From Guyparkeria halophila (GTDB lineage: Bacteria; Pseudomonadota; Gammaproteobacteria; Halothiobacillales; Halothiobacillaceae): a DNA stretch of 64,000 nucleotides. This document shows positions 1 through 64,000 of the stretch, in pieces; the stretch's first letter is position 1, and the number at the start of each line of letters is the position of its first letter. Below the pieces are notes generated by a model. The model was not told the origin of the DNA. It saw only the letters and a list, made by a program, of their open reading frames with translations, and made no database searches. The stretch covers positions 255,501 to 319,500 of the forward strand of contig NZ_CP140153.1 in NCBI RefSeq assembly GCF_034479635.1. Reading direction: 5' to 3'. The translations under genes and the position numbers were made by a program.

Positions 1-654
1 GAGGGCGTGGGCGTGCACCGGCCCGCGCAGCCAGATCTGATCGAGCGGCAGCAGTGGCCGACCGGCCGGGAAGGTGCGTCGCGCCGGCAGGCGGGTCAGC
101 TCGCGGTGGAGTGCCCGCAGGCTCCTGGCCCGCGGCAGCCATTCATTGAAATCGCCGGCCAACAGCAGCGGCGCATCGGTCGGTAGCCCGGCGAGCGCCT
201 CGGCCAACCGTCGTCCCTGCTCGCGACGCTCGACCAGCCCCAGCCCGAGGTGCACCACCCAGCAGTGCAGCGTCCTTTCGGGCAATTGGATGCGCGCCCG
301 CAGGGCCTGGCGCGGTTCGCGATCGACGTGCGAGAGCTCCAGCGGGGTCTCGGGATGAATCGGCCAGCGCGAGGCGATCAGGTTGCCAAACCCGGTCACC
401 TCGCCCGGGCGGTGCAGGCAGCCGCGCTCGTGGGTGGGGGCGAACAGCCAGTGCGGCAGGATCGGTTCGATTGCCCGCAGCAGACGGTCGTCGGCCGGCT
501 CGGCGGCGAGGTTCGCCTCCTGTAACGCGACCACGTCCGGTGCGAGCAGGCGCAACACCCGCGCGGTGCGTTCCGGGGTGTAGCGGCCGCGATGGTCGAT
601 GCAGCTGTGGATGTTCCAGGTCACGACACGCAGCCGACGCCCGGTGTCCGTCAT
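1..654 (-). CDS. Endonuclease/exonuclease/phosphatase (EEP) family protein, 3' end outside window
   Basis: I translated the reverse strand by hand: it begins MTDTGRRLRVVTWNIHSC and stays open for 218 codons to the window edge, so the C-terminus is missing. EEP hallmarks are visible: VVTWNIH near residue 10 (metal-binding Asn), VVALQEAN near residue 41 (catalytic Glu), WVVHLGLG near 133, LLLAGDFNEW near 164 (Asp/Asn pair) and LDQIWL near 207. The family hydrolyses phosphodiesters in nucleic acids, inositol phosphates or phospholipids; the substrate here is unknown. The ATG overlaps the stop of the upstream phospholipase D gene as ATGA, so the two are almost certainly co-translated. The shared context suggests phospholipid or envelope turnover rather than DNA repair, but this is inference. 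Confidence 0.88.
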   Translation of the reverse strand, partial: MTDTGRRLRVVTWNIHSCIDHRGRYTPERTARVLRLLAPDVVALQEANLAAEPADDRLLRAIEPILPHWLFAPTHERGCLHRPGEVTGFGNLIASRWPIHPETPLELSHVDREPRQALRARIQLPERTLHCWVVHLGLGLVERREQGRRLAEALAGLPTDAPLLLAGDFNEWLPRARSLRALHRELTRLPARRTFPAGRPLLPLDQIWLRGPVHAHAL

Positions 655-2849
655 GATGCCCCCGAGGCCTGCTCGCGCAGGGCCAGCCAGCGTGACAGCC
701 CCCAGCCGATGCCGATGAACACCGTGGTGATCAGTGCCAGCAGGCCGATGGTGGCCGGCGAGGGCTCGAGCAGCGTGCGCAGCAACTGGTCGGAGAAAAT
801 CGTCAGCGCCACGGTGCCGGGCACGAGTCCAGCCAGGCTGCCGACCAGAAAGTCGCGAAAACGAATGCGGGTGGCACCGGCAACCAGGTTGACCACCGCG
901 AACGGGGCCAGCGGCACCAGGCGCAACGAGAACACGGTCAGGATGCCGCGGCGGGCCAGCGTGCGAGAGAGTCGATCCAGGCGCTTGCCCGCCAGGCGAC
1001 GCAGCGCCTCGCTGCCAAGGAAATGGCCCGCGAGAAAGCCGGTCAGCGCCGCGATCACCAGCGCGCCGTAGGCCAGCCCAAAACCCGCCCAGGCGCCGAA
1101 CAGCAACCCGGCGGCCACCACCACCGGCGTGGCCGGTATGCCCAGCAGCAGGCCGGCGATGGCCAGGCCGAGAAAGAGCCAGGTGCCACCGGGCGTGTCG
1201 CGCAGATCGGCCAATTGACCGAGCAGCTCCCCCGGGGCCAGCGCCTCGCCCAACGGGGTGAACTTGAGCGCCCCGGCGATCACCACCAGCAGCGCGATCA
1301 GCACCGCAAAACCCGCCGCCTTGCGTCGCACGGGGCGGCGCGCCTTCTTCTCGATGAACATGTCGATCAGTTCCTCCGGCGGGCGGGCTCGTTCGGGGTC
1401 GATGACGGCGGCGTCCGGCACCTGGCGGTCGATGGCCGGGTCGAGGGTGACGGTCAACGGTTCGAGCCAACGATCCCCGCCCGAGCGGTTGAGCGCGTCG
1501 ATCGCCCCGGCGACCGAGCCCTGCTCGGCCTCGGCCGCCGCGACCGCCGCCGGCGTGGTGCCGAGATGCTCGGCCAGCAGCTCACGACGCATGGCGGCGA
1601 TCGCCGCACGGCTCTCTTCGCGATCGCCGAGCAGGGAGAGGTTCAATTCGCTGTCGAAACCCATCGAGCGATTCGAGGTATTGGCCGAGCCGAGGTTGAT
1701 CTCGCGGTTATCGCCGATGACGAGCTTGGAGTGCAGGCTCACCATGGCGGGCTCCAGCTCGGCCACGGCCGGATAGTAGAGCCGCAGGCGGCCGTGCCGG
1801 TCGGCGTCGCGCAGGCGTTTGATCAGGCGGGCGCGCAGCACGTCCATGGTCAGCCGTTCCAGCCAGCCGTCCTTCTCCCGCGGCAGCAGCAGGATCACCT
1901 CGGGGCCGTGCTCGGCCTGCAGCCGTTCCACCAGGGCCTCGCCGATCCGGTGGCTGGTGAAATACTGGTTTTCGATATAGATGCAGTGGCGCGCCTCGGC
2001 GATCAGCCGGCACAGCCGGGTCTCGATCTCGCGCACCTCGGTCTGGTTGCGCCAGGCGGGCAGGGTGCGTGCAATGCCTACCTGGGCGTCGTTCAGGGCG
2101 ACGGCGACGTGCTCGGTCGGCCAGGGTGGCGCGTGGTCGATCTTGCCGGGCGGGGCGAGGCGTTCCCCGGTGGCCCGCTGCCAGCGCTCGCGTGCCAGCT
2201 CGCCAAGATCGCGGCAGATCGGTCCGGTCAATGCGAACGCCAGATCGTGGAACGGCGGGTAGGCATTGCCATCCGGATCGCGGCGCAGCGGGTCGTCGGC
2301 GGCGTGGGCGCGCCGGTCCCAGCGCCATTTGGACGGGTCGAAGCCGCCGACCAGCGCGGCCTGGTCGTCGATGACCAGCATTTTCTGGTGCTGCGAGGCG
2401 CCCAGCGGGTGTTCGTCGTCGAATTGCACCTTCAGACGTGGGTGGCGGGCCATCGGGCGGGAGAACAGCGGCAGCCATTCGCGCTCGAAGGCGTAGATCA
2501 TGGCGAAGTCCCAGGGGAGCAGATGGATCGTCAGCGCCGGGTTGCGCTCTAAGGCCTGGTGCAGCACGGCGGTCAGGTGACACGGGGCCTGCTCCGCCTC
2601 GCAGGGGCGATGCATGTCCACCCGGCTGTCGACGTCCCAGCACAGGATGATCGCCTGGTGACGGGCCTGGGCCAGCATCCCGGCAAACGCCGGGAACCAG
2701 TGCTCGCCATCGACGACCAGGCCCAGCCGATCGGCCTGGCCGGTACGCCAGAAGCCCTCAGGTGCCGAAGCCGTCTCGTCGTTGCTATCGCTGGTCGTCA
2801 TGCAGGCGTTCGCGCCTCCGGTGCGGGTGTGGGATAGATCGTAGTTCAA
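651..2849 (-). CDS. Phospholipase D-like protein fused to a C-terminal VTT (DedA/TVP38-like) membrane domain
   Basis: The 732-residue protein has two HKD motifs: HQKMLVIDD (His154, Lys156, Asp161) followed by GGFD, and HSKLVIGD (His373, Lys375, Asp380) followed by LGSANTSNRS. Together these form one phospholipase D/cardiolipin synthase-type active site. From about residue 510 to the end there are several membrane segments with the glycine- and proline-rich pattern of VTT proteins (GIPATPVVVAAGLLFGAW, then LRLVPLAPFAVVNLVAGATR). VTT proteins are lipid scramblases or transporters in other systems, so the fusion plausibly acts on membrane phospholipids. ATG 2849 is the longest start; Met17 (position 2801) is an alternative. 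It overlaps the downstream EEP gene by 4 nt. Substrate and direction of reaction are unknown. Confidence 0.88.
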   Translation of the reverse strand: MNYDLSHTRTGGANACMTTSDSNDETASAPEGFWRTGQADRLGLVVDGEHWFPAFAGMLAQARHQAIILCWDVDSRVDMHRPCEAEQAPCHLTAVLHQALERNPALTIHLLPWDFAMIYAFEREWLPLFSRPMARHPRLKVQFDDEHPLGASQHQKMLVIDDQAALVGGFDPSKWRWDRRAHAADDPLRRDPDGNAYPPFHDLAFALTGPICRDLGELARERWQRATGERLAPPGKIDHAPPWPTEHVAVALNDAQVGIARTLPAWRNQTEVREIETRLCRLIAEARHCIYIENQYFTSHRIGEALVERLQAEHGPEVILLLPREKDGWLERLTMDVLRARLIKRLRDADRHGRLRLYYPAVAELEPAMVSLHSKLVIGDNREINLGSANTSNRSMGFDSELNLSLLGDREESRAAIAAMRRELLAEHLGTTPAAVAAAEAEQGSVAGAIDALNRSGGDRWLEPLTVTLDPAIDRQVPDAAVIDPERARPPEELIDMFIEKKARRPVRRKAAGFAVLIALLVVIAGALKFTPLGEALAPGELLGQLADLRDTPGGTWLFLGLAIAGLLLGIPATPVVVAAGLLFGAWAGFGLAYGALVIAALTGFLAGHFLGSEALRRLAGKRLDRLSRTLARRGILTVFSLRLVPLAPFAVVNLVAGATRIRFRDFLVGSLAGLVPGTVALTIFSDQLLRTLLEPSPATIGLLALITTVFIGIGWGLSRWLALREQASGAS

Positions 2850-2882
2850 ACGGGCCGGGTCGCCCGGTGGCGGCCGTGATCG

Positions 2883-3503
2883 TCAGGCGGTCAGCAGCGC
2901 CCACCAGGACAGTGCCGAGATCGAGAGCCAGGCCAGCGGCAGGGCGAGCAGTATCCCCCGCCGGGACAGGCGGGCCATCAGCAACAGGCCGATGGTGGCA
3001 ATGGCCGTGGGATCGGGGGCGACGGCAAAGAGTTCCGTTCCCACCGGCGGCCGCCCAGTCGCCAGCCAGGCGAGCGGGTGCAGCACCAGCCCCCAGAGGG
3101 CAAGCCCCAGCCCCAGCCAGTGACGTATCCGGCGGGGGCGTCCGAGGGCGAGCCCGGGCCCGATGGTGGCCAGGATCAGCAGCATGACGGTCTGAGCCAC
3201 GAACAGGGCGGCAAACCAGGGCGCGGCCAGGTTGATCTCGGCATACAGGCCGAAAAAGCGCCACGCCACCCAGCCCCAGGCGGTGGCGAGCAGCCCGGCC
3301 GCCAGCCGGTGAGCGAGGCCGCCCCGAGAACCGGCCAGCACCAGCATCGCCACGGTCAGGGCGGCGAGCAGCAGATGGCCGGGCCAGACGGCCTCATTCA
3401 CCCGTTCGAACAGCCGGGCATAGGTGGCCGGCGAGAACATCAGCAGATCGCTGAGACGGTAGCTGAGCCACGTTTGCATTGTCGGGTCCATTACCGATTC
3501 CAT
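2883..3503 (-). CDS. DUF6064-like integral membrane protein
   Basis: This 206-residue hydrophobic protein has about six membrane segments. The early stretch FSPATYARLFERVNEAVWP resembles the N-terminus of DUF6064 proteins, whose function is unknown. Several ATGs lie close together: 3503, 3491 and 3479. I chose 3503, which lies 20 nt after the aldo/keto reductase stop; none has a strong ribosome site, so the start is uncertain by up to 8 residues. The reading frame stays open upstream across the reductase gene, but that part is a shadow. Position directly downstream on the same strand suggests co-transcription with the reductase. Not enough is visible to propose a reaction. Confidence 0.7.
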   Translation of the reverse strand: MESVMDPTMQTWLSYRLSDLLMFSPATYARLFERVNEAVWPGHLLLAALTVAMLVLAGSRGGLAHRLAAGLLATAWGWVAWRFFGLYAEINLAAPWFAALFVAQTVMLLILATIGPGLALGRPRRIRHWLGLGLALWGLVLHPLAWLATGRPPVGTELFAVAPDPTAIATIGLLLMARLSRRGILLALPLAWLSISALSWWALLTA

Positions 3504-3523
3504 TGTCGATTCTATCGCCTGGA

Positions 3524-4462
3524 TCAAAGCCCCCGAACGTGGTCGGCCATCCGCCGGCGCAGCGGCTCGTCGGGCAGCGGGCCGCGCAGCGCGGTCATGT
3601 TCTCCCGCATGTGGTCGACCCGGCTGGTGGCTGGTATCGCGCAGGTGACCGCGGGGTGGGCGATCAGGAACTTGAGCAGGTAGTCGGCCCAGTTGGTTAG
3701 GCCGGCCTCGGCGGCCCAGCCGGGGAATGGTTGGCGCTTGACCCGGTCGATCAGGCGCCCGCCCTGGAAGGGTCGGTTGGCGATAAAGCCGATGCCGTGC
3801 TCCTCGGCCAGTGGCAGCAGGCGCCGTTCGGCCTCGCGGTTGGCCAGGCTGTAGCTGGCCTGGACGAAATCGATCGGCCAGTCGCGCATGATCCGTTCGA
3901 TATCGGCGTGTCGGCGGCCATGGGAGGTCGTGATGCCGACATGGCGGATCCGCCCGGCCTCGCGCATCTCGAGCAGGTGCTCCAGGTGGGCCTCCCAGGC
4001 GACCAGGTTGTGTACCTGCATCAGGTCCATCCGATCGATGCCCCAGCGACGCTCCGACTGGGCGACCTGCTCGGCGGTGGCATTCCCGTCCGGGGTCCAG
4101 ACCTTGGAGGCGGCGAATAGCGACGGCGGTCCGCCGATTTCGTCGAGTGCGTGACCGACCACCGCCTCGGACGAGCCGTACATGGGCGAGGAGTCGATCA
4201 TCTCGCCGCCTGCCTCGAAAAAGGCCCGCAGGACGTCGGTGCGCTGGGCCCGCGCCTCGGGATCGGACCCGACGTTGAAGGTGATCCACGTGCCCATGCC
4301 GATGGCTGCCACGGACGCGCCGCTGGCGGGTACACGGCGTCGGATCGGCGAGTTTTCGGCCCAGGCCTTCCGTGGCATCGCGATGGGGGTGCCGGCCACG
4401 AGCAACCCCGCGGCAGCGGCCTGGAGCAGACGTCGGCGGGTCGGTTGTTGGGGATCGGGCAC
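3524..4462 (-). CDS. Aldo/keto reductase with a twin-arginine (Tat) signal peptide
   Basis: Aldo/keto reductases reduce carbonyls with NADPH in a TIM barrel. The body shows the family pattern: SVAAIGMGTW, then EMIDSSPMYG (Asp and Tyr of the catalytic tetrad), SKVW (Lys), and DLMQVHN (His equivalent). I placed the start at GTG 4462, preceded by AGGAAG 7 nt upstream, giving an N-terminus MPDPQQPTRRRLLQAAAAG. That is a twin-arginine motif, followed by a hydrophobic stretch and an AWA-E cleavage site, so the enzyme is probably exported folded to the periplasm with its cofactor. The longer ATG at 4546 adds 28 Arg/Pro-rich residues and looks like read-through of upstream DNA. The product is 312 residues. 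Its substrate is not predictable. Confidence 0.82.
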   Translation of the reverse strand: MPDPQQPTRRRLLQAAAAGLLVAGTPIAMPRKAWAENSPIRRRVPASGASVAAIGMGTWITFNVGSDPEARAQRTDVLRAFFEAGGEMIDSSPMYGSSEAVVGHALDEIGGPPSLFAASKVWTPDGNATAEQVAQSERRWGIDRMDLMQVHNLVAWEAHLEHLLEMREAGRIRHVGITTSHGRRHADIERIMRDWPIDFVQASYSLANREAERRLLPLAEEHGIGFIANRPFQGGRLIDRVKRQPFPGWAAEAGLTNWADYLLKFLIAHPAVTCAIPATSRVDHMRENMTALRGPLPDEPLRRRMADHVRGL

Positions 4463-4631
4463 GACTGGCTTCCTCGTGGTGAGACGGGCGTCGAGGGCAT
4501 CTCGGCACGGACGGGTAGTGTCTCGGCGGGGAGGCCGCGGGTCCATTTTCCGGCAGCCGGCGGCTTGTGCCCGGGGTCGGGTGGTCCGCCGAGACTCGAT
4601 CGGATGCCTGCAACCTTTCCTTCAAGATAGT

Positions 4632-4664
4632 GTGCCGTTGCTGGTCTCGCCAGCCACGCGGCAC
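4632..4664. repeat. Inverted repeat in the divergent promoter gap
   Basis: GTGCCG pairs with CGGCAC, enclosing a second stem GCTGG/CCAGC. It lies between the divergently transcribed reductase (minus) and diguanylate cyclase (plus) genes, about 65 nt upstream of the latter. It may be an operator or a 5'-UTR hairpin. No T-run follows on either strand, so a terminator is unlikely. Confidence 0.35.
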
Positions 4665-4729
4665 TAGACTCGATGGCAGTAATCAGACGGGCGGGTCGTT
4701 GACCGGGCTCGAGGGGGCATCAAGGAAGC

Positions 4730-6439
4730 ATGCAGCACCGAATCACCCTCCTCCTGTTGCTGGCGGTGGCGCTGGCATCGGCCCTGACGGCATCCAGCGT
4801 TGCGTGGTTGGCAAATCACCAGCTGGCCGAGGAAGGCCAGGCGCGGATGGCGTACCTGCACAGCCAGTTGCGCGAACGCTTCCATGCATTCGACCTCTTG
4901 CTGGCCGAGGAAGAGGTCGAACTGGACGAGCGCCTGGAGGATCGGCTGCCGCGCATCGATGCGGCCCTCCGGGCCTGGTCGGCCGACCCGTTGTCGACCT
5001 CGGCCGAGGACCTGGGTCGGCTGGCCCAGCGGTTTGGTGTCGAACACCTCTACGTCATCGACAGCGATGGCGTGGTGGTGGCGACCAACTACGCACCTGA
5101 CCTGGGCCTGGATCTCTCCCGTGCCGGCGAGGGCATGCGTCGCATGCTGTTCCGGCTGCGTGGCAGCGGGGAGGTGTTCTCCGATCGATTCAATATTTCC
5201 GTGGCGACCGGCAGGCTGCGCAAGTACGCCTATTTCGGGCCGGCCGATGCCGCGTATGTCCTCGAGGCGTCACTCGACCTGCATGCCTATATCGCGGCTC
5301 GCCACAGCGAGCGCTACCTCGACTACCTCTTCAACGGGTTGTTCCGGGTGCCCACGCAGATGAACAGTCAGGTGGTGTCGCTGGATACCTTCCTTGCCAA
5401 TGGGTTCGGGGCGTGGTCCCTGGGCGGGACGGGCGAGACATTGCCGCCCGACGTGGTCGAGGCATTCGAGACCACCGATCGGGACGTGTTCATCCAACGG
5501 CAGGGTGATCTGACGCGGCGCTATGAACGTTACACCCGTGTGGGGGCATCGGGCGGCGAGACCGAGGACCTCGTCACCCGCGTCGTCTATGACGACAGTG
5601 CCCAGCGTCGCCTGCTGCAGTCCACCGTGTTGCTTGCCGGGGTCGCGGTGCTGGTGTTCGGTGCCCTGGCATTTTGGACCAGCCGCTGGTTGTTTTCTCG
5701 CCACCTGATCCGCCCCGTCAACCGCATTGCCGAAGGCTTGGCGGGATTGGCGCGCGGGCGGTTCGGAACCCTTGAGCCCACCGGCGTGCGCGAGCTCGAT
5801 GTGATCACGCGAGGCATCAACCAGTTGCAGGGTCGCATCACGCGGCGTGAACAGGCGTTGAGAGAAGCCAACGAGCATCTGGAGGCCCGGGTCCGGGCGC
5901 GCACGGCCGAGCTTGAGCAGGCCAACCGGGAATTGCAGACGCTGGCCACATGCGATGGATTGACCGGGCTGGCCAACCGGCGTCACTTTCTCGGCGAGGC
6001 CGAGCGTGCCTGGCGGCGCGCTCAGCGGACGGGTGAACCGCTGGCCATTGCCGTACTCGATCTCGATCTGTTCAAGGATACCAACGATCGTTATGGCCAC
6101 GCGGCCGGTGATGCCGTGCTTTGCGCCCTGGCGGCCTGCCTGGGTCGGACCCTGCGCGAGACGGATCTGGCCGGACGCCTGGGTGGAGAGGAATTCGGAC
6201 TGTTGTTGGTCGATACGGACCTTGACGGCGCGCAGACCCTGTTGGAGCGGCTTCGCGAGCGTATCGCCTCCACGCCGGTGGGCTTTGAGGGGCGGTCGTT
6301 GTCCCTGAGTGCGAGTATCGGTGTGGCGCGTTGCCGGCAGGCGGATCGGGGCATTGCCGAGGCGCTCTCCAGGGCGGACCGTGCCCTGTACGTGGCGAAG
6401 CGGGAGGGCCGCAATCGGGTGCGAGTCGACCGGGGTTGA
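4730..6439 (+). CDS. Membrane diguanylate cyclase with periplasmic sensor, HAMP and GGDEF
   Basis: GGDEF proteins make the second messenger c-di-GMP from two GTP. This 569-residue protein has an N-terminal membrane segment (residues 5-28), a periplasmic region of about 270 residues (VEHLYVIDSDGVVVATNY is typical of a Cache/PAS-like sensor), a second membrane segment (about 297-318), a HAMP-like stretch (residues 325-370), a short coiled coil, and a GGDEF domain. The signature is GGEEF (485-489), which is active in many cyclases. RETD (476-479) lies five residues upstream and matches the inhibitory I-site RxxD, so product feedback is expected. There is no EAL domain. The ATG follows AAGGAAGC. 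The ligand is unknown. It is separated from the next c-di-GMP gene by 225 nt. Confidence 0.92.
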   Translation: MQHRITLLLLLAVALASALTASSVAWLANHQLAEEGQARMAYLHSQLRERFHAFDLLLAEEEVELDERLEDRLPRIDAALRAWSADPLSTSAEDLGRLAQRFGVEHLYVIDSDGVVVATNYAPDLGLDLSRAGEGMRRMLFRLRGSGEVFSDRFNISVATGRLRKYAYFGPADAAYVLEASLDLHAYIAARHSERYLDYLFNGLFRVPTQMNSQVVSLDTFLANGFGAWSLGGTGETLPPDVVEAFETTDRDVFIQRQGDLTRRYERYTRVGASGGETEDLVTRVVYDDSAQRRLLQSTVLLAGVAVLVFGALAFWTSRWLFSRHLIRPVNRIAEGLAGLARGRFGTLEPTGVRELDVITRGINQLQGRITRREQALREANEHLEARVRARTAELEQANRELQTLATCDGLTGLANRRHFLGEAERAWRRAQRTGEPLAIAVLDLDLFKDTNDRYGHAAGDAVLCALAACLGRTLRETDLAGRLGGEEFGLLLVDTDLDGAQTLLERLRERIASTPVGFEGRSLSLSASIGVARCRQADRGIAEALSRADRALYVAKREGRNRVRVDRG

Positions 6440-6664
6440 GGCAAGGCGCGAGCGGCGTACAGGCAGGGTATTGAAAACAGAATATTCAAATATTTGATAA
6501 TGCTGATCATGATTCTGATTTCAGCCGCTGCTTTGACGACGATATGCTGATTCGCCAATAATGACCACACGGGTTTTGTGGTCTTGTCGCGGTGGACCAC
6601 GCAGTGCACTTCATCAACAGCCGAGCGGTTGGCGGCTTTCTCGACCAGGGATGGGCAAAAGCCG
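6440..6664 (+). promoter_or_regulatory. AT-rich promoter region with a palindrome (6563-6583)
   Basis: This gap is clearly more AT-rich than its surroundings. TTGAAA near 6472 and TTGATA 17 nt later, overlapping GATAAT, could form a sigma70-type promoter for the downstream haem/GGDEF gene. Between it and the chosen ATG lies the near-perfect inverted repeat GACCACA...TGTGGTC, which could be an operator or a 5'-UTR hairpin. Both assignments are by eye only. Confidence 0.4.
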
Positions 6665-9317
6665 ATGGGGAACAACGGGCGAGTCTCGGGGAGAACGGCG
6701 GCAGGCCCTCTCGGGCGGCTGATCGGCTGGTTTCGATCCCTGCGTGCGCTGATGCTGGTCGTGGCGCTGGTCGTCTCGGTGGTGGTCACCGCCGCGGTCT
6801 ACCTGGCCACCGAGGCGGTCTTCACCCAGGCGGTGCAGCGTGCCAGCGTGCAGAACGCGCGGGTGCTGGCCGACGGCACCTTCAATGCCATGTACCAAAT
6901 CATGCGCCAAGGCTGGACGCGTGATCAGCTCAACGAGTTTCTCGATTCCCTTAACCAGCGGGCCGATCCCGGCGCGGTGATCAATGTTTATCGCGGGTCA
7001 CGAGTCAACGAGCTGTTCGGACGCCTCGAGCAGCCCGCCCCGGACAAGACCGCCATGGCCGCCTTCGAGAAGCGTCGCACCCATGTCGACGCCGGTGCGG
7101 AAATGGTGCGTTATGACCGCCCGCTGATTGCCAATGCCGAATGCCTGCAGTGCCATGTCAACGCCAAGGCCGGCGATGTCCTCGGCGTGCTGTCGATCCG
7201 ACAGCCGATCGGGCCGATGATCGAGCAGGCCCATGATGATCTGGTCGATCGGCTGATGCTGATCGTGCCGGCCCCGTTGCTGGCGGCCTTGCTGATCGCC
7301 GGGCTGCTCAGCTGGCGGCTGGGGCGGTCGGTCAAGCGGCTCAACCGCTCGATCGAACAGGTCAACCGGGTCGAGGATCTGGCCGACCTGCGTTTCGCCG
7401 GCGCCTCGACCGGCTTTACCGAGTTCGACGACGTGCTCTCCCGCGTCGATGCGCTGACCGACAAGGTTCGCGACGTAGCGATCGACCGCAACCTGCTGGA
7501 GTTCGAGATCGGCCTGCTGGAGCATTTCGTCATCACCTCGGACGTGGTGCGCGACTGGCGCCGTTACGTGCGCGACCTGCTCGAGGAGATCAACCAACAG
7601 TTCACCGTGCACGGCGTGTTCACCGCCTTCTCGATCGCCGATCGGCCCATCGGCGTGGACGTGTTCTGGCACGGCGAGGTCGACGAGGTGGTCGCCGCCC
7701 GCCTCGACCGCGAGGTCAGTCGACGCGTGGGCGACGGTTTCGGCAACCAGTCGCTCGACATCACGCCGCGTCAGCACCCCGGCCGGGAGGGGGCGCCGGT
7801 GACCGATGCCGGTCGTCTCGACCTGCACACCAAGACCCTGTCGATGGACCTGCCACCGATGCGGGGCATGGTGGGGTTGATCGTGCCGATGGGCGAGGCG
7901 CGCGTGCCGGTGAAGAAGCTGGTGATCGAGTCGATCCTCTCGACCCTGATCAACGTGGTCGGTTCGGTGCGCGCGATCGAGCGCCACACCGAGGATCTCG
8001 AGTACTTTGCCACCCGCGACCCGCTCACCCGCCTGTACAACCAGCGCATGTTCTGGTCGCTGCTCGACTACGAGATCGGCCGTGCCCAGCGCCACGAGTA
8101 CCGCTTCGGCCTGATGGTGATCGACCTGGACGACTTCAAGCGGGTCAACGATCGCTATGGCCACGGCTTCGGTGATGACTACCTGCGTCGCGTCGCCGAC
8201 CTGTTGACCACCAGCCTGCGCGACGGGGACATCGTCGCGCGATACGGCGGCGACGAGTTTGTCGCCATCCTGCCCGATGCCGACGACGCGACCGCCGAGC
8301 AGGTGGCCGACCGCCGAGCAGGTGGCCGACCGCCTGCTCGGCCGGGCCCAGCAGGCGGTGGTCGCCGCCCCCGACGGCGAATCGCTGGTGCTGTCGCTGT
8401 CGATCGGCCTGGCGGTCGGGCCCGTGGATGCGGCGGACCCGGCTTCGGCGCAGGCGCTGTTCTCGCTGGCCGACCAGGCGATGTATCGCGCCAAGGCCGC
8501 CGGCAAGAACCGGCTGGCGGTGGCCAATCGCGACGAAGTCCGGGCCGTCCAGCAGGCCGGCGGCACGACCCACGAGGCGATCACCACCATCGACCCGGCC
8601 ACCGTGTCGGTGGTCTACCAGCCGATTCTCCTGGCTGATGGCAGAGAGGTCGGTGCCGAGGTGTTCGCCCGCACGCGAGTGGGTGACCGGCTGGTGCCGG
8701 CGGCCGAATTCGTGCGCGCCCTGGGGCGTGATCAGTTGGTCGACGGGGTGGACCAGCAGGTGGTCGAGCGCGCGCTGGGCGATCCGGTGATGGCCGGGTT
8801 TGCCGGGCAGCTGTTCTTCAATATCGCGCCCACCAGCCTGATGGAGGCCCGTTTCATCGACCGGTTGCTCGCCGCCATCGAGGCCTCGCCGCTCGAGGCG
8901 TCGCAGGTGGTGATCGAGATCAGCGAAAGCCCGCTGGCCGGCGAGATCGGGGCCTTGGTGGGGCCCTTGGCCGACCTGCGCGCCGCCGGGGTGGGCTTGG
9001 CGATCGATCATGCCGGCTCCGGCCGCGAGACGCTGAGCTACCTGCGCCGCTTCGATGTCGACTACGTCAAGATCGAGGCCGACTGGCTGTGCGACCGCAA
9101 GGTCAGCCGACGCGATCGGGCCTTTATCGATGGCCTGCTGACCATCGCCGAGACCCTCGGCGTGACCGTGATTGCGCACAACGTCGAGACCGATGCCCAG
9201 GTGGGGCTGATTCGCGGGCTGGCGATCGACCGGATGCAGGGGTATCGCTTCGCGCGCGAGAGCCCCGCCCCGCCCGTGGTGCGAGAGGCGGTCAGCGGCC
9301 GGGATGGGCGAGCCTGA
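6665..9317 (+). pseudogene. Haem-motif sensor GGDEF-EAL protein, frameshifted by a 19-bp tandem duplication
   Basis: The first reading frame (from ATG 6665) encodes a membrane segment (about 27-49), a periplasmic region with a CLQCH c-type haem motif (Cys160, Cys163, His164) in a DUF3365/Tll0287-like context, a second membrane segment (about 198-217), and a GGDEF domain (GGDEF 528-532 with I-site RDGD). It then goes out of frame and stops at 8638. The second half continues in another frame to 9317 with the end of GGDEF and an EAL domain. Removing one copy of the duplication leaves 2634 nt, exactly 878 codons, and a smooth domain junction. The EAL part lacks key residues: EVF replaces EAL, DH replaces the DD(F/H) pair, KIE replaces KID, and AHNVE replaces AEGVE, so it was probably not a phosphodiesterase. 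As written, the product is a truncated protein of about 657 residues. Phase variation or an assembly error are alternatives. The end overlaps metR by 26 nt, tail to tail. Confidence 0.85.
8289..8334 (+). repeat. 19-bp tandem duplication that breaks the GGDEF-EAL gene
   Basis: The unit ACCGCCGAGCAGGTGGCCG occurs at 8291-8309 and again at 8310-8328, followed by ACCGCC of a partial third copy. The period-19 identity runs over 46 nt. Because 19 is not a multiple of 3, the second copy shifts the frame inside the GGDEF domain. Confidence 0.95.
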
Positions 9318-10218
9318 TGTCGCCCAGCCGTTCGCCGGCCTGCTCCCGGGCCAGCCGCAGGAAGGCGTCCATGTAGGCCAGCCGATGTTCGTCGCGGCGC
9401 ACGGCCAGGTGCATGGTCGCCGACAGGCCGTCGCCCAGCGGGCGGGCCGTGACGATTCCCCGGGTGAGTTCGTCGCTGATGGCCCATTTCGGCAGGGCCG
9501 CCACGCCGTGGCCACTGGCCACCCACTGGGCGATCATCGCGGTGAGCTCCGAGCGGCGTGACCCGGCTGGCTCGACGCCAGCCGGATCGAGAAAACGCCG
9601 GTAGATATCGAGCCGATCGCGCTCGACCGGATAACCGATCACCGTCTGGTCGGCCAGCATCTCGGGCGTGATGCGTGCCTCGGCGGCCAGCGGGTGGCCG
9701 GGGGCGAGTGCCAGCACCACCGGGTAATGGAACAGCGGCTCGAAGTGCAGCTCGGGGTCGTCGACCGGATCGGAGCTGATCACCCCGTCGAGCCGACCGC
9801 GACGCAACGCATCGATGGCATCGAAGCTGAACGACATCGACAGGTCGGTCTCGATCGACGGCCACTGGGCGCGGTAACGCTCGAGCGTGGGGATCAGCCA
9901 GGTGAAGCAGGAGTGGCATTCCAGCGCGAGGAACAGCCGCCCGGTCGCTCCGCCGGCAATCTGGCGCAGGTCGCGGTCGAGCCGATCCACCTCGGGCAGC
10001 ACGGTGTCGGCCGCGGCCAGCAGGCGCCGGCCGGCCTCGGTCAGCCGCATGGGGCGCGAGCTGCGCGAGAACAGCGGCGTCTCGTAGTAGGACTCCAGCG
10101 CACGGATCTGGTGCGACAGTGCCGACTGCGTCAGGTGCAGGCGCTCGGCCGCCGCGGCCAGCGAGCCGGTCTGCTCGATGGCGCGGATGGTCTTCAGGTG
10201 TCGCAGTTCCAGGAACAT
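9292..10218 (-). CDS. metR: LysR-type regulator of methionine biosynthesis, MetR
   Basis: MetR activates methionine genes (metE, metH, glyA in enterics) with homocysteine as co-effector. The protein is 308 residues. It starts with the LysR helix-turn-helix (LRHLKTIRAIEQTGSLAAAA, then LTQSALSHQIRALE). The effector domain carries MetR-specific stretches: LALECHSCFTWLIPTLE, LAPGHPLAAEARITPE, YPVERDRLDIYRRFLDPAGV and GHGVAALPKW. These match the E. coli protein closely from memory. The start ATG has a strong GGAGG site, and a palindromic repeat element ends only a few nt beyond that site. No met gene is divergent from it here, so its targets lie elsewhere. Its 3' end overlaps that of the broken GGDEF-EAL gene. 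Confidence 0.92.
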   Translation of the reverse strand: MFLELRHLKTIRAIEQTGSLAAAAERLHLTQSALSHQIRALESYYETPLFSRSSRPMRLTEAGRRLLAAADTVLPEVDRLDRDLRQIAGGATGRLFLALECHSCFTWLIPTLERYRAQWPSIETDLSMSFSFDAIDALRRGRLDGVISSDPVDDPELHFEPLFHYPVVLALAPGHPLAAEARITPEMLADQTVIGYPVERDRLDIYRRFLDPAGVEPAGSRRSELTAMIAQWVASGHGVAALPKWAISDELTRGIVTARPLGDGLSATMHLAVRRDEHRLAYMDAFLRLAREQAGERLGDIRLAHPGR

Positions 10219-10232
10219 GGTATTTCCTCCTG

Positions 10233-10499
10233 GGACTCTCTGCTTGAGATCTGATCCCGCTCTGCGCGCCTGGAGTCGGGCAGATGCAAGGCGTCCGTCC
10301 GACGTGGAAGGAGCTTACCTTTCCGAGGACGGCAACGCAGCAGGTGTCCGGCTCCAGGCGCGCCCTTCGGGGCCTTGCGGGTCGCCCGTGCTGGGCGTTG
10401 CGATGTCTTGACGTGGCCGCCGGCACGCTGGCGGCCACGCGCCTTCATCACGAACGACTCGCAAGGCCAGAGCGGCATCAGATCTCAAGTAGAGAGTCC
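10233..10499. repeat. Palindromic element copy 1 (267 bp) between gor and metR
   Basis: The outer arms are inverted repeats of about 32 nt with two mismatches (left arm GGACTCTCTGCTTGAGATCT). Inside are the motif CAGATGCAAGGCG (10281-10293, offset 48) and further paired arms: GCGCGCCTGGAGTCGG with CCGGCTCCAGGCGCGC, GCAACGC with GCGTTGC, and a GTGGCCGCC/GGCGGCCAC hairpin. Two other copies at 16.1 and 27.3 kb keep the same architecture and motif offset but use different stem sequences. It abuts the metR ribosome site, so part of it may be transcribed as the metR leader. Family unknown. Confidence 0.85.
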
Positions 10500-10565
10500 T
10501 GTAAAAAAGGCCGACCGGGATGTCCCGCGCCGGCCGTCTGGGTCTCGGGTGCGTGCCGGTCGCGG

Positions 10566-11930
10566 TCAGTCGCGCGGGCTCTTGAGCGTGACCAGCTCCT
10601 CGGCCGAGGTCGGGTGCAGGGCGACGGTGTCGTCGAACTGCCCCTTGGTCAGGCCGGCCTTCACCGCGACGGCGAAGCCCTGCAACATCTCGTCAGCACC
10701 GTCGCCGACCAGGTGCAGCCCGGCGACACGCTCTTCCTTGCCGACGCAGACCAGCTTCATCGCCGTCTTGAAGCCGTGCGAGGAGAGCGCGTAACGCATC
10801 GGCGTGAAGGTGGTCTCGTAGATGGTCACCTGCTTCTTGCCGTAACGCTCGACCGCCTGCGGTTCGGTCAGGCCGACCGTGCCCAGGGCCGGGTGGGCGA
10901 AGACCACGGTCGGGATGGTCTCGTACTCGAGGTGGGCGTCGTTCTGGCCGTCGAACAGGCGATCGGACAGGCGCCGCCCGGCGGCGATGGCCACCGGGGT
11001 GAGCGGGTACTTGCCGATGATGTCGCCGATGGCGTAGATGCCCTCGACATTGGTGTTCTGGTAGGCATCGACCGGGATCATGCCGTTCTTCTCCACCGCG
11101 ACGCCGGCCTGGTCCAGCCCAATGTTATCGGTGTTCGGCTTGCGGCCCACCGCCCAGATCACCTGGTTGAACGGACCGAGCTGCTCGCCGTCCGCACCGT
11201 GGATGATCGTGCCCTTGTCGGTCTTCTCGAGCTTGGACACCTTGTACGGCAGGTGGGTCTCGATGCCCATCTGGTGGAGGTTCTCGGTGGCCGTCTCGCG
11301 GATCAGCGGGTCGAACGGTGCGAGCACCGTGTCGAGCATGTCGAGCAGGGTCACCTGGCTACCCAGCGAGCGCAGCACACCGGCGAGCTCCACGCCGATG
11401 TAGCCACCACCGATCACGGCGGTCTTCTGCGGCAGCTCGTCGAGCTCGAAGAAGCCGTCCGAGGTGATGCCGTGCTCGGCGCCCGTCACCGGCGGGACCA
11501 GCGGGCGGCCGCCGGTGGAGATCACGATGTGATCGGCGGTGTAGGTGGTGCCGTCGACATCGACCTGGTTATCACCGGCCAGGCGGCCGTAGCCCTCGAT
11601 CACCTCGAGCTTGAGGTCCTTGGCGTAGCCGTTCCAGAAATTCGTGATGCCGGCGATGAACTCGCGGCGCTTTTTCACCAGCGTGCCGAAGTCCACTGCG
11701 CCCGGCGCCTCGGGGAAGCCCCAGTCGACGGCGTCCGCCCGGTCGTGGGCGAGGTTGGCGGCGTACCACATGACCTTCTTCGGCACGCAGCCGACGTTGA
11801 CGCACGTGCCGCCGAGCGCGGTGGGCTCGACCACGGCGACGCGCTTGCCGTGCTGGGAGGCCCGCTCGGCGACCGCCAGGCCACCGGAGCCGCCGCCGAG
11901 GACGATCATGTCGAAATGCTTGCCACTCAT
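10566..11930 (-). CDS. gor: Glutathione-disulfide reductase
   Basis: Gor reduces oxidised glutathione with NADPH and FAD in the cytoplasm. The 454-residue protein starts with the FAD dinucleotide fold [17 protein letters not shown], followed by the redox-active disulfide [13 protein letters not shown] (Cys pair near residues 42 and 47). The NADPH fold is [15 protein letters not shown]. The interface domain near the C-terminus contains [12 protein letters not shown], with the His-Glu pair of the glutathione reductase active site. ATG 11930 follows GGAGGCATCC. It lies 184 nt downstream of the peroxiredoxin-glutaredoxin gene on the same strand. That hybrid enzyme uses glutathione, so Gor would recycle its reductant; the pairing is functional as well as positional. 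Confidence 0.95.
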
Positions 11931-12010
11931 GGATGCCTCCAGAAAGGGGTGTCGGAAAAAGGGGGCGGGCGTCGCGACGCGCAGGTCGTCGCCCGTCCTG
12001 TCGTGAATGC

Positions 12011-12088
12011 GGCTTTCGTCTGCCGGGCCGGGCCGGGCGTGGAGCGGCGCGGCGTGGCAGGCGAAAGCCGGCCCGGGTCGTCCGGGCC
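12011..12088 (-). repeat. Two adjacent inverted repeats between the Prx-Grx and gor genes
   Basis: GGCTTTCGTCTGCC (12011-12024) pairs with GGCAGGCGAAAGCC (12056-12069), with one G-T wobble. Directly next to it GGCCCGG pairs with CCGGGCC (12070-12088). On the minus strand these hairpins sit in the intergenic mRNA between the two genes, without a T-run. They could be a partial terminator or an mRNA-stabilising structure that sets the ratio of the two products. Confidence 0.5.
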
Positions 12089-12114
12089 GGTGGTCAAGTC
12101 GAATCAGGCGACGA

Positions 12115-12855
12115 TCAGTAGCCGTTCTGCTTGAGCCAGGTCTCGACTTCCTCGCTGCCGCCGATCTTCTGACCGTCGATGTAGACCTGCGGGACGGTCT
12201 CAGTCTGGGCGACGGCGCGCACGGCGCGCAGGTTGACGTCGTCACCGACGATGATCTCGTCGAACTCCAGCTCCGCGTCGTGCAGCATGCCCTTGGCACG
12301 TGCACAGAACGGGCAGCCCTTGCGCGAGAACATCATGATCGAGTGCGGCTTCTTGGCGTTCGGTGCCAGCCAGTCGAGCATGGTGTCGGCATCTGAGACC
12401 TCGTAGGGGTCGCCCGGCTTCTCCGGCTCGATGAACATCTTCTCGATGGTGCCGTCCTTGACCAGCATGGAGTAGCGCCAGGAGCGCTTGCCAAAGCCCA
12501 GGTCGTCCTTGTCGACCAGCAGGCCCATGCCCTCGGTGAAGTCGCCGTTGCCATCCGGCAGGAAGCGGATGCGGTCGGCGTCCTGGTCCTCGGCCCACTC
12601 GTTCATGACGAAGGCATCGTTGACCGAGATGCAAATGATCTCGTCGACGCCGTGCTTCTTGAATACCGGTGCGAGCTCGTTGAAGCGCGGCACGTGGCTC
12701 GAGGAGCAGGTAGGCGTGAACGCGCCCGGCAGCGAGAACACAGCGACGGTCTTGCCCTTGAAGATCTCGTCGGTGGTCACGTTGAGCCAGTCATGGTTCT
12801 GACGGGTGCGGAAGGTGACGTTGGGTACCTTCTGGCCTTCACGATTCTCCAGCAT
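12115..12855 (-). CDS. Hybrid peroxiredoxin-glutaredoxin (glutathione-dependent peroxidase)
   Basis: The 246-residue protein fuses a Prx5-type peroxiredoxin (residues 1-160; [14 protein letters not shown] holds the peroxidatic Cys) to a C-terminal glutaredoxin (from about 170; [17 protein letters not shown] with the CPFC active site, [14 protein letters not shown] for glutathione binding). Such hybrids, known from Haemophilus and Chromatium, reduce peroxides directly with glutathione. ATG 12855 was chosen because it matches the family start ([11 protein letters not shown]); an upstream extension exists but is unlike the family. gor follows and would regenerate glutathione. A possible promoter on this strand is TTGGAT and TATCTT about 100 nt upstream. 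A half OxyR-like site lies further upstream. Confidence 0.93.
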
Positions 12856-13098
12856 GCAAAAGTCTCCTATTTGTCTGAGGATGAAAACTCGGGGACGAAA
12901 AAACCGGACCGGATCCGCGGCGGTTCCCGCTGGCATCCCGGTGCACGGCAAGATATGGGGACAAAACCCGTTAATCCAATGCCGGCAAACGCATCGCCCG
13001 ACATGTGTCGCGGGCATGATCCGTCGGCATTGCTTTGAATGGGGCTCAGCTTAGTCGAGTGGTTCGATCGGTGGAAATTGAATTTCCCGATCTTTTTA

Positions 13099-13113
13099 AT
13101 AGCGAAAAACTAT
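13099..13113. promoter_or_regulatory. Possible OxyR half-site upstream of the Prx-Grx gene
   Basis: ATAG-N7-CTAT is a perfect match to one half of the OxyR operator pattern. It sits in an AT-rich pocket about 245 nt upstream of the peroxiredoxin-glutaredoxin ATG, in the gap before the lysA stop. The second half is not recognisable, so this may be chance. The rest of the 306-nt gap (12856-13161) contains no gene that I can see. Confidence 0.25.
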
Positions 13114-13161
13114 CAATTGGTCGTCGACCAGTGATTGCCGACAACGGGAGGGGCTGATCGC

Positions 13162-14451
13162 TCAGTCGGCGGCGGGGAGCTGCTCGAGGGCCCAGAGGGA
13201 ATCGAGCGGTTCGCGCCGGCGGATTTCGTGGATGGCGCGACCGTCGACCAGCACCTCGGCCGCGCGCGGTCGGGTGTTGTAGTTCGAGGCCATGGAAAAG
13301 CCGTAGGCGCCCGCGCCCAGCACGGCGAGCAGATCGCCGGCGGCGAGATCCAGCGGGCGCTCGTGGCCGAGGAAGTCGCCGGTCTCGCAGATCGGGCCGA
13401 CGATCTCCCAGGTGCCCGGGTGGCGTTCGCCATCTCCCTGGCCGGCCGGGACGATCGCCATGTCGCTGCCGTACAGCGCCGGGCGCATCAGGTCGTTCAT
13501 GGCCGCGTCGACGATGGCGAACGACTTGTGCTCGCCGGGCTTGAGGTACTCGACGCGGGTGAGCAGGGCGCCGGCCGGCCCGGCGATGAAGCGGCCCGGT
13601 TCGATCCAGATCGGTAGCTCGCGGGCCAGCGGATCGGCATCGACCACCGAGCGGATGGCCTCGATCCAGTCGGCGGCCGCCGGCGGGGTCTCGTCGGTGT
13701 AGCGGATGCCGAGTCCGCCGCCGAGATCGAGGTGCTTGAGCTCGATGCCGCGCTCGGCCAGGCGATGGGCGAGCTTCATCACCCGCTCGGCGGCATCGCG
13801 AAACGGGCTGACGTCGGTCAGTTGCGAGCCGATGTGGCAGTCGATGCCCGTGACCTCGAGCGCTGGATGCGCGTGTGCCCACTCGTAGAGCGGCAGCGCC
13901 TCGTCGATCGCGATGCCGAACTTGTTGTCCTTGAGCCCGGTGGAGATATAGGGGTGCGTGCGGGCATCGACGTCCGGGTTGACGCGCAAGGAGATCGGCG
14001 CGGATTGCTGCATTTCGGCCGCAATGTCGGCTATTTGTTGCAATTCGGCCTCGGACTCGACGTTCAGGCAGCCGATGCCGGCCTCGAGCGCGCCGCGGAT
14101 TTCGTCGGCCGACTTGCCCACGCCGGAAAAGACCGTCTTGCCCGGGTCGCCGCCGGCGGCCATCACCCGGGCCAGTTCGCCGTAGGAGACGATGTCGAAG
14201 CCGGCCCCCAGACGCGCGAGCACGTTGAGGATGCCGATGTTGCTGTTGGCCTTGACCGCGTAGCAGATGCGGTGGGCCCGCTCGCCGAAGGCGGCGGTCA
14301 GGGCGTTGAAGGCCGACTCGATCGCCGCACGCGAGTAGACGTAGGTGGGCGAGTCGAAACGCTCGACGATCTCGGCGGCGCTCACCTGCTCGATCTGGAG
14401 GTCACCGGCGTCGTTGCGGGAGAAGAAGGGGGGCAGTTCGCTCTGGGGCAC
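13162..14451 (-). CDS. lysA: Diaminopimelate decarboxylase
   Basis: LysA is the last step of lysine synthesis: it decarboxylates meso-diaminopimelate with pyridoxal phosphate in a fold-type III barrel. The 429-residue protein shows ICYAVKANSNIGIL (PLP lysine), GAGFDIVSYGEL, VNPDVDARTHPYISTG, the glycine-rich LDLGGGLGIRY phosphate loop, IEPGRFI, and CETGDFLGHER (active-site Cys) with GAYGFSMASNYN near the end. I chose GTG 14451: it has GGAG upstream, gives MPQSELPPFF, and follows the lptM stop by 14 nt. The upstream open frame is a shadow of lptM and intergenic DNA. The lptM-lysA pair is the standard arrangement in gammaproteobacteria; no dapF follows. Confidence 0.95.
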   Translation of the reverse strand: MPQSELPPFFSRNDAGDLQIEQVSAAEIVERFDSPTYVYSRAAIESAFNALTAAFGERAHRICYAVKANSNIGILNVLARLGAGFDIVSYGELARVMAAGGDPGKTVFSGVGKSADEIRGALEAGIGCLNVESEAELQQIADIAAEMQQSAPISLRVNPDVDARTHPYISTGLKDNKFGIAIDEALPLYEWAHAHPALEVTGIDCHIGSQLTDVSPFRDAAERVMKLAHRLAERGIELKHLDLGGGLGIRYTDETPPAAADWIEAIRSVVDADPLARELPIWIEPGRFIAGPAGALLTRVEYLKPGEHKSFAIVDAAMNDLMRPALYGSDMAIVPAGQGDGERHPGTWEIVGPICETGDFLGHERPLDLAAGDLLAVLGAGAYGFSMASNYNTRPRAAEVLVDGRAIHEIRRREPLDSLWALEQLPAAD

Positions 14452-14465
14452 GTCGAGGCTCCGGG

Positions 14466-14642
14466 TCAGTCCTGATCGGTAGTGGTGGCGTTGCGGTCGG
14501 CGCCGTCGTCGGTCGCGGTCGTTGGCGCGTCGTCGGGGAGGTAGAGCGGGCCCTTCTGGCCGCAGCCGGCCAGCAGCGTGGCCAAGAGAAGGCCGGCGCC
14601 GAGGTGGCGGGCCAGCGTCGGGATCGATGAGGCGCGTTGCAT
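14466..14642 (-). CDS. lptM: LPS translocon maturation chaperone LptM (small lipoprotein)
   Basis: I found this 58-codon gene by translating the gap upstream of lysA: MQRASSIPTLARHLGAGLLL, then ATLLAGCGQKGPLYLP and an acidic tail. It has a type II signal peptide with lipobox LLAGC and the family signature CGQKGPLYLP directly after the lipidated Cys. LptM (formerly YifL) helps the LptDE outer-membrane translocon mature by promoting correct disulfides in LptD. Its stop is 14 nt before the lysA GTG. The size is normal for the family. Confidence 0.9.
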   Translation of the reverse strand: MQRASSIPTLARHLGAGLLLATLLAGCGQKGPLYLPDDAPTTATDDGADRNATTTDQD

Positions 14643-14725
14643 GCGGACTCCGGGGCCGTTGAAGGCCGTTTTTACAGCGTGTTGGGGTTCGATGAATGGC
14701 CCCGATTATGCCTGAAGATGTGCCT

Positions 14726-16057
14726 TCAGGCCGTCGGTCGGTCACCGGGTGCCTGCAGGCAGGCAATGAAAAAGCCGTCACAGCCATGGCGGTCGGGGCG
14801 CAGCCGAACCCACCCGTCGGGCGTCACCGCGTCGTCCGGCAGGCCCTCGAGTGTGGGCCGTGTCGCGGTCCAGCTGGGGTGGCGGGCGAGGAAGGCCTCG
14901 ACGATGGCCTCGTTCTCGGCCGGCCACAGGCTGCAGGTGGCGTAGACCAGCCGTCCGCCGGGGCGCGTGGCCTGGCTTCCCCGTTCGAGCAGCTGGCATT
15001 GCGTCTCGGCAAGCCCGTCCCAGTCGATGGCGGCCCCGCGCAGTTCCGGGTGACGCCGCCAGGTGCCCGAGCCGCTGCAGGGGGCGTCGATCAGCACCCG
15101 GTCAAAGCCGGCAAGGTCCGCGGGCAATGCTTGGGTGGCATCGAGTGCGCGTAGCTCGAGGGTCGTGTCGCCATGACGCTGGGTGCGTGTGCGCAGCCGA
15201 TCGAGGCGTTCGGGGTGAAGGTCGCAGGCGGTCAGGCGCAGCTGGCCGCGGGCCTCGTCGAGCAGCCCAAGGCTCTTGCCGCCGGCCCCGGCGCAGAGAT
15301 CCAGGACCCGCTCGCCCGGTTGGGCCTGCAGGGCGCGCACCACCCATTGGCTGCCGGCGTCCTGGACCTCGAACCCACCGGCCTCGAACGCGGGTAGGCG
15401 GGTCAGGCGCGCCGGTCGCTCGAGACGCACGCCCAGCGGCAGCCCGGCGATCCCCCTGGCCTCGATCTCCGCCCCGGCCAGCTCGTCGATCAGCGCGTCG
15501 CGATCGCCGTGGCGTGGGTTGGCATGCAGGTCGACGGGTGCACGGGCATCCAGCGCCCGGGCCAGCGTCTCGGGGGCGTCGGGCTGCCAGGCTTGCCATT
15601 GCGCGGCGGCGGCCGGGTCCAGGTTGAAGCGAACGGTCCAGGGCAGCGAGGCGAACCGCCCGGCGCGGCGTCGGGCCAAGGAGGCGGCGGCTTCGGGTGT
15701 CAGCCCGGCCACCTCGGCGAGCACCGGGTCGAGTGCGTCGGCCAGCGACAGGGCGGCAGCAACCCGCGCGGCCATGCTCGCTGCGCTGTCGTCGAGCAGC
15801 CAGTCGAGCACCTGGCGCTGGCGCAGCACGAACAGGGTCAGTTCGCGCACCCGCTCGCGGTCCCGGCGGCCCATCTTGCGTCGTGCGGCCAGTTCGCGTT
15901 GCAGGCTGCGGTCGGCGGGCAGGCCCTGTTCGGTGATCCGCTCGAGCAAGTCGGCGGCCAGCAGCAGCTGGGCCGGGAAGGTGCGCCCGCGGGGCAGATC
16001 GGGGGCGGGCCAGTCGTCGCCGGGGGTCGGGCTTCGGGGCTGGGTCGGGTCGCTCAT
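14726..16057 (-). CDS. rsmB: 16S rRNA m5C967 methyltransferase RsmB family
   Basis: The 443-residue protein has an N-terminal NusB-like RNA-binding region (AAARKMGRRDRERVREL, typical ARRKMGR...DR motif) and a C-terminal NOP2/Sun methyltransferase domain. SAM site: VLDLCAGAGGKSLGLLD. Catalysis: IDAPCSGSGTWRRHPEL (motif IV Cys) and VYATCSLWPAENE (motif VI Cys), the two-cysteine arrangement of m5C enzymes. The target is probably C967 of 16S rRNA, based on family. It is usually next to fmt in gammaproteobacteria; here it stands apart, downstream of a palindromic element and 83 nt upstream of lptM on the same strand. Confidence 0.87.
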   Translation of the reverse strand: MSDPTQPRSPTPGDDWPAPDLPRGRTFPAQLLLAADLLERITEQGLPADRSLQRELAARRKMGRRDRERVRELTLFVLRQRQVLDWLLDDSAASMAARVAAALSLADALDPVLAEVAGLTPEAAASLARRRAGRFASLPWTVRFNLDPAAAAQWQAWQPDAPETLARALDARAPVDLHANPRHGDRDALIDELAGAEIEARGIAGLPLGVRLERPARLTRLPAFEAGGFEVQDAGSQWVVRALQAQPGERVLDLCAGAGGKSLGLLDEARGQLRLTACDLHPERLDRLRTRTQRHGDTTLELRALDATQALPADLAGFDRVLIDAPCSGSGTWRRHPELRGAAIDWDGLAETQCQLLERGSQATRPGGRLVYATCSLWPAENEAIVEAFLARHPSWTATRPTLEGLPDDAVTPDGWVRLRPDRHGCDGFFIACLQAPGDRPTA

Positions 16058-16140
16058 GGGCTGCTCGGCGGTCGGTTAGGCTGGCGTTTGGTAGTATCTC
16101 ACGATCTCGCATGCCCCCGATTGGGGTGCCGATTCCACCA

Positions 16141-16407
16141 AGGAAGGTCTGCATGAATCCGATACCGCTCTGCGAGCCTTGAGTCGGGCAGATGCAAGGC
16201 GATCGTCCGCTGTGTAAGAGTTGTTCTCTTTCCAAGGGCGACAACGCAGCAGGTGCTCGACTCAAGGCTCGCCCTGCGGGGCTCGGCGAGTCGCCCGTGC
16301 TCGTCGTTGTGTCGTCTTGGCGTGGCCAACGCACGCCGGCGCCGACGCGCCTTGATCACGAATGACTCGCCGGGCCAGAGTGGCATCGGATTCATGCAGA
16401 CCTTCCT
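16141..16407. repeat. Palindromic element copy 2 (267 bp) between rsmB and the hydrolase gene
   Basis: Outer arms: AGGAAGGTCTGCATGAATCC, continuing through CGAT, are repeated inverted at the right end, ending at 16407. The CAGATGCAAGGCG motif is at 16189-16201 (offset 48, as in copy 1). Inner arms GAGCCTTGAGTCG and CGACTCAAGGCTC are perfectly complementary and differ from those of copies 1 and 3. ACAACG pairs with CGTTGT where copy 1 has GCAACGC/GCGTTGC. The flanking dinucleotide CA occurs on both sides, a possible 2-bp target duplication. The hydrolase ATG follows 22 nt after the right end. Confidence 0.87.
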
Positions 16408-16428
16408 CAACAGAGACATGTCATTTCA

Positions 16429-17256
16429 ATGAGCACGCAAGCAAACGCGGCAAATGCGACGGTCGACCTGCACTTCGAGGAGCGTGGCGGCGGCCTGCCG
16501 GTGATCATCATGCACGGGTTGTTCGGGTCGCTCTCCAACTGGCGCGGCATCGCCCAGTCGTTGAGCGCGAACTACCGCGTCATCAATGTCGATCTGCGCA
16601 ACCATGGTCGTTCACCCCACGCCCCGGGGCTTTCCTACGAGGCGATGGCCAACGACATCCTGGCGGTGATGGATCGGCTCGGGGTCGAGCGCGCCCACCT
16701 GATCGGCCACTCGCTGGGCGGCAAGCTCGGCATGGTGCTGGCCGACCGCCACCCCGAGCGGGTCGCCCGGCTGGCCGTGGTCGATATCGCGCCGAAGTGG
16801 TATCCGCCCTGGCACAAGGATGTCTTCGCCGCGCTGGATGCCGTCGATCTCGAGACGCTCGAGTCGCGGGAGCAGGCGCGCCAGCAGATGGCCGCGCACG
16901 TGTTCGAGCCCGAGGTGCGGTCCTTCCTCGCGGCCAACCTCGAGCAGGTCGACGGCCGGTGGCGCTGGCGCTTCAACCTGCCCGAGCTCAAGGCGGCCTA
17001 CGAGCAGACGTCCGACATGCCGACGCTGTCGGGCTTCTATCTCGGGCCGGCCCTGTTCATCCGCGGGGCCCAGTCGGCGTATATCGAGGCGGGCGACGAA
17101 GAGCGCATCGGCCGTGATTTTCCGCAAAGCTGCATCGTCACCCTGGAGCAGGCGCGCCATTGGCCGCACATCGAGGACACCGCCGGGTTCCTTGACGCCG
17201 TCACCCGCTTTTTCGCCCACGGCTGCCACGATTTCCCGGAGCAACCGATCGGTTGA
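16429..17256 (+). CDS. Alpha/beta-fold hydrolase (YbfF-like esterase)
   Basis: This 275-residue hydrolase has the oxyanion/HG motif HGLFGSLSNW near residue 30, VDLRNHGRSPH, the nucleophile elbow GHSLGGKLG (Ser near 90), and a C-terminal HWPHIED with the catalytic His. The LRNHGRS and HSLGGK pattern resembles E. coli YbfF, which hydrolyses short acyl thioesters and esters. The substrate is not known. The gene stands alone between a palindromic element and the large non-coding RNA region; the GacA-type box begins 9 nt after its stop. The start ATG lacks an obvious Shine-Dalgarno, although CAGAG is present. Confidence 0.82.
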   Translation: MSTQANAANATVDLHFEERGGGLPVIIMHGLFGSLSNWRGIAQSLSANYRVINVDLRNHGRSPHAPGLSYEAMANDILAVMDRLGVERAHLIGHSLGGKLGMVLADRHPERVARLAVVDIAPKWYPPWHKDVFAALDAVDLETLESREQARQQMAAHVFEPEVRSFLAANLEQVDGRWRWRFNLPELKAAYEQTSDMPTLSGFYLGPALFIRGAQSAYIEAGDEERIGRDFPQSCIVTLEQARHWPHIEDTAGFLDAVTRFFAHGCHDFPEQPIG

Positions 17257-17264
17257 TCGGCCCG

Positions 17265-17282
17265 TGTAGGAAAATTCCTACA
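17265..17282 (+). promoter_or_regulatory. GacA/LetA/UvrY-type box upstream of the large CsrB-like RNA
   Basis: TGTAGGAAAATTCCTACA is a perfect 18-bp palindrome. It matches the upstream activating sequence bound by the GacA-family response regulators (TGTAAG-N6-CTTACA and variants), which activate CsrB/RsmY/RsmZ-type RNAs. A degenerate second box follows 22 bp downstream: AAAATTCCTAC is repeated exactly at 17293-17303, but its left half is poor. Two helical turns separate the two. No clear -10/-35 is visible between the boxes and the first GGA hairpin. Confidence 0.75.
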
Positions 17283-17349
17283 AAAGAAATCGAAAATTCC
17301 TACGAAACTTTCGGCGATTTCGTCTATCCAGCCGGCGTCAGAGCGCGCA

Positions 17350-17993
17350 TCATGCACCCGTGCTTGGATGCACAGGGCAGGAAGCCCACCCGGCCAGGAG
17401 GCCGAGGGATCGTACGGCGGACAGGGAGTCCGCGCAGGAAGCACCGGCAGAGGATCTGCCAGTTCGGGAGGTCGGGTTCGCCCGACGCGTGCACGGCGCT
17501 TATCTAAGGAAGCGCACCGTAAACAACCGGACCTCGGGACAGAGTCCAGGTTTTTTGCGGGCAGCCAGGAAGGCCGCGGCGCGTTCGGCACGGAAGCCGG
17601 GACCGAATCAAGGATCTAGCCAAGCACCCAGGACGGGTGCTGCCACGGACGGCAAGGGACGATTCCGCGCAGGATGCGCGTTCGATGCAGGATGGCATCG
17701 CTGAAAAAAACGGTGGTAGACGCCGGCAACAACAAGAACCCGCAGGAACGGTCAGCGGCGAGACAAGAATCAACAGGATCGGCAACGGATACTGCCCTTG
17801 TCTTAAGGAAAAGCACTCGCCACACCGGACCCAGGGATTGGGACCCAAGACTCCGCGCAGGGACAACGCGCCGGATCCATGCCGCAGGGCAGGATCGTTT
17901 CCCGGCCAGGAAGGCCCTCCTCCTTTTTCCGTCATCGACGACCCAAGACGACCCAGGACCACCCTCTGAGTGATTCAGATTCGGGTGTTTTTT
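17350..17993 (+). ncRNA. Candidate giant CsrB/RsmZ-type CsrA-sequestering RNA
   Basis: CsrB-type RNAs titrate the translational regulator CsrA/RsmA through many GGA motifs in hairpin loops. This protein-free stretch has about 33 GGA triplets on the plus strand (counted by hand). Many sit in short perfect hairpins: GGGC-aggaa-GCCC (17375-17387), GGCC-agga-GGCC (17392-17403), GCGGAC-aggga-GTCCGC (17417-17433), GGCAG-aggat-CTGCC (17446-17460), GCACCC-aggac-GGGTGC (17624-17640), GCGC-aggat-GCGC (17667-17679), GATGC-aggatg-GCATC (17684-17699) and GGCC-aggaa-GGCC (17904-17916). A GacA-type box lies upstream and an intrinsic terminator at the end. The 5' end is a guess. At about 640 nt it would be larger than E. 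coli CsrB. A T6 run at 17551-17556 after a GGAC/GTCC stem might split it into two RNAs. Confidence 0.82.
17960..17993 (+). terminator. Rho-independent terminator of the CsrB-like RNA
   Basis: CACCC pairs with GGGTG and the adjoining TCTGA pairs with TCAGA around a small loop, with a three-nt bulge. The stem is followed directly by TTTTTT (17988-17993). It terminates plus-strand transcription and separates the RNA gene from queA. The following gap up to 18179 shows no gene. Confidence 0.88.
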
Positions 17994-18179
17994 GCGTGTG
18001 CGTATCCGTTCCCCCGCCGGTCATCCGCCGTGGTGAGTCGCGCCGTGGTTCGTTGGTATCGCCGGCTGCCCTGTGCCCGCTGACAGCCTGCCCGGCGATC
18101 GGTTGGTCGGGCGCGCCGATGGTCGTGCTCGATGTTCCCGGTGGTCTGTCCCCGCGCGGCGGGGTAGACTGCGCCCGCC

Positions 18180-20401
<2,222 letters not shown>

Positions 20402-20497
20402 ACGGCGCGTAGCAATGCAAACCGCGGGGCTTGTGGCATACTCCGGCGTTGTCTTGCAAACCACCTAAAACACCACGAAATCGGAGCGACCCCCACG

Positions 20498-20833
20498 ATG
20501 TTCTTTATCAGCGATGCCATGGCCCAGGCGGAAGGGGCCGGTGAGCCGAGCCTGCTGGCGACCTTCCTGCCGCTGCTGCTCATCTTCGCCGTCATGTACT
20601 TCCTGCTGATCCGTCCGCAGATCAAGCGTCAGAAGGAGCACAAGAAGCTGGTCGAGGCGATCGAGAAGGGCGACGAGATCGCGACCTCCGGCGGTCTGCT
20701 TGGCCGCGTCGTCAACGTCGGCGACACGTTGCTGGTACTGGAAATCGCCGACGGCACCACGGTGGTCGTGCAGCGATTCGCCGTCAGCACGGTGATGCCC
20801 AAGGGCACCATCAAGGACGCCCGCGAGGCCTGA
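20498..20833 (+). CDS. yajC: Sec translocon accessory subunit YajC
   Basis: YajC is a small inner-membrane partner of SecDF in the holotranslocon. The 111-residue protein has one membrane segment (about residues 19-41, LLATFLPLLLIFAVMYFLLI), followed by RPQIKRQKEHKKLV and the conserved cytoplasmic GDEIATSGGLLGRVVNV. It precedes secD by 125 nt, which contains no gene. Length and order are standard. Confidence 0.95.
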   Translation: MFFISDAMAQAEGAGEPSLLATFLPLLLIFAVMYFLLIRPQIKRQKEHKKLVEAIEKGDEIATSGGLLGRVVNVGDTLLVLEIADGTTVVVQRFAVSTVMPKGTIKDAREA

Positions 20834-20958
20834 TCCTCGCCATTCCCCAGGGCTCGCTACGGCGGGCCCTCTCGTTTTATCCGCCCGCCGGCCAGGGATG
20901 CGTGTCGGTGGGCCGCGTCCCGGCCCACGGGGCGCCTTTCCTCGCGAAGGCCTAGAAG

Positions 20959-22824
20959 ATGAACCGCTATCCCCTGTGGAAGAATCTGATCGTCGTCGTT
21001 GTCGTGCTGGTGGGGTTGTTCTACGCCCTGCCGAACTTCTTCGGCGAAGAGCCGGCCCTGCAGATCTCCAAGCGTGACGGCACCATGGAGCAGGCCGCCC
21101 TGTCCGAGGCACAGAGCGCGCTGCGCGCCGCGGGCATCGAGTACAGCCGTGCCGATTTGCAGGACGACTCCGGTCTGATCCGCTTCAACTCCACGGACGA
21201 TCAGCTCGAGGCGGTCGACGTGGTGCGTGCCGCCCTCGGCGGTGACTACCCGGTTGCCCTCAACCTGGCCCCGGCCGCGCCGACCTGGCTGACCGATCTC
21301 GGCGCCTTGCCGATGTATCTGGGCCTGGACCTGCGTGGTGGTGTCCACTTTCTGATGCAGGTGGACATGGGCGCGGCGATCAAGACGGCGCTGGAGCGTC
21401 GTGTCGACGGCATGCGTGCCGACCTGCGCGGCGAGCGTCTGCGGTATGTCTCCGCCGAGGTCACCGACGAGCAGCGTATCCAGGTGCGTTTCCGTGATGC
21501 CGGGTCCCGTGACCAGGCCATCGAGCAGCTGGCCGGCGACTACGAAGACCTCGAGTTCGATTCGGCCGAGATCGAGGGCGAGCCGTACCTGACGGCGACG
21601 ATGACCGAGGAGGGCGTCGAGACCGAACGCCGCGCCGCCCTCGAGCAGAACATCACCACCCTGCGCAACCGCGTCAACGAACTGGGCGTGGCCGAGCCGC
21701 TGATCCAGCAGCAGGGCGATGACCGCATCGTGGTCGAGCTGCCGGGTATCCAGGACACCGTGCGCGCCAAGGAAATCCTCGGCGCGACCGCCACCCTGGA
21801 ATTCCGCCTGGTCCACGGCTCGCCGGCCGACTGGGTCGATGCCGACGAGTCCGGCAGCATCCCGCCGCAGGCGCGTCTCTACCAGCGACGCGATGGCGGC
21901 CCGGTGCTCCTCAAGCGCCAGGTGATCGTCACCGGTGATCGGGTCACCGGGGCGTCGTCGGGCTTTGATCAGGATTCCGGCTCGCCGGCGGTGTTCGTCA
22001 ACCTCGACAGCCAGGGCGCGCGGCGCATGGCCGACATCACGGGCGACAACATCGGCCAGCAGATGGGCGTGGTGTTCATCGAGAACCGCATCGACACCAA
22101 GGTCGACGAAGACGGCAATCTCAGCGAGGAGAAGAAGCTGGTCGAAGAGGTGATCAACGTCGCCACCATTCGTGACCAGCTGGCCAACCGCTTCCAGATC
22201 ACCGGGCTCGACTCGTCGCAGGAGGCGCGCAACCTGTCGCTGCTGCTGCGCGCCGGCGCCCTGCGCGCGCCGATGGATATCGTCGAGGAGCGCACCGTCG
22301 GTCCGAGCCTGGGTGCCGAGAACATCCAGGCCGGCGTGAACGCCGCCATTCTCGGCTTCGTGCTGGTGGCGATCTTCATGATGATCTACTACCGCGTCTT
22401 CGGCGTGATCGCCGTGGTCGCGCTGGTGACCAACCTGGTCCTGATCGTCGCGGTGCTCTCGATGCTGCAGGCAACGCTGACCCTGCCGGGCATTGCCGGC
22501 ATCGTGCTGACCGTGGGCATGGCGGTGGATGCCAACGTGTTGATCTTCGAGCGCATTCGCGAAGAGCTCAGGAACGGCATGACGCCGCACGCGGCGATGA
22601 AGGCCGGTTACGAGCGTGCCTTTGCCACCATCCTGGATGCGAACATCACCACCCTGCTGGCGGCCCTCGCCCTGTTTGCCTTCGGCACCGGGCCGGTCAA
22701 GGGCTTTGCCGTGACGCTGTCGATCGGCATCCTCGCCTCGGTGTTCACCGCGGTGATGCTGTCGCGCGCCCTGGCCAACCTGGTCTACGGTCGCCAGGCG
22801 CGCCTGAAGGGACTTTCCATCTGA
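20959..22824 (+). CDS. secD: Protein translocase subunit SecD
   Basis: SecD uses the proton gradient to help pull translocated proteins through SecYEG on the periplasmic side. The 621-residue protein has an N-terminal membrane segment (LIVVVVVLVGLFYALPNFFG), the signature GLDLRGGVHFLMQVDM, the large periplasmic P1 head (residues about 120-440, with LRNRVNELGVAEPLIQQQG and RIVVELPG), and five C-terminal membrane segments including GMAVDANVLIFERIREEL with the functional Asp. It is in an operon with yajC upstream and secF 40 nt downstream. Length is normal for gammaproteobacteria. Confidence 0.97.
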   Translation: MNRYPLWKNLIVVVVVLVGLFYALPNFFGEEPALQISKRDGTMEQAALSEAQSALRAAGIEYSRADLQDDSGLIRFNSTDDQLEAVDVVRAALGGDYPVALNLAPAAPTWLTDLGALPMYLGLDLRGGVHFLMQVDMGAAIKTALERRVDGMRADLRGERLRYVSAEVTDEQRIQVRFRDAGSRDQAIEQLAGDYEDLEFDSAEIEGEPYLTATMTEEGVETERRAALEQNITTLRNRVNELGVAEPLIQQQGDDRIVVELPGIQDTVRAKEILGATATLEFRLVHGSPADWVDADESGSIPPQARLYQRRDGGPVLLKRQVIVTGDRVTGASSGFDQDSGSPAVFVNLDSQGARRMADITGDNIGQQMGVVFIENRIDTKVDEDGNLSEEKKLVEEVINVATIRDQLANRFQITGLDSSQEARNLSLLLRAGALRAPMDIVEERTVGPSLGAENIQAGVNAAILGFVLVAIFMMIYYRVFGVIAVVALVTNLVLIVAVLSMLQATLTLPGIAGIVLTVGMAVDANVLIFERIREELRNGMTPHAAMKAGYERAFATILDANITTLLAALALFAFGTGPVKGFAVTLSIGILASVFTAVMLSRALANLVYGRQARLKGLSI

Positions 22825-22864
22825 GCCGGCCAGGTGCCGGCAATCGAATCAGACGAGTGACACC

Positions 22865-23809
22865 ATGAACGTATTTCCAGCCGACGCGCGATTCGACTTC
22901 TTCGGCAAGCGCTACTTCGCCTACGCCCTGTCGGCGATCCTGCTGCTGGTCGCGGTGGGTTCGCTGGCGACCAAGGGGCTCAACCTGGGCCTGGACTTCA
23001 CCGGCGGGGTGGTCGTCGAGCTGGGCTACCCCGGCGGGGCGGACATCGAGGCGGTGCGCGACACGCTCGATGCCCAGGGTTTCGATCAAGCGGTCGCGCA
23101 GCTGTTTGGCTCATCGGAGTCGGTGCTGGTGCGGTTGCCGCCGACGGGGGAAAGCCAGTCGCGGCTCGCCGACCAGGTGCTGACCGCGCTGCAGTCGGAG
23201 TCGGATGACGTCACCATGCGCCGGGTCGAGTATGTCGGCCCGGCGGTGGGCAAGGAGTTGTTCAACGCCGGTGGGCTGGCCTTGCTGGTCGTGCTGGCCG
23301 GCATCCTGGTCTATGTGGGCTTTCGTTTCCAGGTGCGCCTGGCGGGCGGGGCGATCCTCGCCCTGGCGCACGATCTGGTGGTGGTGCTGGGTATCGTCAG
23401 TCTGGTGGGGCTTCGCTTCGACCTGACCGTGCTGGCCGCCTTCCTCGCGCTGGCCGGCTACTCGATCAACGACACCATCGTGGTGTTCGACCGCATCCGC
23501 GAGAACTTCCAGAAGATGCGCAAGGGCACCGAGAAGGAGGTGATGAACGCCTCGGTCAACCAGACCATGTCGCGCACGGTGATCACCTCGGGTACCACCT
23601 TCCTCACCGCGCTGGCGCTGTTCGTCTTCGGGGGCGAGGCGCTCTACGGCTTTTCTCTGACGCTGTTGCTCGGGATCGCGATCGGTACGTTCTCCTCGAT
23701 CTACGTCGCCTCGGCCGTGTCGCTGGACATGGGCCTCAAGCGCCAGGACCTGCTCAAGCTGGATGACCGCGAGCGGCTCAAGCAGGCCGAGGACAGCAAC
23801 ATCCCCTGA
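22865..23809 (+). CDS. secF: Protein translocase subunit SecF
   Basis: SecF forms the pump with SecD. The 314-residue protein has the N-terminal segment (YFAYALSAILLLVAVGSLA), the SecF signature LNLGLDFTGGVVVELGY, a small periplasmic domain, and five membrane segments including AGYSINDTIVVFDRIREN. The stop is followed by a strong bidirectional terminator shared with the convergent suhB gene. Confidence 0.97.
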   Translation: MNVFPADARFDFFGKRYFAYALSAILLLVAVGSLATKGLNLGLDFTGGVVVELGYPGGADIEAVRDTLDAQGFDQAVAQLFGSSESVLVRLPPTGESQSRLADQVLTALQSESDDVTMRRVEYVGPAVGKELFNAGGLALLVVLAGILVYVGFRFQVRLAGGAILALAHDLVVVLGIVSLVGLRFDLTVLAAFLALAGYSINDTIVVFDRIRENFQKMRKGTEKEVMNASVNQTMSRTVITSGTTFLTALALFVFGGEALYGFSLTLLLGIAIGTFSSIYVASAVSLDMGLKRQDLLKLDDRERLKQAEDSNIP

Positions 23810-23867
23810 GGGCCTTCCTTTCCCGCACGGGGTTGGCCGGCACGGTTCGACTGCCCGGCCCAAACGG

Positions 23868-23895
23868 AAAAGCCCGCAGTCGATGCGGGCTTTTT
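23868..23895. terminator. Bidirectional terminator between secF and suhB
   Basis: AAAAGCCCGCA pairs with TGCGGGCTTTTT across a five-base GTCGA loop. The A-run and T-run make it functional on both strands, serving the convergent secF and suhB ends. Confidence 0.93.
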
Positions 23896-23922
23896 CGTGT
23901 CTGCGGGATCGGCGCCTTGGCG

Positions 23923-24750
23923 TTAGTCGCCGGACTCGGGCCGCGAGACCGAGCGCCAGGCCGCCTCGCCCTTGCTGATCGCCTGCAGCATGGCGTGGAC
24001 CAGCTTGGGGTTGGCGCAGATGACATTGCCACTGCCCAGGTAGTCGTCGCCACCCTGGTTGTCGATCACCACGCCACCGGCCTCGCGGACCAGCAGGACG
24101 CCGGCGGCCATGTCCCAGGGCTTGAGGCCGAATTCCCAGAAGCCGTCGAAACGGCCGGCGGCCACGTAGGCCAGATCCAGCGCGGCCGACCCGGGGCGGC
24201 GGATGCCGGCGATCGGGCCGTGCAGCGCCCGCAGGGTCGCGATGTATCGTTCGAGGTTCTGGTCGTCACGGAACGGGATGCCGGTACCCAGCAACGCGCC
24301 ATCCAGCCCCTTGCGCGGAGCGACGCGGATGCGGCGGTTGTCGAGGAAGGCCCCGCCGCCGCGCTCGGCGGTGAACAGCTCCTGGTTGACCGGGTTGTAG
24401 ATCACCCCCAGTTCCAGTCGCCCCTGGCGTTCCAGCGCGATGGATACCGCGTAGTGGCCGATGCCGTGCAGGAAGTTGGTGGTGCCGTCGAGCGGGTCGA
24501 TGATCCAGCGGAACTCGGCGCCGTCCTGCCCGGCGGCGCCGGACTCCTCCGCGAGGATGCCGTGGTCGGGGTAGGCGCGCAGCAGTGTGTCGATGATCGC
24601 CGTCTCGGCCTGATGGTCGACCTCGGTGACGAAGTCGTTGCGCTTTTTCGACTCGATGGTGAGATCGTTGACGCGATCGCGGCTGCGGGAGATGACACTG
24701 CCGGCGGCGCGGGCGGCGCGCACGGCGATATTGAGCATGGGGTGCGGCAT
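23923..24750 (-). CDS. suhB: Inositol-1-monophosphatase SuhB
   Basis: SuhB hydrolyses inositol monophosphate and in E. coli also joins the rRNA antitermination complex with NusA/NusG. The 275-residue protein has the metal sites LAEESGA, WIIDPLDGTTNFLHG and PWDMAAGVLLVREAGG. ATG 24750 gives MPHPMLNIAVRAARAAGSVI, the typical SuhB N-terminus; the longer open frame upstream is unrelated to the family. It is divergent from trmJ, the standard gammaproteobacterial suhB/trmJ-cysE-iscR layout. Confidence 0.94.
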   Translation of the reverse strand: MPHPMLNIAVRAARAAGSVISRSRDRVNDLTIESKKRNDFVTEVDHQAETAIIDTLLRAYPDHGILAEESGAAGQDGAEFRWIIDPLDGTTNFLHGIGHYAVSIALERQGRLELGVIYNPVNQELFTAERGGGAFLDNRRIRVAPRKGLDGALLGTGIPFRDDQNLERYIATLRALHGPIAGIRRPGSAALDLAYVAAGRFDGFWEFGLKPWDMAAGVLLVREAGGVVIDNQGGDDYLGSGNVICANPKLVHAMLQAISKGEAAWRSVSRPESGD

Positions 24751-24916
24751 AATGGTCTTGGTCGGCTCGACGAGCGAATGGTGGATGACGGGCCGCGGCA
24801 GGCGGTTTGATCGCTGCCAGAGGCGCGTCCGGGCCGGTCGATCGGACCGTGATGCCCGGTCGGGGCGCTGATGCGCCCCGTTCCTCGGATCCGGAATTAT
24901 ACGCGTAAACGCCCCT

Positions 24917-25756
24917 ATGTCAGCCATGCCGCAATTGTCCCCTTCCGTCAGCTCCCCATCCTCCGCCGAGGGTTCCGCTCAGGCCCTTGCGCGGATCGAG
25001 ATCGTGCTCTGCCAGACGTCGATGGCGGAGAACATCGGTGCCGCGGCCCGGGCGATGAAGACCATGGGCCTCTCGCGACTCGTGCTGGTCGCGCCCCGAG
25101 TCAGCCGGGCGGCGATCGACGACAAGGCCCGGGCGGTGGCGACGCACGCCGCCGACCTGCTCGATGCCGCTCGCGTGGTCGATTCGGTCGACGAGGCCGT
25201 GGCCGATTCGGTGGCCGTGTGGGCGACCACCGCGCGGACGCGCAGCCTGGCCCTGCCGTTGCTCGACGGACGGGCGGCGGCGGCCGAGGTGATGCGGCAG
25301 GTCGGTTCACTGCCGGCGGAATCGACCGGCCGGATCAGCATCCTGTTCGGCGCCGAACGCACCGGCCTGACCAACGAGGAGCTGGGCGTGGCCGATCACC
25401 TGCTGGCCCTGCATGCCAATCCAGACTACCCGGTGCTCAACCTCGCCCAGGCGGTCCAATTGGTGGCCTACGAGTTGTTCCACGCCTCGCGCCAGCCGCA
25501 ACCGCTGGAGGCCGGCGGCGAACCGCCGGCCCGCAAGGCCGAGCTTGCTACACTCTGCGCTCGTCTCGAGGCCGCGCTGGCGGCGCGCGACTATTTCCCC
25601 GGCAGCGGGGCGGCGGAGACGGAGCAGCACGCCCGGCGCCTGATGCAGCGCCTGCGCGTGATGCTCAACCGGGCCGAGCCGCGTCGGGACGAGCTGCAGA
25701 TCCTGCAGGGCATGCTGACCGCGCTATCCCGAGGGCGGCGCGACGGGGCGGATTGA
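24917..25756 (+). CDS. trmJ: tRNA (cytidine/uridine-2'-O-)-methyltransferase TrmJ
   Basis: TrmJ methylates the ribose of nucleotide 32 in several tRNAs. The 279-residue SPOUT protein shows [20 protein letters not shown] (motif 1), [25 protein letters not shown] (motif 2, SAM knot) and [16 protein letters not shown] (motif 3), followed by an alpha-helical C-terminal extension ending MLTALSRG. The N-terminal 20 residues are a Ser/Pro-rich extension; Met4 is an alternative start. cysE follows after 23 nt. Confidence 0.93.
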
Positions 25757-25779
25757 TCGATAGATTGCGGAGCAAGTGC

Positions 25780-26592
25780 ATGGGTTGGTGGAAAACGATT
25801 CTCGATGACGTCGACAGCGTGTTCGACCGCGATCCGGCGGCACGCAGCCGTTGGGAGATCGCGCTGACCTATCCGGGTCTGCACGCCGTCTGGTGGCATC
25901 GCGTTGCCCATGCGCTCTGGCGGCGCAACTGGCGCCTGCTGGCGCGGTTGATCTCGAATGTCAGCCGCTGGCTGACCGGGATCGAGATCCACCCCGGTGC
26001 CGAGATCGGCCATCGATTCTTCATCGACCACGGCATGGGAGTGGTGATCGGCGAGACTGCCGAGATCGGCAATGACTGCACCCTGTATCACGGCGTCACG
26101 CTGGGCGGCACCACCTGGCGCGAGGGCAAGCGTCACCCCACGCTCGGCGACGGCGTGGTGGTCGGGGCCGGGGCGAAGATCCTCGGCCCGATCACCCTCG
26201 GCGAGGGGGTGCGCGTCGGGTCGAACGCCGTTGTGCTCCGTGATGCCCCCGACGGGGCGACCCTGGTGGGCATCCCGGCGCGGATGGTCGAGCAGCGCGC
26301 CGAGCAGAACGAGACCAAGCGACGTGTTGCCCAGCGGCTCGGGTTCGATGCCTACGGCGTGGCCCGCGACATGCCCGACCCGGTGGCGACCGTGGTCGAT
26401 CGCCTGCTGGATCACGTTCAGACGGTCGACGGTCAGCTTGACGAGATGGCCGACGCCCTGCGTTCGCTGGGGGTGGATGTCTCCCGACCGAGTCGTCCCA
26501 GCCTGGATGGTTGTCACCTCGACGAGGAAGACGGGGCGGTCAATTGCGGTCGCGACCAGCCGGTCGAGCAGGCCCCGGACCGGCGGGACTGA
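25780..26592 (+). CDS. cysE: Serine O-acetyltransferase
   Basis: CysE makes O-acetylserine, the carbon acceptor for sulfide in cysteine synthesis. The 270-residue protein has the N-terminal helical part ([20 protein letters not shown]) and a left-handed beta-helix of hexapeptide repeats: [19 protein letters not shown] with the catalytic Asp-His, [46 protein letters not shown] 25780 has GGAG upstream; the open frame further upstream is a shadow of trmJ. The acidic tail of about 90 residues after the beta-helix is longer than in the short CysE forms. Situated between trmJ and iscR, as in relatives. Confidence 0.94.
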
Positions 26593-26717
26593 CCCGGTCG
26601 GCCCCGCCCATATACAGCGCGGTGTCGCCGGACTATGATGGGGCGACTATCCCCGAGAATCCCGCTCGGGATTGACCCGTTTTGGCGGCCGCGATAGCGG
26701 CTGCCGGGAGGTTTGCA

Positions 26718-27218
26718 ATGAGGCTGACGACCAAGGGCCGCTACGCCGTGACGGCCATGCTGGACCTGGCCATCCATGACCGCGGCCAACCGACGGCACT
26801 GGCCGACATCGCGGAACGACAGTCATTGTCGCTCTCCTACCTTGAGCAGTTGTTTGCCCAGTTGCGTCGCGGGCAGCTGGTGAGCAGCGTGCGCGGCCCG
26901 GGCGGTGGCTACCAGCTGGCGCGTGAGCCGGCGCGGATCAATATCGCCGAGATCGTCCACGCGGTCGACGAGGTGGTCGATGTCACCCGCTGCGGTGGAC
27001 GCGGCAACTGCCAGGGAGGTGGCAAGTGCCTGGCTCATGACCTGTGGATGGGGCTGTCGGCCCAGATCCAGGGGTTCCTCGAGTCCATTTCGCTGGCCGA
27101 CGTGGTGGAGCAGCCCGACGTGCTCGACGTCTCCGCTCGCCAGGACGATCAGCTGCAACAGACGCGCGACGAGCGGTCCGAGGCCGTCGCTGCCGGCATG
27201 CGGGGCGTCGGTCCCTGA
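26718..27218 (+). CDS. iscR: Rrf2-family Fe-S cluster regulator IscR
   Basis: IscR senses Fe-S status with a [2Fe-2S] cluster and represses or activates cluster-assembly genes. The 166-residue protein starts [18 protein letters not shown], has the winged helix ([21 protein letters not shown]), and ligands Cys92, Cys98, Cys104 and His107 in [16 protein letters not shown], identical in spacing to E. coli IscR. ATG 26718 follows GGGAGG. Unusually, no iscS, iscU, iscA, hscB, hscA or fdx follows: the next feature is the palindromic element and then ndk. Either the isc genes are elsewhere or the cell uses another assembly system. Confidence 0.95.
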
Positions 27219-27293
27219 TCCGAGCTCCCTGCTCGATCGCCAACGCGAACAGTCTCCACGCGGTTCGCGTGGATTGTTTTCCGGTGAATCGTC

Positions 27294-27558
27294 GGAACCT
27301 CTGCACGAATAGCCAACGCCTCTGCGGGTCGCCAGGTACCCAGATGCAAGGCGTAGCGCGCCGCCCAATGGCCGGAGTCATTGGCAAGCGCTGCAACACC
27401 GCAGATGGGTGCCTGGCGGCCCGCCCTCCGGGGCTTGCCGGCTTGCCCGCCCTCGGTGTTGCCGATTCTCGGCGGGCAACGAGCCCGACTTCGAATCGAC
27501 GCCTTGATGGCGAACAAGCCGGTAAGCCAGAGGCATTGGCTATTCGTGCAGAGGTTCC
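27294..27558. repeat. Palindromic element copy 3 (265 bp) between iscR and ndk
   Basis: Outer arms: GGAACCTCTGCACGAATAGC at the left end are repeated inverted at the right end, through CCAA with one mismatch. CAGATGCAAGGCG is at 27341-27353 (offset 47). Inner arms GGTCGCCAGGTACCCA and TGGGTGCCTGGCGGCC pair, AACACCG pairs with CGGTGTT, and a perfect hairpin AGCGC...CCAATG/CATTGG...GCGCT lies between. The stem sequences differ from copies 1 and 2 but the plan is the same. The element lies exactly where relatives carry iscSUA-hscBA-fdx. Confidence 0.87.
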
Positions 27559-27575
27559 TTAAACTATCGCGCTTT

Positions 27576-27604
27576 GCTGTCGCTCATCCCCGGTGAGCGA
27601 CAGC
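27576..27604 (+). terminator. Strong hairpin upstream of ndk, probable terminator
   Basis: GCTGTCGCTCA pairs perfectly with TGAGCGACAGC around a 7-nt loop and is followed by a T-rich but interrupted tract. It could end the iscR transcript, or form part of the ndk leader. Confidence 0.55.
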
Positions 27605-27674
27605 TTCCTGTTTCCGTTTTCTTTTTCACGTTTCACCGGGGCGGAATGATCCCGCCCGATCAGGAGATAACTTC

Positions 27675-28100
<426 letters not shown>

Positions 28101-28141
28101 GACCGCTGGCACCTTTTCGGGTCGACATACGGGTGGCCTGA

Positions 28142-29272
28142 ATGACTTCGACCGACGAACGCATCAATCTGCTGGGACTGGCGCCCAGCCGCCTGCGTGC
28201 CTGGTTTGCGGAGATGGGCGAGAAGCCCTTCCGTGCCAACCAGGTGCTCAAGTGGGTGCACCAGCGTCGGGTCGAGGACTTCGACGCAATGACCGATCTC
28301 GCCAAGAGCCTGCGCGAAAAGCTCAAGGAGATCGCCTGCATCCAGGCCCCCGAGATCCTGCTCGACCAGGAATCGAAGGACGGGACGCGCAAGTTTCTCG
28401 TCGATACGGGCGGCGGCAACTCCGTGGAGATGGTCTACATCCCCGAAGACGACCGCGCGACCCTCTGCATTTCCTCGCAGGTGGGCTGTTCGCTCACCTG
28501 TACCTTCTGCTCGACCGGCCGGCAGGGCTTCAACCGCAACCTGTCGACCGCCGAGATCGTCGGCCAGCTCTGGTTGGCCGAGCGGTTGGTCGAGCGTCGC
28601 CTGCCGACCGGCAAGGCGATCAGCAACGTGGTCTTCATGGGCATGGGCGAGCCGCTCTTGAACGAGCAGGCAGTGGTCGACGCCGCCGAGCTGATGCTCG
28701 ACGACCACGCCTACGGCCTGTCCAAGCGTCGAGTGACCATCTCGACCTCCGGCATCGTGCCGGCGATCGATCGGCTGGGCGAGCGGTTGCCGATTTCGCT
28801 CGCCATTTCGCTGCACGCGCCCAACGACGCGCTGCGCAACGAGTTGGTGCCGATCAACGAGAAGTACCCGCTCGACGAGCTAATGGCGGCCTGCGACCGC
28901 TACGCCGAGGTGGTGCCGCATGGCGCGATCATCTACGAGTACGTGATGATCCAGGGCGTCAACGACACGCCCGAGCATGCCGATGAGCTGATCGCGTTGC
29001 TCGGCCCGCGCAAGGAGGCGGTCAAGATCAACCTGATCCCGTTCAACCCCTTCGAGGGTTCCGGCTACGAGCGTTCCTCGCGCAACCGCATCGAGCGGTT
29101 CCGGGCACGACTCAAGGCGGTGGGCATCAATACCGTGCCGCGCAAGACGCGCGGTGACGATATCGATGCCGCCTGCGGCCAGCTTGCCGGCAAGGTCGCC
29201 GACAAGTCCCGCCGCAAGGATCGCCTGGCGCAGATGGGCCTGGGCCAGGGTGTGGTGGAGGTGACTCGATGA
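28142..29272 (+). CDS. rlmN: Dual-specificity 23S rRNA/tRNA m2A methyltransferase RlmN
   Basis: RlmN is a radical-SAM enzyme that methylates C2 of A2503 in 23S rRNA and A37 in some tRNAs. The 376-residue protein has the cluster motif [15 protein letters not shown] (CxxxCxxC), [39 protein letters not shown], and the C-terminal region [20 protein letters not shown] with the methyl-carrying Cys. The stop overlaps pilF by 4 nt. Confidence 0.96.
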
Positions 29273-30051
29273 GCCATCGCCTGCTGACGCTTTGCGCCGT
29301 GATCCTGCTCGGCCTGAGCGGCTGCGCCACCACCGGCCTGCCGGGTGGCGACAGCGGTTCGATCGAGCGCCACGTCGGCGAAAATACCCAGGCCGCCGAG
29401 ATCAATACCGAACTGGCCGCCGGCTACATGCGCAAGGGCGAGCTCAAGATCGCCATGGAAAAGATTCGACGCGCGATCCGGCTCGATAGCGGCTATGCCC
29501 CGGCGCATCACGTCCACGCCATCCTGCTGCAGCGTCTGGGCGAGGAAGAGAAGGCGGGCGATGCCTTTGCCCGAGCCGTGCGGCTCGACGGCGACAACTC
29601 GGATCTGGCGAACAACTACGGCGGCTTCCTGTGCTCCCAGGGCGACTACGAACGCGCTCAGGCGATGTTCCGTCGCGCCTACGACGATCCCCTGTACGAG
29701 ACCCCGGAATTCGCCCTGGTCAACTCCGGGCGCTGCTACCAGCAGGCCGGCGAACAGTCCCAGGCACTGGCCCAGTTCCGCCGGGCGCTGGACGAAGGCG
29801 CCCGTCAGCCGGGTGCCCTGCTGGGTGTCGCGCAGGCATTGCTGGAAACCGGCGAGGCGGCCGAGGCGGCCGAGGCGATGCGGCGATACGAATCGCGTCA
29901 CCGGCACACCCCGGGGTCGCTGGGCGTCGCGATCGCGATCGACCGTGCGGTGGGTGACGAACAGGCATTGAAGAACCACCGCCTGATCCTGCGCGGCCGA
30001 TTCCCGGACTCGCCGGAGGCCCAGGCACTGGAACAGGGAGGCAGTCGATGA
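29269..30051 (+). CDS. pilF: Type IV pilus biogenesis lipoprotein PilF/PilW (TPR)
   Basis: PilF is an outer-membrane TPR lipoprotein that helps the PilQ secretin assemble. The 260-residue protein has a lipoprotein signal with lipobox GLSGC (Cys19). TPR repeats run from about residue 45 ([20 protein letters not shown], then [19 protein letters not shown] and [16 protein letters not shown]). The same name is used in many annotations of the rlmN-rodZ interval. It overlaps both neighbours by 4 nt. It fits with the pilus genes at 52-59 kb. Confidence 0.93.
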
Positions 30052-31103
30052 GCGAGCAGGAGCGGCGTGAGCCAGCGGTCGGAGCAACGGCCCACGAGCC
30101 GGATGAGGCGATCACCCTTGGGCAGGAGATCGCCGGCCCCAGCGTCGGCGAACGGATTCGGCGCGGACGCGAAGCCGCCGGTCTGAGCGCCGCGGATCTC
30201 GCCCAGCCGCTCAACCTCGATCTGAAGGTGATCGAGTGTATCGAGCGCGACGAGCTCGATGCCGTACCGGGGCGCCCTTACATCCTCGCCTATCTGCGCA
30301 CCTGGGCCGGGCAACTGGGGCTCGACGGCGATGAGCTGATCGCCCAGTACAACGCCCAGCGCGCCCCGGACAACGGGACGGTGCAGGGTGGCATTCACCC
30401 GACGCTGGACGTCATGGAGCCCCGTGGCGGTGGCGTTGGCCGTCGCTTGCTGGGATGGTTGGGCATCCTGATCGTCATCGCGATCGTGGTGCTCGCCCTC
30501 TCGCGTCTCGATGCCGATCGCGTGCAGTCCTGGTGGACCGATCTGCGCGGCGAGACGGCCGAGTCGTCGACCGACACGGGCCCGGCGTCGGTGACCGAGG
30601 ACGACTCGGCCGGCGAGCGTCCGGCCATCGACGGGGCCCTCGACGAGCCCCCGGCGCCGCCGACCGAGGCGCCTTCGCCGACCGAGAGCGTCTCGCTGGC
30701 GCTGCCCGGCGAGCGCCTGGCGGCGATCGGCGCTGCGATTGAAGGGCGTGAGCCCGCCGAGGACGAGTCCGGCCAATCCGCCGGCCAATCCGCTGGCGAG
30801 GCCGACAACGAACCCGATGCCGATGAATCGGCGGCCCCTGCCGCCGACAAGCCGCCGGCCCTGCTGCTGCGCGCCACCAGCGCCGACAGCTGGGTCGAGG
30901 TGCGCGACGGCAACGGCGAGCGACTGATGTACGACGTGCTGGCCGCCGGCGAGGAACGCGCGTTTGCCGAGGCAAACGGGCCGTTCTCGCTGGTGCTGGG
31001 GCAGCCCGAGGGGATCGAGGTCGAATACCAGGGCAAGCCGGTGGATCTGGGTGAGCCGAGCGGGGACACCGGCGTGCTGCGAACCACCGTGGGGAATTCA
31101 TGA
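30048..31103 (+). CDS. rodZ: Cytoskeletal morphogenesis protein RodZ
   Basis: RodZ links MreB filaments to the membrane elongation machinery. The 351-residue protein has a cytoplasmic helix-turn-helix domain (about 32-103; [19 protein letters not shown] and [14 protein letters not shown]), one membrane segment (134-152), an acidic Ser/Glu-rich periplasmic linker with a short SAGQSAGE repeat, and a C-terminal DUF4115 domain (about 270-345; [18 protein letters not shown]). It overlaps pilF and ispG by 4 nt each. Confidence 0.94.
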
Positions 31104-32221
31104 GCTTTCAACCGGTTCCGGTGACGCGTCGCCTGTCCCGTCGGATCCAGGTCGGGTCCGTGGGCGTGGGGGGCGATGCGCCCATCTCTGTCCAGTCGAT
31201 GACCAACACCGACACCTGCGATGTCGAGGCGACGGTCGCCCAGATCGAGCGCCTTGCCGCCGCCGGCGCCGACCTCGTGCGTGTCTCCGTGCCCAACATG
31301 GATGCCGCCGAGGCCTTCGGCAAGATCAAGCAGCGGGTCTCCATCCCGCTGATCACCGACATCCACTTCGACTACCGCATCGCCCTGCGCGTCGCGGACC
31401 TGGGCGCCGACTGCCTGCGCATCAACCCCGGCAACATCGGTCGCGAGGACCGCGTGCGCCAGGTGATCGACTCGGCGCGCGACCACGGCATCCCGCTGCG
31501 CATCGGCGTCAACGCCGGCTCGCTGGAGAAGGACCTGCAGCAAAAGTACGGCGAACCGACCCCGGACGCGCTGGTCGAGTCCGCCTTGCGGCACATCGAT
31601 ATCCTCGACCGGCTCGACTACCCCGAGTTCAAGGTCTCGCTGAAGGCCTCCGACGTCTGGATGACGCTGGGTGCCTACCGCAAGCTCGCTGACCAGATCG
31701 AGCAGCCGCTGCATCTGGGGATCACCGAGGCGGGTGGTCCGCGCGCCGGCGCGGTCAAGTCCGCCGTAGGTCTGGGCATGCTGTTGGCCGAGGGGATCGG
31801 TGACACCCTGCGCGTCTCGCTGGCCGCCGACCCGGTCGAAGAGGTCAAGGTCGGCTGGGATATCTTGAAGTCGCTGAAACTTCGCAGCCGCGGCGTCAAC
31901 CTGATTGCCTGCCCGTCCTGTGCCCGTCAGGAGTTCGACGTGATCAAGACCGTCAACGCCCTGGAAGAGCGTATCGAGGACATCGACCTGCCCATGGATG
32001 TCGCCGTGATCGGCTGCGTGGTCAACGGGCCCGGCGAGGCCCGCGAGGCATCCATCGGCCTGACCGGCGGTCAGCCCAATCTGCTGTACGTCGACGGCAA
32101 GCCGTCGCGCAAGCTGTCCGAAGAAGAGCTGGTCGACCAGATCGAACAAACCATCCGCGAGCGCGTCGCCCGGGATAAGGCCGCCCATGAGGCCGCCCAC
32201 GATTCCGGCGACGAGCGATAA
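31100..32221 (+). CDS. ispG: 4-hydroxy-3-methylbut-2-enyl-diphosphate synthase IspG
   Basis: IspG is the penultimate MEP-pathway enzyme, a [4Fe-4S] reductase that makes HMBPP. The 373-residue protein shows [64 protein letters not shown] and the cluster ligands [10 protein letters not shown] and [10 protein letters not shown]. The next MEP enzyme, IspH, starts at 63.5 kb in this window. Confidence 0.97.
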
Positions 32222-32234
32222 CCCCGATTCCACG

Positions 32235-33485
32235 ATGAGCAAGACGCCCAAGAGCATCCGGGGCATGCACGACGTGCTGCCCGACGACACGCCCGCCTGG
32301 CAACGCCTGGAAACCGCCCTGCGCGACACCGCCGCGGCATTCGGTTACGAAGAGATCCGCATGCCGATCGTCGAGCAGACGGCGCTGTTTGCGCGGTCGA
32401 TCGGCGAGGTGACCGATATCGTCGAGAAGGAGATGTACACCTTCGACGACCGCAACGGCGATTCGCTCACCCTCCGCCCCGAGGGCACGGCCGGCTGCGT
32501 GCGGGCCTGCCTGCAGCACGGCATCATCCACAACCAGCAGCGTCGGCTGTGGTACACCGGGCCGATGTTCCGCCACGAGCGCCCGCAGAAGGGGCGCTAC
32601 CGCCAGTTCCACCAGTTCGGCGTCGAGACCTTCGGCGTGGCCGGCCCGGAGCTGGAGGTCGAGCTGATCCAGATGGCCGCCTCGCTGTGGGCGCGCCTCG
32701 GCATCGAGGACGTGCGCCTGGAGATCAATACCCTCGGCCAGCCCGAGGCACGCGCCCGGCACCGCGAGGTGCTGATCGAGTATCTGGAGGGCCACGCCGA
32801 CCAGCTCGACGAGGAAGCGCGCCGGCGCCTGCACGAGAACCCGCTCCGGGTGCTCGACAGCAAGAACCCTGACATCCAGCCGATCCTCGAGGCCGCACCG
32901 AAGCTGGCCGACTACCTCGACGAGGAGTCGGCCGCCGACTTCGCCAAGACCTGCGGGCTGCTCGATGCGCTGGGGGTTCCCTACCGGATCAACCCGCGGC
33001 TGGTGCGCGGGCTGGACTACTACAACAAGCTGGTGTTCGAGTGGGTCACCGAGTCGCTCGGCGCCCAGGGCACCATCTGTGCCGGCGGTCGTTACGACGG
33101 GCTGGTCGAACAGCTCGGCGGCCGGGCCACGCCGGCAGCCGGGTTCGCGATCGGTATCGAGCGATTGCTGTCGCTGGCCGAGACGCCGACGGACGCCGGT
33201 CGTGCCGACCTCTACGTCATCGTGCCGGAAGCGGCCCGCCAGGGGGCGGGGCTGCGGCTTGCCGACCGTCTGCGCCGCACCTTGGTCGGCCGACGGGTGC
33301 AGTGTAATCTCGACGGCGGCAGCCTCAAGGCACAGTTCAAGCGCGCGGATCGCAGTGGTGCCGCCACCGCGCTGATCGTCGAGGACGAGGCCGGCGAGCA
33401 GGTCTCGGTCAAGCCGTTGCGCGGCGAAGGCGAGCAGCAGACCGTCGCCGTGGACGCCCTCGATACCCTCTTGGCCACTAACTAA
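32235..33485 (+). CDS. hisS: Histidyl-tRNA synthetase
   Basis: HisRS is a class II synthetase. The 416-residue protein starts at ATG 32235 ([19 protein letters not shown]); the frame is open 16 codons upstream, but this start matches the family. Visible motifs: [17 protein letters not shown] (motif 1 region), the [13 protein letters not shown] signature, [20 protein letters not shown] (motif 2), [14 protein letters not shown] and [15 protein letters not shown] (histidine-binding), [11 protein letters not shown] (motif 3), then the anticodon domain. It lies between ispG and yfgM. Confidence 0.96.
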
Positions 33486-33503
33486 CGCATTTCGGGAACC
33501 CCT

Positions 33504-34127
33504 ATGGTCGCCTCAGACGAAGAACAGATTGAACGCATCCGCGATTGGTGGTCGGAGAACGGCAAGACGGTGATTGCCGGCGTCGTGCTCGGCATTGCCG
33601 GCCTGGTCGGCTGGCAGGGCTGGCAGGGCTGGCAGGACAACCGGATCGCCTCGGCGTCCGCGGCCTTTGCCAATCTCGAGCAGATGGCGGCCCGCGGCGA
33701 AGGCGACGTGGTCGAGCGCGCGCGCGAGGTCGCCACCAGCCACGATGGCACCAACTACACCCCGCTGGCCTGGCTGATCGGTGCCGGTGCCGCCGTCGAG
33801 AGCAACGACCTCGAAACGGCCACGTCCTACCTCGAAAAGGCACGCGAGAGCGCCGAACGGGTCCAGCTGGTCGCGACGGTCGACCTGCGACTGGCCCGCG
33901 TACTCTGGGCACAGGGCGAACATGATGCCGCGCTCGAGCGACTGGCCAATCCGCCGGCCGGCTTTGACGGCCTGTTTGCCGAACTGCGCGGCGACATCCT
34001 TGCCGAACGCGGCGACCTGGTCGCCGCGCGCCAGGCCTACGAAACCGCCATCGAATCCGATGCCGCCAACGGCCTGCTGCAGATGAAGCTCGACAGCCTG
34101 CCGGCCGGCGCCGAGGAGAAATCATGA
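33504..34127 (+). CDS. yfgM: YfgM-family TPR membrane protein (SecYEG ancillary chaperone)
   Basis: The 207-residue protein has a short cytoplasmic start (DEEQIERIRDWWSENGK), one membrane segment (about 22-44), and TPR-like helices. In E. coli YfgM sits at the SecYEG translocon with PpiD. The typical WW and the tandem GWQGWQGWQ after the membrane segment are visible. Its stop overlaps the bamB ATG by 4 nt; hisS-yfgM-bamB-der is the conserved order. Confidence 0.9.
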   Translation: MVASDEEQIERIRDWWSENGKTVIAGVVLGIAGLVGWQGWQGWQDNRIASASAAFANLEQMAARGEGDVVERAREVATSHDGTNYTPLAWLIGAGAAVESNDLETATSYLEKARESAERVQLVATVDLRLARVLWAQGEHDAALERLANPPAGFDGLFAELRGDILAERGDLVAARQAYETAIESDAANGLLQMKLDSLPAGAEEKS

Positions 34128-35275
34128 TCAACACGCACTCGACCCGTTGGACGCTGCCGCTGGTTGCGGGCCTGGCCGTCGCACTCGCCGGCTGCTCGGC
34201 ACCGCGCGAACTGGTCAAGCCCACGCCGCTGCAGGAGATCGACAACCAGCAACCGCCCCAGGTTGCCTGGAGCGGTTCCTCCGGCGGTGATCAGGAAAAT
34301 CATCTGACCGCCATCGCCCCGGTCGAGGACGACGGGCGCGTCTTCGTTGCCGGCCCCGAGGGTGACGTGCTTGCCTACGATCTCGAGTCGGGCAAGCGAC
34401 TGTGGTCGGTCGATCTCGAGGCCGACCTGAGTGTCGGCGGCGGCGCCGGTGAAGGGATTGTCGTCTTCGGTAGCGAGGACGGTCGCGTCTTCGCCCTGGC
34501 GGCCGACAGTGGCGAGCGTCGCTGGGATGTCTCGATCCGCAGTTCGGTGGATGCCGCACCCTCGGTCGGCTTCGGTGATGTGGCCGTGCGCGGCCGCGAT
34601 GGCACGCTGGCCGTGCTGAATGCCGAGACCGGCGAGATGCGCTGGCGCCAGTCGAAAAACCCGCCGGCCCTGACCCTGCAGGGACAGGGGCGCGTGCTGA
34701 TGTTCCCCGATGCCCTGGCTGCCGGTTTCGACGACGGCACGATTGCCGTCTTCGCCCGCGAGGATGGCCGCGAGCTGTGGAGCCAGGCCGTGGCGCTGCC
34801 GACCGGCCGGACCGACGTCGACCGCATGGTGGATGTCGACGCCACGCCGGTGTTCGCCGATGGCGTCTTCTATGCCGCGACGTACCAGGGCAAGCTGGTT
34901 GCCCTGGCCGCCCAGGGCGGTCGCGAGCTGTGGTCACGCGACTTCTCCAACACCAACAACATCGCGGCCGGTGGTCGCGCGCTCTACCTGAGCGATGCCG
35001 ACGGCGTGATCTGGGCCATCGACCGGCGCAGCGGCGATGCGCTCTGGCGCCAATCGGATCTCAAGCACCGCGGCTTGACCGGCCCGGCCCTGATCAATGG
35101 CTACCTGGTCGTGGGGGATCGCGAGGGCTACGTGCACGTGCTCTCGACCACCAGCGGCGCGTTGGTCGGCCGGGCCGACTGGGGCGATCCGCTGATCGAC
35201 CCGATCCAGCAGGTCGACGGTCAGGGCCTGGCCGTCACCCGCGACGGCGAACTGCGGGCGTTCACGCTTGACTAA
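34124..35275 (+). CDS. bamB: Outer-membrane protein assembly factor BamB
   Basis: BamB is the beta-propeller lipoprotein of the BAM complex. The 383-residue protein has a lipoprotein signal with LAGCSAP (Cys24) and repeated propeller blades of the PQQ type: VAGPEGDVLAYDLESGKRLW, VFGSEDGRVFALAADSGERR, WAIDRRSGDALWRQ and others. Its length and location before der are standard. Confidence 0.95.
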   Translation: MINTHSTRWTLPLVAGLAVALAGCSAPRELVKPTPLQEIDNQQPPQVAWSGSSGGDQENHLTAIAPVEDDGRVFVAGPEGDVLAYDLESGKRLWSVDLEADLSVGGGAGEGIVVFGSEDGRVFALAADSGERRWDVSIRSSVDAAPSVGFGDVAVRGRDGTLAVLNAETGEMRWRQSKNPPALTLQGQGRVLMFPDALAAGFDDGTIAVFAREDGRELWSQAVALPTGRTDVDRMVDVDATPVFADGVFYAATYQGKLVALAAQGGRELWSRDFSNTNNIAAGGRALYLSDADGVIWAIDRRSGDALWRQSDLKHRGLTGPALINGYLVVGDREGYVHVLSTTSGALVGRADWGDPLIDPIQQVDGQGLAVTRDGELRAFTLD

Positions 35276-35311
35276 TTCTGGCAACAGCCACCCCACGAGT
35301 CCTTTGACGCG

Positions 35312-36730
35312 ATGAAACCCGTAATCGCCCTGGTCGGCCGCCCCAACGTGGGCAAGTCGACCCTTTTCAACCAGCTCACTCGCAGCCGTGATGCGCTGGT
35401 GGCCGATTTCGCCGGCCTGACCCGCGATCGTCAGTACGGTGCGGCCCATCACGAGGAACGTGACTGGCTGGTGATCGACACCGGCGGGCTGACCGGCGAG
35501 CGGGGCGGCATCGAGGCCCTGATGGAGGATCAGGCCTGGCTGGCCGTCGAGGAGGCCGATCTGATCGCCTTCCTCGTCGATGGTCGGGCCGGGCTGACCG
35601 CCGCCGACGAGCAAATCGCCGCGGAATTGCGCCGCGCCGGCAAGCCGGTGCTGCTGGTGGTCAACAAGACCGACGGCGTCGATGAGCACGAGGTCCAGGC
35701 CGAGTTCTGGGCGCTGGGCATGGGTGAGCCGGAATACATCGCCGCTTCGCACGGACGTGGCATCGGCGGGCTATGGGAGCGGCTAGAGACCATGCTGCCG
35801 CCGGAGTTCGCCGAGGAACCGGCCGAGGAGCCCGAGGGGCGAGGCATTACCGTCGCCCTGGTCGGGCGTCCCAACGTGGGCAAGTCCACCCTGACCAACC
35901 GGTTGCTGGGTGAATCGCGCGTGCTTGCCTTTGACGAGCCGGGGACCACCCGCGACTCGATCAAGATCCCCTTCGAGCGCGACGACAAGCCCTACACGCT
36001 GATCGACACCGCCGGGGTGCGGCGCAAGTCGCGCGTCGGCGAGGCGATCGAGAAGTTCAGCATCGTCAAGACGTTGCAGGCGATCGACGCTGCCAATGTC
36101 GTGATCCTGGTGCTCGATGCGCACACCGGCATTACCGAGCAGGACCAGCATTTGCTGGGCTTCATCAATGAGCGTGGCCGCGCGCTGGTGATCGCGGTCA
36201 ACAAGTGGGACGGGCTGGAGTCTGACGTGCGTGAGCGCGTCGCCTCGGAGATCGAACGCAAGCTCGGCTTTATCAACTACGCCGAGATCCATCGCATTTC
36301 CGCCCTGCACGGCACCGGCGTGGGTCACCTGTTCGAGAGCGTGGATCAGGCCTATGAAGCCGCCATGCGCTCGATCTCGACCAACGCGCTGACCCGCACC
36401 CTGGGGGCCGCCGTCGAGCAGCACCAGCCGCCGCTGGTACACGGCCGGCGCATCCGCCTGCGCTATGCCCACCAGGGCGGCAGCAACCCGCCGATCATCG
36501 TCATTCACGGCAAGCAGACCAAGCGCCTGCCGGGGCATTACCACCGTTATCTGGAATCCTACTTCCGCCGCGAACACGATCTGATGGGCACCCCGATCCG
36601 GATCGAATTCCGCACCGATTCGAACCCCTACGAGGGCAAGGTCGACCGGCGCACGCCGCTGCAAAAGGTCAAGCAGAAGAAGGCCGAGGCGCGCCGACGC
36701 TCGTCGGGTCGCGAGCCGCGTAAGGGCTGA
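35312..36730 (+). CDS. der: Ribosome biogenesis GTPase Der (EngA)
   Basis: Der has two tandem GTPase domains used in 50S subunit assembly. The 472-residue protein has [12 protein letters not shown] (residues 8-19), DTGGL and NKTDGV in domain 1, and [17 protein letters not shown] and NKWDGL in domain 2, followed by a KH-like domain ([20 protein letters not shown]). The basic tail is [17 protein letters not shown]. It closes the ndk-to-der gene run; a REP-like array follows. Confidence 0.96.
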
Positions 36731-36770
36731 ATTCGTCTGGTTGGGAGGGATGCCAGCCCGTGGGCGAGAC

Positions 36771-36876
36771 ACGCGCCTGCGGCGCGTTTCGCTTGCCAGG
36801 CAAGCTCCCACAGTGGGGCGTCGCAAGTGCCCCATTGTGGGAGCGCGCCCCGCGCGCGAAGGCCGCCCCAGCGGCC
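36771..36876. repeat. REP-like palindrome array after der
   Basis: In order: CGCG arms, GCTTGCCaGGCAAGC (36791-36805), CTCCCACAGTGGGG facing CCCCATTGTGGGAG, GCGCGC..GCGCGC, and GGCCGCcccaGCGGCC. The same modules in the same order recur at 50.5 kb. It sits between the tail-to-tail der and cysZ genes. No coding potential is seen in this gap. Confidence 0.8.
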
Positions 36877-36927
36877 GTCCCGGTCAGCAACCATGTCCCC
36901 CGACGTGACACGTTGAGCTTCCAGCTC

Positions 36928-37683
36928 TTAACTCTCTCGCCTGACCGCCTTCCCCTCAAATCCTTCCACCCACATCCGGGTCGCCCCGCACACCCCCACC
37001 GGCATGGCGAGGAAATTCGCCACCGGCACCATGGTCATCAGCGTCATCAGACTGCCAAAGCCGAGCGTCAGCGCCGGGCGTTGGCGCAGGCATCGTCGCT
37101 GCTCGCGGAATGACAGCCCGTGATTGCCGGCCGGGTTGTCGATGTATTCCAGGCTCATCATCCAGGCCGAGAAAATGAACCAGGCGAACGGCGCGATCAG
37201 GTTCAGGCCGGGGATGAACCACAGGATCACCAGCGGGATCGCCCAGGCCGCGAGATAGAGCAATCGTCCCACCTCGCTGGCGATCGCGCCGACCGCGTCG
37301 GCAATCAGGCCCTGGTCATCCTCGGGCGGTGAACGGCCGGTCAGGTGGGCCTCGACCCTCGCGGCGAGCACGGCGTTGAATGGCGCCGCGATCAGATTGG
37401 CGACCAGCGTGAAGGTGAAGAAGGTCACCAGCAGCAGCCCGAGTACCACGATGGGCATCAGCAGCCAGTAGAGGAAATCGAGCCACTCGGGCAGCAGGCC
37501 CTCGACCCAGTCGCCGGCACTGCTGACCAGCAGCCAGCCCGCCAGGCCGAACAGCAGCGTATTGATGAAAAGCGGGATCAGGGTGAAGCGGCGCAGCCCC
37601 GGTTGCCACATCAGTCGCAGACCGGCCAGCCAGTAGCCCAGCCCGCCCATTTCGCGCGCCGCTCGCGTCAGTGGTTGATTCAT
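36928..37683 (-). CDS. cysZ: Sulfate permease CysZ
   Basis: CysZ imports sulfate for assimilation. The 251-residue membrane protein shows GGLGYWLAGLRLMWQPGLRR, IPLFINTLLFGLAGWL, the FTLVANLIAAPFNAVLAARVE re-entrant region, LWFIPGLNLIAPFAWFIFSA and the conserved tail FLAMPVGVCGATRMWVE. It overlaps the upstream FGGY kinase gene by 4 nt. In a sulfide oxidiser, a dedicated sulfate importer may seem superfluous, but it supports assimilation when reduced sulfur is absent. Confidence 0.93.
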   Translation of the reverse strand: MNQPLTRAAREMGGLGYWLAGLRLMWQPGLRRFTLIPLFINTLLFGLAGWLLVSSAGDWVEGLLPEWLDFLYWLLMPIVVLGLLLVTFFTFTLVANLIAAPFNAVLAARVEAHLTGRSPPEDDQGLIADAVGAIASEVGRLLYLAAWAIPLVILWFIPGLNLIAPFAWFIFSAWMMSLEYIDNPAGNHGLSFREQRRCLRQRPALTLGFGSLMTLMTMVPVANFLAMPVGVCGATRMWVEGFEGKAVRRES

Positions 37684-38951
37684 TCGCTTGCTCCGTCGGC
37701 TCGAGTGGCCCGTTGTGCCAGGCGCGCCGCGCCCACCGCCGCCTCGGTGTGTTCGGCCGTCTGCACCGGCACGCCCAGGGCCCTTGCGCGGATGCGGGAG
37801 AACACCGGGTTGTGCGCCCCGCCGCCGGAGGACAGCACCCGCCGCACGGCGGTGCCGCCCAGCGCGGCGAACCGTCGATAGCCCAGCGCCTCGATGCGTG
37901 CGATGCCGCGCAGCATCCCGCCGAGAAACGCGGCGGGGTCGTCCGGCCGCGGCGTCAGACGCGGGGACATGTCGGGCGCGACCACCGGAAATCGTTCGCC
38001 GCGCCCGGCCAGCGGCCAGTAACCCAGGGTGTCGGGTGCCGTCGGGTCGATCGATTCGCTCAGGCTGGCCAGTTCCTCGCTGTCGAAGAAGGCGGCCAGT
38101 ACCCGTCCGCCGGTGTTGGACGCACCGGAGACGGCGAATCGGTCACCGAAACGATGGCTGTACACCCCGCTGGCCGCGTCGCTGACCGGGGTGGCACTGA
38201 TCAGTTTCAGCGCCAGCGTCGAGCCCAGGCTGGTCACGCCGTCGCCCTCGGCGGTCGCGCCGCTGGCCCAGAGGGCCGCCATCGAATCGGTGGTGCCGGC
38301 GGCCACGATGGTGGTCTCCGGCAGGTTCCAGTGTCGGGCCAGGTCGGGCGTGATGGGGGCGACGGCCGTGCCGGGGCGGTGTACCTCGGGCAGCTGGTCG
38401 CCGAACCGATCGAGCAGGGCGGCAGGCCATTGTTCGGTCACCGCACCGAAACCCCACTTGAGCGCGTTGTTGCTGTCGCTGACATGCCGGCCGGTCAGGC
38501 GGGTGACGAACCAGTCGGCCTGGCTGACCGGTCGCCCGGCCCGGCCGCGTTTTTCGGCGAGGAATCGCCAACGGGCCAGTGCCGACAGCTGGGCGTCGGG
38601 GTCGAGGTCCAGCCGGCGCAGGGCAACGAGCGACTCATCCCCCCGCGGGTCGTCGTACATCAGGGCCGGTCCTTGTGGTCGGCCGTCGGTATCGATGGTC
38701 AGCACCGTGCCCGAGGTGCCGGCGAAGGCCAGCGAGTCGACCTCGGTCAGCCCTCCCGTCTCGCCCAGCCGGCACATCAGGCCATCGAATGCCGCCCACC
38801 AGAGGGCCGGGTCCTGTTCATGGCCATGGTCGACCGCCGGCACCGGCCAGTCGGCCTTTTCCAGCCACAGGCACTCACCGTCCGCCCCGAGGGCCGCAAC
38901 GCGCAGCCCCGAGGTGCCTACGTCGATGCCCAGATGGCGTGCCGCCGACAT
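37680..38951 (-). CDS. FGGY-family carbohydrate kinase
   Basis: FGGY kinases phosphorylate sugars or polyols with ATP. The 423-residue protein shows GIDVGTSGLRVAAL (phosphate 1), VDSLAFAGTSGTVLTID, MYDDPRGDES, ALKWGFG, VVAAGTTDSMAALW (catalytic-type region), TSLGSTLALKLIS and SSGGGAHNPVFSRIRARALG (adenosine motif). It resembles the plant/cyanobacterial D-ribulose kinase subgroup rather than glycerol kinase, but the substrate is not certain. It is shorter than the usual 480-520 residues. Located between queF and cysZ, with a 4-nt overlap to cysZ. Confidence 0.8.
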   Translation of the reverse strand: MSAARHLGIDVGTSGLRVAALGADGECLWLEKADWPVPAVDHGHEQDPALWWAAFDGLMCRLGETGGLTEVDSLAFAGTSGTVLTIDTDGRPQGPALMYDDPRGDESLVALRRLDLDPDAQLSALARWRFLAEKRGRAGRPVSQADWFVTRLTGRHVSDSNNALKWGFGAVTEQWPAALLDRFGDQLPEVHRPGTAVAPITPDLARHWNLPETTIVAAGTTDSMAALWASGATAEGDGVTSLGSTLALKLISATPVSDAASGVYSHRFGDRFAVSGASNTGGRVLAAFFDSEELASLSESIDPTAPDTLGYWPLAGRGERFPVVAPDMSPRLTPRPDDPAAFLGGMLRGIARIEALGYRRFAALGGTAVRRVLSSGGGAHNPVFSRIRARALGVPVQTAEHTEAAVGAARLAQRATRADGASE

Positions 38952-38955
38952 GCGA

Positions 38956-39345
38956 TCAGGGCAACTCGACTTTCGGCGCCGGTTCCCAGCCGTCCTGGCG
39001 GTGCTCGACCACCACGTTGGTCCAGATGCCGCCGCGCACGTTCCAGCGGCCGGTCAGACGCAGGAAGCGCGGATTGATCGCGGCGACGATGTCGTCGGCG
39101 ATGCGGTTGGTCATCGCCTCGTGAAAGCCGCCTTCCTCGCGGAACGACCACATGTACATCTTCAGTGACTTCAGCTCGACGCACAGCTGATCCGGCACGA
39201 AGTCGATCAGGATGGTGGCAAAGTCCGGCTGGCCGGTCTTGGGGCACAGGCAGGTGAACTCGGGCACCTCCATGTGAATGGTATAGTCGCGTTCCGGATG
39301 CGGGTTGGGGAAGGTTTCGAGTGTCTTGCTGGGTTGCGTCGACAT
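38956..39345 (-). CDS. queF: NADPH-dependent 7-cyano-7-deazaguanine reductase QueF (type I)
   Basis: QueF reduces preQ0 to preQ1, the base Tgt puts into tRNA. The 129-residue protein is the short unimodular type. It shows [20 protein letters not shown] (catalytic Cys), [20 protein letters not shown] and the [13 protein letters not shown] end. ATG 39345 was chosen because it gives the family N-terminus [20 protein letters not shown]; the longer open frame is not like the family. It completes the queuosine pathway with tgt and queA at 18-20 kb. It is divergent from smc, 127 nt apart. Confidence 0.96.
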
Positions 39346-39472
39346 AAATGACTGTCCTGTTGCGGCAATATGGCAATCGCCGGTTGAGCGGGGGGGCTGA
39401 TTATAAGGGTCGACGCGCCGGCTTGCAGTCCGCGTTGCCGGCCGGCCGCTCGTCGTCCGCGGGAGGCTGCCA

Positions 39473-42400
39473 ATGCGCCTGACCCGCCTGTACCTCGCCG
39501 GCTTCAAGTCCTTCGCCTCGCCTACCGAGATCCGCCTGCCGGCCAATACGCTGGCCATCGTCGGCCCCAACGGCTGCGGCAAGTCCAACCTGATCGACGC
39601 CCTGCGCTGGGTGATGGGCGAATCCTCCGCCCGTCACCTGCGCGGCCAGGCCCTCGACGACCTGATCTTCGCCGGCAGCGGCGAGCGGGCCGCGGCCAGC
39701 CGCGCCGTGGTCGAGCTGACCCTCGACAACCGCGAGCGCCGCATCCACGGCCCCTTCGCCGCCTACAACGAGCTGACCGTCCGGCGCAGCCTCGACCGCG
39801 ACGGCCAGTCCCGCTACGAGATCAACAACACGCGCGTGCGTCGCCGCGACGTGGTCGACCTGTTTCTCGGCACCGGCGTGGGCGCACGCTCCTATTCGGT
39901 GATCGAGCAGGGCCAGGTCAACCGCATTGTCGACGCCAAGCCCGACGAGCTGCGCGGCTACCTCGAGGAGGCCGCCGGCATCTCGGTCTACCGCGAGCGC
40001 CGTCGCGAGACGGCCAACCGCATCGGTCACACCGAGGAAAACCTGTCGCGGCTGAACGACATCGCCGCCGAACTCGAGCGCCAGGAGGCCACGCTGGCCC
40101 GCCAGGCGCGTGCCGCGCGCCGTTACCGCGAACTGTCGGCGGTGCGTCGTCGCCGCCAGGTCGAGGCGGCGGCCGTCGCGCTGATCGAGGCCCGCGAGGA
40201 GCGTCAGCGCCTCGATCGGATCGTCGCCGACACCGGCGAGGCCGAGGCGGCCTGCGAGACGCGCCTTTCCGCCGCCGAGGCGGCTCAGGACGAGGCCGAG
40301 CGCGCCCTGCTGGCCGCCGGCGAGCGGCTGGCCGAGCTGTCGGCCGAGAAGTACCGGCTGGCCAACGACCTCAATGCCGTCACCACCCGCCAGGCCGAGC
40401 TCGACGCCCGGCTCGAGGGACTCGAGCGCCAAGGGCACCACGACCGGGAGACCGCCGAGCGCCGCGAGGCCGAACGCCGCGACGCCGAGTCCCGTCGTGA
40501 GCGCCTGATCGCCGAACAGCGCGACACCCGCGCCTCCCTCGATGATCTGGCCGCGGCCCACGAGCGCGCCCGCGATGGTCGTGCCAGCGCCGAAGCCGAG
40601 CTCGACTCGCTGCGCCGCGAGGCGATGGCCTCCGCCGAGGCGCGTATCGGCCCCCAGCGTGAGCAGGCGCGACTCGGCGAGCGGCTCGATGCCGTGGCGC
40701 GCGAATGCCGACGACTCGAATCCGCGCCGGCCGCCGCCGAGCTGGCCCGGGCGCGTGAAGAGCTGGTGGACCTGGAGCGCGAACGCCGTCAGCGTGCCGA
40801 CGAGGTCACCGCGGTCGAGACGGCCCTCGAGGGGGTCGAACGCGACCATGACGAGGCGTTGGCGGCCGTCGAGGCCAGCGAGGCCGTCCTGCAGGACCAC
40901 GAGGAGGCCCGCCGACGAGCGCGCCACGTGCATGACGGGCTCACCGCCGAGCAGCAGGCACTCGATCGATTGCTTGCCGCGCATACCCGCAACGAGCCCG
41001 ATGAAACCACGGGGCCGCGGCTGGTCGAGCGGCTGGTCGAGGCCGATATCCGCGAGCCCTGGGTGGGTCACGCCCTGGGTGAGGCGCTCGAGGCCGAGCT
41101 GGTCGATGACCTCGATGCGATGGTGGCCGCCGAGATCGATCGATTCAACGACACGGAGGGCGCCGGCGGCTGGTGGCTGGAGGCGCAGGCGGATACGGAG
41201 GCCGACTGGCTCGCCGAGCGCGTGCGCGACTTTCCCGGCCGGCCGGTCGAGGACCTGGACGCCGCCCTGGACCGTCGTCCGTCGCTTGCGCCGGGCGAGT
41301 TCCTGATTACCCCGGCCGGCTGGTGGGTCGGGCGCCACTGGGTGGGGCGCAGCGGCAATGCCGGCGCCGCGACCCACCTGGCCCACCTGGCCCGTCACCG
41401 CGAGCTCGAGGCGGCGATCAGCGAGGCCGAGGCCGAGTTGGCACAGACCGAGACGGCACTGGGCGAAAGCCGGAGTCGATTCGAGGCCGAGCGCAAGGCC
41501 CTCGAGGCCACGCGCCAGGAGCGCGACAAGCAGGCGCGGGCGCTCGAGTCGGCGCGCCTGGCCGACCGCCACCTCGACGAACGGTTGGAGCGCCTGGCGC
41601 AGACCGTGGAGACACTCGAGGCCCGCGCGCGCGACGAATCCGAGGAACTGGAGGTTGCCCGCCGGGAGCAGGTGCGCCTGGAGGCCGAACGCGAGGCGGC
41701 GGCCGAGGCGGTAGCGCAGGCCGATCAGCGCCGCAACGAGGCCGTCGAGCGACAGGAGTCGGCCCGCGAGGCCCTGGAAGCCGCCCGCGAGACCGCCCGC
41801 GTGGCCGCCGACCGCTTTCATCGTGCCCGTCGCGAGATCGAGCAGCGCGACGAGAGTATCGCGCGCCTTGGCGACGAGATTCGGCGGCTGGACCACGAGC
41901 GCGAGGCGATCGCCCGCCGCCTGGACGAGCAGGCCCACGAGCGCGAGCGGGCCCAGGCCGAGCGCGAGGGGCTGGTCGCCGAGCGGCGCCGTCAGGAGCA
42001 ACGCCTCGCCGAGGCGGAGACGGCCGAGGAGCGGGCGCGCGACGATCAGCGGGCGGCCACCGAGGCCCAGGCCGCGGCGCGCCAGGCGGTGGTCGAGGTG
42101 CGTGGCGAGCGCGACGCGGCCCGGGCGAAGAGCGAACAGGCCCGTATTGATCGCGCCCAGGGCGAGACCCGCGAACAGCATGCCCGCGCCCGTCTGGCGG
42201 AGGCCCGCGACCAGCTGGCCGACGACGAGGACGAACCCCAGGCCGAGGCCATCGAGGCGTTGGCAGGCGAGCCGGGCGTGGCCGAGCGACTGGCCGCCGA
42301 ACTGACCGATCTCGAAGCCCAGATCCGCCGGCTGGGGGCCGTCAATCTCTCCGCGATCGAGGATCACCGCGAGGTTGAGGCCCGCCGCGAGGAGCTGGCC

Positions 42401-42946
42401 GGCCAGATCGAGGACGTCGAATCGGCGCTGGCGCAACTGGCCGAGGCGATCGAGACCATGGACCGTCAGACCCGCGAGCGCTTTCGCGAGACCTATCACG
42501 CGGTCAACCAGCGACTGGGGCCACGCTTCGAGGCGCTGTTCGGTGGCGGCGAGGCCCGGCTCGAGCTGACCGGTGACGATCCGCTCGATGCCGGCGTGGC
42601 CCTGATGGCCCGTCCGCCCGGCAAGCGCATCAGTCACCTGTCACTGCTGTCGGGGGGTGAGCGGGCGCTGACGGCCACCGCCCTGATCTTCGCGATCTTC
42701 GAGCTCAACCCCGCGCCGTTCTGCATTCTCGACGAGGTCGACGCGCCGCTGGACGAGGCTAACGTCGGGCGCTTCTGTGCTATGGTTTCGGCCATGTCGG
42801 ACCGGGTGCAGTTCATGTACATCACCCACAACAAGACCACCATGGCGAGCGCCTCGGCGCTGGTCGGCGTGACCATGCGCGAGGCCGGCATGTCGCGCAT
42901 CGTCTCCGTCGACATCGACGCCGCGGTGGGCCTGATCGAGACCTGA
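39473..42946 (+). CDS. smc: Chromosome segregation/condensation protein SMC
   Basis: SMC is the condensin ATPase that organises the chromosome. The 1157-residue protein shows the N-terminal head ([13 protein letters not shown], Walker [21 protein letters not shown]), coiled coil 1 from about 165 to 500, a hinge about 505-650, coiled coil 2 very rich in Glu/Arg/Ala, and the C-terminal head with signature [20 protein letters not shown], Walker [15 protein letters not shown] and the D-loop. SMC rather than MukB in this genome is expected outside the Enterobacterales. The first Met sits right after GGGAGGCTGCC. zipA and ligA follow, the standard order. Confidence 0.96.
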
Positions 42947-43091
42947 TCCGGATGTTCCCAACAATTGTCGCGAGCGGAGCCGTGAGTCACCAGATCTATC
43001 GAACCGACGAGTTGGCCTCCCCTTTGGGCTTGGCTGGCACGAGTCTCGGCGTGAATGGGTGCCTGGCATCGGGTTTCGGGGAGTAGACGGT

Positions 43092-46440
<3,349 letters not shown>

Positions 46441-46562
46441 TCGGCACCTGCTTCTTGCCCGCCGCTGGGCTCTGCTGTCTGGCCTCCAGCCTCTTTGTCC
46501 CCGTCGCCAAATCGTCAACGCGCTGACACGCTACTGTCATCCATTCGGCCTAGCGTGCTGAT

Positions 46563-46586
46563 TCGTGGGGCACTTCCGTCCCACGA
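46563..46586. repeat. Inverted repeat upstream of the glycosyltransferase gene
   Basis: TCGTGGG (46563-46569) pairs with CCCACGA (46580-46586) around a 10-nt loop, ending 18 nt before the TTG start. It could be an operator or an mRNA hairpin. The gap 46441-46562 shows nothing else that I recognise, and no terminator for ligA. Confidence 0.35.
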
Positions 46587-46604
46587 TCAGATTCGAGGTG
46601 CTGA

Positions 46605-47750
46605 TTGGATATCCGAGTGGTGACGGAAACCTTCCCGCCCGATATCAACGGGGTGGCGACCACGCTGGGTTGTCTGGTCGCGGGGCTACGTGACCGTGGC
46701 CACCGGGTGGTGGTCACCTGTCCGGCGGCCGGGGCTCCCCGCGATCTGGGTGAGGGCGACGAGGTGCGCGGGCTGGCGCTGCCGTTCTACCGTGAGGTCC
46801 GTTTCGGCCTGCCGCGGCGGCGCGCGTTTCTCGCCGAGTGGCGCGAAGACCCGCCGGATGTGGTGCACATTGCCACCGAGGGGCCGCTGGGTGCCTCGGC
46901 GCTCGCCGCCGCCCGCACGCTCGATCTGCCGGTCACCACCTCGCTACACACCAACTTTCATGCCTATGCGCGTGCCTATCGGCTGGGCTGGTTGGCCACC
47001 CCGGTGGTGCGATACCTGCGCCGGTTTCACAACCGCTCGGCGAATACCTTCATCCCCACGGCAAAGCAGGCCGCCGAGCTTGAGGCCTGCGGCTTCGAGC
47101 GGTTGATGGTGCTGGGGCGGGGTGTCGATACCGAGCGGTTCACCCCGGATCGACGTGACCCGGAACTACGTGCCTCCTGGGGGGCGGACGACCGTACGCC
47201 CGTGCTACTGCATGTCGGCCGGTTGGCCGCCGAGAAGAATCTCGGCCTCCTGGCGCAGAGCTGGGCGCGGGCCCAGGAGATCAACTCGGGCACACGGCTG
47301 GTGATCGTCGGCGACGGGCCCGAGCGGGGACGGCTCGAGCGGCAGCTGCCGGGTGCGATCTTCGCCGGGGCGCTGCGCGGTGAGGCGCTGGCCCGTTATT
47401 ACGCCTCGGCCGACGCCTTCCTGTTCCCCAGCCTGACCGAGACCTTCGGCATCGTCGTGCTCGAGGCCATGGCCAGCGGTCTGGATTGCCTGGCCTTCGA
47501 TTACGCCGCCGGCCGCCAGCTGATCGAGCCGGGCGTGAACGGCCTGTTGGCTCCATTCGGCGACTCGGTGGCCTTTCTCGACCGGGTTCCGGATCTCCTG
47601 ACGTCCGCATCGGGTCGGCGCCGTGAACGAGCCGTCGAAACCGGTCGACAGCACAGCTGGGAGGCCATTGTCGACGGCTTCGAGCAGAACCTGCTCGAGG
47701 TCGCCGAACGTTCGATGCCGCAAGTGTCGTCCCGGGAGGGCTTGGCGTGA
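46605..47750 (+). CDS. GT4-family glycosyltransferase (SQDG/GDP-mannose-type acceptor glycosyltransferase)
   Basis: This 381-residue retaining GT-B enzyme starts at TTG 46605, preceded by GAGGTG. It shows RVVTETFPPDINGVATTLG (acceptor-side glycine loop), TSLHTNFHAYARAYRLGW, VGRGV-like LGRGVDTERFTPD, LLHVGRLAAEKNLGLLAQSW, VIVGDGPERGRLE and FPSLTETFGIVVLEAMASG with the donor-binding E(x7)E motif. The FHxxY context resembles glycosyltransferases that glycosylate diacylglycerol, such as SqdX-like or DgcA-like enzymes, but the donor and acceptor are uncertain. The start of the PAP2 gene overlaps its stop by 4 nt, suggesting a joint glycolipid function. Confidence 0.85.
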   Translation: MDIRVVTETFPPDINGVATTLGCLVAGLRDRGHRVVVTCPAAGAPRDLGEGDEVRGLALPFYREVRFGLPRRRAFLAEWREDPPDVVHIATEGPLGASALAAARTLDLPVTTSLHTNFHAYARAYRLGWLATPVVRYLRRFHNRSANTFIPTAKQAAELEACGFERLMVLGRGVDTERFTPDRRDPELRASWGADDRTPVLLHVGRLAAEKNLGLLAQSWARAQEINSGTRLVIVGDGPERGRLERQLPGAIFAGALRGEALARYYASADAFLFPSLTETFGIVVLEAMASGLDCLAFDYAAGRQLIEPGVNGLLAPFGDSVAFLDRVPDLLTSASGRRRERAVETGRQHSWEAIVDGFEQNLLEVAERSMPQVSSREGLA

Positions 47751-48310
47751 TCCCGTTGCGTGCCGGCTCGCCCGCGGCCGAGCGATGCGCACGCGTCCTC
47801 CAGGCCTATCTGGGGTGGGAGGCGCTGGTGACCGAGCGCTGCAACCGCGCGCATCGGTTGCGTGTATTGCGCGCGCTGTTCGCGACCGCCTCGCGGCTGG
47901 GCGACGGGATTGGCTGGTACGTGCTCGCGCTGCTGATGCTCGTGCTGCACGGGGCGTCGGCGGTGGTGCCGATGGCGCTGATGATCGCCTCGGGTGGGGT
48001 GGGCGTGCTGATCTACCTGACGATCAAGCGTCGCACCGCCCGCCTGCGTCCACTCAATCGCAACCAGCGGTTGGAAATCAGTGTCGCGCCGCTTGACCAG
48101 TACAGCTTCCCATCCGGCCACACCTTGCATGCGGTCAACTTCGGCATTCAGTTGGTGGCCTTCCAGCCCGCGCTGTTTTGGCTCGTCCTGCCGTTCGCCC
48201 TGTTGGTGGCCAGTTCGCGCATGGTGCTTGGGCTGCACTATCTCTCCGATGTGCTCGTGGGTGCGGCGATCGGCTTGCTGCTGGCCAGCCTCACTCTGTC
48301 ATTGCTCTGA
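47747..48310 (+). CDS. PAP2-family membrane phosphatase
   Basis: PAP2 enzymes dephosphorylate phosphatidic acid, undecaprenyl diphosphate or related lipids. The 187-residue protein has the three motifs KRRTARLRP, PSGHTLHA and SRMVLGLHYLSDVLVG with the catalytic His residues, and four to five membrane segments. It starts at GTG 47747 in a 4-nt overlap with the glycosyltransferase, so the two are translationally coupled. If the glycosyltransferase uses diacylglycerol, this phosphatase could supply it; that is inference. Undecaprenyl-diphosphate phosphatase activity is equally possible. Confidence 0.85.
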   Translation: MIPLRAGSPAAERCARVLQAYLGWEALVTERCNRAHRLRVLRALFATASRLGDGIGWYVLALLMLVLHGASAVVPMALMIASGGVGVLIYLTIKRRTARLRPLNRNQRLEISVAPLDQYSFPSGHTLHAVNFGIQLVAFQPALFWLVLPFALLVASSRMVLGLHYLSDVLVGAAIGLLLASLTLSLL

Positions 48311-48515
48311 TTCCTCGTTTCCGTGGCAGTGCGGCGAGGTCGGCCATCCTGGTGCGGTTGCTTGCCGCGCATCGAATATAGAAAAAACAAAAAACGTAAG
48401 TTGCTCATCCGTCGGCTTGCCGATTCATGATGCCATGTAGGCATAAAAACAATCAATAAACGCGCAATAGGCTGAAAACTGGCCTTTTGTTCGATGCCGG
48501 TTGCTTGGCTATTCG

Positions 48516-48540
48516 ATATGGCCACAAAAATGGCCTATAT
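48516..48540. promoter_or_regulatory. Palindrome at a TATATA box upstream of fccAB
   Basis: ATA-t-GGCCA-caaaaa-TGGCC-t-ATA is an interrupted palindrome whose right arm overlaps TATATA (48536-48541), a candidate -10 box about 95 nt upstream of fccA. It could be the operator of a regulator of sulfide oxidation. The surrounding gap 48311-48641 (331 nt) is AT-rich and shows no gene; it has no good -35 box, so activator dependence is possible. Confidence 0.45.
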
Positions 48541-48641
48541 AAGCATTGCAAGGCTGGAAAGCCCGAAGGTATGGTTGCAAGGCTTGGGCAGGGACAGCTC
48601 GTGCTTGTCCGGGCGGCAAGACACATTTAGGAGGATTGGGG

Positions 48642-48995
48642 ATGTCAACGAATCGAGAAGCGGCCGCGAGCCGCCGACTACCCGCCAGGACCCTCGCGGC
48701 CGTCGGGCTTGGCCTGACGCTGTTCGCCGGCGTAACGACGGCCGGCGATCAAGCGGGGGCGATGGAAATGAGCAACGGATCGATCATCGGTTCCACCTGC
48801 ATGGGCTGTCACGGCTTCCAGGGCAAGGGCTCGGGGAACATCCCGCGCCTGGCTGGTCTGCCGAAAGAGGTGATTGCCGGGAAGATGCTGGCGTACAAGT
48901 CGGATGGTCAGGAAGGCACGGTCATGAACCGCATTGCCAAGGGGTATTCCGACGAGGAGATTCAGGCGGTGTCTGAATTCTTCGCCAACCAGTAA
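48642..48995 (+). CDS. fccA: Flavocytochrome c sulfide dehydrogenase, cytochrome subunit
   Basis: FccA is the periplasmic haem subunit that accepts electrons from the flavin subunit. The 117-residue protein starts at ATG 48642 with GGAGGA upstream. It has a signal peptide (RTLAAVGLGLTLFAGVTTAG) and one c-type haem motif CMGCH (Cys53, Cys56, His57) with IPRLAGLPKEVIAGKM after it. One haem is normal for the monohaem Fcc type, in contrast to the dihaem FccA of Allochromatium. It resembles the small SoxYZ-independent subunit. fccB follows 38 nt downstream. Confidence 0.92.
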   Translation: MSTNREAAASRRLPARTLAAVGLGLTLFAGVTTAGDQAGAMEMSNGSIIGSTCMGCHGFQGKGSGNIPRLAGLPKEVIAGKMLAYKSDGQEGTVMNRIAKGYSDEEIQAVSEFFANQ

Positions 48996-49033
48996 CGCCC
49001 CTGCAGGCGCAAGGAACACGAGAGGTAACCGCA

Positions 49034-50323
49034 ATGAGTCTTTCCCGACGCGGATTTCTAAAATTGAGCATGGCGATGGCCGGCGTGGGCGCAGCGACCG
49101 GCCTGGCCGGCTGCCAGAACAGTGCCAGCACGAACGGTGGTGCCAAGCGCGTGGTGGTCATCGGCGGCGGCTTTGGCGGCGCGACCGCGGCCAAGTACGT
49201 CAAGCTGTTCGACCCGTCCGTCGATGTCACCATGATCGACGGCCAGTCCAGCCACACCACCTGCCCGTTCTCCAACCTGGTCATCGGTGGTCTCAAGGAC
49301 ATCGACGAGATCACCCATGACTTCACGGCGCTGGAGAAGCGTGGCGTGAACGTGGTCAAGGGCTGGGTCACCGGCATCGATGCCGAGGCCCGCACGGTCA
49401 CCCTGAAGGACGGCAGTAGCTACGAGTACGATCGCCTGGTCGTCTCGCCGGGCATCGACTTCAATTACGATGCGATCGAGGGCTACACCGAGGAAGTGGC
49501 CAACACGACGATGCCGCATGCCTGGCAGGCCGGCGAGCAGACGCTGTTGCTGCGAAAGCAGCTCGAGGAAATGGAAGACGGCGGCACGTTCATCATGGCC
49601 GCGCCGCCCAATCCGTTCCGTTGCCCGCCGGGACCGTACGAGCGCGCCGCCCTGATCGCCAACTACTTCAAGGAAAACAAGCCCAACTCGAAGATCCTGA
49701 TCCTCGATCCAAAGACCGGCTTCTCCAAGGAGCCGCTGTTCCGCGAGGGCTGGACGGCCAACTACGGCAACATGATCGAGTGGATCGGCGGCGACTTCGG
49801 TGGCGGCGTGACCAAGGTCGATCCCGACACCATGACGGTCACGGCCGGCGGTACCGAGTACCAGGGCGACGTCATCAACGTCATCCCGCCGCAGAAGGCC
49901 GGCTGGATCGCTCACCAGGCCGGGCTGGCGGACGATTCCGGCTGGTGCCCGATCAACACCGGCACCTACGAGTCGACCATGAAGCCCGGCGTTCACGTCG
50001 TGGGGGATGCCTGCATCGGCTCGCCACTGCCCAAGTCCGGTTTCGCGGCCAACTCGCAGGCCAAGAACTGTGCGGCGGCCATCGTGGCGATGTTCCACAA
50101 CGAGAATCCGCCGGAGCCGAGCTGGGTGAACACCTGCTACAGCCTGGTCGCCCCGGACTACGGCATCTCCGTGGCTGCCGTCTACGCGGTCGAGGACGGC
50201 AAGACCGTCTCCGTCGACGGCGCCGGCGGCGTCTCGCCCCTGGGTGGCAAGAACGCCGAGAAGGAAGCCGGCTACGCCCGCGACTGGTACGCCTCGATCA
50301 CCGAGGACATCTGGGGCAGTTGA
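49034..50323 (+). CDS. fccB: Flavocytochrome c sulfide dehydrogenase, flavoprotein subunit
   Basis: FccB oxidises sulfide to sulfur or polysulfide in the periplasm. The 429-residue protein begins with a Tat signal (LSRRGFLKLSMAMAGVG), then the FAD fold VVVIGGGFGGATAAKYVK. Cys77 in HTTCPFSNLVIGG corresponds to the covalent FAD cysteine, and Cys197 (RCPPGPYER) with Cys368 (NTCYSLV) to the redox disulfide of the Allochromatium enzyme (family knowledge, by alignment from memory). The C-terminal domain ends WYASITEDIWGS. Paired with fccA, followed by a terminator. Confidence 0.96.
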   Translation: MSLSRRGFLKLSMAMAGVGAATGLAGCQNSASTNGGAKRVVVIGGGFGGATAAKYVKLFDPSVDVTMIDGQSSHTTCPFSNLVIGGLKDIDEITHDFTALEKRGVNVVKGWVTGIDAEARTVTLKDGSSYEYDRLVVSPGIDFNYDAIEGYTEEVANTTMPHAWQAGEQTLLLRKQLEEMEDGGTFIMAAPPNPFRCPPGPYERAALIANYFKENKPNSKILILDPKTGFSKEPLFREGWTANYGNMIEWIGGDFGGGVTKVDPDTMTVTAGGTEYQGDVINVIPPQKAGWIAHQAGLADDSGWCPINTGTYESTMKPGVHVVGDACIGSPLPKSGFAANSQAKNCAAAIVAMFHNENPPEPSWVNTCYSLVAPDYGISVAAVYAVEDGKTVSVDGAGGVSPLGGKNAEKEAGYARDWYASITEDIWGS

Positions 50324-50357
50324 TCCCGGCAGGGCCGCCCGTCGGGGCGGTCGAACG

Positions 50358-50392
50358 AAAAAGGCCTGTCATCGCGAGGTGACAGGCCTTTT
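50358..50392. terminator. Bidirectional terminator after fccB
   Basis: AAAAGGCCTGTCA pairs with TGACAGGCCTTTT around a GC-rich loop, with A- and T-runs at the ends. It would stop fccAB transcription and also minus-strand transcription from the phosphatase gene. Confidence 0.9.
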
Positions 50393-50456
50393 GCTCGTCT
50401 GGGGCTCAGGAAATTGTGGGGGCGTCCAGCGACAGTCCCCGTTCGTAGCCCGATGC

Positions 50457-50573
50457 ACGCGCCATTGGCGCGTTTCGCTTGCAAGGCAAGCTCCCACAAT
50501 GAGGCGGGGTCCAGCGCTTGCGGCTACCCCACTGTGGGAGCGCGCCCCGCGCGCAAAGGCCGCACCAGCGGCC
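50457..50573. repeat. REP-like palindrome array between fccB and the phosphatase gene
   Basis: It repeats the module order of the 36.8-kb array: CGCG arms, GCTTGCaagGCAAGC (50477-50491), CTCCCACA facing CCCCACTGTGGGAG, CGCGCcccGCGCG and GGCCGCaccaGCGGCC. Spacers differ. It is in the gap between convergent genes, as REPs often are. Confidence 0.8.
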
Positions 50574-50619
50574 GTCCCGGTTTGCCCCGCTCCCGTCTCG
50601 TCCCCGGATCGCCAAGCTC

Positions 50620-51441
50620 TCAGCTCTCGGCTTTCAGCTCTTCCAGCCAATCCTCCAGCAACTCCACATGCGTCGCCGCCACCGCTGACCGCGGCAGCGG
50701 CTCGAGCGGCCGGTCGAGGTAATCGATCTCGCCCTCCAGATCGGCGGATGCCCCGCCCGCCTCGTGCAGGATCAGCTGGCCAGCGGCATAGTCCCAAAGT
50801 TTCTGCTTGCCATGCACGTACACCTGCACGCGATGCGCTGCCACCCAGCACCAGTCCAACGCCACCGACCCGATCGAACGCTGCGAGGCGTAGGGCGGGT
50901 CGCAGGCCAGGTGCGCAGCCACGGTGCGCGGCAGTCGCTTGAAATCCACCGTCGCCAGACAGCTTTTCAACGGTTGTTTCGGCTCGTTGGCAAGCGACAA
51001 GGTTTCCCCGTTCAGCCAACTCCCCTCGCCGCGGACGGCGTGGAAGCACTCGTCCCGGCTGGGGTCATAGACCACGCCGAACTGGGCCTTGCCACCGACC
51101 AGCAGGGCCACGGTGACCGAGAACACCGGGAAGCCCAGGCGAAAATTGCTGGTGCCGTCGAGCGGATCGACCACCCACGTCGGTCGCCCGTCCAGGCACT
51201 CGCGCCAGGCGGCCTCCTGCTCGGCGGCCGACATCTCTTCGCCGAGAAAGCCATGCGCCGGGAACCGTTTGGCCAGCCCCACCTGCAGGTCCAGCTGCAT
51301 GGCGTGATCGGTGGTGGTGACCCAGCTGCCGTCGCTTTTGCGATCGGCTGCTTGTGTGCCTCCGTCGAGCAGGTGCTGGCTGGCGGTTTTTTGGACGAGT
51401 TGGATTACCGACGAATGGTCGGCGGGTCTGAGCGGGGGCAT
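50620..51441 (-). CDS. Inositol monophosphatase-family phosphatase
   Basis: This 273-residue protein has the metal-binding motifs GEEM, VVDPLDGTSNF and LWDYAAGQLILHEAGG. It differs from SuhB at 24 kb, so it is a paralogue. The family includes IMPase, 3'-phosphoadenosine phosphatase (CysQ) and fructose bisphosphatase; the sequence here does not decide the substrate. I chose ATG 51441 with GAGG upstream; the frame also offers a TTG 8 codons earlier. It is a single gene, convergent with fccB and divergent from the pilus cluster. A 219-nt gap (51442-51660) upstream contains the pilus promoter; I see no gene in it. Confidence 0.85.
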   Translation of the reverse strand: MPPLRPADHSSVIQLVQKTASQHLLDGGTQAADRKSDGSWVTTTDHAMQLDLQVGLAKRFPAHGFLGEEMSAAEQEAAWRECLDGRPTWVVDPLDGTSNFRLGFPVFSVTVALLVGGKAQFGVVYDPSRDECFHAVRGEGSWLNGETLSLANEPKQPLKSCLATVDFKRLPRTVAAHLACDPPYASQRSIGSVALDWCWVAAHRVQVYVHGKQKLWDYAAGQLILHEAGGASADLEGEIDYLDRPLEPLPRSAVAATHVELLEDWLEELKAES

Positions 51442-51660
51442 CGTGGAAACCTCGTGTCGAATCAAGGGGGCGATTGTCCAGTGACCCTTTCACCCGAAGG
51501 TATTGAGCCACCGATTGGCCGGGGCGCTGAGTCGGTATTCTACGTGACTCGCATCACGCCTCGACCGTTCGTCGGTCCACCTCGGCCTTTCGTCATGTGA
51601 CCGCTGGCAACGGTAGATCCGGCATGATTGGATCCATGTGTGAAAAAGGAATCGAACCGC

Positions 51661-52257
51661 ATGACACGAATACGCGCTCCGCAACGACTGGTGAGTCGAT
51701 CGTCCGGCTTCAGCTTGATCGAGTTGATGGTCACGATCGCCGTGGCCGCCGTGCTTCTGACGATCGCGATCCCGAGTTTTCGGAACCTGATTCTTTCAAA
51801 CGAGTTGACCACGATCAGTAACGAATGGGTGGCCGCGGTCAATTACGCACGATCCGAGGCGATCAAGCGCGGCGGGCCAGCAGTCGTCTGCGGGGCTAAC
51901 GCCAATGAGGGGGGCGCGAACGATCTCAGCAACGGCTGTGCCGGCACGTTGGGCGAGGTGCGTGCCCGGCCGGCCGGCTCAGCAACTGATCGTGTCGTGG
52001 TTCGTGCCGAGATTACGAATGAAGTACCGGACGGCGTCACGGTGGGCTCGACGCAGAGCGTGCGTTTCGGTGGTGACGGTGTTGGGCGGTTGCCGACCGG
52101 TACCGCGCCGCACACCGGCCTGATCGTTGATGTTTCAACCCCTGACCTTGACGCGGGGAACCATCGCTGTGTCTACCTGACCACCGGTACCACCCTGACC
52201 TCCTGCACCGTCACCGGAGCATGCCCGAATGCCGAGCCTGACCCCTGCAATCCGTAG
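51661..52257 (+). CDS. fimT: Type IV minor pilin FimT/GspH family
   Basis: Minor pilins prime assembly and sit at the tip of type IV pili. The 198-residue protein has a short leader ending SSG and the prepilin site G-FSLIELMVTIAVAAVLLTIA with Glu5, then a GspH/FimT globular domain containing paired Cys (SNGCAG, RCVYL, SCTV). ATG 51661 is used here; longer frames exist up to 51628. It overlaps pilV by 29 nt. It opens the fimT-pilV-pilW-pilX-pilY1-pilE cluster, the gammaproteobacterial tip complex. Confidence 0.93.
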   Translation: MTRIRAPQRLVSRSSGFSLIELMVTIAVAAVLLTIAIPSFRNLILSNELTTISNEWVAAVNYARSEAIKRGGPAVVCGANANEGGANDLSNGCAGTLGEVRARPAGSATDRVVVRAEITNEVPDGVTVGSTQSVRFGGDGVGRLPTGTAPHTGLIVDVSTPDLDAGNHRCVYLTTGTTLTSCTVTGACPNAEPDPCNP

Positions 52258-52702
52258 CGCCGCCCGTCAATCCGGCGTCGGCTTGATCGAGATTTTGATC
52301 GCGGTACTGATCCTGTCCGTCGGTTTTCTCGGGATGGCTGCGCTCCAATCGAAAGCGCTGAGCAACAACAACAGCGCCATGGCGAGAAGCATGGGTACGA
52401 TCGCGAGCTATTCCATTCTCGATGCCATGCGTATCGATCCGGACGGAGTCGAGGCAGGCAATTATGAGGGTGCCGACGTTGAGGTGCCGGCCAATGGTAA
52501 TTGCGCTGTTGGCGGTGGCGACTTGGCTGGGGTGAACTTGCAGAATTGGTGTCAGGAATTGGCCGAGCTGGTCGGCCCCGGCACTACCGGCACGATAACC
52601 GCGTTGGGTGGTGGTAATTACCGGATCACGATTGAGTTCGACGACAGTCGTGCGACTGGCGGGGAAGACGCGGAAACCCTCGTGACACAGGCCAAATTAT
52701 GA
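52229..52702 (+). CDS. pilV: Type IV minor pilin PilV
   Basis: This 157-residue minor pilin has the leader ending RQSG and the hydrophobic helix VGLIEILIAVLILSVGFLGM with Glu5, followed by AALQSKALSNNNSAMARS, the PilV pattern. It starts inside fimT (29-nt overlap) and ends in a 4-nt overlap with pilW, so it is translationally coupled. Confidence 0.93.
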   Translation: MPSLTPAIRSAARQSGVGLIEILIAVLILSVGFLGMAALQSKALSNNNSAMARSMGTIASYSILDAMRIDPDGVEAGNYEGADVEVPANGNCAVGGGDLAGVNLQNWCQELAELVGPGTTGTITALGGGNYRITIEFDDSRATGGEDAETLVTQAKL

Positions 52703-53763
52703 ACCATGACATGATTATTTCCCGTGATTCCAGGCGCGGTCAATTCCCAGGCAGTGGGCGGCGTCTGGGAGGCTTTACCCTGGTCGAATTGATGATTGCC
52801 CTGGTGCTGGGCCTCCTGGTGATTGCCGGTGTGGGGAGCGTCTTCATTGCGAACAAGGACGCCTACCGAACGAATGAAGCGCTCTCCCAGGTTCAGGACG
52901 CGTCGCGTACCGCATTTGAGTTTGTCGCTCGTGATGTGCGCGAAGCGGGCTCGAATCCTTGTGGTGCGGCGAACGTTGCCAGTGTGCTCGACTCGCCGTC
53001 GAGCGACTGGCTGGATTGGAGTCAACCGTTTCGGGGCTTCGACGATGTGACCGACATCGACGGACTCCCCGGCGCGGGCGAAATTGGCGAGCCTGTCGAC
53101 GAGCATGCGCTCCGGCTGGGCAAGGCGGAAGATTCGGGGATAGCGCTAGAGGCGGTGACCGGGCCGCGCGCCAACATCACGCTCGAGTCGGCAACCAGCC
53201 AGATTTCCGATGGCGATATTCTCATGGTCTGCGACGCCGACAAGGCGACGATCTTTCAGACCACGAATTACAACTCGAACAATACGACGCTCGTGCACAA
53301 CACGGGCGGATCCTACACCCCGGGCAACCTCACCAAGTGTCTCAATCATCCGGTCCCCCAACTGGTTAGTGGCGGGAATTGCACGACTCTCAGTCCGACG
53401 TCCTACCTCGTCGTTCCGACCAACACGGTCTGGTACATCGGGACGAACGCGGCCGGCACGAGATCGCTTTTCCGCTCGCGGAATTTCCAGAGTACGGCCC
53501 CGGTGCCGGAAGAAATGGTCCGAGGAGTCGAGGGGATGGAGATCGAGTATCACCGCAGTGGTGAGGACGTCTTTGAAACCGCGACGCAGGTTGATGCTGT
53601 GGGTGGCGGTTGGGAGCAGGTTGATGCTGCAAGGATCACCTTGACCGTTCGTAGCCGTGGCCTGAACCCGAGTGATCCCGATTTCGGGTCCAGTACCGAT
53701 CGAGAGCGCTTGCAACGCGATTTCTCCACAACGATCGCGATTCGAAACCGCTTGGGTGGATGA
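52699..53763 (+). CDS. pilW: Type IV minor pilin PilW
   Basis: The 354-residue protein has a 24-residue leader ending RRLGG, then FTLVELMIALVLGLLVIAGV with Glu5, followed by the PilW pattern SVFIANKDAYRTNEALSQVQ and DVREAGSNPCGA. The long globular part with several Cys (CDADKA, CLNHPV, NCTTL) is normal for PilW, which joins PilX, PilV, FimU/FimT and PilY1 in the tip complex. It overlaps pilV by 4 nt and precedes pilX by 3 nt. Confidence 0.92.
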   Translation: MNHDMIISRDSRRGQFPGSGRRLGGFTLVELMIALVLGLLVIAGVGSVFIANKDAYRTNEALSQVQDASRTAFEFVARDVREAGSNPCGAANVASVLDSPSSDWLDWSQPFRGFDDVTDIDGLPGAGEIGEPVDEHALRLGKAEDSGIALEAVTGPRANITLESATSQISDGDILMVCDADKATIFQTTNYNSNNTTLVHNTGGSYTPGNLTKCLNHPVPQLVSGGNCTTLSPTSYLVVPTNTVWYIGTNAAGTRSLFRSRNFQSTAPVPEEMVRGVEGMEIEYHRSGEDVFETATQVDAVGGGWEQVDAARITLTVRSRGLNPSDPDFGSSTDRERLQRDFSTTIAIRNRLGG

Positions 53764-53766
53764 GCA

Positions 53767-54393
53767 ATGATTGTGCAGAGAACAGACCGACTCACCCGCA
53801 AGACATCGTCCAGGCAGCGAGGTGTGGCATTGGTGATAGCGCTCGTGTTGCTGATCGCCGTCACCCTGGTTGGTCTGGCGGGTATCCGTGGGACGACGCT
53901 TCAGGAGAAGATGTCGAGTAACAGTTTTGATCGAGAAACGGCCTTCCAGGCAGCCGAGGCGGCGATGGAAGTCGCTGCGACGCGCCTCACCTCGGACTTG
54001 GTTACCTTCGAGACCGCGGTTAACACCTATGCCGAGCTGGATTGCACCAATCGTCTCTGTGCAATCAATCCGGGGCAGGATGTGCCCGCTGCCGCTTGGT
54101 TCGACGTGACCGACGGGGTGGGCGATACCAATTTCTCCGCGCGGGATTCCGCTATCCGTCCGCAGTTTGTCGTTCAGGATATGGGTAGTTGTGCCACCGG
54201 TGTGGGTGGCGGGAATTTCGTCGGCACGACCGACCAGAACGAAGCCGGCGGTGGCGCGGGCACGTATTTCAACGACACCGGCCAGTGCTTCCGTATCACG
54301 GCCCGGGCCATTGACCCGGCGCTGGAGATCGACGGCGCTGACGTCAACGCAGACCGTGCGCAGGTCATTTTGCAAGCGACCTATCGATTGTGA
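53767..54393 (+). CDS. pilX: Type IV pilus assembly protein PilX
   Basis: The 208-residue protein has the PilX-type leader RQRG followed by VALVIALVLLIAVTLVGLAG, without the Glu5 that most pilins carry, and the family motif TLQEKMSSNSFDRETAFQAA EAA. PilX is a minor pilin of the tip, next to PilY1. It overlaps the upstream frame of pilY1, whose chosen ATG is 12 nt after its stop. Confidence 0.9.
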   Translation: MIVQRTDRLTRKTSSRQRGVALVIALVLLIAVTLVGLAGIRGTTLQEKMSSNSFDRETAFQAAEAAMEVAATRLTSDLVTFETAVNTYAELDCTNRLCAINPGQDVPAAAWFDVTDGVGDTNFSARDSAIRPQFVVQDMGSCATGVGGGNFVGTTDQNEAGGGAGTYFNDTGQCFRITARAIDPALEIDGADVNADRAQVILQATYRL

Positions 54394-54404
54394 GAGGTGA
54401 ATCC

Positions 54405-57400
54405 ATGAATATCCTGTCCTGGCTGTCAGTCGTCTCTCGCCGCGGCCCGTTGGGCTTCTTGCTCGGCCTCTCGTTATCGGTCATGACTGGCGTATCGGCG
54501 GCCGCGGTCGACGTCGACCAGAGCCCGTTGATCGTCAGTGAGCCTCTGCCTCCCAATATCGTGCTGCTGCATGACGACTCCGGGTCAATGGCTCGGAATT
54601 ACATGCCGGATGGGTTGTCGAGTGCTGAGTCGGTCAGCCAAGACCCTGCGGAGAATGGGGTTTATTACGACCCTGATGCCAGATACCCGGCTCCGCCCAC
54701 GGCCGCGGGCGGCGCTTATCCTGATATTGATTCGTTTCCGTGGGCCCCTACGGATGTGTTCGCCTCCGCATCCGTTGCAAACGTCGAAAGCTACACCAGT
54801 CGATTTGATTATTGGACCTGGGTTAACTATTCAGGCGATTGCCCAAACTCTACTGATGAGAGTGGGCGTCATGAGGGTTATTGCTATAGGAGTGACCGGC
54901 CGGGATCAATTGAGGATGAGTTTGCTTTTCGAGATCCCGACAACGGTCTCTATTATTATTACGGAGGTGGCTGGCGTCAGGTCTTCACCTACCGAGTTAA
55001 TGGTGACTCCTATTACGTGACGGGCTCCTGTGATCGTATGCCTGCCGACGAGGGGTCGCGCTGCTCCGACTCCGCGGCCGACAAGCAAAATGTGGCCAAC
55101 TGGTTCACTTACTACCGTACGCGTGAATTGGCGGCTAAAAGTGGAATTATGTCGGCCTTTGGTGCTCTGGATCCATCGTTCCGGTTTGGTTTCGGTGCGA
55201 TTAACGATTCAAACTCGGGCGATTTGGGCTCAGGCCAGTTTTCTTATTATATGAGGGTAAAAGAGGTCGAGCCATTCGGTGACGGTGCCAGTGGCACACA
55301 GAGAGCGCGGTTCTGGAATTGGCTTGAAGGTGTCGGCGCGAATGGAGGGACGCCTTTAAGGCGGGCACTGGATACGGCCGGTCGCTACTACCAGACCTCG
55401 CAGCCCTGGGCTGAAGACGGTGAGGAGTATTCCTGCCGACAGTCTTACTCGATCCTGGTTTCTGATGGGTATTGGAGTGGTTCTCGGCCATCCAATCGAA
55501 TGAATCGGTCCGATAATACTTCGACGGATAACTACGACGCCGTTGATCCATTCGTTGGTGGGAACGACGACGATGGGAATGCGACGCTGGCGGACGTGGC
55601 GAACTACTATTGGAAAACCGACCTGCGAGACAATACGAACGATTCCGGCCAGGATAACCGCGTTCCGGCCACGCCCAACGACCCGGCGACGTGGCAGCAC
55701 ATGACCACCTTTACCGTTGGTCTTGGCTTGAGTGTGACGGGGTTGGGCGCCACGCAGTCGGAATTGTTCGATTGGGCGCGCAATGGCGATCAGGACGCCA
55801 TCGATAGCTGGAGTGGTTGGCCGACTCCCGGTGATGGCGGTGGCCAGGGCGAGCCCGAGAACGTCAGCGACATGCTCCACGCGGCTATCAACGGTCATGG
55901 TGACTTCTTCTCCGCGCGCAATCCGCAGGAATTCGCCGCCGGCCTGCGAGCCGCGCTTGCGGCTATCGATAGCCAGCGATCCGCCGGCGGGAGTCAGACG
56001 GTCTCGAATCTGCAGTCGGGCGAGACATTGGTCGATGGCTCTCGCGCGTACTCCGCAACGTATTTCACGAGTCAGTGGACCGGTGAGTTGACGGCGCGGG
56101 GCTACAACGAGGATACCGAACAGTTTGATCAGGTCTTGTGGAACGGTGCGGGCGGAATACCGGCGCACGGGAGTCGAAACATCTGGACCACGGTCGATGG
56201 GCAAGGTAGTACGCCGACCGCTTCCGCTAAGTTCTTGGCAGGGCAACTTGATAATGATCAGGTTGATGCGCTGATTAACAATGTTGGCAATGGCATCGCG
56301 GTCGATGAAGCGACAATCGTCAATTACCTCCGTGGTGACCGGACCGAAGAGGGCAATGACCTTAGGCAACGGATCAACCTGCTTGGCGACATTGTGACCT
56401 CGACCCCCGTTTCGATCGGCACGCCTGATCCGGGTGTGTTCGGTGACAGCCAGTTTGACGGCATTGACGAATATCAGGCTTTCGTCACCGCGCAGGCGGA
56501 TCGCGACACGTTGGTGTATATCGCGGCGAATGACGGGATGTTGCACGCCTTCGATGCCGAAACGGGCGAGGAGGTGTTTGCCTTTATCCCGGGGTCGGTG
56601 TTGAGTCAGACGGGCGAAGCCGCACTCAGCCGATTGGCTAATCCCGAGTACGGGATTGTGGATCCCGTTGATGGCGATCAACCGGTCCCCCACCAGTATT
56701 TCCATGATGGCGAGATGACCACGCAGAACGTGTATCTCGATGGCGAATGGAAAACGGTTCTGGTGGGAACGACCGGCCGCGGTCAGTCACGAACCGTATA
56801 TGCCCTCGACATCACCGACCCGTCGGTGTTGACGGACTCCGATTCTGCCGGCGATGCGATTCTGTGGGAGCGATCGGCTGGTGATGGCGAATCGAACGAT
56901 GATTACATTGGCATGGCCCTGGGGCGCCCGACGATCTCCCTGGTGCAGGGTAATGGCAGCAACACCGAGTGGGTTGTGCATGTGGGTAACGGTCCCAACA
57001 GTGAATCGGATCAAGCGGCCTTGTTGCAGTTCGACCTCGAGGACGGTGATCTAACCGTCTATGACGCAGGAAGCGCGACGAACAATGGCCTGGCTGCCCC
57101 GTACGTGATCCAGACCGATGCTATTGACGGCTTGAGTGACTACGCCTTTGCCGGTGACCTGCAGGGGAATCTCTGGCAGTTCCCGTTGAGCGCCAGCGGC
57201 GGTACGGCCGAGCGTATTTTCGTGGCCGAGGATGATGACGGCAACGCCCAGCCCATTTCGGCACGCATGCTGGCGGCGAAGAACGCCAGCGACGGCACGA
57301 TTTGGGCGTTCTTCGGCACGGGGAGATTCCTGTCCCGCGATGACATCACGGACACAAGCGTGCAGACCTGGTACGGCTTGCGCGTGATGGGACCGGATGG

Positions 57401-57977
57401 CGGTCCGGCCATCGTTGACGACACGACGGGGCGCAATGATCTGCAAGAACGCACGATCGTGGCCGAGGAGACAGTAGGAGGCAACGTTGGACGAGCGACC
57501 AGCACCGGGTCGGCAGCCGATCTGGCTGCGGACGACGATGCCGGCTGGTACATGGACCTGGTGTCGCCGGTTGAAGGTGAAGAGGGCGAACGCATCGTCT
57601 ACACCACGCAGTTGATTGCCGGGCGTCTGGTGGTCAATACCCTCATCCCGAAAGCCGATGACCCCTGTGACACCTTGCCTGCCGGTGCGCTGATGATTGT
57701 CGAACCATTCAGCGGAGCAAACCCGAATACGCGTCTACTTGATGTGAATGGTGATGGCGTGATTGGTGACGATGAGCTGTCTTCCGGCGGCGTCTACTTC
57801 AACGGCATTCGGTTCGATGTAGGGCTTGCGGGTGCCTTGACGGCGGCCAAAGACAGTGATGGCAATCTGAAGCTGCTGGGTGGCGATCTTGCTGGCGACG
57901 ATGTGAATCTGGAGATGTCTGGCGGAGCGAGCGGCACGATGCAGCGGCTGAATTGGCGTGAGCTTTACATTGACTGA
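54405..57977 (+). CDS. pilY1: Type IV pilus tip adhesin PilY1
   Basis: PilY1 is the large calcium-binding tip protein that controls pilus extension and surface sensing. The 1190-residue protein has a signal peptide (about residues 1-34), an N-terminal region with a MIDAS-like DDSGSM (57-62) as in von Willebrand A domains, many aromatic and Asn-rich segments, and a C-terminal PilY1 beta-propeller (ADRDTLVYIAANDGMLHAFD, VYALDITDPS, GRPTISLVQG). An EF-hand-like DVNGDGVIGDDE (about 1113-1124) matches the calcium site. ATG 54405 has GAGAGGTG upstream. The N-terminal third is visibly AT-richer than the surroundings, which may reflect diversification or transfer. Confidence 0.94.
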   Translation: MNILSWLSVVSRRGPLGFLLGLSLSVMTGVSAAAVDVDQSPLIVSEPLPPNIVLLHDDSGSMARNYMPDGLSSAESVSQDPAENGVYYDPDARYPAPPTAAGGAYPDIDSFPWAPTDVFASASVANVESYTSRFDYWTWVNYSGDCPNSTDESGRHEGYCYRSDRPGSIEDEFAFRDPDNGLYYYYGGGWRQVFTYRVNGDSYYVTGSCDRMPADEGSRCSDSAADKQNVANWFTYYRTRELAAKSGIMSAFGALDPSFRFGFGAINDSNSGDLGSGQFSYYMRVKEVEPFGDGASGTQRARFWNWLEGVGANGGTPLRRALDTAGRYYQTSQPWAEDGEEYSCRQSYSILVSDGYWSGSRPSNRMNRSDNTSTDNYDAVDPFVGGNDDDGNATLADVANYYWKTDLRDNTNDSGQDNRVPATPNDPATWQHMTTFTVGLGLSVTGLGATQSELFDWARNGDQDAIDSWSGWPTPGDGGGQGEPENVSDMLHAAINGHGDFFSARNPQEFAAGLRAALAAIDSQRSAGGSQTVSNLQSGETLVDGSRAYSATYFTSQWTGELTARGYNEDTEQFDQVLWNGAGGIPAHGSRNIWTTVDGQGSTPTASAKFLAGQLDNDQVDALINNVGNGIAVDEATIVNYLRGDRTEEGNDLRQRINLLGDIVTSTPVSIGTPDPGVFGDSQFDGIDEYQAFVTAQADRDTLVYIAANDGMLHAFDAETGEEVFAFIPGSVLSQTGEAALSRLANPEYGIVDPVDGDQPVPHQYFHDGEMTTQNVYLDGEWKTVLVGTTGRGQSRTVYALDITDPSVLTDSDSAGDAILWERSAGDGESNDDYIGMALGRPTISLVQGNGSNTEWVVHVGNGPNSESDQAALLQFDLEDGDLTVYDAGSATNNGLAAPYVIQTDAIDGLSDYAFAGDLQGNLWQFPLSASGGTAERIFVAEDDDGNAQPISARMLAAKNASDGTIWAFFGTGRFLSRDDITDTSVQTWYGLRVMGPDGGPAIVDDTTGRNDLQERTIVAEETVGGNVGRATSTGSAADLAADDDAGWYMDLVSPVEGEEGERIVYTTQLIAGRLVVNTLIPKADDPCDTLPAGALMIVEPFSGANPNTRLLDVNGDGVIGDDELSSGGVYFNGIRFDVGLAGALTAAKDSDGNLKLLGGDLAGDDVNLEMSGGASGTMQRLNWRELYID

Positions 57978-57993
57978 GTGCACCGGAGGAACA

Positions 57994-58467
57994 ATGAGCA
58001 AGGAATCGACCGTCTGGAATAGTCGCCCGGTGGCTTCTCAAAAGACGATTCGGGGCTTCACCCTGATCGAGCTGATGATCGTCGTGGCGATCATCGGCAT
58101 CATCGCGGCGATCGCCTACCCGTCCTACATCGATTCGGTGGTCAAGACGAAGCGCGCCGCGGCGGCGGCCTGTCTTTCGGAGCAGGCCAATTACATGGAG
58201 CGGTTCTATACCACCAACCTTCGCTACGATCAGGATCAGGACGGTAACGACAACCCGCTTGATGACGGCTCGCTAACGCTGGAATGTATGAGTAATCAGC
58301 AGACTGGGGGCGATTACACCTACACGGTCGGGAATCTCACGCGTTCGACCTACACGCTCACCGCGACGCCGCAAGAGCCGCAGTTAAGCCGGGATGACTG
58401 CGGTGCGTTGACGCTCGACCAGGCGGGCACGCGTGGCGCGGCCGATGACGTGGATGTCTGCTGGTAG
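57994..58467 (+). CDS. pilE: Type IV minor pilin PilE
   Basis: The 157-residue pilin has a 21-residue leader ending KTIRG, then FTLIELMIVVAIIGIIAAIAYP with Glu5 and the PilE motif SYIDSVVKTKRAAAAACLSEQA NYMERFY. The C-terminal disulfide region runs to DVCW, with Cys near 137. ATG 57994 follows GGAGGAACA. It is a minor pilin by its location after pilY1; a major pilin pilA is not in the window. Confidence 0.93.
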   Translation: MSKESTVWNSRPVASQKTIRGFTLIELMIVVAIIGIIAAIAYPSYIDSVVKTKRAAAAACLSEQANYMERFYTTNLRYDQDQDGNDNPLDDGSLTLECMSNQQTGGDYTYTVGNLTRSTYTLTATPQEPQLSRDDCGALTLDQAGTRGAADDVDVCW

Positions 58468-58560
58468 GTCGTGAAGATCAAGTAAGTCATGCGCAGTTGA
58501 TATCGACGATTGGGCCGGCCAAGGATGGTGGGCCTTAATTGAACACAAGGAGGTGTGCTC

Positions 58561-59181
58561 ATGCTCAAGGAAGAGCGTGCGACCCCGACGGGGGTCGCTT
58601 TGCCTGTTTGCCGGCTGGCTGCCTGTCGCACCAATGAGGGCGGTTTCTCCCTGATCGAGTTGATGATCGCCGTCGCCCTGACGGCGATCCTGCTGTCGAT
58701 CGCCATCCCTGCGTTCTCCTCGATGATGGCCCAGAACCAGTTGGCGGCGGCGACCAATGCCGCGCGTGGGGCATTGATGGCCGCGAGGCAGTCGGCAGTC
58801 ACCAAGGGGCGGCCCGTCTCGCTCTGTGCCGGAACGCCCGATTCGGGATGCTCGGGCGACTGGTCGGCTGGTGAATGGGTGGTCTTCGACGACGCCGATC
58901 ACAGCGGCGATATCGATGCCGACGAGCGGGTCGTGCGTCATGGTCGGGTGCCAGCCTTGGGTGACACGGTGCGTCTGGATGCCAACGGCCCGTTGCGAAC
59001 GGCGTTGGTGTATGTGCCGATGGGACATGCCGAGCGTGTCAGCGGCGCGTTCGGTGCCGGGCGCCTGCGCGTGTGCGCCGCGACCGATCTGGCGCCCAAT
59101 GCCCGCGAACTGGTGATTTCGGCGAGTGGCCGAGTTCGGCTGCAATCGGTCGATTTCGACGGGGCGTGTCCCGAGCTGTGA
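58561..59181 (+). CDS. Second FimT/GspH-family minor pilin
   Basis: The 206-residue protein has a long leader (28 residues) ending NEGG, then FSLIELMIAVALTAILLSIAIP with Glu5, and a GspH/FimT globular domain (SLCAGTPDSGCSGDW, LRVCAATDLA). ATG 58561 has a strong AAGGAGG. Just after the start, a hairpin GCGACCCC/GGGGGTCGC lies in the coding sequence. It is a paralogue of the first FimT 7 kb upstream and shares the Ser/Asp-rich loop DADHSGDIDADERV. It ends 114 nt before the ileS start. Confidence 0.9.
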   Translation: MLKEERATPTGVALPVCRLAACRTNEGGFSLIELMIAVALTAILLSIAIPAFSSMMAQNQLAAATNAARGALMAARQSAVTKGRPVSLCAGTPDSGCSGDWSAGEWVVFDDADHSGDIDADERVVRHGRVPALGDTVRLDANGPLRTALVYVPMGHAERVSGAFGAGRLRVCAATDLAPNARELVISASGRVRLQSVDFDGACPEL

Positions 59182-59295
59182 GCCGTCGAACGGCCGGCTT
59201 GTCGACGCGTAGCGTAAGTGAGCGACGGCAAGGGCTTGCCTGTTACAATCGGCAGTTTGCAGTCTTCCGGCGAACTGAACCGACGTGGCCCAACC

Positions 59296-62127
59296 GTGAC
59301 CGATTACAAATCGACGCTCAACCTTCCCAAGACCGACTTCCCGATGCGCGGCAATCTGCCCAAGCGCGAGCCCGAGCGGCTGGCGCAGTGGCAGGAGCGT
59401 GACCTCTACCGCGCGGTACGCGAGCATGCCGCCGGACGGCCCAAATTCGTGCTGCACGACGGGCCGCCGTATGCCAACGGTGATATCCACATCGGGCATG
59501 CGGTCAACAAGATCCTCAAGGACGTGATCAACAAAACGCGCCTGCTCGAGGGCTTCGACACGCCCTACGTGCCCGGCTGGGACTGTCACGGCCTGCCGAT
59601 TGAGCTGGTGGTCGAGCGCGAGCATGGCAAGCCGGGCGTCAAGCTCGACGAGCGCGCCTTCCGCCAGGCCTGCCGCGACTACGCGGCCAGCCAGATCGAG
59701 CGTCAGAAACAGGACTTCATCCGCCTGGGCGTGATGGGCGATTGGGATAATCCCTATCGGTCGATGGACTTCGCCTTCGAGGCGGACACGCTGCGTGCGC
59801 TGGCGGGCATCATCGAGCGCGGCCACCTGCATCGCGGCGAGAAGCCGGTGCACTGGTGCGTCGACTGCGGTTCGGCCCTGGCCGAGGCCGAGGTGGAATA
59901 CCAGGACAAGACCTCACACCAGATCGACGTGGCCTTTGCCGTCACCGCCCCCGCGGCGATCAACCGTGCCTTCGGCGTGGAAGACGACGCCCCGGTCGAC
60001 CTGGTCATCTGGACCACCACCCCCTGGACGCTGCCGGCCAACCAGGCTGTGGCGGTCAACGCCGAACTGACCTACCAGTTGATCGAGATCGACGGCCGTC
60101 GTGTCGTGCTGGCCGAAGGTTTGGCCGAGGATGCGCTGGCGCGCATGGGCGCCGAGTCGTCGCGCGTGCTGGGCGAATGCGTCGGCTCGGCACTGGAAGG
60201 CCAGGAGCTGGTCCATCCGTTCCTCGAGCGGCGCGTGCCAGTGATCGTCGGCGAGCACGTCACGCTGGATGCCGGTACCGGCCTGGTGCACACCGCCCCG
60301 GCGCACGGCGAGGAGGACTTCGCGGTCGGCAAGCGCTATCACCTGCCCGTCGACAACCCGGTCGACGGCGAGGGGCGTTTTTTCGCCGACACGCCGTTGG
60401 TCGGCGGCATGGATCTCAAGGCCGGCGGCAAGGCGATCCTCGCGCGGCTCGAGGCCGACGGTCGCCTGCTGGCGCACGCGAAGTTCGAGCACAGCTACCC
60501 GCACTGCTGGCGGCACAAGACTCCGCTGATCTTCCGCGCCACGCACCAGTGGTTCATCTCGATGACCCAGCAGCACCTGCGCGCGGATGCCATCAAGGCG
60601 CTGGAAACGGTCGAGTTCACCCCGGACTGGGGGCGGGCGCGCATCGAGGGCATGGTGGAGAACCGCCCGGACTGGTGCATCTCGCGACAGCGCTTCTGGG
60701 GCGTGCCGATCGCGCTGTTCGCCCACAAGCAGACCGGGCACGCCCACCCGGATTCCGCCGAGCTGATGCGGAAGGTCGCCGAACAGGTCGAACGGCACGG
60801 CGTCGACTGGTGGTTCGACCTGGACGCCGCCGAGCTGATTGGCGCGGACGCGGCCGAGTACGAGAAGGTTGTCGATACCCTCGACGTCTGGTTTGACTCG
60901 GGCGTGACCCACTGGGCCGTGCTCGACCGGCGGGAGGAGCTCACTTGGCCTGCAGACCTGTACCTGGAGGGCTCCGATCAGCACCGTGGCTGGTTCCAAT
61001 CCTCCCTGCTGACCGCCACCGCCCTGCGCGAGCAGGCGCCCTATCGCGGCGTGCTCACCCACGGCTTCACCGTCGATGCCAAGGGGCGGAAGATGTCCAA
61101 GTCGCTGGGCAACGTGATTGCGCCGCAGAAGGTGATCGACAAGATGGGCGCCGATCCGCTGCGCCTGTGGGTGGCCTCCACGGATTATTCCGGTGAGATG
61201 ACCGTCAGTGACGAGATCCTGCAGCGCACTGCCGATGCCTATCGCCGCATCCGCAATACCGCGCGTTTCCTGCTCTCCAACATCGATGGCTTCGACCCCG
61301 ACCGGGATGCCGTCGCCGATGACGAGCTGCTGGCGCTGGACGCCTGGCTGGTCGACCGGGCCGCGCAATTCAACCGCGAGGTGCGCGCGGGCTTCGAGGC
61401 CTACCAGTTCCACCAGATGGTGGCGCGCATCCACCACTTCTGCTCGATCGAGCTGGGCGCGTTCTATCTCGACATCGTCAAGGATCGCATCTACACCGGC
61501 CAGACCGATGCCCCCATGCGTCGCTCGGCGCAGACCGCCATGTGGCGCACGGTCGAGGCGCTGACCCGCTGGATCGCCCCGGTGCTGTCGTTCACCGCCG
61601 AGGAGCTCTGGGAACACCTGCCGGCGCTTGGTGGTGGCCGGGAAGAGAGCGTGTTCATGGCCGCCCACGTGGACGACCTGGCGCCGCTGCTGGCCGACGG
61701 CCGCGACGGGGTGGGCCAGCGTGGTTTCTGGGAGGACGTGATCGCCATCCGTGATGCGGTCAACCGCCATGCCGAGGCGGCGCGCAACGACAAGCGCATC
61801 AAGGCGAACCTCTCGGCCAACGTCGAGATCTGGGCCGATGACGCCGTTGCGGGTCGCCTGGCGGCGCTGGGTGACGAGCTGCGCTTCTTGCTCATCGTCT
61901 CCGAGGCCACCGTTCGTCCGCTTGGCGACAAGCCGGTGGACGTCGAGGTCGAGACCATCGAGGGCGTGGGCGAACTGGCCGTGCGCATTGCCCCGGCCGA
62001 GGCGGAGAAGTGTGAACGCTGCTGGCACTTCCGCCCAGACGTGGGCACGCACGCTGCACACCCCACCCTCTGCGGGCGCTGCATCGAGAACATCGAGGGC
62101 GACGGGGAAACCCGCCGGTTTGTCTGA
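59296..62127 (+). CDS. ileS: Isoleucyl-tRNA synthetase
   Basis: IleRS is a class I enzyme. The 943-residue protein starts at GTG 59296: [20 protein letters not shown] aligns with E. coli [20 protein letters not shown]; upstream codons in the frame are unlike the family. Motifs: [19 protein letters not shown] (HIGH), the CP1 editing region ([16 protein letters not shown]), [12 protein letters not shown] (KMSKS), and the C-terminal zinc finger [15 protein letters not shown] and CGRC. No strong ribosome site precedes the GTG. lspA follows after a REP array. Confidence 0.97.
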
Positions 62128-62163
62128 GCATTCCATGAGCACGCCTTCACCCAACAGCCTCGT

Positions 62164-62473
62164 CGTAGGAGCGGCTTTAGCCGCGATGCGACGCCGTGGC
62201 CCCTTTGGCGTTTCGCGCCTGAAGGCGCTCCTACGGTACGGGCACCGTGGATCGCGGAGTTGTACTCCGCGTCGGCGAGTGCAACTCGCCGGTCCAAAAG
62301 CGGCGGATGTGGCAAAAATATCGCGCCTGAAGGCGCTCCTACGGTTATCGATGGATGAGGTGCGAGCTTGCCTTGCAAGCGAAACGCGCCGGGAGGGGCG
62401 TGTCCGGTCCTCGGACTGCTGCCACGCTCTAACGGGCACGGCGGCTGACGCCGCCTTCGCGAGCGAGGCTCGC
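62164..62473. repeat. REP-like palindrome array between ileS and lspA
   Basis: The array begins with GTAGGAGCGGCTTTAGCCGC, which resembles known gammaproteobacterial REPs. It is followed by two copies of TCGCGCCTGAAGGCGCTCCT-ACGG (62214 and 62321), GCGGAG/CTCCGC and GGCGAGT/ACTCGCC hairpins, GCTTGCcttGCAAGC, GGCGGCtgacGCCGCC and GCGAGCgagGCTCGC. It fills nearly all of the 363-nt gap in what is elsewhere a tight operon and ends about 18 nt before lspA. Confidence 0.85.
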
Positions 62474-62490
62474 TCCCACGGGGCCATGTC

Positions 62491-62988
62491 ATGAGCATCG
62501 ACAAGGCGAACCTGCGCTGGCTGTGGCTGTCTCTTGGGGTGCTGGTCGGCGACCAGCTGACCAAGTGGGCGGCGCTTGTGGGGCTGACATACGCGCGTCC
62601 GGTGGAGGTCCTGCCGTTTTTCGATCTCACCCTGCTGTACAACACCGGGGCGGCGTTTTCGTTTCTCGCCGACCACGATGGCTGGCAGCGCTGGTTCTTC
62701 GTCTTTCTGGCGGTGGTGATCACCGTGGCGCTGCTCGCCTGGCTGGCCTTCGTCGCCATCCGCGACGGGCGCATCAAGGCGGGCATCACGTTGTTGATCG
62801 GCGGGGCGCTGGGCAATGTCATCGACCGGGTGCTCTACGGTCACGTGGTCGACTTCCTCGATTTCCACGTCGCCGGCTGGCACTGGCCGGCCTTCAATAT
62901 CGCCGATGCGGCCATTACCATCGGCGTGGCACTGATCATCTGGGCCGAGCTGCGGCCTGCCGACCGAGAGACTGCATCCGATGAGTGA
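62491..62988 (+). CDS. lspA: Lipoprotein signal peptidase
   Basis: LspA cleaves the signal peptide of prolipoproteins in the inner membrane. The 165-residue protein has four membrane segments and the catalytic Asp pair in the motifs GNVIDRVLYGHVVDFL and FNIADAAITIG. The start is SLGVLVGDQLTKWA near residue 13. It overlaps fkpB by 8 nt. Its ribosome site is weak and sits beside the REP array. Signal peptides of LptM, PilF and BamB in this window are its substrates. Confidence 0.96.
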   Translation: MSIDKANLRWLWLSLGVLVGDQLTKWAALVGLTYARPVEVLPFFDLTLLYNTGAAFSFLADHDGWQRWFFVFLAVVITVALLAWLAFVAIRDGRIKAGITLLIGGALGNVIDRVLYGHVVDFLDFHVAGWHWPAFNIADAAITIGVALIIWAELRPADRETASDE

Positions 62989-63481
62989 CGCCGACACGTC
63001 CAATCTGCCGACCATCGGCAAGGACTCCGAGGTGACGATCCACTACGAGATTCGGTTGCCGGACGACCGGGTGGTGGATAGCAGCTTCGATGACGAGCCA
63101 CTGACCGTCACGCTGGGGAGCGGGGCCTTCGAGCCGCGCCTCGAGGAGGCGCTGGTGGGCCTGCCGCTGGGCGAGTACACCCGCATCCTGCTCACCCCGC
63201 AGTACGCCTTCGGTCAGCCGGACGCGAGCAACGTCCATACCATGCCGCGCGGCCGGTTCCCGGAAGACATGAACCTCGAGCCCCAGCTGGTGGTCGAGTT
63301 CGACCTGCCCAACGGCGAGTCGGTGCCGGGCACCGTCACGGCCCTCACCGAGGATGCCGTGACGGTGGATTTCAATCACCCGCTCGCCGGGCAGAACATC
63401 CAGTTGATCGTCAAGGTGCTGGCCATCGACGGCACGCCGGCACCGGCCGACTCACCCGCCCTGCAGGGGGATGCGCCATGA
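62981..63481 (+). CDS. fkpB: FKBP-type peptidyl-prolyl isomerase FkpB (SlpA)
   Basis: FkpB is a cytoplasmic prolyl isomerase and chaperone. The 166-residue protein shows [69 protein letters not shown] and the insert-in-flap domain typical of SlyD/FkpB. Its ATG overlaps lspA, and its stop overlaps ispH by 4 nt: lspA-fkpB-ispH is the conserved operon. Confidence 0.94.
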
Positions 63482-64000
63482 AGATCCAGCTCGCCAATCC
63501 GCGCGGTTTCTGCGCCGGCGTCGACCGGGCGGTGGAAATCGTCGACCGGGCGCTCGATTCCTTCGGCGCGCCCATCTACGTGCGCCACGAGATCGTCCAT
63601 AACCGCTACATCGTCGACAACCTGCGCGACAAGGGGGCGATCTTCATCGAGGACCTGGCCGACGTGCCCGACGGCGCTACCCTGATCTTCTCCGCCCACG
63701 GCGTCTCGAAGGCCATCCAGGATACCGCCGCCGAGCGCGGCCTGACCGTGTTCGATGCGACCTGCCCGCTGGTGACCAAGGTCCACATGGAGGTCGCCCG
63801 CCACGCCCGGGCGGGGCGCGACGTGGTGCTGATCGGTCACGAGGGGCATCCCGAGGTCGAGGGCACCATGGGGCACTTCGATCCGGCATTCGGTGGGCAG
63901 ATCCACCTGGTCGAGAAGATCGCGGATGTGGAGCATTTGCAGGTCGACAACCCCAAGGGGTTGGCCTGGGCGACCCAGACCACGCTATCGGTCGACGAGA
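63478..64000 (+). CDS. ispH: 4-hydroxy-3-methylbut-2-enyl diphosphate reductase IspH, cut by window edge
   Basis: IspH makes IPP and DMAPP from HMBPP, with a [4Fe-4S] cluster. I read 174 codons by hand to the window edge: [20 protein letters not shown] (Cys12 ligand), [36 protein letters not shown] (second Cys ligand), [14 protein letters not shown]. The third Cys lies outside. It is the last gene of the operon with lspA and fkpB, and pairs with ispG at 31 kb. Confidence 0.96.

Follow-up and report, generated by a model that had tools for sequence, protein, structure and literature searches.

Mini-transposons with IS5-like ends in Guyparkeria halophila carry a hairpin core that recurs across bacterial genomes

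The window analyzed here, a stretch of 64,000 nucleotides of the Guyparkeria halophila genome (contig NZ_CP140153.1, positions 255,501 to 319,500), contains three copies of a non-coding palindromic element of 265-267 bp, which possesses long terminal inverted repeats (TIRs), GGAANNTCTGCACGAAT, at both ends. The positions proposed for the three copies in the first-pass annotation were right, and the exact transposon ends are listed in Table 1. Copy 1 is separated from the start codon of the LysR-type regulator gene by the 14-bp gap 10219-10232, and copy 2 from that of the alpha/beta hydrolase gene by a 22-bp gap (16407-16428); being close to start codons, these two copies possibly lie within 5' leader or promoter regions. 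Each window copy is predicted to fold into a Y, with an outer stem of about 30 bp formed by the terminal inverted repeats and two side arms, and folded singly the copies surpassed their dinucleotide shuffles (z = -11.8, -12.3, and -14.7; 0 of 200 shuffles as good). The stems differ among the three copies yet still pair, as had been claimed and as comparison of the copies confirmed. Between the TIRs, the two hairpin arms are arranged in opposite orientation, and each is built on one core, which consists of CAGATGCAAGGCG, about 40 nt, and CAACGCNGCAGATG, in which G.A mismatches and loops are conserved. Each copy contains CAGATGCAAGGCG once, and the window has no further occurrence of it; the motif common to the sequences between the ends reads CAGATGCAAGGC...CAACGCNGCAGATG. 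Both arms of all three copies were detected, on opposite strands, by a covariance model of the core (model R1).

Table 1. Copies of the element in the window and their core hairpins
Feature	Position	Strand	Remarks
Element copy 1, two-arm form	10233..10499	+	14 bp upstream of LysR-type gene (10218-9292, -)
Copy 1 arm 1, conserved core hairpin	10267..10360	+	model R1, 59.3 bits
Copy 1 arm 2, second diverged core, opposite strand	10374..10465	-	model R1, 35.4 bits
Element copy 2	16142..16406	+	between divergent RsmB/F-type methyltransferase and alpha/beta hydrolase genes
Copy 2 arm 1, core hairpin	16175..16269	+	model R1, 65.2 bits
Copy 2 arm 2, core hairpin	16282..16374	-	model R1, 29.5 bits
Element copy 3	27294..27558	+	between Rrf2-type regulator gene and ndk
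Copy 3 arm 1, core hairpin	27327..27421	+	model R1, 67.9 bits
Copy 3 arm 2, core hairpin	27437..27523	-	model R1, 37.8 bits

The description of the repeat as a three-copy element holds for the window but underestimates the complete genome (2.45 Mb), in which about 39 elements were counted from the list of 66 matches to model R1; other Guyparkeria species have comparable numbers. BLAST returned 26 matches of the element in this genome, up to 31 in Guyparkeria congeners, and few or none in sister genera. The TIR motif GGAANNTCTGCACGA occurs 108 times in the genome versus twice for a reversed-pattern control; its pairs are mainly 265 bp apart, and shorter forms (55-198 bp) as well as one of 332 bp are also present. 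The elements are often flanked by 4-bp repeats, such as CTTG, CAAG, TTAT, CTAG, and TTAA, and the flanks of copy 2 (CCAA/TCAA) are a decayed 4-bp duplication. Empty sites were found in relatives, where the element is absent and exactly one 4-bp repeat is left; the gap of -4 was seen at three sites, two of them clear. The empty sites and the 4-bp target duplication together identify the elements as mini-transposons (MITEs), and the three repeats are copies of a non-autonomous MITE with IS5-like ends.

The target duplications of IS5-family subgroups are of the types TA, TNA, and YTAR. In its ends and its YTAR-like target, the element is similar to the IS5 subgroup of this family. A 3-nt target site has been described for the IS1031 group (PMC2516522). 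The duplications of core-bearing MITEs belong to the three IS5-family types. The present element, however, encodes no DDE transposase; it has only IS5-like ends and is too short for a transposase, and is therefore not an IS.

Several variants of the element were identified. The 332-bp copy (L120 300-632) has additional palindromic sequence between its two arms, and G. hydrothermalis R3 (L185) has the corresponding empty site, of the clean 4-bp type. Two 92-bp derivatives without core (L117 300-392, L122 300-392) are located at different sites and share an apparently identical internal deletion; the existence of such core-less derivatives at two sites suggests that the core is possibly dispensable and not strictly needed for movement. 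In addition, the region around 47744-47856 of the window is a possible empty site for an element of a Halothiobacillus-labelled bin (L233), with flanks only about 75% identical.

The core is distributed far beyond Guyparkeria. In a scan of genome contigs, the core pattern was met in at least 120 stretches, distributed over about ten phyla; the sources are partly metagenome bins, in which contamination is possible. The groups include Acidobacteria, Deltaproteobacteria, Streptomyces, Faecalibacterium, Planctomycetes, Bacteroidota, Omnitrophota, Elusimicrobia, Verrucomicrobia, and Proteobacteria, and Streptomyces, Faecalibacterium An121, Microbulbifer, Thioalkalivibrio, and Halopseudomonas are represented by isolates. 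Model R1, which was built on alignment A2 and applied with a cut-off of E <= 0.001, matched 106 of 299 sampled Pseudomonadota genomes, versus 0 of 299 for a control model written backwards; pairs of cores on opposite strands, about 105 bp apart, were detected in many other genomes as well. The distance from the left end to the start of the core is 48-52 nt in most TIR families, and the elements measure about 265-279 bp (two arms) or about 160-167 bp (one arm); deviant sizes are about 220 bp in Desulfobacterota and about 105 bp in Kuenenia and Omnitrophota bins. Exact repeats in the flanks indicate a target duplication of 2 bp (TA) in Streptomyces (23/25), in Faecalibacterium (4/5), and in genomes of the same phylum and another class, for which "alphaproteobacteria" is a guessed label (6/8); 3 bp in Acidobacteria (5/5, TNA) and Comamonas-type genomes (4/6); and 4 bp (YTAR) in Guyparkeria elements. 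One core is found, then, in MITEs with different TIRs and 2-, 3-, or 4-bp duplications. That an ancient, phylum-spanning structured cassette, selected as folded RNA or single-stranded DNA (ssDNA), may have been passed between the TIR types of different IS5-family transposases is a proposal on which our judgement is evenly balanced. About 50 near-identical one-arm copies with TA duplication, 165 bp long and in a few cases 192 bp, are possessed by Streptomyces sp. NBRC 110028 (L326-L355), which looks like a recent burst.

A transposase with matching ends was found for the Comamonas-type TIR but not in Guyparkeria, where the search covered DDE_Tnp_1, a single family: no transposase of this family is present in this genome, and none of the DDE_Tnp_1 loci of relatives bears the TIRs of the element. 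The Comamonas-type TIR forms the ends of 851-878 bp ISs, annotated as "IS5 family transposase", in Xanthomonas and Moraxella plasmids. The core is absent from these ISs, indicating that it is not derived from IS ends, and it probably sits in MITEs served by different IS5-family enzymes. A plasmid BLAST with copy 2 gave no match, the TIR of the presumed alphaproteobacteria was not found in plasmids, and no TIR pair of IS length occurred among the matches listed for the Streptomyces genome with about 50 copies.

The stem covariation noted in the first-pass annotation is real, with a score of 0.654 over 36 diverse cores versus 0.178 +- 0.014 after shuffling and at most 0.17 for slid structures, bearing in mind that any set of unrelated palindromes would show outer-stem covariation. 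Its conserved inner motifs were likewise recovered, the fixed motif columns of the core alignment stemming from the search pattern. Fixed mismatches persist in the otherwise palindromic arms, namely tandem G.A, AAG opposite one base, and CAA. Mismatches in the TIR stem (GT 43, AC 62, GA 27, TC 21) have no wobble bias; in this respect, the TIRs act like transposase sites in double-stranded DNA. Read in the forward direction of the core, the mismatches of the arms are GT 62/AC 31 in the outer stem, and GT 145/AC 27 and GA 86/TC 1 in the inner stem; across phyla (thinned to 43 cores), they are GT 65/AC 34 and GA 28/TC 8 in the outer stem, and GT 18/AC 3 and GA 39/TC 1 in the inner stem. For the outer arm, the G.T bias amounts to no more than about 2:1 and loses significance when the Guyparkeria copies are thinned (28/17, p = 0.14). 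In arm 2, the bias falls on the other strand, where it is inflated because arm 2 was located by a score accepting G.T. Since the kinds of mismatch depend on the strand, selection seems to act on the arms as a single strand in folded form, either RNA or ssDNA. The earlier proposal of selection or copying for structure is thus supported for the inner arms, but not for the perfect outer arms, which are transposon ends and bear no sign of single-strand selection.

In orthologous copies from related species, 15 of 16 double changes keep a Watson-Crick pair, and changes occur at 99 of 769 unpaired sites versus about 5% of paired sites; single changes are not strongly filtered. Some of the double changes are transversions, such as AT to TA, indicating that template switching between arms may contribute, and double changes also occur in the TIR. 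Together with TIRs that are perfect despite their changing sequence, these changes would fit an ordinary MITE under no selection, the arms of which are kept alike through template switching (quasipalindrome correction), and the pairing of the outer arms may in part result from one arm being copied from the other. However, template switching would remove the G.A mismatches and bulges that the core has retained across phyla, and would not yield an excess of G.T over A.C and of G.A over T.C in the arms only; this disfavoured explanation is therefore regarded as improbable. The whole interior of the element was also found inverted between Guyparkeria species at one clear site of about ten (L097/L112 versus L300 and L318; 0.91-0.94 identity only when flipped), and a second case (L075 versus L373) is less clear.

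The preserved pairing, the greater divergence of orthologous copies at unpaired sites, and the strand bias of mismatches would also be expected if the cassette were an RNA element serving the host (terminator, stabiliser, or small RNA), with the transposon only as its vehicle. We consider this unlikely, because insertion sites differ between species, size and arms vary among copies, and the genes neighbouring the three window copies have no kind in common. Somewhat better placed, but still tentative, is the suggestion that the cassette is an ssDNA signal for transposition or replication, e.g. in the form of a hairpin that is recognized by a transposase, a primase, or a repair factor: the cassette occurs in transposons and in none of 2.9 million viral contigs, two-arm elements have one oriented cassette per strand, and DNA, too, can form sheared G.A and G.T, whereas IS5-type ISs with the same TIR lack the cassette and core-less derivatives exist. 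The present data fit the RNA and ssDNA forms of the cassette alike.

As a whole, the explanation that we consider probable is a MITE with IS5-type ends that is moved in trans and carries an ancient hairpin cassette selected as a folded strand. An IS5-family transposase supplied in trans, of which no DDE_Tnp_1 member was found in this genome, would move the element through its TIRs; each of the three copies carries a cassette of about 93 nt, presumably of ancient origin, twice and in opposite arms, so that either strand has one in the proper orientation. Selection would favour the folded cassette, in the form of RNA or ssDNA, for binding a putative, widely conserved partner, and cassette-bearing elements might thereby spread or persist better. 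The usual view of MITEs is that of transposon remnants lacking any content of their own; that a hairpin core has been retained in about ten phyla, with different ends around it, suggests that MITEs carry a working part. Present in about a third of the sampled Pseudomonadota genomes, the core is common in bacteria and has as yet no name; its putative partner, once found, would explain this feature and make MITE persistence testable. If the evenly balanced proposal of a cassette passed between TIR types is true, the cassette would represent a transposon-borne functional motif of undescribed kind, with a putative near-universal bacterial partner.

In agreement with the first reading, which could name no matching element, no Rfam family scored above its gathering threshold in the window, and none over the elements in 13 loci. 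A match to mir-532 at 16164-16280, obtained with lax thresholds, is far below the cut-off and was dismissed as a hairpin artefact. No literature on the core or the element was found, the core strings bringing up only unrelated papers. The core was thus matched to no named family in Rfam or the literature, and ISfinder or MITE databases may hold a named relative.

ERIC, YPAL, and Correia are palindromic intergenic MITE-like repeats with a conserved fold, which are confined to few genera; going by their general description, their sizes and motifs differ from those of the present element. Integron attC sites are folded hairpins with conserved boxes, unpaired bases, and a variable stem, whereas here whole elements transpose with target duplication. 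REP/BIME elements are short palindromes with a tag, which a RAYT transposase moves without duplicating the target; the 4-bp duplication of the present element does not fit this type. To our knowledge, no core is common to the present element and Coxiella QMITE1/QMITE2. The latter are likewise palindromic MITEs, with strong palindromic folds and some of them transcribed as small RNAs, and for QMITE1, orthologues in other genomes are reportedly lacking (PMC5896051); they are set apart from the present element by description. Finally, IS5-family MITEs, like the elements described here, are short and non-coding, have TIRs and a 2-4 bp duplication at TA/TNA/YTAR, and occur in many copies; unlike them, the present elements possess a conserved structured internal cassette, which is common to unrelated TIRs and different duplication lengths.

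Follow-up and report, generated by a model that had tools for sequence, protein, structure and literature searches.

An intergenic, GGA-rich element occupies positions 17257 to 17994 of the window, by which we mean the whole stretch of 64,000 nt analysed here from the single-contig genome (2,452,836 bp) of Guyparkeria halophila, with an esterase gene on one side and queA on the other. What does this element specify? The original prediction took it for a giant RNA of the CsrB/RsmZ kind, and those parts of this reading that are testable in the sequence (GGA density and loop placement, an upstream box, conserved position and structure, csrA and gacA) were all recovered. We consider it highly likely that the locus would encode a single-copy small RNA (sRNA) of this kind, activated by GacA and sequestering CsrA. 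The main features of the locus are the following.

16429 to 17256, + strand: esterase gene (alpha/beta-hydrolase, YbfF-type), the conserved 5' flank; best NCBIfam model NF007954, below its cut-off
17265 to 17282, + strand: predicted GacA/UvrY box TGTAGGAAAATTCCTACA, read from the sequence, with symmetric variants in relatives
17291 to 17304, + strand: half-site CGAAAATTCCTACG, like the 3' half of the box; kept in Guyparkeria, degenerate (TCTGACGG) in Halothiobacillus
17325 to 17330, + strand: candidate -10 element TATCCA, proposed from the alignment, with the RNA start near 17337 and without a good -35
17337 to 17993, + strand: proposed CsrA-sequestering sRNA with 33 GGA and predicted ends, the 3' end near 17928 or 17993
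17904 to 17928, + strand: hairpin GGCC-AGGAA-GGCC plus T5, the last GGA hairpin and a possible first terminator; kept in both genera
17960 to 17993, + strand: intrinsic terminator in the predicted fold, imperfect stem CACCC..GGGTG plus T6; stem kept via double changes in relatives
18180 to 19259, + strand: queA, the conserved 3' flank (NF001140, 464 bits), opening the order queA-tgt-yajC-secD-secF

A promoter scan of the region found no sigma-70 consensus site upstream of the GGA-rich RNA. The two candidate 3' ends give a predicted length of about 590–660 nt. The distal terminator, part of the original prediction, is supported by the predicted fold and by double changes that keep its stem, but the stem is imperfect and a simple, strict terminator scan misses it. 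The alternative end is formed by the GGA-loop hairpin at 17904–17916 followed by T5, the counterpart of which is the final conserved hairpin in Halothiobacillus.

GGA motifs and their placement in hairpin loops

The established recognition element of CsrA is a GGA presented in a short hairpin loop (AGGA, ANGGA) (PMC7652899). The forward strand of 17340–17994 holds 33 GGA motifs, the number originally estimated, versus 9 on the reverse strand; for 17257–17994 the counts are 34 and 12, one of the 34 lying inside the box. This is the highest GGA density on either strand of the window, where the runner-up 655-nt stretch has 21 and the background averages 8.8 per 655 nt (sd 4.0). Dinucleotide shuffles of the region yield 19 ± 3 motifs with a maximum of 29.

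Placement of the motifs is equally far from random expectation. Perfect local hairpins of at least 4 bp carry 16 GGAs in their loops, and those of at least 5 bp carry 11, which matches the minimum previously read by eye and exceeds both dinucleotide shuffles (mean 2.4, maximum 6) and shuffles that preserve the GGA positions (mean 3.4, maximum 8); at 6 bp or more, 7 loop GGAs remain versus a mean of 0.9 and a maximum of 5. When structures of the whole RNA were drawn by Boltzmann sampling, 13 GGAs had a probability above 0.5 of lying in a hairpin loop (30 shuffles: mean 0.9, maximum 3), the loop enrichment over shuffled sequence that had been proposed as a check. Among trinucleotides occurring at least 10 times, GGA has the highest hairpin-loop probability, and the fold of the RNA is more stable than that of shuffles (z = -3.1). 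In the isolated fold, base pairing is predicted for about half of the GGAs, a result that counts against a CsrA sponge and places the number of usable CsrA sites between about 13 and 33. Besides the possible first terminator, the hairpins with GGA loops include the following.

17361 to 17374, + strand: hairpin 1, GTGC-TTGGAT-GCAC, GGA in the loop, near the RNA 5' end; C-G/U-A covariation in 17 distinct sequences of two genera
17375 to 17387, + strand: hairpin 2, GGGC-AGGAA-GCCC; outer pair G-C replaced by C-G in relatives
17391 to 17404, + strand: hairpin CGGCC-AGGA-GGCCG, from hairpin scan and alignment
17417 to 17433, + strand: hairpin GCGGAC-AGGGA-GTCCGC, from hairpin scan and alignment
17446 to 17460, + strand: hairpin GGCAGA-GGA-TCTGCC, from hairpin scan and alignment
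17623 to 17641, + strand: hairpin AGCACCC-AGGAC-GGGTGCT, with the strongest covariation (double changes at 3 pairs)
17666 to 17680, + strand: hairpin CGCGCA-GGA-TGCGCG, merged in loci L010 and L012 with the next one
17683 to 17700, + strand: hairpin CGATGC-AGGATG-GCATCG, from hairpin scan and alignment

Conserved position, upstream box and CsrA

The hydrolase gene is followed by queA in 20 genomes (our own included) from Guyparkeria and the Halothiobacillus group, the latter denoting genus g4, the second of the Halothiobacillaceae, and labelled on the basis of family membership. A box and a GGA-hairpin RNA lie between the two genes in all 20, with 19–33 GGA per locus. Hairpins with GGA in the loop exceed every shuffle in 19 of these loci and lie above the mean but within the shuffle range in the remaining one (L016), and the GGA count by itself is above the highest shuffle value in each of the ten Guyparkeria loci and in half of those from the Halothiobacillus group. 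A 21st genome, from a different genus, has a box, a GGA cluster and a strong terminator beside another neighbour gene (L024). The box-plus-GGA cluster was not found in five genomes of genus g3 (G012, G014, G016, G018 and G020), in which a hydrolase homologue is present and queA does not adjoin it.

Immediately preceding queA in the same orientation, and in constant order across the 20 genomes, the element might not be a free sRNA but belong to queA as a long 5' leader, an attenuator or an untranslated region under CsrA control. We judge this improbable, since one or two terminators precede queA by 190–250 nt, the spacer between terminator and queA is poorly conserved, and a conserved block that abuts the start of queA and contains a -10-like TAGACT resembles a promoter of queA's own. 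Moreover, the RNA has a different neighbour in L024, and a leader would not require so much repetition of GGA.

The box upstream of the RNA reads TGTAGGAA-AA-TTCCTACA and precedes the first GGA by about 85 nt. It was originally described as a perfect 18-bp TGTAGG-N6-CCTACA palindrome, which holds for its 6-bp arms and slightly overstates the whole, as the 18-mer has palindromic arms of 8 bases each, separated by a central AA that does not pair. A second, degenerate box had been proposed shortly downstream; a box-like sequence does occur there, at 17291–17304, but it amounts to a half-site only. The main box is identical to the letter in 10 of 10 Guyparkeria loci, whereas the boxes of the Halothiobacillus group vary, partly symmetrically, and that of L022 (TGTAAGAAAATTCTTACA) has the canonical form TGTAAG-N6-CTTACA, the published UvrY/GacA consensus being TGTAAGN6CTTACA (PMC3171408). 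The exact TGTAGGN6CCTACA occurs twice in the 2.45-Mb genome, and in genomes G015 and G021 the copy at this locus is the sole GTAGGN6CCTAC. The second exact site in our genome (C1:2389580; around 1501–1518 of L003) lies upstream of a ComEA-like gene near the rRNA genes, has no GGA cluster, and is possibly a second GacA target or a chance occurrence. Two more GacA-type boxes without a GGA cluster were seen in G011, from another genus of the family (L120, G011:C79:72018; L121, G011:C111:209), and these are possible other GacA targets.

The original prediction had also asked for csrA and gacA/S elsewhere in the genome, and the first two were located. There is one csrA, in a lysC/alaS neighbourhood, the product of which can be aligned from one end to the other, over 58 residues, with E. 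coli CsrA (1y00) and keeps the RNA-binding residues L4 and R44. An orthologue of GacA/UvrY is encoded directly upstream of uvrC; its best NCBIfam model is NF007018 (192 bits, the next 133), a score that misses the equivalog cut-off of 280 and was counted against the sponge reading.

Since GGA is also Shine-Dalgarno-like, the transcript might instead be a structured, GGA-rich RNA with a protein other than CsrA as its partner, or one that works via base pairing. This appears very improbable: GGA in short loops is the CsrA recognition element (PMC7652899), a GacA-type box precedes the RNA, and the genome encodes a canonical CsrA for which a pattern search found no other GGA-rich antagonist there. 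Candidates for a second Csr RNA were rejected, as neither the other exact box, nor four boxes with one mismatch, nor the first 30 AGGA-triplet sites of the pattern search, this locus apart, had a comparable GGA cluster. The Csr RNA is apparently present in single copy in this genome.

As an antagonist of CsrA, the locus would work as follows. Phosphorylated GacA (UvrY) would bind the box at 17265–17282 and turn on a weak promoter, and the RNA would begin near 17337, stop near 17928 or 17993, and accumulate. CsrA dimers would then be bound by its 32–33 GGA motifs, of which hairpin loops present at least 13, and with CsrA taken off, target mRNAs would be released. The box and what is established about the Gac/Csr pathway underlie the early steps of this scheme, and motif placement underlies the later ones. 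By soaking up the global regulator CsrA, the sRNA would very probably serve as a master switch for gene expression.

Covariation and turnover of the hairpins

Within the genus, ten sequences with 72–98% identity to the window were aligned. A structure of 20 local hairpins is paired in 96.8% of the cells of this alignment, compared to 32–38% in slid controls, a figure that is favoured by the derivation of the structure from a consensus fold of the same ten sequences. The double changes are stronger evidence for a conserved structure: nine pairs changed on both sides, in 19 such cells, where shuffles give 4.1 and 5.3 and none of 500 reached as high. Hairpins 1 and 2 also covary across two genera, with the signal in two of eight pairs. 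Conservation in all ten genus members extends to 55% of the GGA sites versus a trinucleotide median of 20%, with GGC and GCC higher.

The absence of coding potential, as originally claimed, agrees with the alignment, in which 93 of 100 indels relative to the nine other members of the genus have a length not divisible by three, thereby excluding a conserved reading frame. The least probable explanation, suggested by several open reading frames of up to about 150 aa that cross the region, is coding sequence in decay or a composition due to chance; it is refuted by the alignment, as indels break the frame even between the closest relatives, GGA count and loop placement are out of the shuffles' reach, and conservation and covariation span two genera.

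The hairpins of the proposed CsrA antagonist also differ between relatives. L010 and L012 have one hairpin in place of two adjacent ones, which together with a tandem array in another relative suggests that hairpins are gained and lost as modules. In this array, at about 270–350 of the intergenic region of L014 (G013), a CCAGGGATGA-type unit of some 20 nt occurs five times in succession, and GGA sites appear to be growing by tandem duplication.

The original prediction had named a covariance search without a hit as evidence against itself, and this is what was found: no Rfam model matched the window or 18 related loci at its gathering threshold, relaxed thresholds gave nothing usable, and the best CsrB (RF00018) score of 14 bits, with gathering at 71, was counted against a CsrA sponge. 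Given the conservation and covariation in the alignment of relatives, the negative result indicates only that a model for this clade is absent from Rfam, and the predicted RNA is an uncatalogued one of the CsrB/RsmZ type, outside RF00018 by score. A covariance model built from the two 5' hairpins has one match in our own genome and, among 321 genomes of the class, strong matches only in Guyparkeria. Its weaker matches outside the genus were rejected as chance, those inspected having neither GGA cluster nor box.

Known Csr RNAs and the GacS-locus protein

The RsmX, RsmY and RsmZ RNAs of Pseudomonas and RsmY and RsmZ of Legionella share with the Guyparkeria RNA a GacA (LetA) box, GGA hairpins and, as proposed here, the titration of RsmA/CsrA. 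They are several-fold shorter, have few GGAs and are present in at least two copies, and the Rfam models of this clan remain below threshold on the Guyparkeria RNA. CsrB, known from E. coli and V. cholerae, is likewise a long intergenic sRNA with many loop GGAs, a terminator, a UvrY/VarA-type box upstream and a role as CsrA antagonist; sequence homology is, however, undetectable at the score given above, the gene neighbourhood differs, and the Guyparkeria RNA is apparently single-copy. As anticipated, the latter is the larger one, with 33 GGA in about 590–660 nt versus 22 GGA in E. coli CsrB (PMC7652899). V. cholerae CsrB has 28 GGA, 11 of them in loops (PMC6550530), so that "giant" is a question of degree. 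The lineage-specific intergenic Csr sRNAs Pf1, Pf2 and Pf3 of Pseudoalteromonas fuliginea were likewise identified through a promoter, a terminator and the number of GGAs; there are three per genome, with 25, 21 and 9 GGA, and their transcription and function have been shown experimentally (PMC11882849), whereas the Guyparkeria RNA is predicted from sequence. The 33 GGA of the Guyparkeria RNA exceed the count of every published Csr RNA found in the open-access literature, the next being the 28 of V. cholerae CsrB.

Literature on Halothiobacillus or Guyparkeria in connection with CsrA or GacA contained no account of such an RNA, which would provide a family of sulfur-oxidising bacteria with a probable Csr antagonist new to Rfam and to the literature searched. 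Its high GGA number offers a test of sponge capacity against motif number, and hairpin gain, fusion and tandem duplication between close relatives make the RNA family suitable for studying the evolution of sponges.

The third trans factor sought, GacS, is represented by a hybrid sensor encoded beside cysM (L052:942-3329; G000:C1:1915441-1917825; orthologues L095–L113), a gene that adjoins gacS in Pseudomonas as well. It matches GacS through its position and through its receiver and HPt portion, for which BarA is the best match at 92 bits. The phospho-accepting His of the H-box is lost in all 19 aligned orthologues from Guyparkeria and the Halothiobacillus group (NQ[QH]W[VI]TPL versus SHE-RTPL in kinases), and in the three members scanned neither HATPase_c nor HisKA was found, with receiver and HPt retained. 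A GacS/BarA protein with an intact kinase core was not recovered at this locus, which was counted against the sponge reading. With the kinase core lost and receiver and HPt kept, the input of the circuit is probably unlike that of a textbook GacS.

Chemotaxis proteins aside, the cysM-linked sensor is also the sole protein of the genome in which an HPt was found. LadS of P. aeruginosa signals via the HPt of GacS alone (PMC4866733), a precedent that makes a bridging role plausible, and the protein may serve as a phosphorelay bridge for another kinase. We tentatively suggest, at somewhat less than even chances, that a single giant CsrA sponge might be the sole or nearly sole direct target of GacA in both Guyparkeria and Halothiobacillus, with a kinase-dead GacS acting as a receiver-HPt bridge for other kinases; the Csr switch of these sulfur-oxidising autotrophs would then be a rewired one. 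The kinase-less GacS-locus protein is the most unusual observation of this analysis, and it poses a testable question as to the signal that drives the Csr switch.

Follow-up and report, generated by a model that had tools for sequence, protein, structure and literature searches.

The iscR-ndk interval of Guyparkeria halophila records what are, in all probability, two unrelated events at one site: an older loss of isc genes and the later insertion of a MITE. The window, i.e. the whole stretch of 64,000 nucleotides that was analysed, is part of a single contig of 2,452,836 bp. Within it, iscR (positions 26718–27218, forward strand) encodes IscR1, a 166-aa orphan regulator standing at the ancestral isc site with intact ligands, and ndk (27675–28100, forward strand) forms the right border of the slot. 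Since iscR ends at 27218 and ndk starts at 27675, the segment 27219–27674 singled out in the initial annotation matches the gap exactly. This gap, the vacated isc slot, measures 183–205 bp in Guyparkeria lacking the element. The layout had also been described correctly, with iscR followed just by a 265-bp element, a hairpin and ndk. The element (MITE copy 3, 27294–27558) is predicted to form a three-way junction overall and is bounded by 31-bp terminal inverted repeats, the left at 27294–27324 (forward strand) and the right at 27528–27558 (reverse strand), which are 97% complementary. The right copy of a TTAA target duplication follows at 27559–27562, and a terminator-like hairpin lies between the element and ndk (27576–27604, forward strand). 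MITE copies 1 and 2 are located at 10233–10499 and 16142–16406, and two matches to the element end motif were counted in the window, where 0.00 would be expected. The surroundings correspond to the usual isc neighbourhood, with trmJ-cysE upstream and rlmN-pilW-rodZ-ispG-hisS downstream.

The close relatives of the window's genome (G000) in the named collection are assemblies labelled Guyparkeria and Halothiobacillus. In the following, g1 denotes Guyparkeria, g4 the Halothiobacillus-like genomes, and g2 and g3 two other genera of the family. IscU, HscB and IscS were found over the cut-off in none of the 11 g1 and none of the 10 g4 genomes, and in all six g2/g3 genomes. Judged by IscS, IscU and HscB, Guyparkeria is thus without an ISC system; judged by SufBCDS, it possesses a SUF system. 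Weaker IscU-like matches, placed within longer frames, were seen in G013 and G017, which also carry NifS-like IscS matches. SufB exceeded the cut-off in 10/11 g1, 10/10 g4 and 0/6 g2/g3 genomes, the single g1 exception being G004, an assembly that is 64% complete. In a quick tree of 29 rows, SufB sequences of g1 and g4 make up one clade (SH-aLRT 100).

A search through the window's genome disclosed a complete suf operon at another locus and, as in the rest of the genus, no isc partner genes. The operon is ordered regulator-sufB-sufC-sufD-sufS-sufT-Rieske-type ferredoxin-sufA, followed by a probable sufE, named from its reading frame, and its regulator matches TIGR02944 with 137.9 bits (cut-off 110.65). 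In Guyparkeria the operon is unlinked to the iscR-ndk slot. The only TIGR02006 match in the genome is SufS of this operon (G000:C1:1388095-1389018) and, being the sole match to the IscS model, SufS may also need to supply tRNA thiolation. An inverted GTAC-n-GTAC motif (CCGTACCGTTTTAGTACTTTTAA and like sequences) was observed upstream of the suf regulator in all three Guyparkeria and both Halothiobacillus loci inspected (L193, L194, L197, L195, L196); going by its sequence, it is a possible candidate for the operator of this regulator.

Slot contents were surveyed in 103 loci (80 named, 20 from family relatives and 3 distant, some named loci duplicating genomes of the relatives), using cysE or iscR as the left border and ndk-rlmN as the right. 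The gene ndk was reached in 48 of these loci; in the other 55, the sequence ends 172 to 7000 bases past iscR. In the distant genome G033 the slot contains iscS-iscU-iscA-hscB-hscA-fdx. The order iscA-hscB-hscA-fdx-iscX was found in all four g2/g3 loci (L077-L080; the genes of L077 were read one by one) and in five named loci, and iscS-iscA-hscBA-fdx-iscX in L182. Reduced contents also occur, with iscA only in L162, L185 and L189 and iscS only in L165. Every g1 and g4 locus that reaches ndk is without any isc gene. Presence of isc genes in the G033 and g2/g3 slots indicates that the iscR-ndk slot formerly held isc in this family. Two results uphold the loss proposed in the initial annotation: between matching neighbours, G033 carries a full isc set and the family's four outgroup loci carry iscA-hscBA-fdx-iscX, and Guyparkeria has no IscU, HscB or IscS over the cut-off. 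This loss is real, old and common to Halothiobacillus.

Compared with the gammaproteobacterial operon iscR-iscSUA-hscBA-fdx-iscX-ndk, Guyparkeria retains the left and right neighbours as in G033, but every isc gene except iscR is gone and the genus is SUF-only. In other gammaproteobacteria (G037 and G054), the slot holds iscA plus sufBCDSU, an apparent in-place exchange of ISC for SUF (L199, L201). Guyparkeria resembles these two genomes in that SUF replaces ISC beside an iscR lineage, and differs from them in that SUF is unlinked to the slot and has its own TIGR02944 regulator.

A tree of cysE, Ndk and RlmN groups the family (98/98), Guyparkeria with Halothiobacillus (100/100) and g2 with g3 (78/60). 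Elements of the system also reside at a second locus, which in g2/g3 reads DUF1249-iscR2-iscS-iscU. The Halothiobacillus DUF1249 loci keep iscR2 and are devoid of iscSU in all eight loci read, and in Guyparkeria iscR2 is absent as well (7/7 loci read); a search for DUF1249 gave no match in G022 or G024. Halothiobacillus iscR2 clusters with iscR2 of the iscSU-bearing g2/g3 (100/97). In g2/g3, IscR2 encoded beside iscSU (L277, L278, L279) is without any cluster cysteine and, to judge from this sequence, is possibly a permanently apo regulator. Halothiobacillus IscR2 has two or three cysteines in the ligand stretch, with spacing unlike that of IscR. Given the fossil iscR2, the simplest history is loss in the ancestor of g1 and g4 from an already split isc; as the g2+g3 grouping is weak (78/60), the split-isc ancestor is deduced from parsimony and from this fossil. 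By such comparison, the family ancestor would have had isc divided between an iscR1-[iscA-hscBA-fdx-iscX]-ndk slot and a DUF1249-iscR2-iscSU locus. Guyparkeria and Halothiobacillus would descend from an ancestor that then turned to SUF, its isc genes disappearing from the slot and from the second locus alike. Orphan iscR1 and iscR2 would have remained, iscR2 being lost later in Guyparkeria.

Examination of the gap in relatives reveals when the element arrived. Adjacency of iscR and ndk without isc is shared by all 10 Guyparkeria and all 7 Halothiobacillus loci examined. The element is present in the gap in three Guyparkeria (G000, G002, G007); the other seven have gaps of 183–205 bp, and none of the seven Halothiobacillus loci carries it. 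The gaps of G013 and G023 are about 1.3 kb long, that of G013 containing unrelated small ORFs. Alignment disclosed a clean empty site, ..TCG/TTAA/ACTATC, and a filled site in G002 and G007 that reads TCAA, element, TTAA. The left duplication has decayed in all three bearers, and in G000 it has additionally lost two bases and reads TC. The site is empty in G001 although this genome nests with the bearers in the tree (at forks of 100/98 and 81/92, called weakly supported), which requires a single event of loss, exchange or precise excision. The alignment indicates that an IS5-like MITE without transposase entered TTAA of the already closed gap in a small Guyparkeria clade, with duplication of 4 bp; its movement would have depended on a transposase of IS5 type, acting in trans and since gone from the genome.

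The initial annotation had read the coincidence of element and missing genes as a sign that isc was lost or moved here, perhaps with the element as recombination substrate. On this view, copies of the element recombined, the isc block was thereby removed or relocated, and a single copy stayed behind as a scar. The position of the element in the slot and the at least 43 copies in the genome speak for this, but it is very improbable: the adjacency exists without the element in 7/10 Guyparkeria and 7/7 Halothiobacillus loci, isc was gone before these genera split, and a deletion scar would not account for a precise empty site with duplication of 4 bp on filling. Element-free adjacency in relatives is an outcome that the initial annotation had itself named as refuting its proposal. 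Of that reading, loss at the site stands and the element as its cause falls; element-free adjacency in relatives and precise TTAA empty sites rule out the element as the deletion substrate, and on present evidence its role in isc loss is excluded. It is equally hard to credit that the adjacency is primitive, the family having at no time had isc beside ndk, as the bare slots of the two nearest genera, Guyparkeria and Halothiobacillus, might suggest: isc genes in the slots of all four g2/g3 loci and of G033 rule this out, and orphan iscR1 and iscR2 would be hard to account for.

A block within the gap upstream of ndk, TGGATTGTT...TTAAACTATCGCGCTTT, is present with few changes in 10/10 Guyparkeria species and may be a candidate ndk promoter; a scan of the iscR-ndk gap for the sigma-70 promoter consensus gave no match. 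Insertion of MITE copy 3 divides this genus-conserved block, and ndk expression may change as a result. If transcribed, this copy would be predicted to fold into a highly stable structure with three arms in the iscR-ndk interval.

The element represents a new MITE family of IS5-like character, in which covariation of the arms stands out. Copies were found in at least 43 separate places in the genome, a lower bound because scoring covered 40 candidates out of 75 in one search and 40 out of 89 in another. Search through relatives, with 13 candidates scored per genome, located the element in 10/11 g1 genomes, in G015 and G021 of g4 and marginally in G024, amounting to 13 of 57 genomes. Fifty full copies are 257–273 bp long and their ends read GGAANNTCTGCACGAAT; no transposase ORF lies inside the element. 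The terminal 22 bp match on average in 94% of positions within a copy versus 71% between copies. The copies are flanked by a 4-bp YTAR target duplication, exact in 12/50 and with at least three of four positions in 28/50, compared with maxima of 10 and 26, respectively, in 2000 shuffles. Base counts over the 50 copies are Y 43, T 36, A 39 and R 48 for the left duplication and Y 47, T 39, A 31 and R 45 for the right. A 2-bp TA duplication was dropped, anchored ends having given 4-bp direct repeats. All 28 full copies of the window's genome are intergenic according to home-made gene calls (16 tandem, 7 divergent, 3 convergent and 2 of undetermined arrangement), and insertion polymorphism among congeners testifies to past mobility. 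One copy (L005/L011, G000:C1:2091438-2091771) is 332 bp long, and the two parts of it that match the element are separated by an internal insertion of about 67 bp.

Size below 500 bp without transposase, terminal inverted repeats, target duplication with empty sites and dispersed intergenic copies are thus all features of this family, as expected for prokaryotic MITEs. Chunjie, Correia, ERIC and QMITE2, as presented in the available portion of PMC10969869, are likewise under 500 bp, with inverted repeats, target duplication and no transposase, and share many intergenic copies and a stable predicted transcript fold. The Guyparkeria element differs from them, as they are described there, in being GC-rich instead of AT-rich, in its wholly paired three-way junction and in element-wide double compensation between copies. 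No known RNA family matched the element.

The ends of the element begin with GGAA.., in which we presume a resemblance to IS5. PF05598 and PF01609 had no match in G000, IS5-type transposases are absent from most g1 genomes, and among the genus and family IS copies examined, no PF05598/PF01609 transposase locus has paired ends like those of the element. No autonomous IS with the element ends was found, and the link to IS5 thus stands on the duplication and the shape of the ends. An end pair in L009, 1465 bp apart, was considered as a partner and rejected, as it encloses an ORF that reads as alpha/beta-hydrolase-like. YTAR is the target duplication of IS5 according to the accessible part of PMC10359306, and in its 4-bp YTAR-like duplication the element is like this family; it is unlike it in that no IS5-type transposase accompanied by the element ends was detected.

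Either strand is predicted to fold almost entirely into a three-way junction, with z of -14.7 and -13.1. In 28 copies of the window's genome, changes on both sides were observed in 53/90 pairs and 95.4% of cells pair, a percentage inflated by taking the structure from the same alignment, which affects double changes less. The covariation score is 0.451, versus at most 0.082 after sliding by 1–3 columns. In 13 same-site comparisons between species, drawn from 106 full copies at selected loci (copies without two recognisable ends were dropped), 111 pairs have changed, of which only 5 show double compensation and 50 no longer pair. As non-orthologous copies give pair counts that depend on one another, 38 disjoint nearest different-site pairs were used in their place; at divergence of up to 12.5%, 55 of 364 changed pairs are doubly compensated (p = 0.003, with divergence not exactly matched). 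In the widest different-site comparisons the share reaches two thirds, in pair counts that are non-independent. Much compensation between copies and little at the same site suggest that arm symmetry arises in the mobile lineage and not in place.

Several processes can be envisaged behind this symmetry. A possible one, put forward tentatively, is replication-linked template switching, in which one arm is copied from another, either in mobile source copies or everywhere. Such a mechanism is described for RNA hairpins in the accessible part of PMC8794818, and neighbouring pairs change together in runs between subfamilies; but double changes are nearly absent at the same site, which makes it doubtful that arms are often copied in resident elements, and three iscR-ndk orthologues show apparent stepwise G-U intermediates. 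With somewhat less confidence, and as a doubtful proposition so far, the mobility cycle of the MITE may itself enforce symmetry by including a stage as a hairpin or folded single strand, at which arm templates arm or arms must pair for the element to move. If so, compensation would build up over three arms in transposing copies and resident copies would just decay, an element-wide homogenisation beyond a standard cut-and-paste transposase, which needs ends only.

Selection at every insertion site for a structure with a function in RNA or DNA, with the iscR-ndk copy recruited as a 3' structure, is unlikely. It would agree with the 53/90 pairs changed on both sides and with the iscR-ndk copies of G000, G007 and G002, whose substitutions nearly all preserve pairing of the consensus structure, some via G-U steps; but the preponderance of broken over doubly compensated pairs at the same site opposes it, and the pairing excess of the iscR-ndk copy is not significant with individual folds (p = 0.06). 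Strong in-place selection on this copy, suggestive on the consensus structure, was rejected on that account. The copy of G002 has diverged from that of G000 by 10.9%, compared with 4.7% for its right flank, and may therefore have undergone conversion by another copy.

What remains at the emptied site is the regulator. The intact cluster ligands ascribed to it earlier were confirmed: IscR1 is an Rrf2 protein with a C-C-C-H ligand set, spaced C-x5-C-x5-C-x2-H. The NCBIfam call is IscR, at a TIGR02010 score of 201.4 bits, just below the curated line of 207.55 and well over the scores of other specific Rrf2 models. Orthologues at the equal position in nine congeners are 85–98% identical. Scanning with a type-1 consensus that we assume to be that of IscR, we found no palindrome with up to one mismatch in the whole Guyparkeria genome; the reversed control gave 1 and 1. 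G011, which retains isc, has a perfect type-1 palindrome immediately upstream of iscR, and G037 has one with a single mismatch. The suggestion in the initial annotation that IscR may regulate suf finds no backing in these results, as suf has an Rrf2-type regulator of its own and the genome holds no such palindrome. Two conserved hairpins were also observed in the Guyparkeria iscR leader (26650–26720), directly before the ribosome site, with both-sided changes in 3/14 pairs over 10 species.

Neither the repeat family nor isc loss in Guyparkeria was reported in the literature searched, and SUF, isc and transposases go unmentioned in the available part of PMC9032823. The repeat family makes arm matching in large palindromic MITEs directly testable. 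In the iscR-ndk slot, a coincidental mobile element could be told apart from the cause of a deletion, which is a common trap. The emptied loci, with orphan iscR genes left as fossils, provide a dated case of a gammaproteobacterial lineage giving up ISC for SUF, in which the regulon of IscR can now be tested in an isc-free background.
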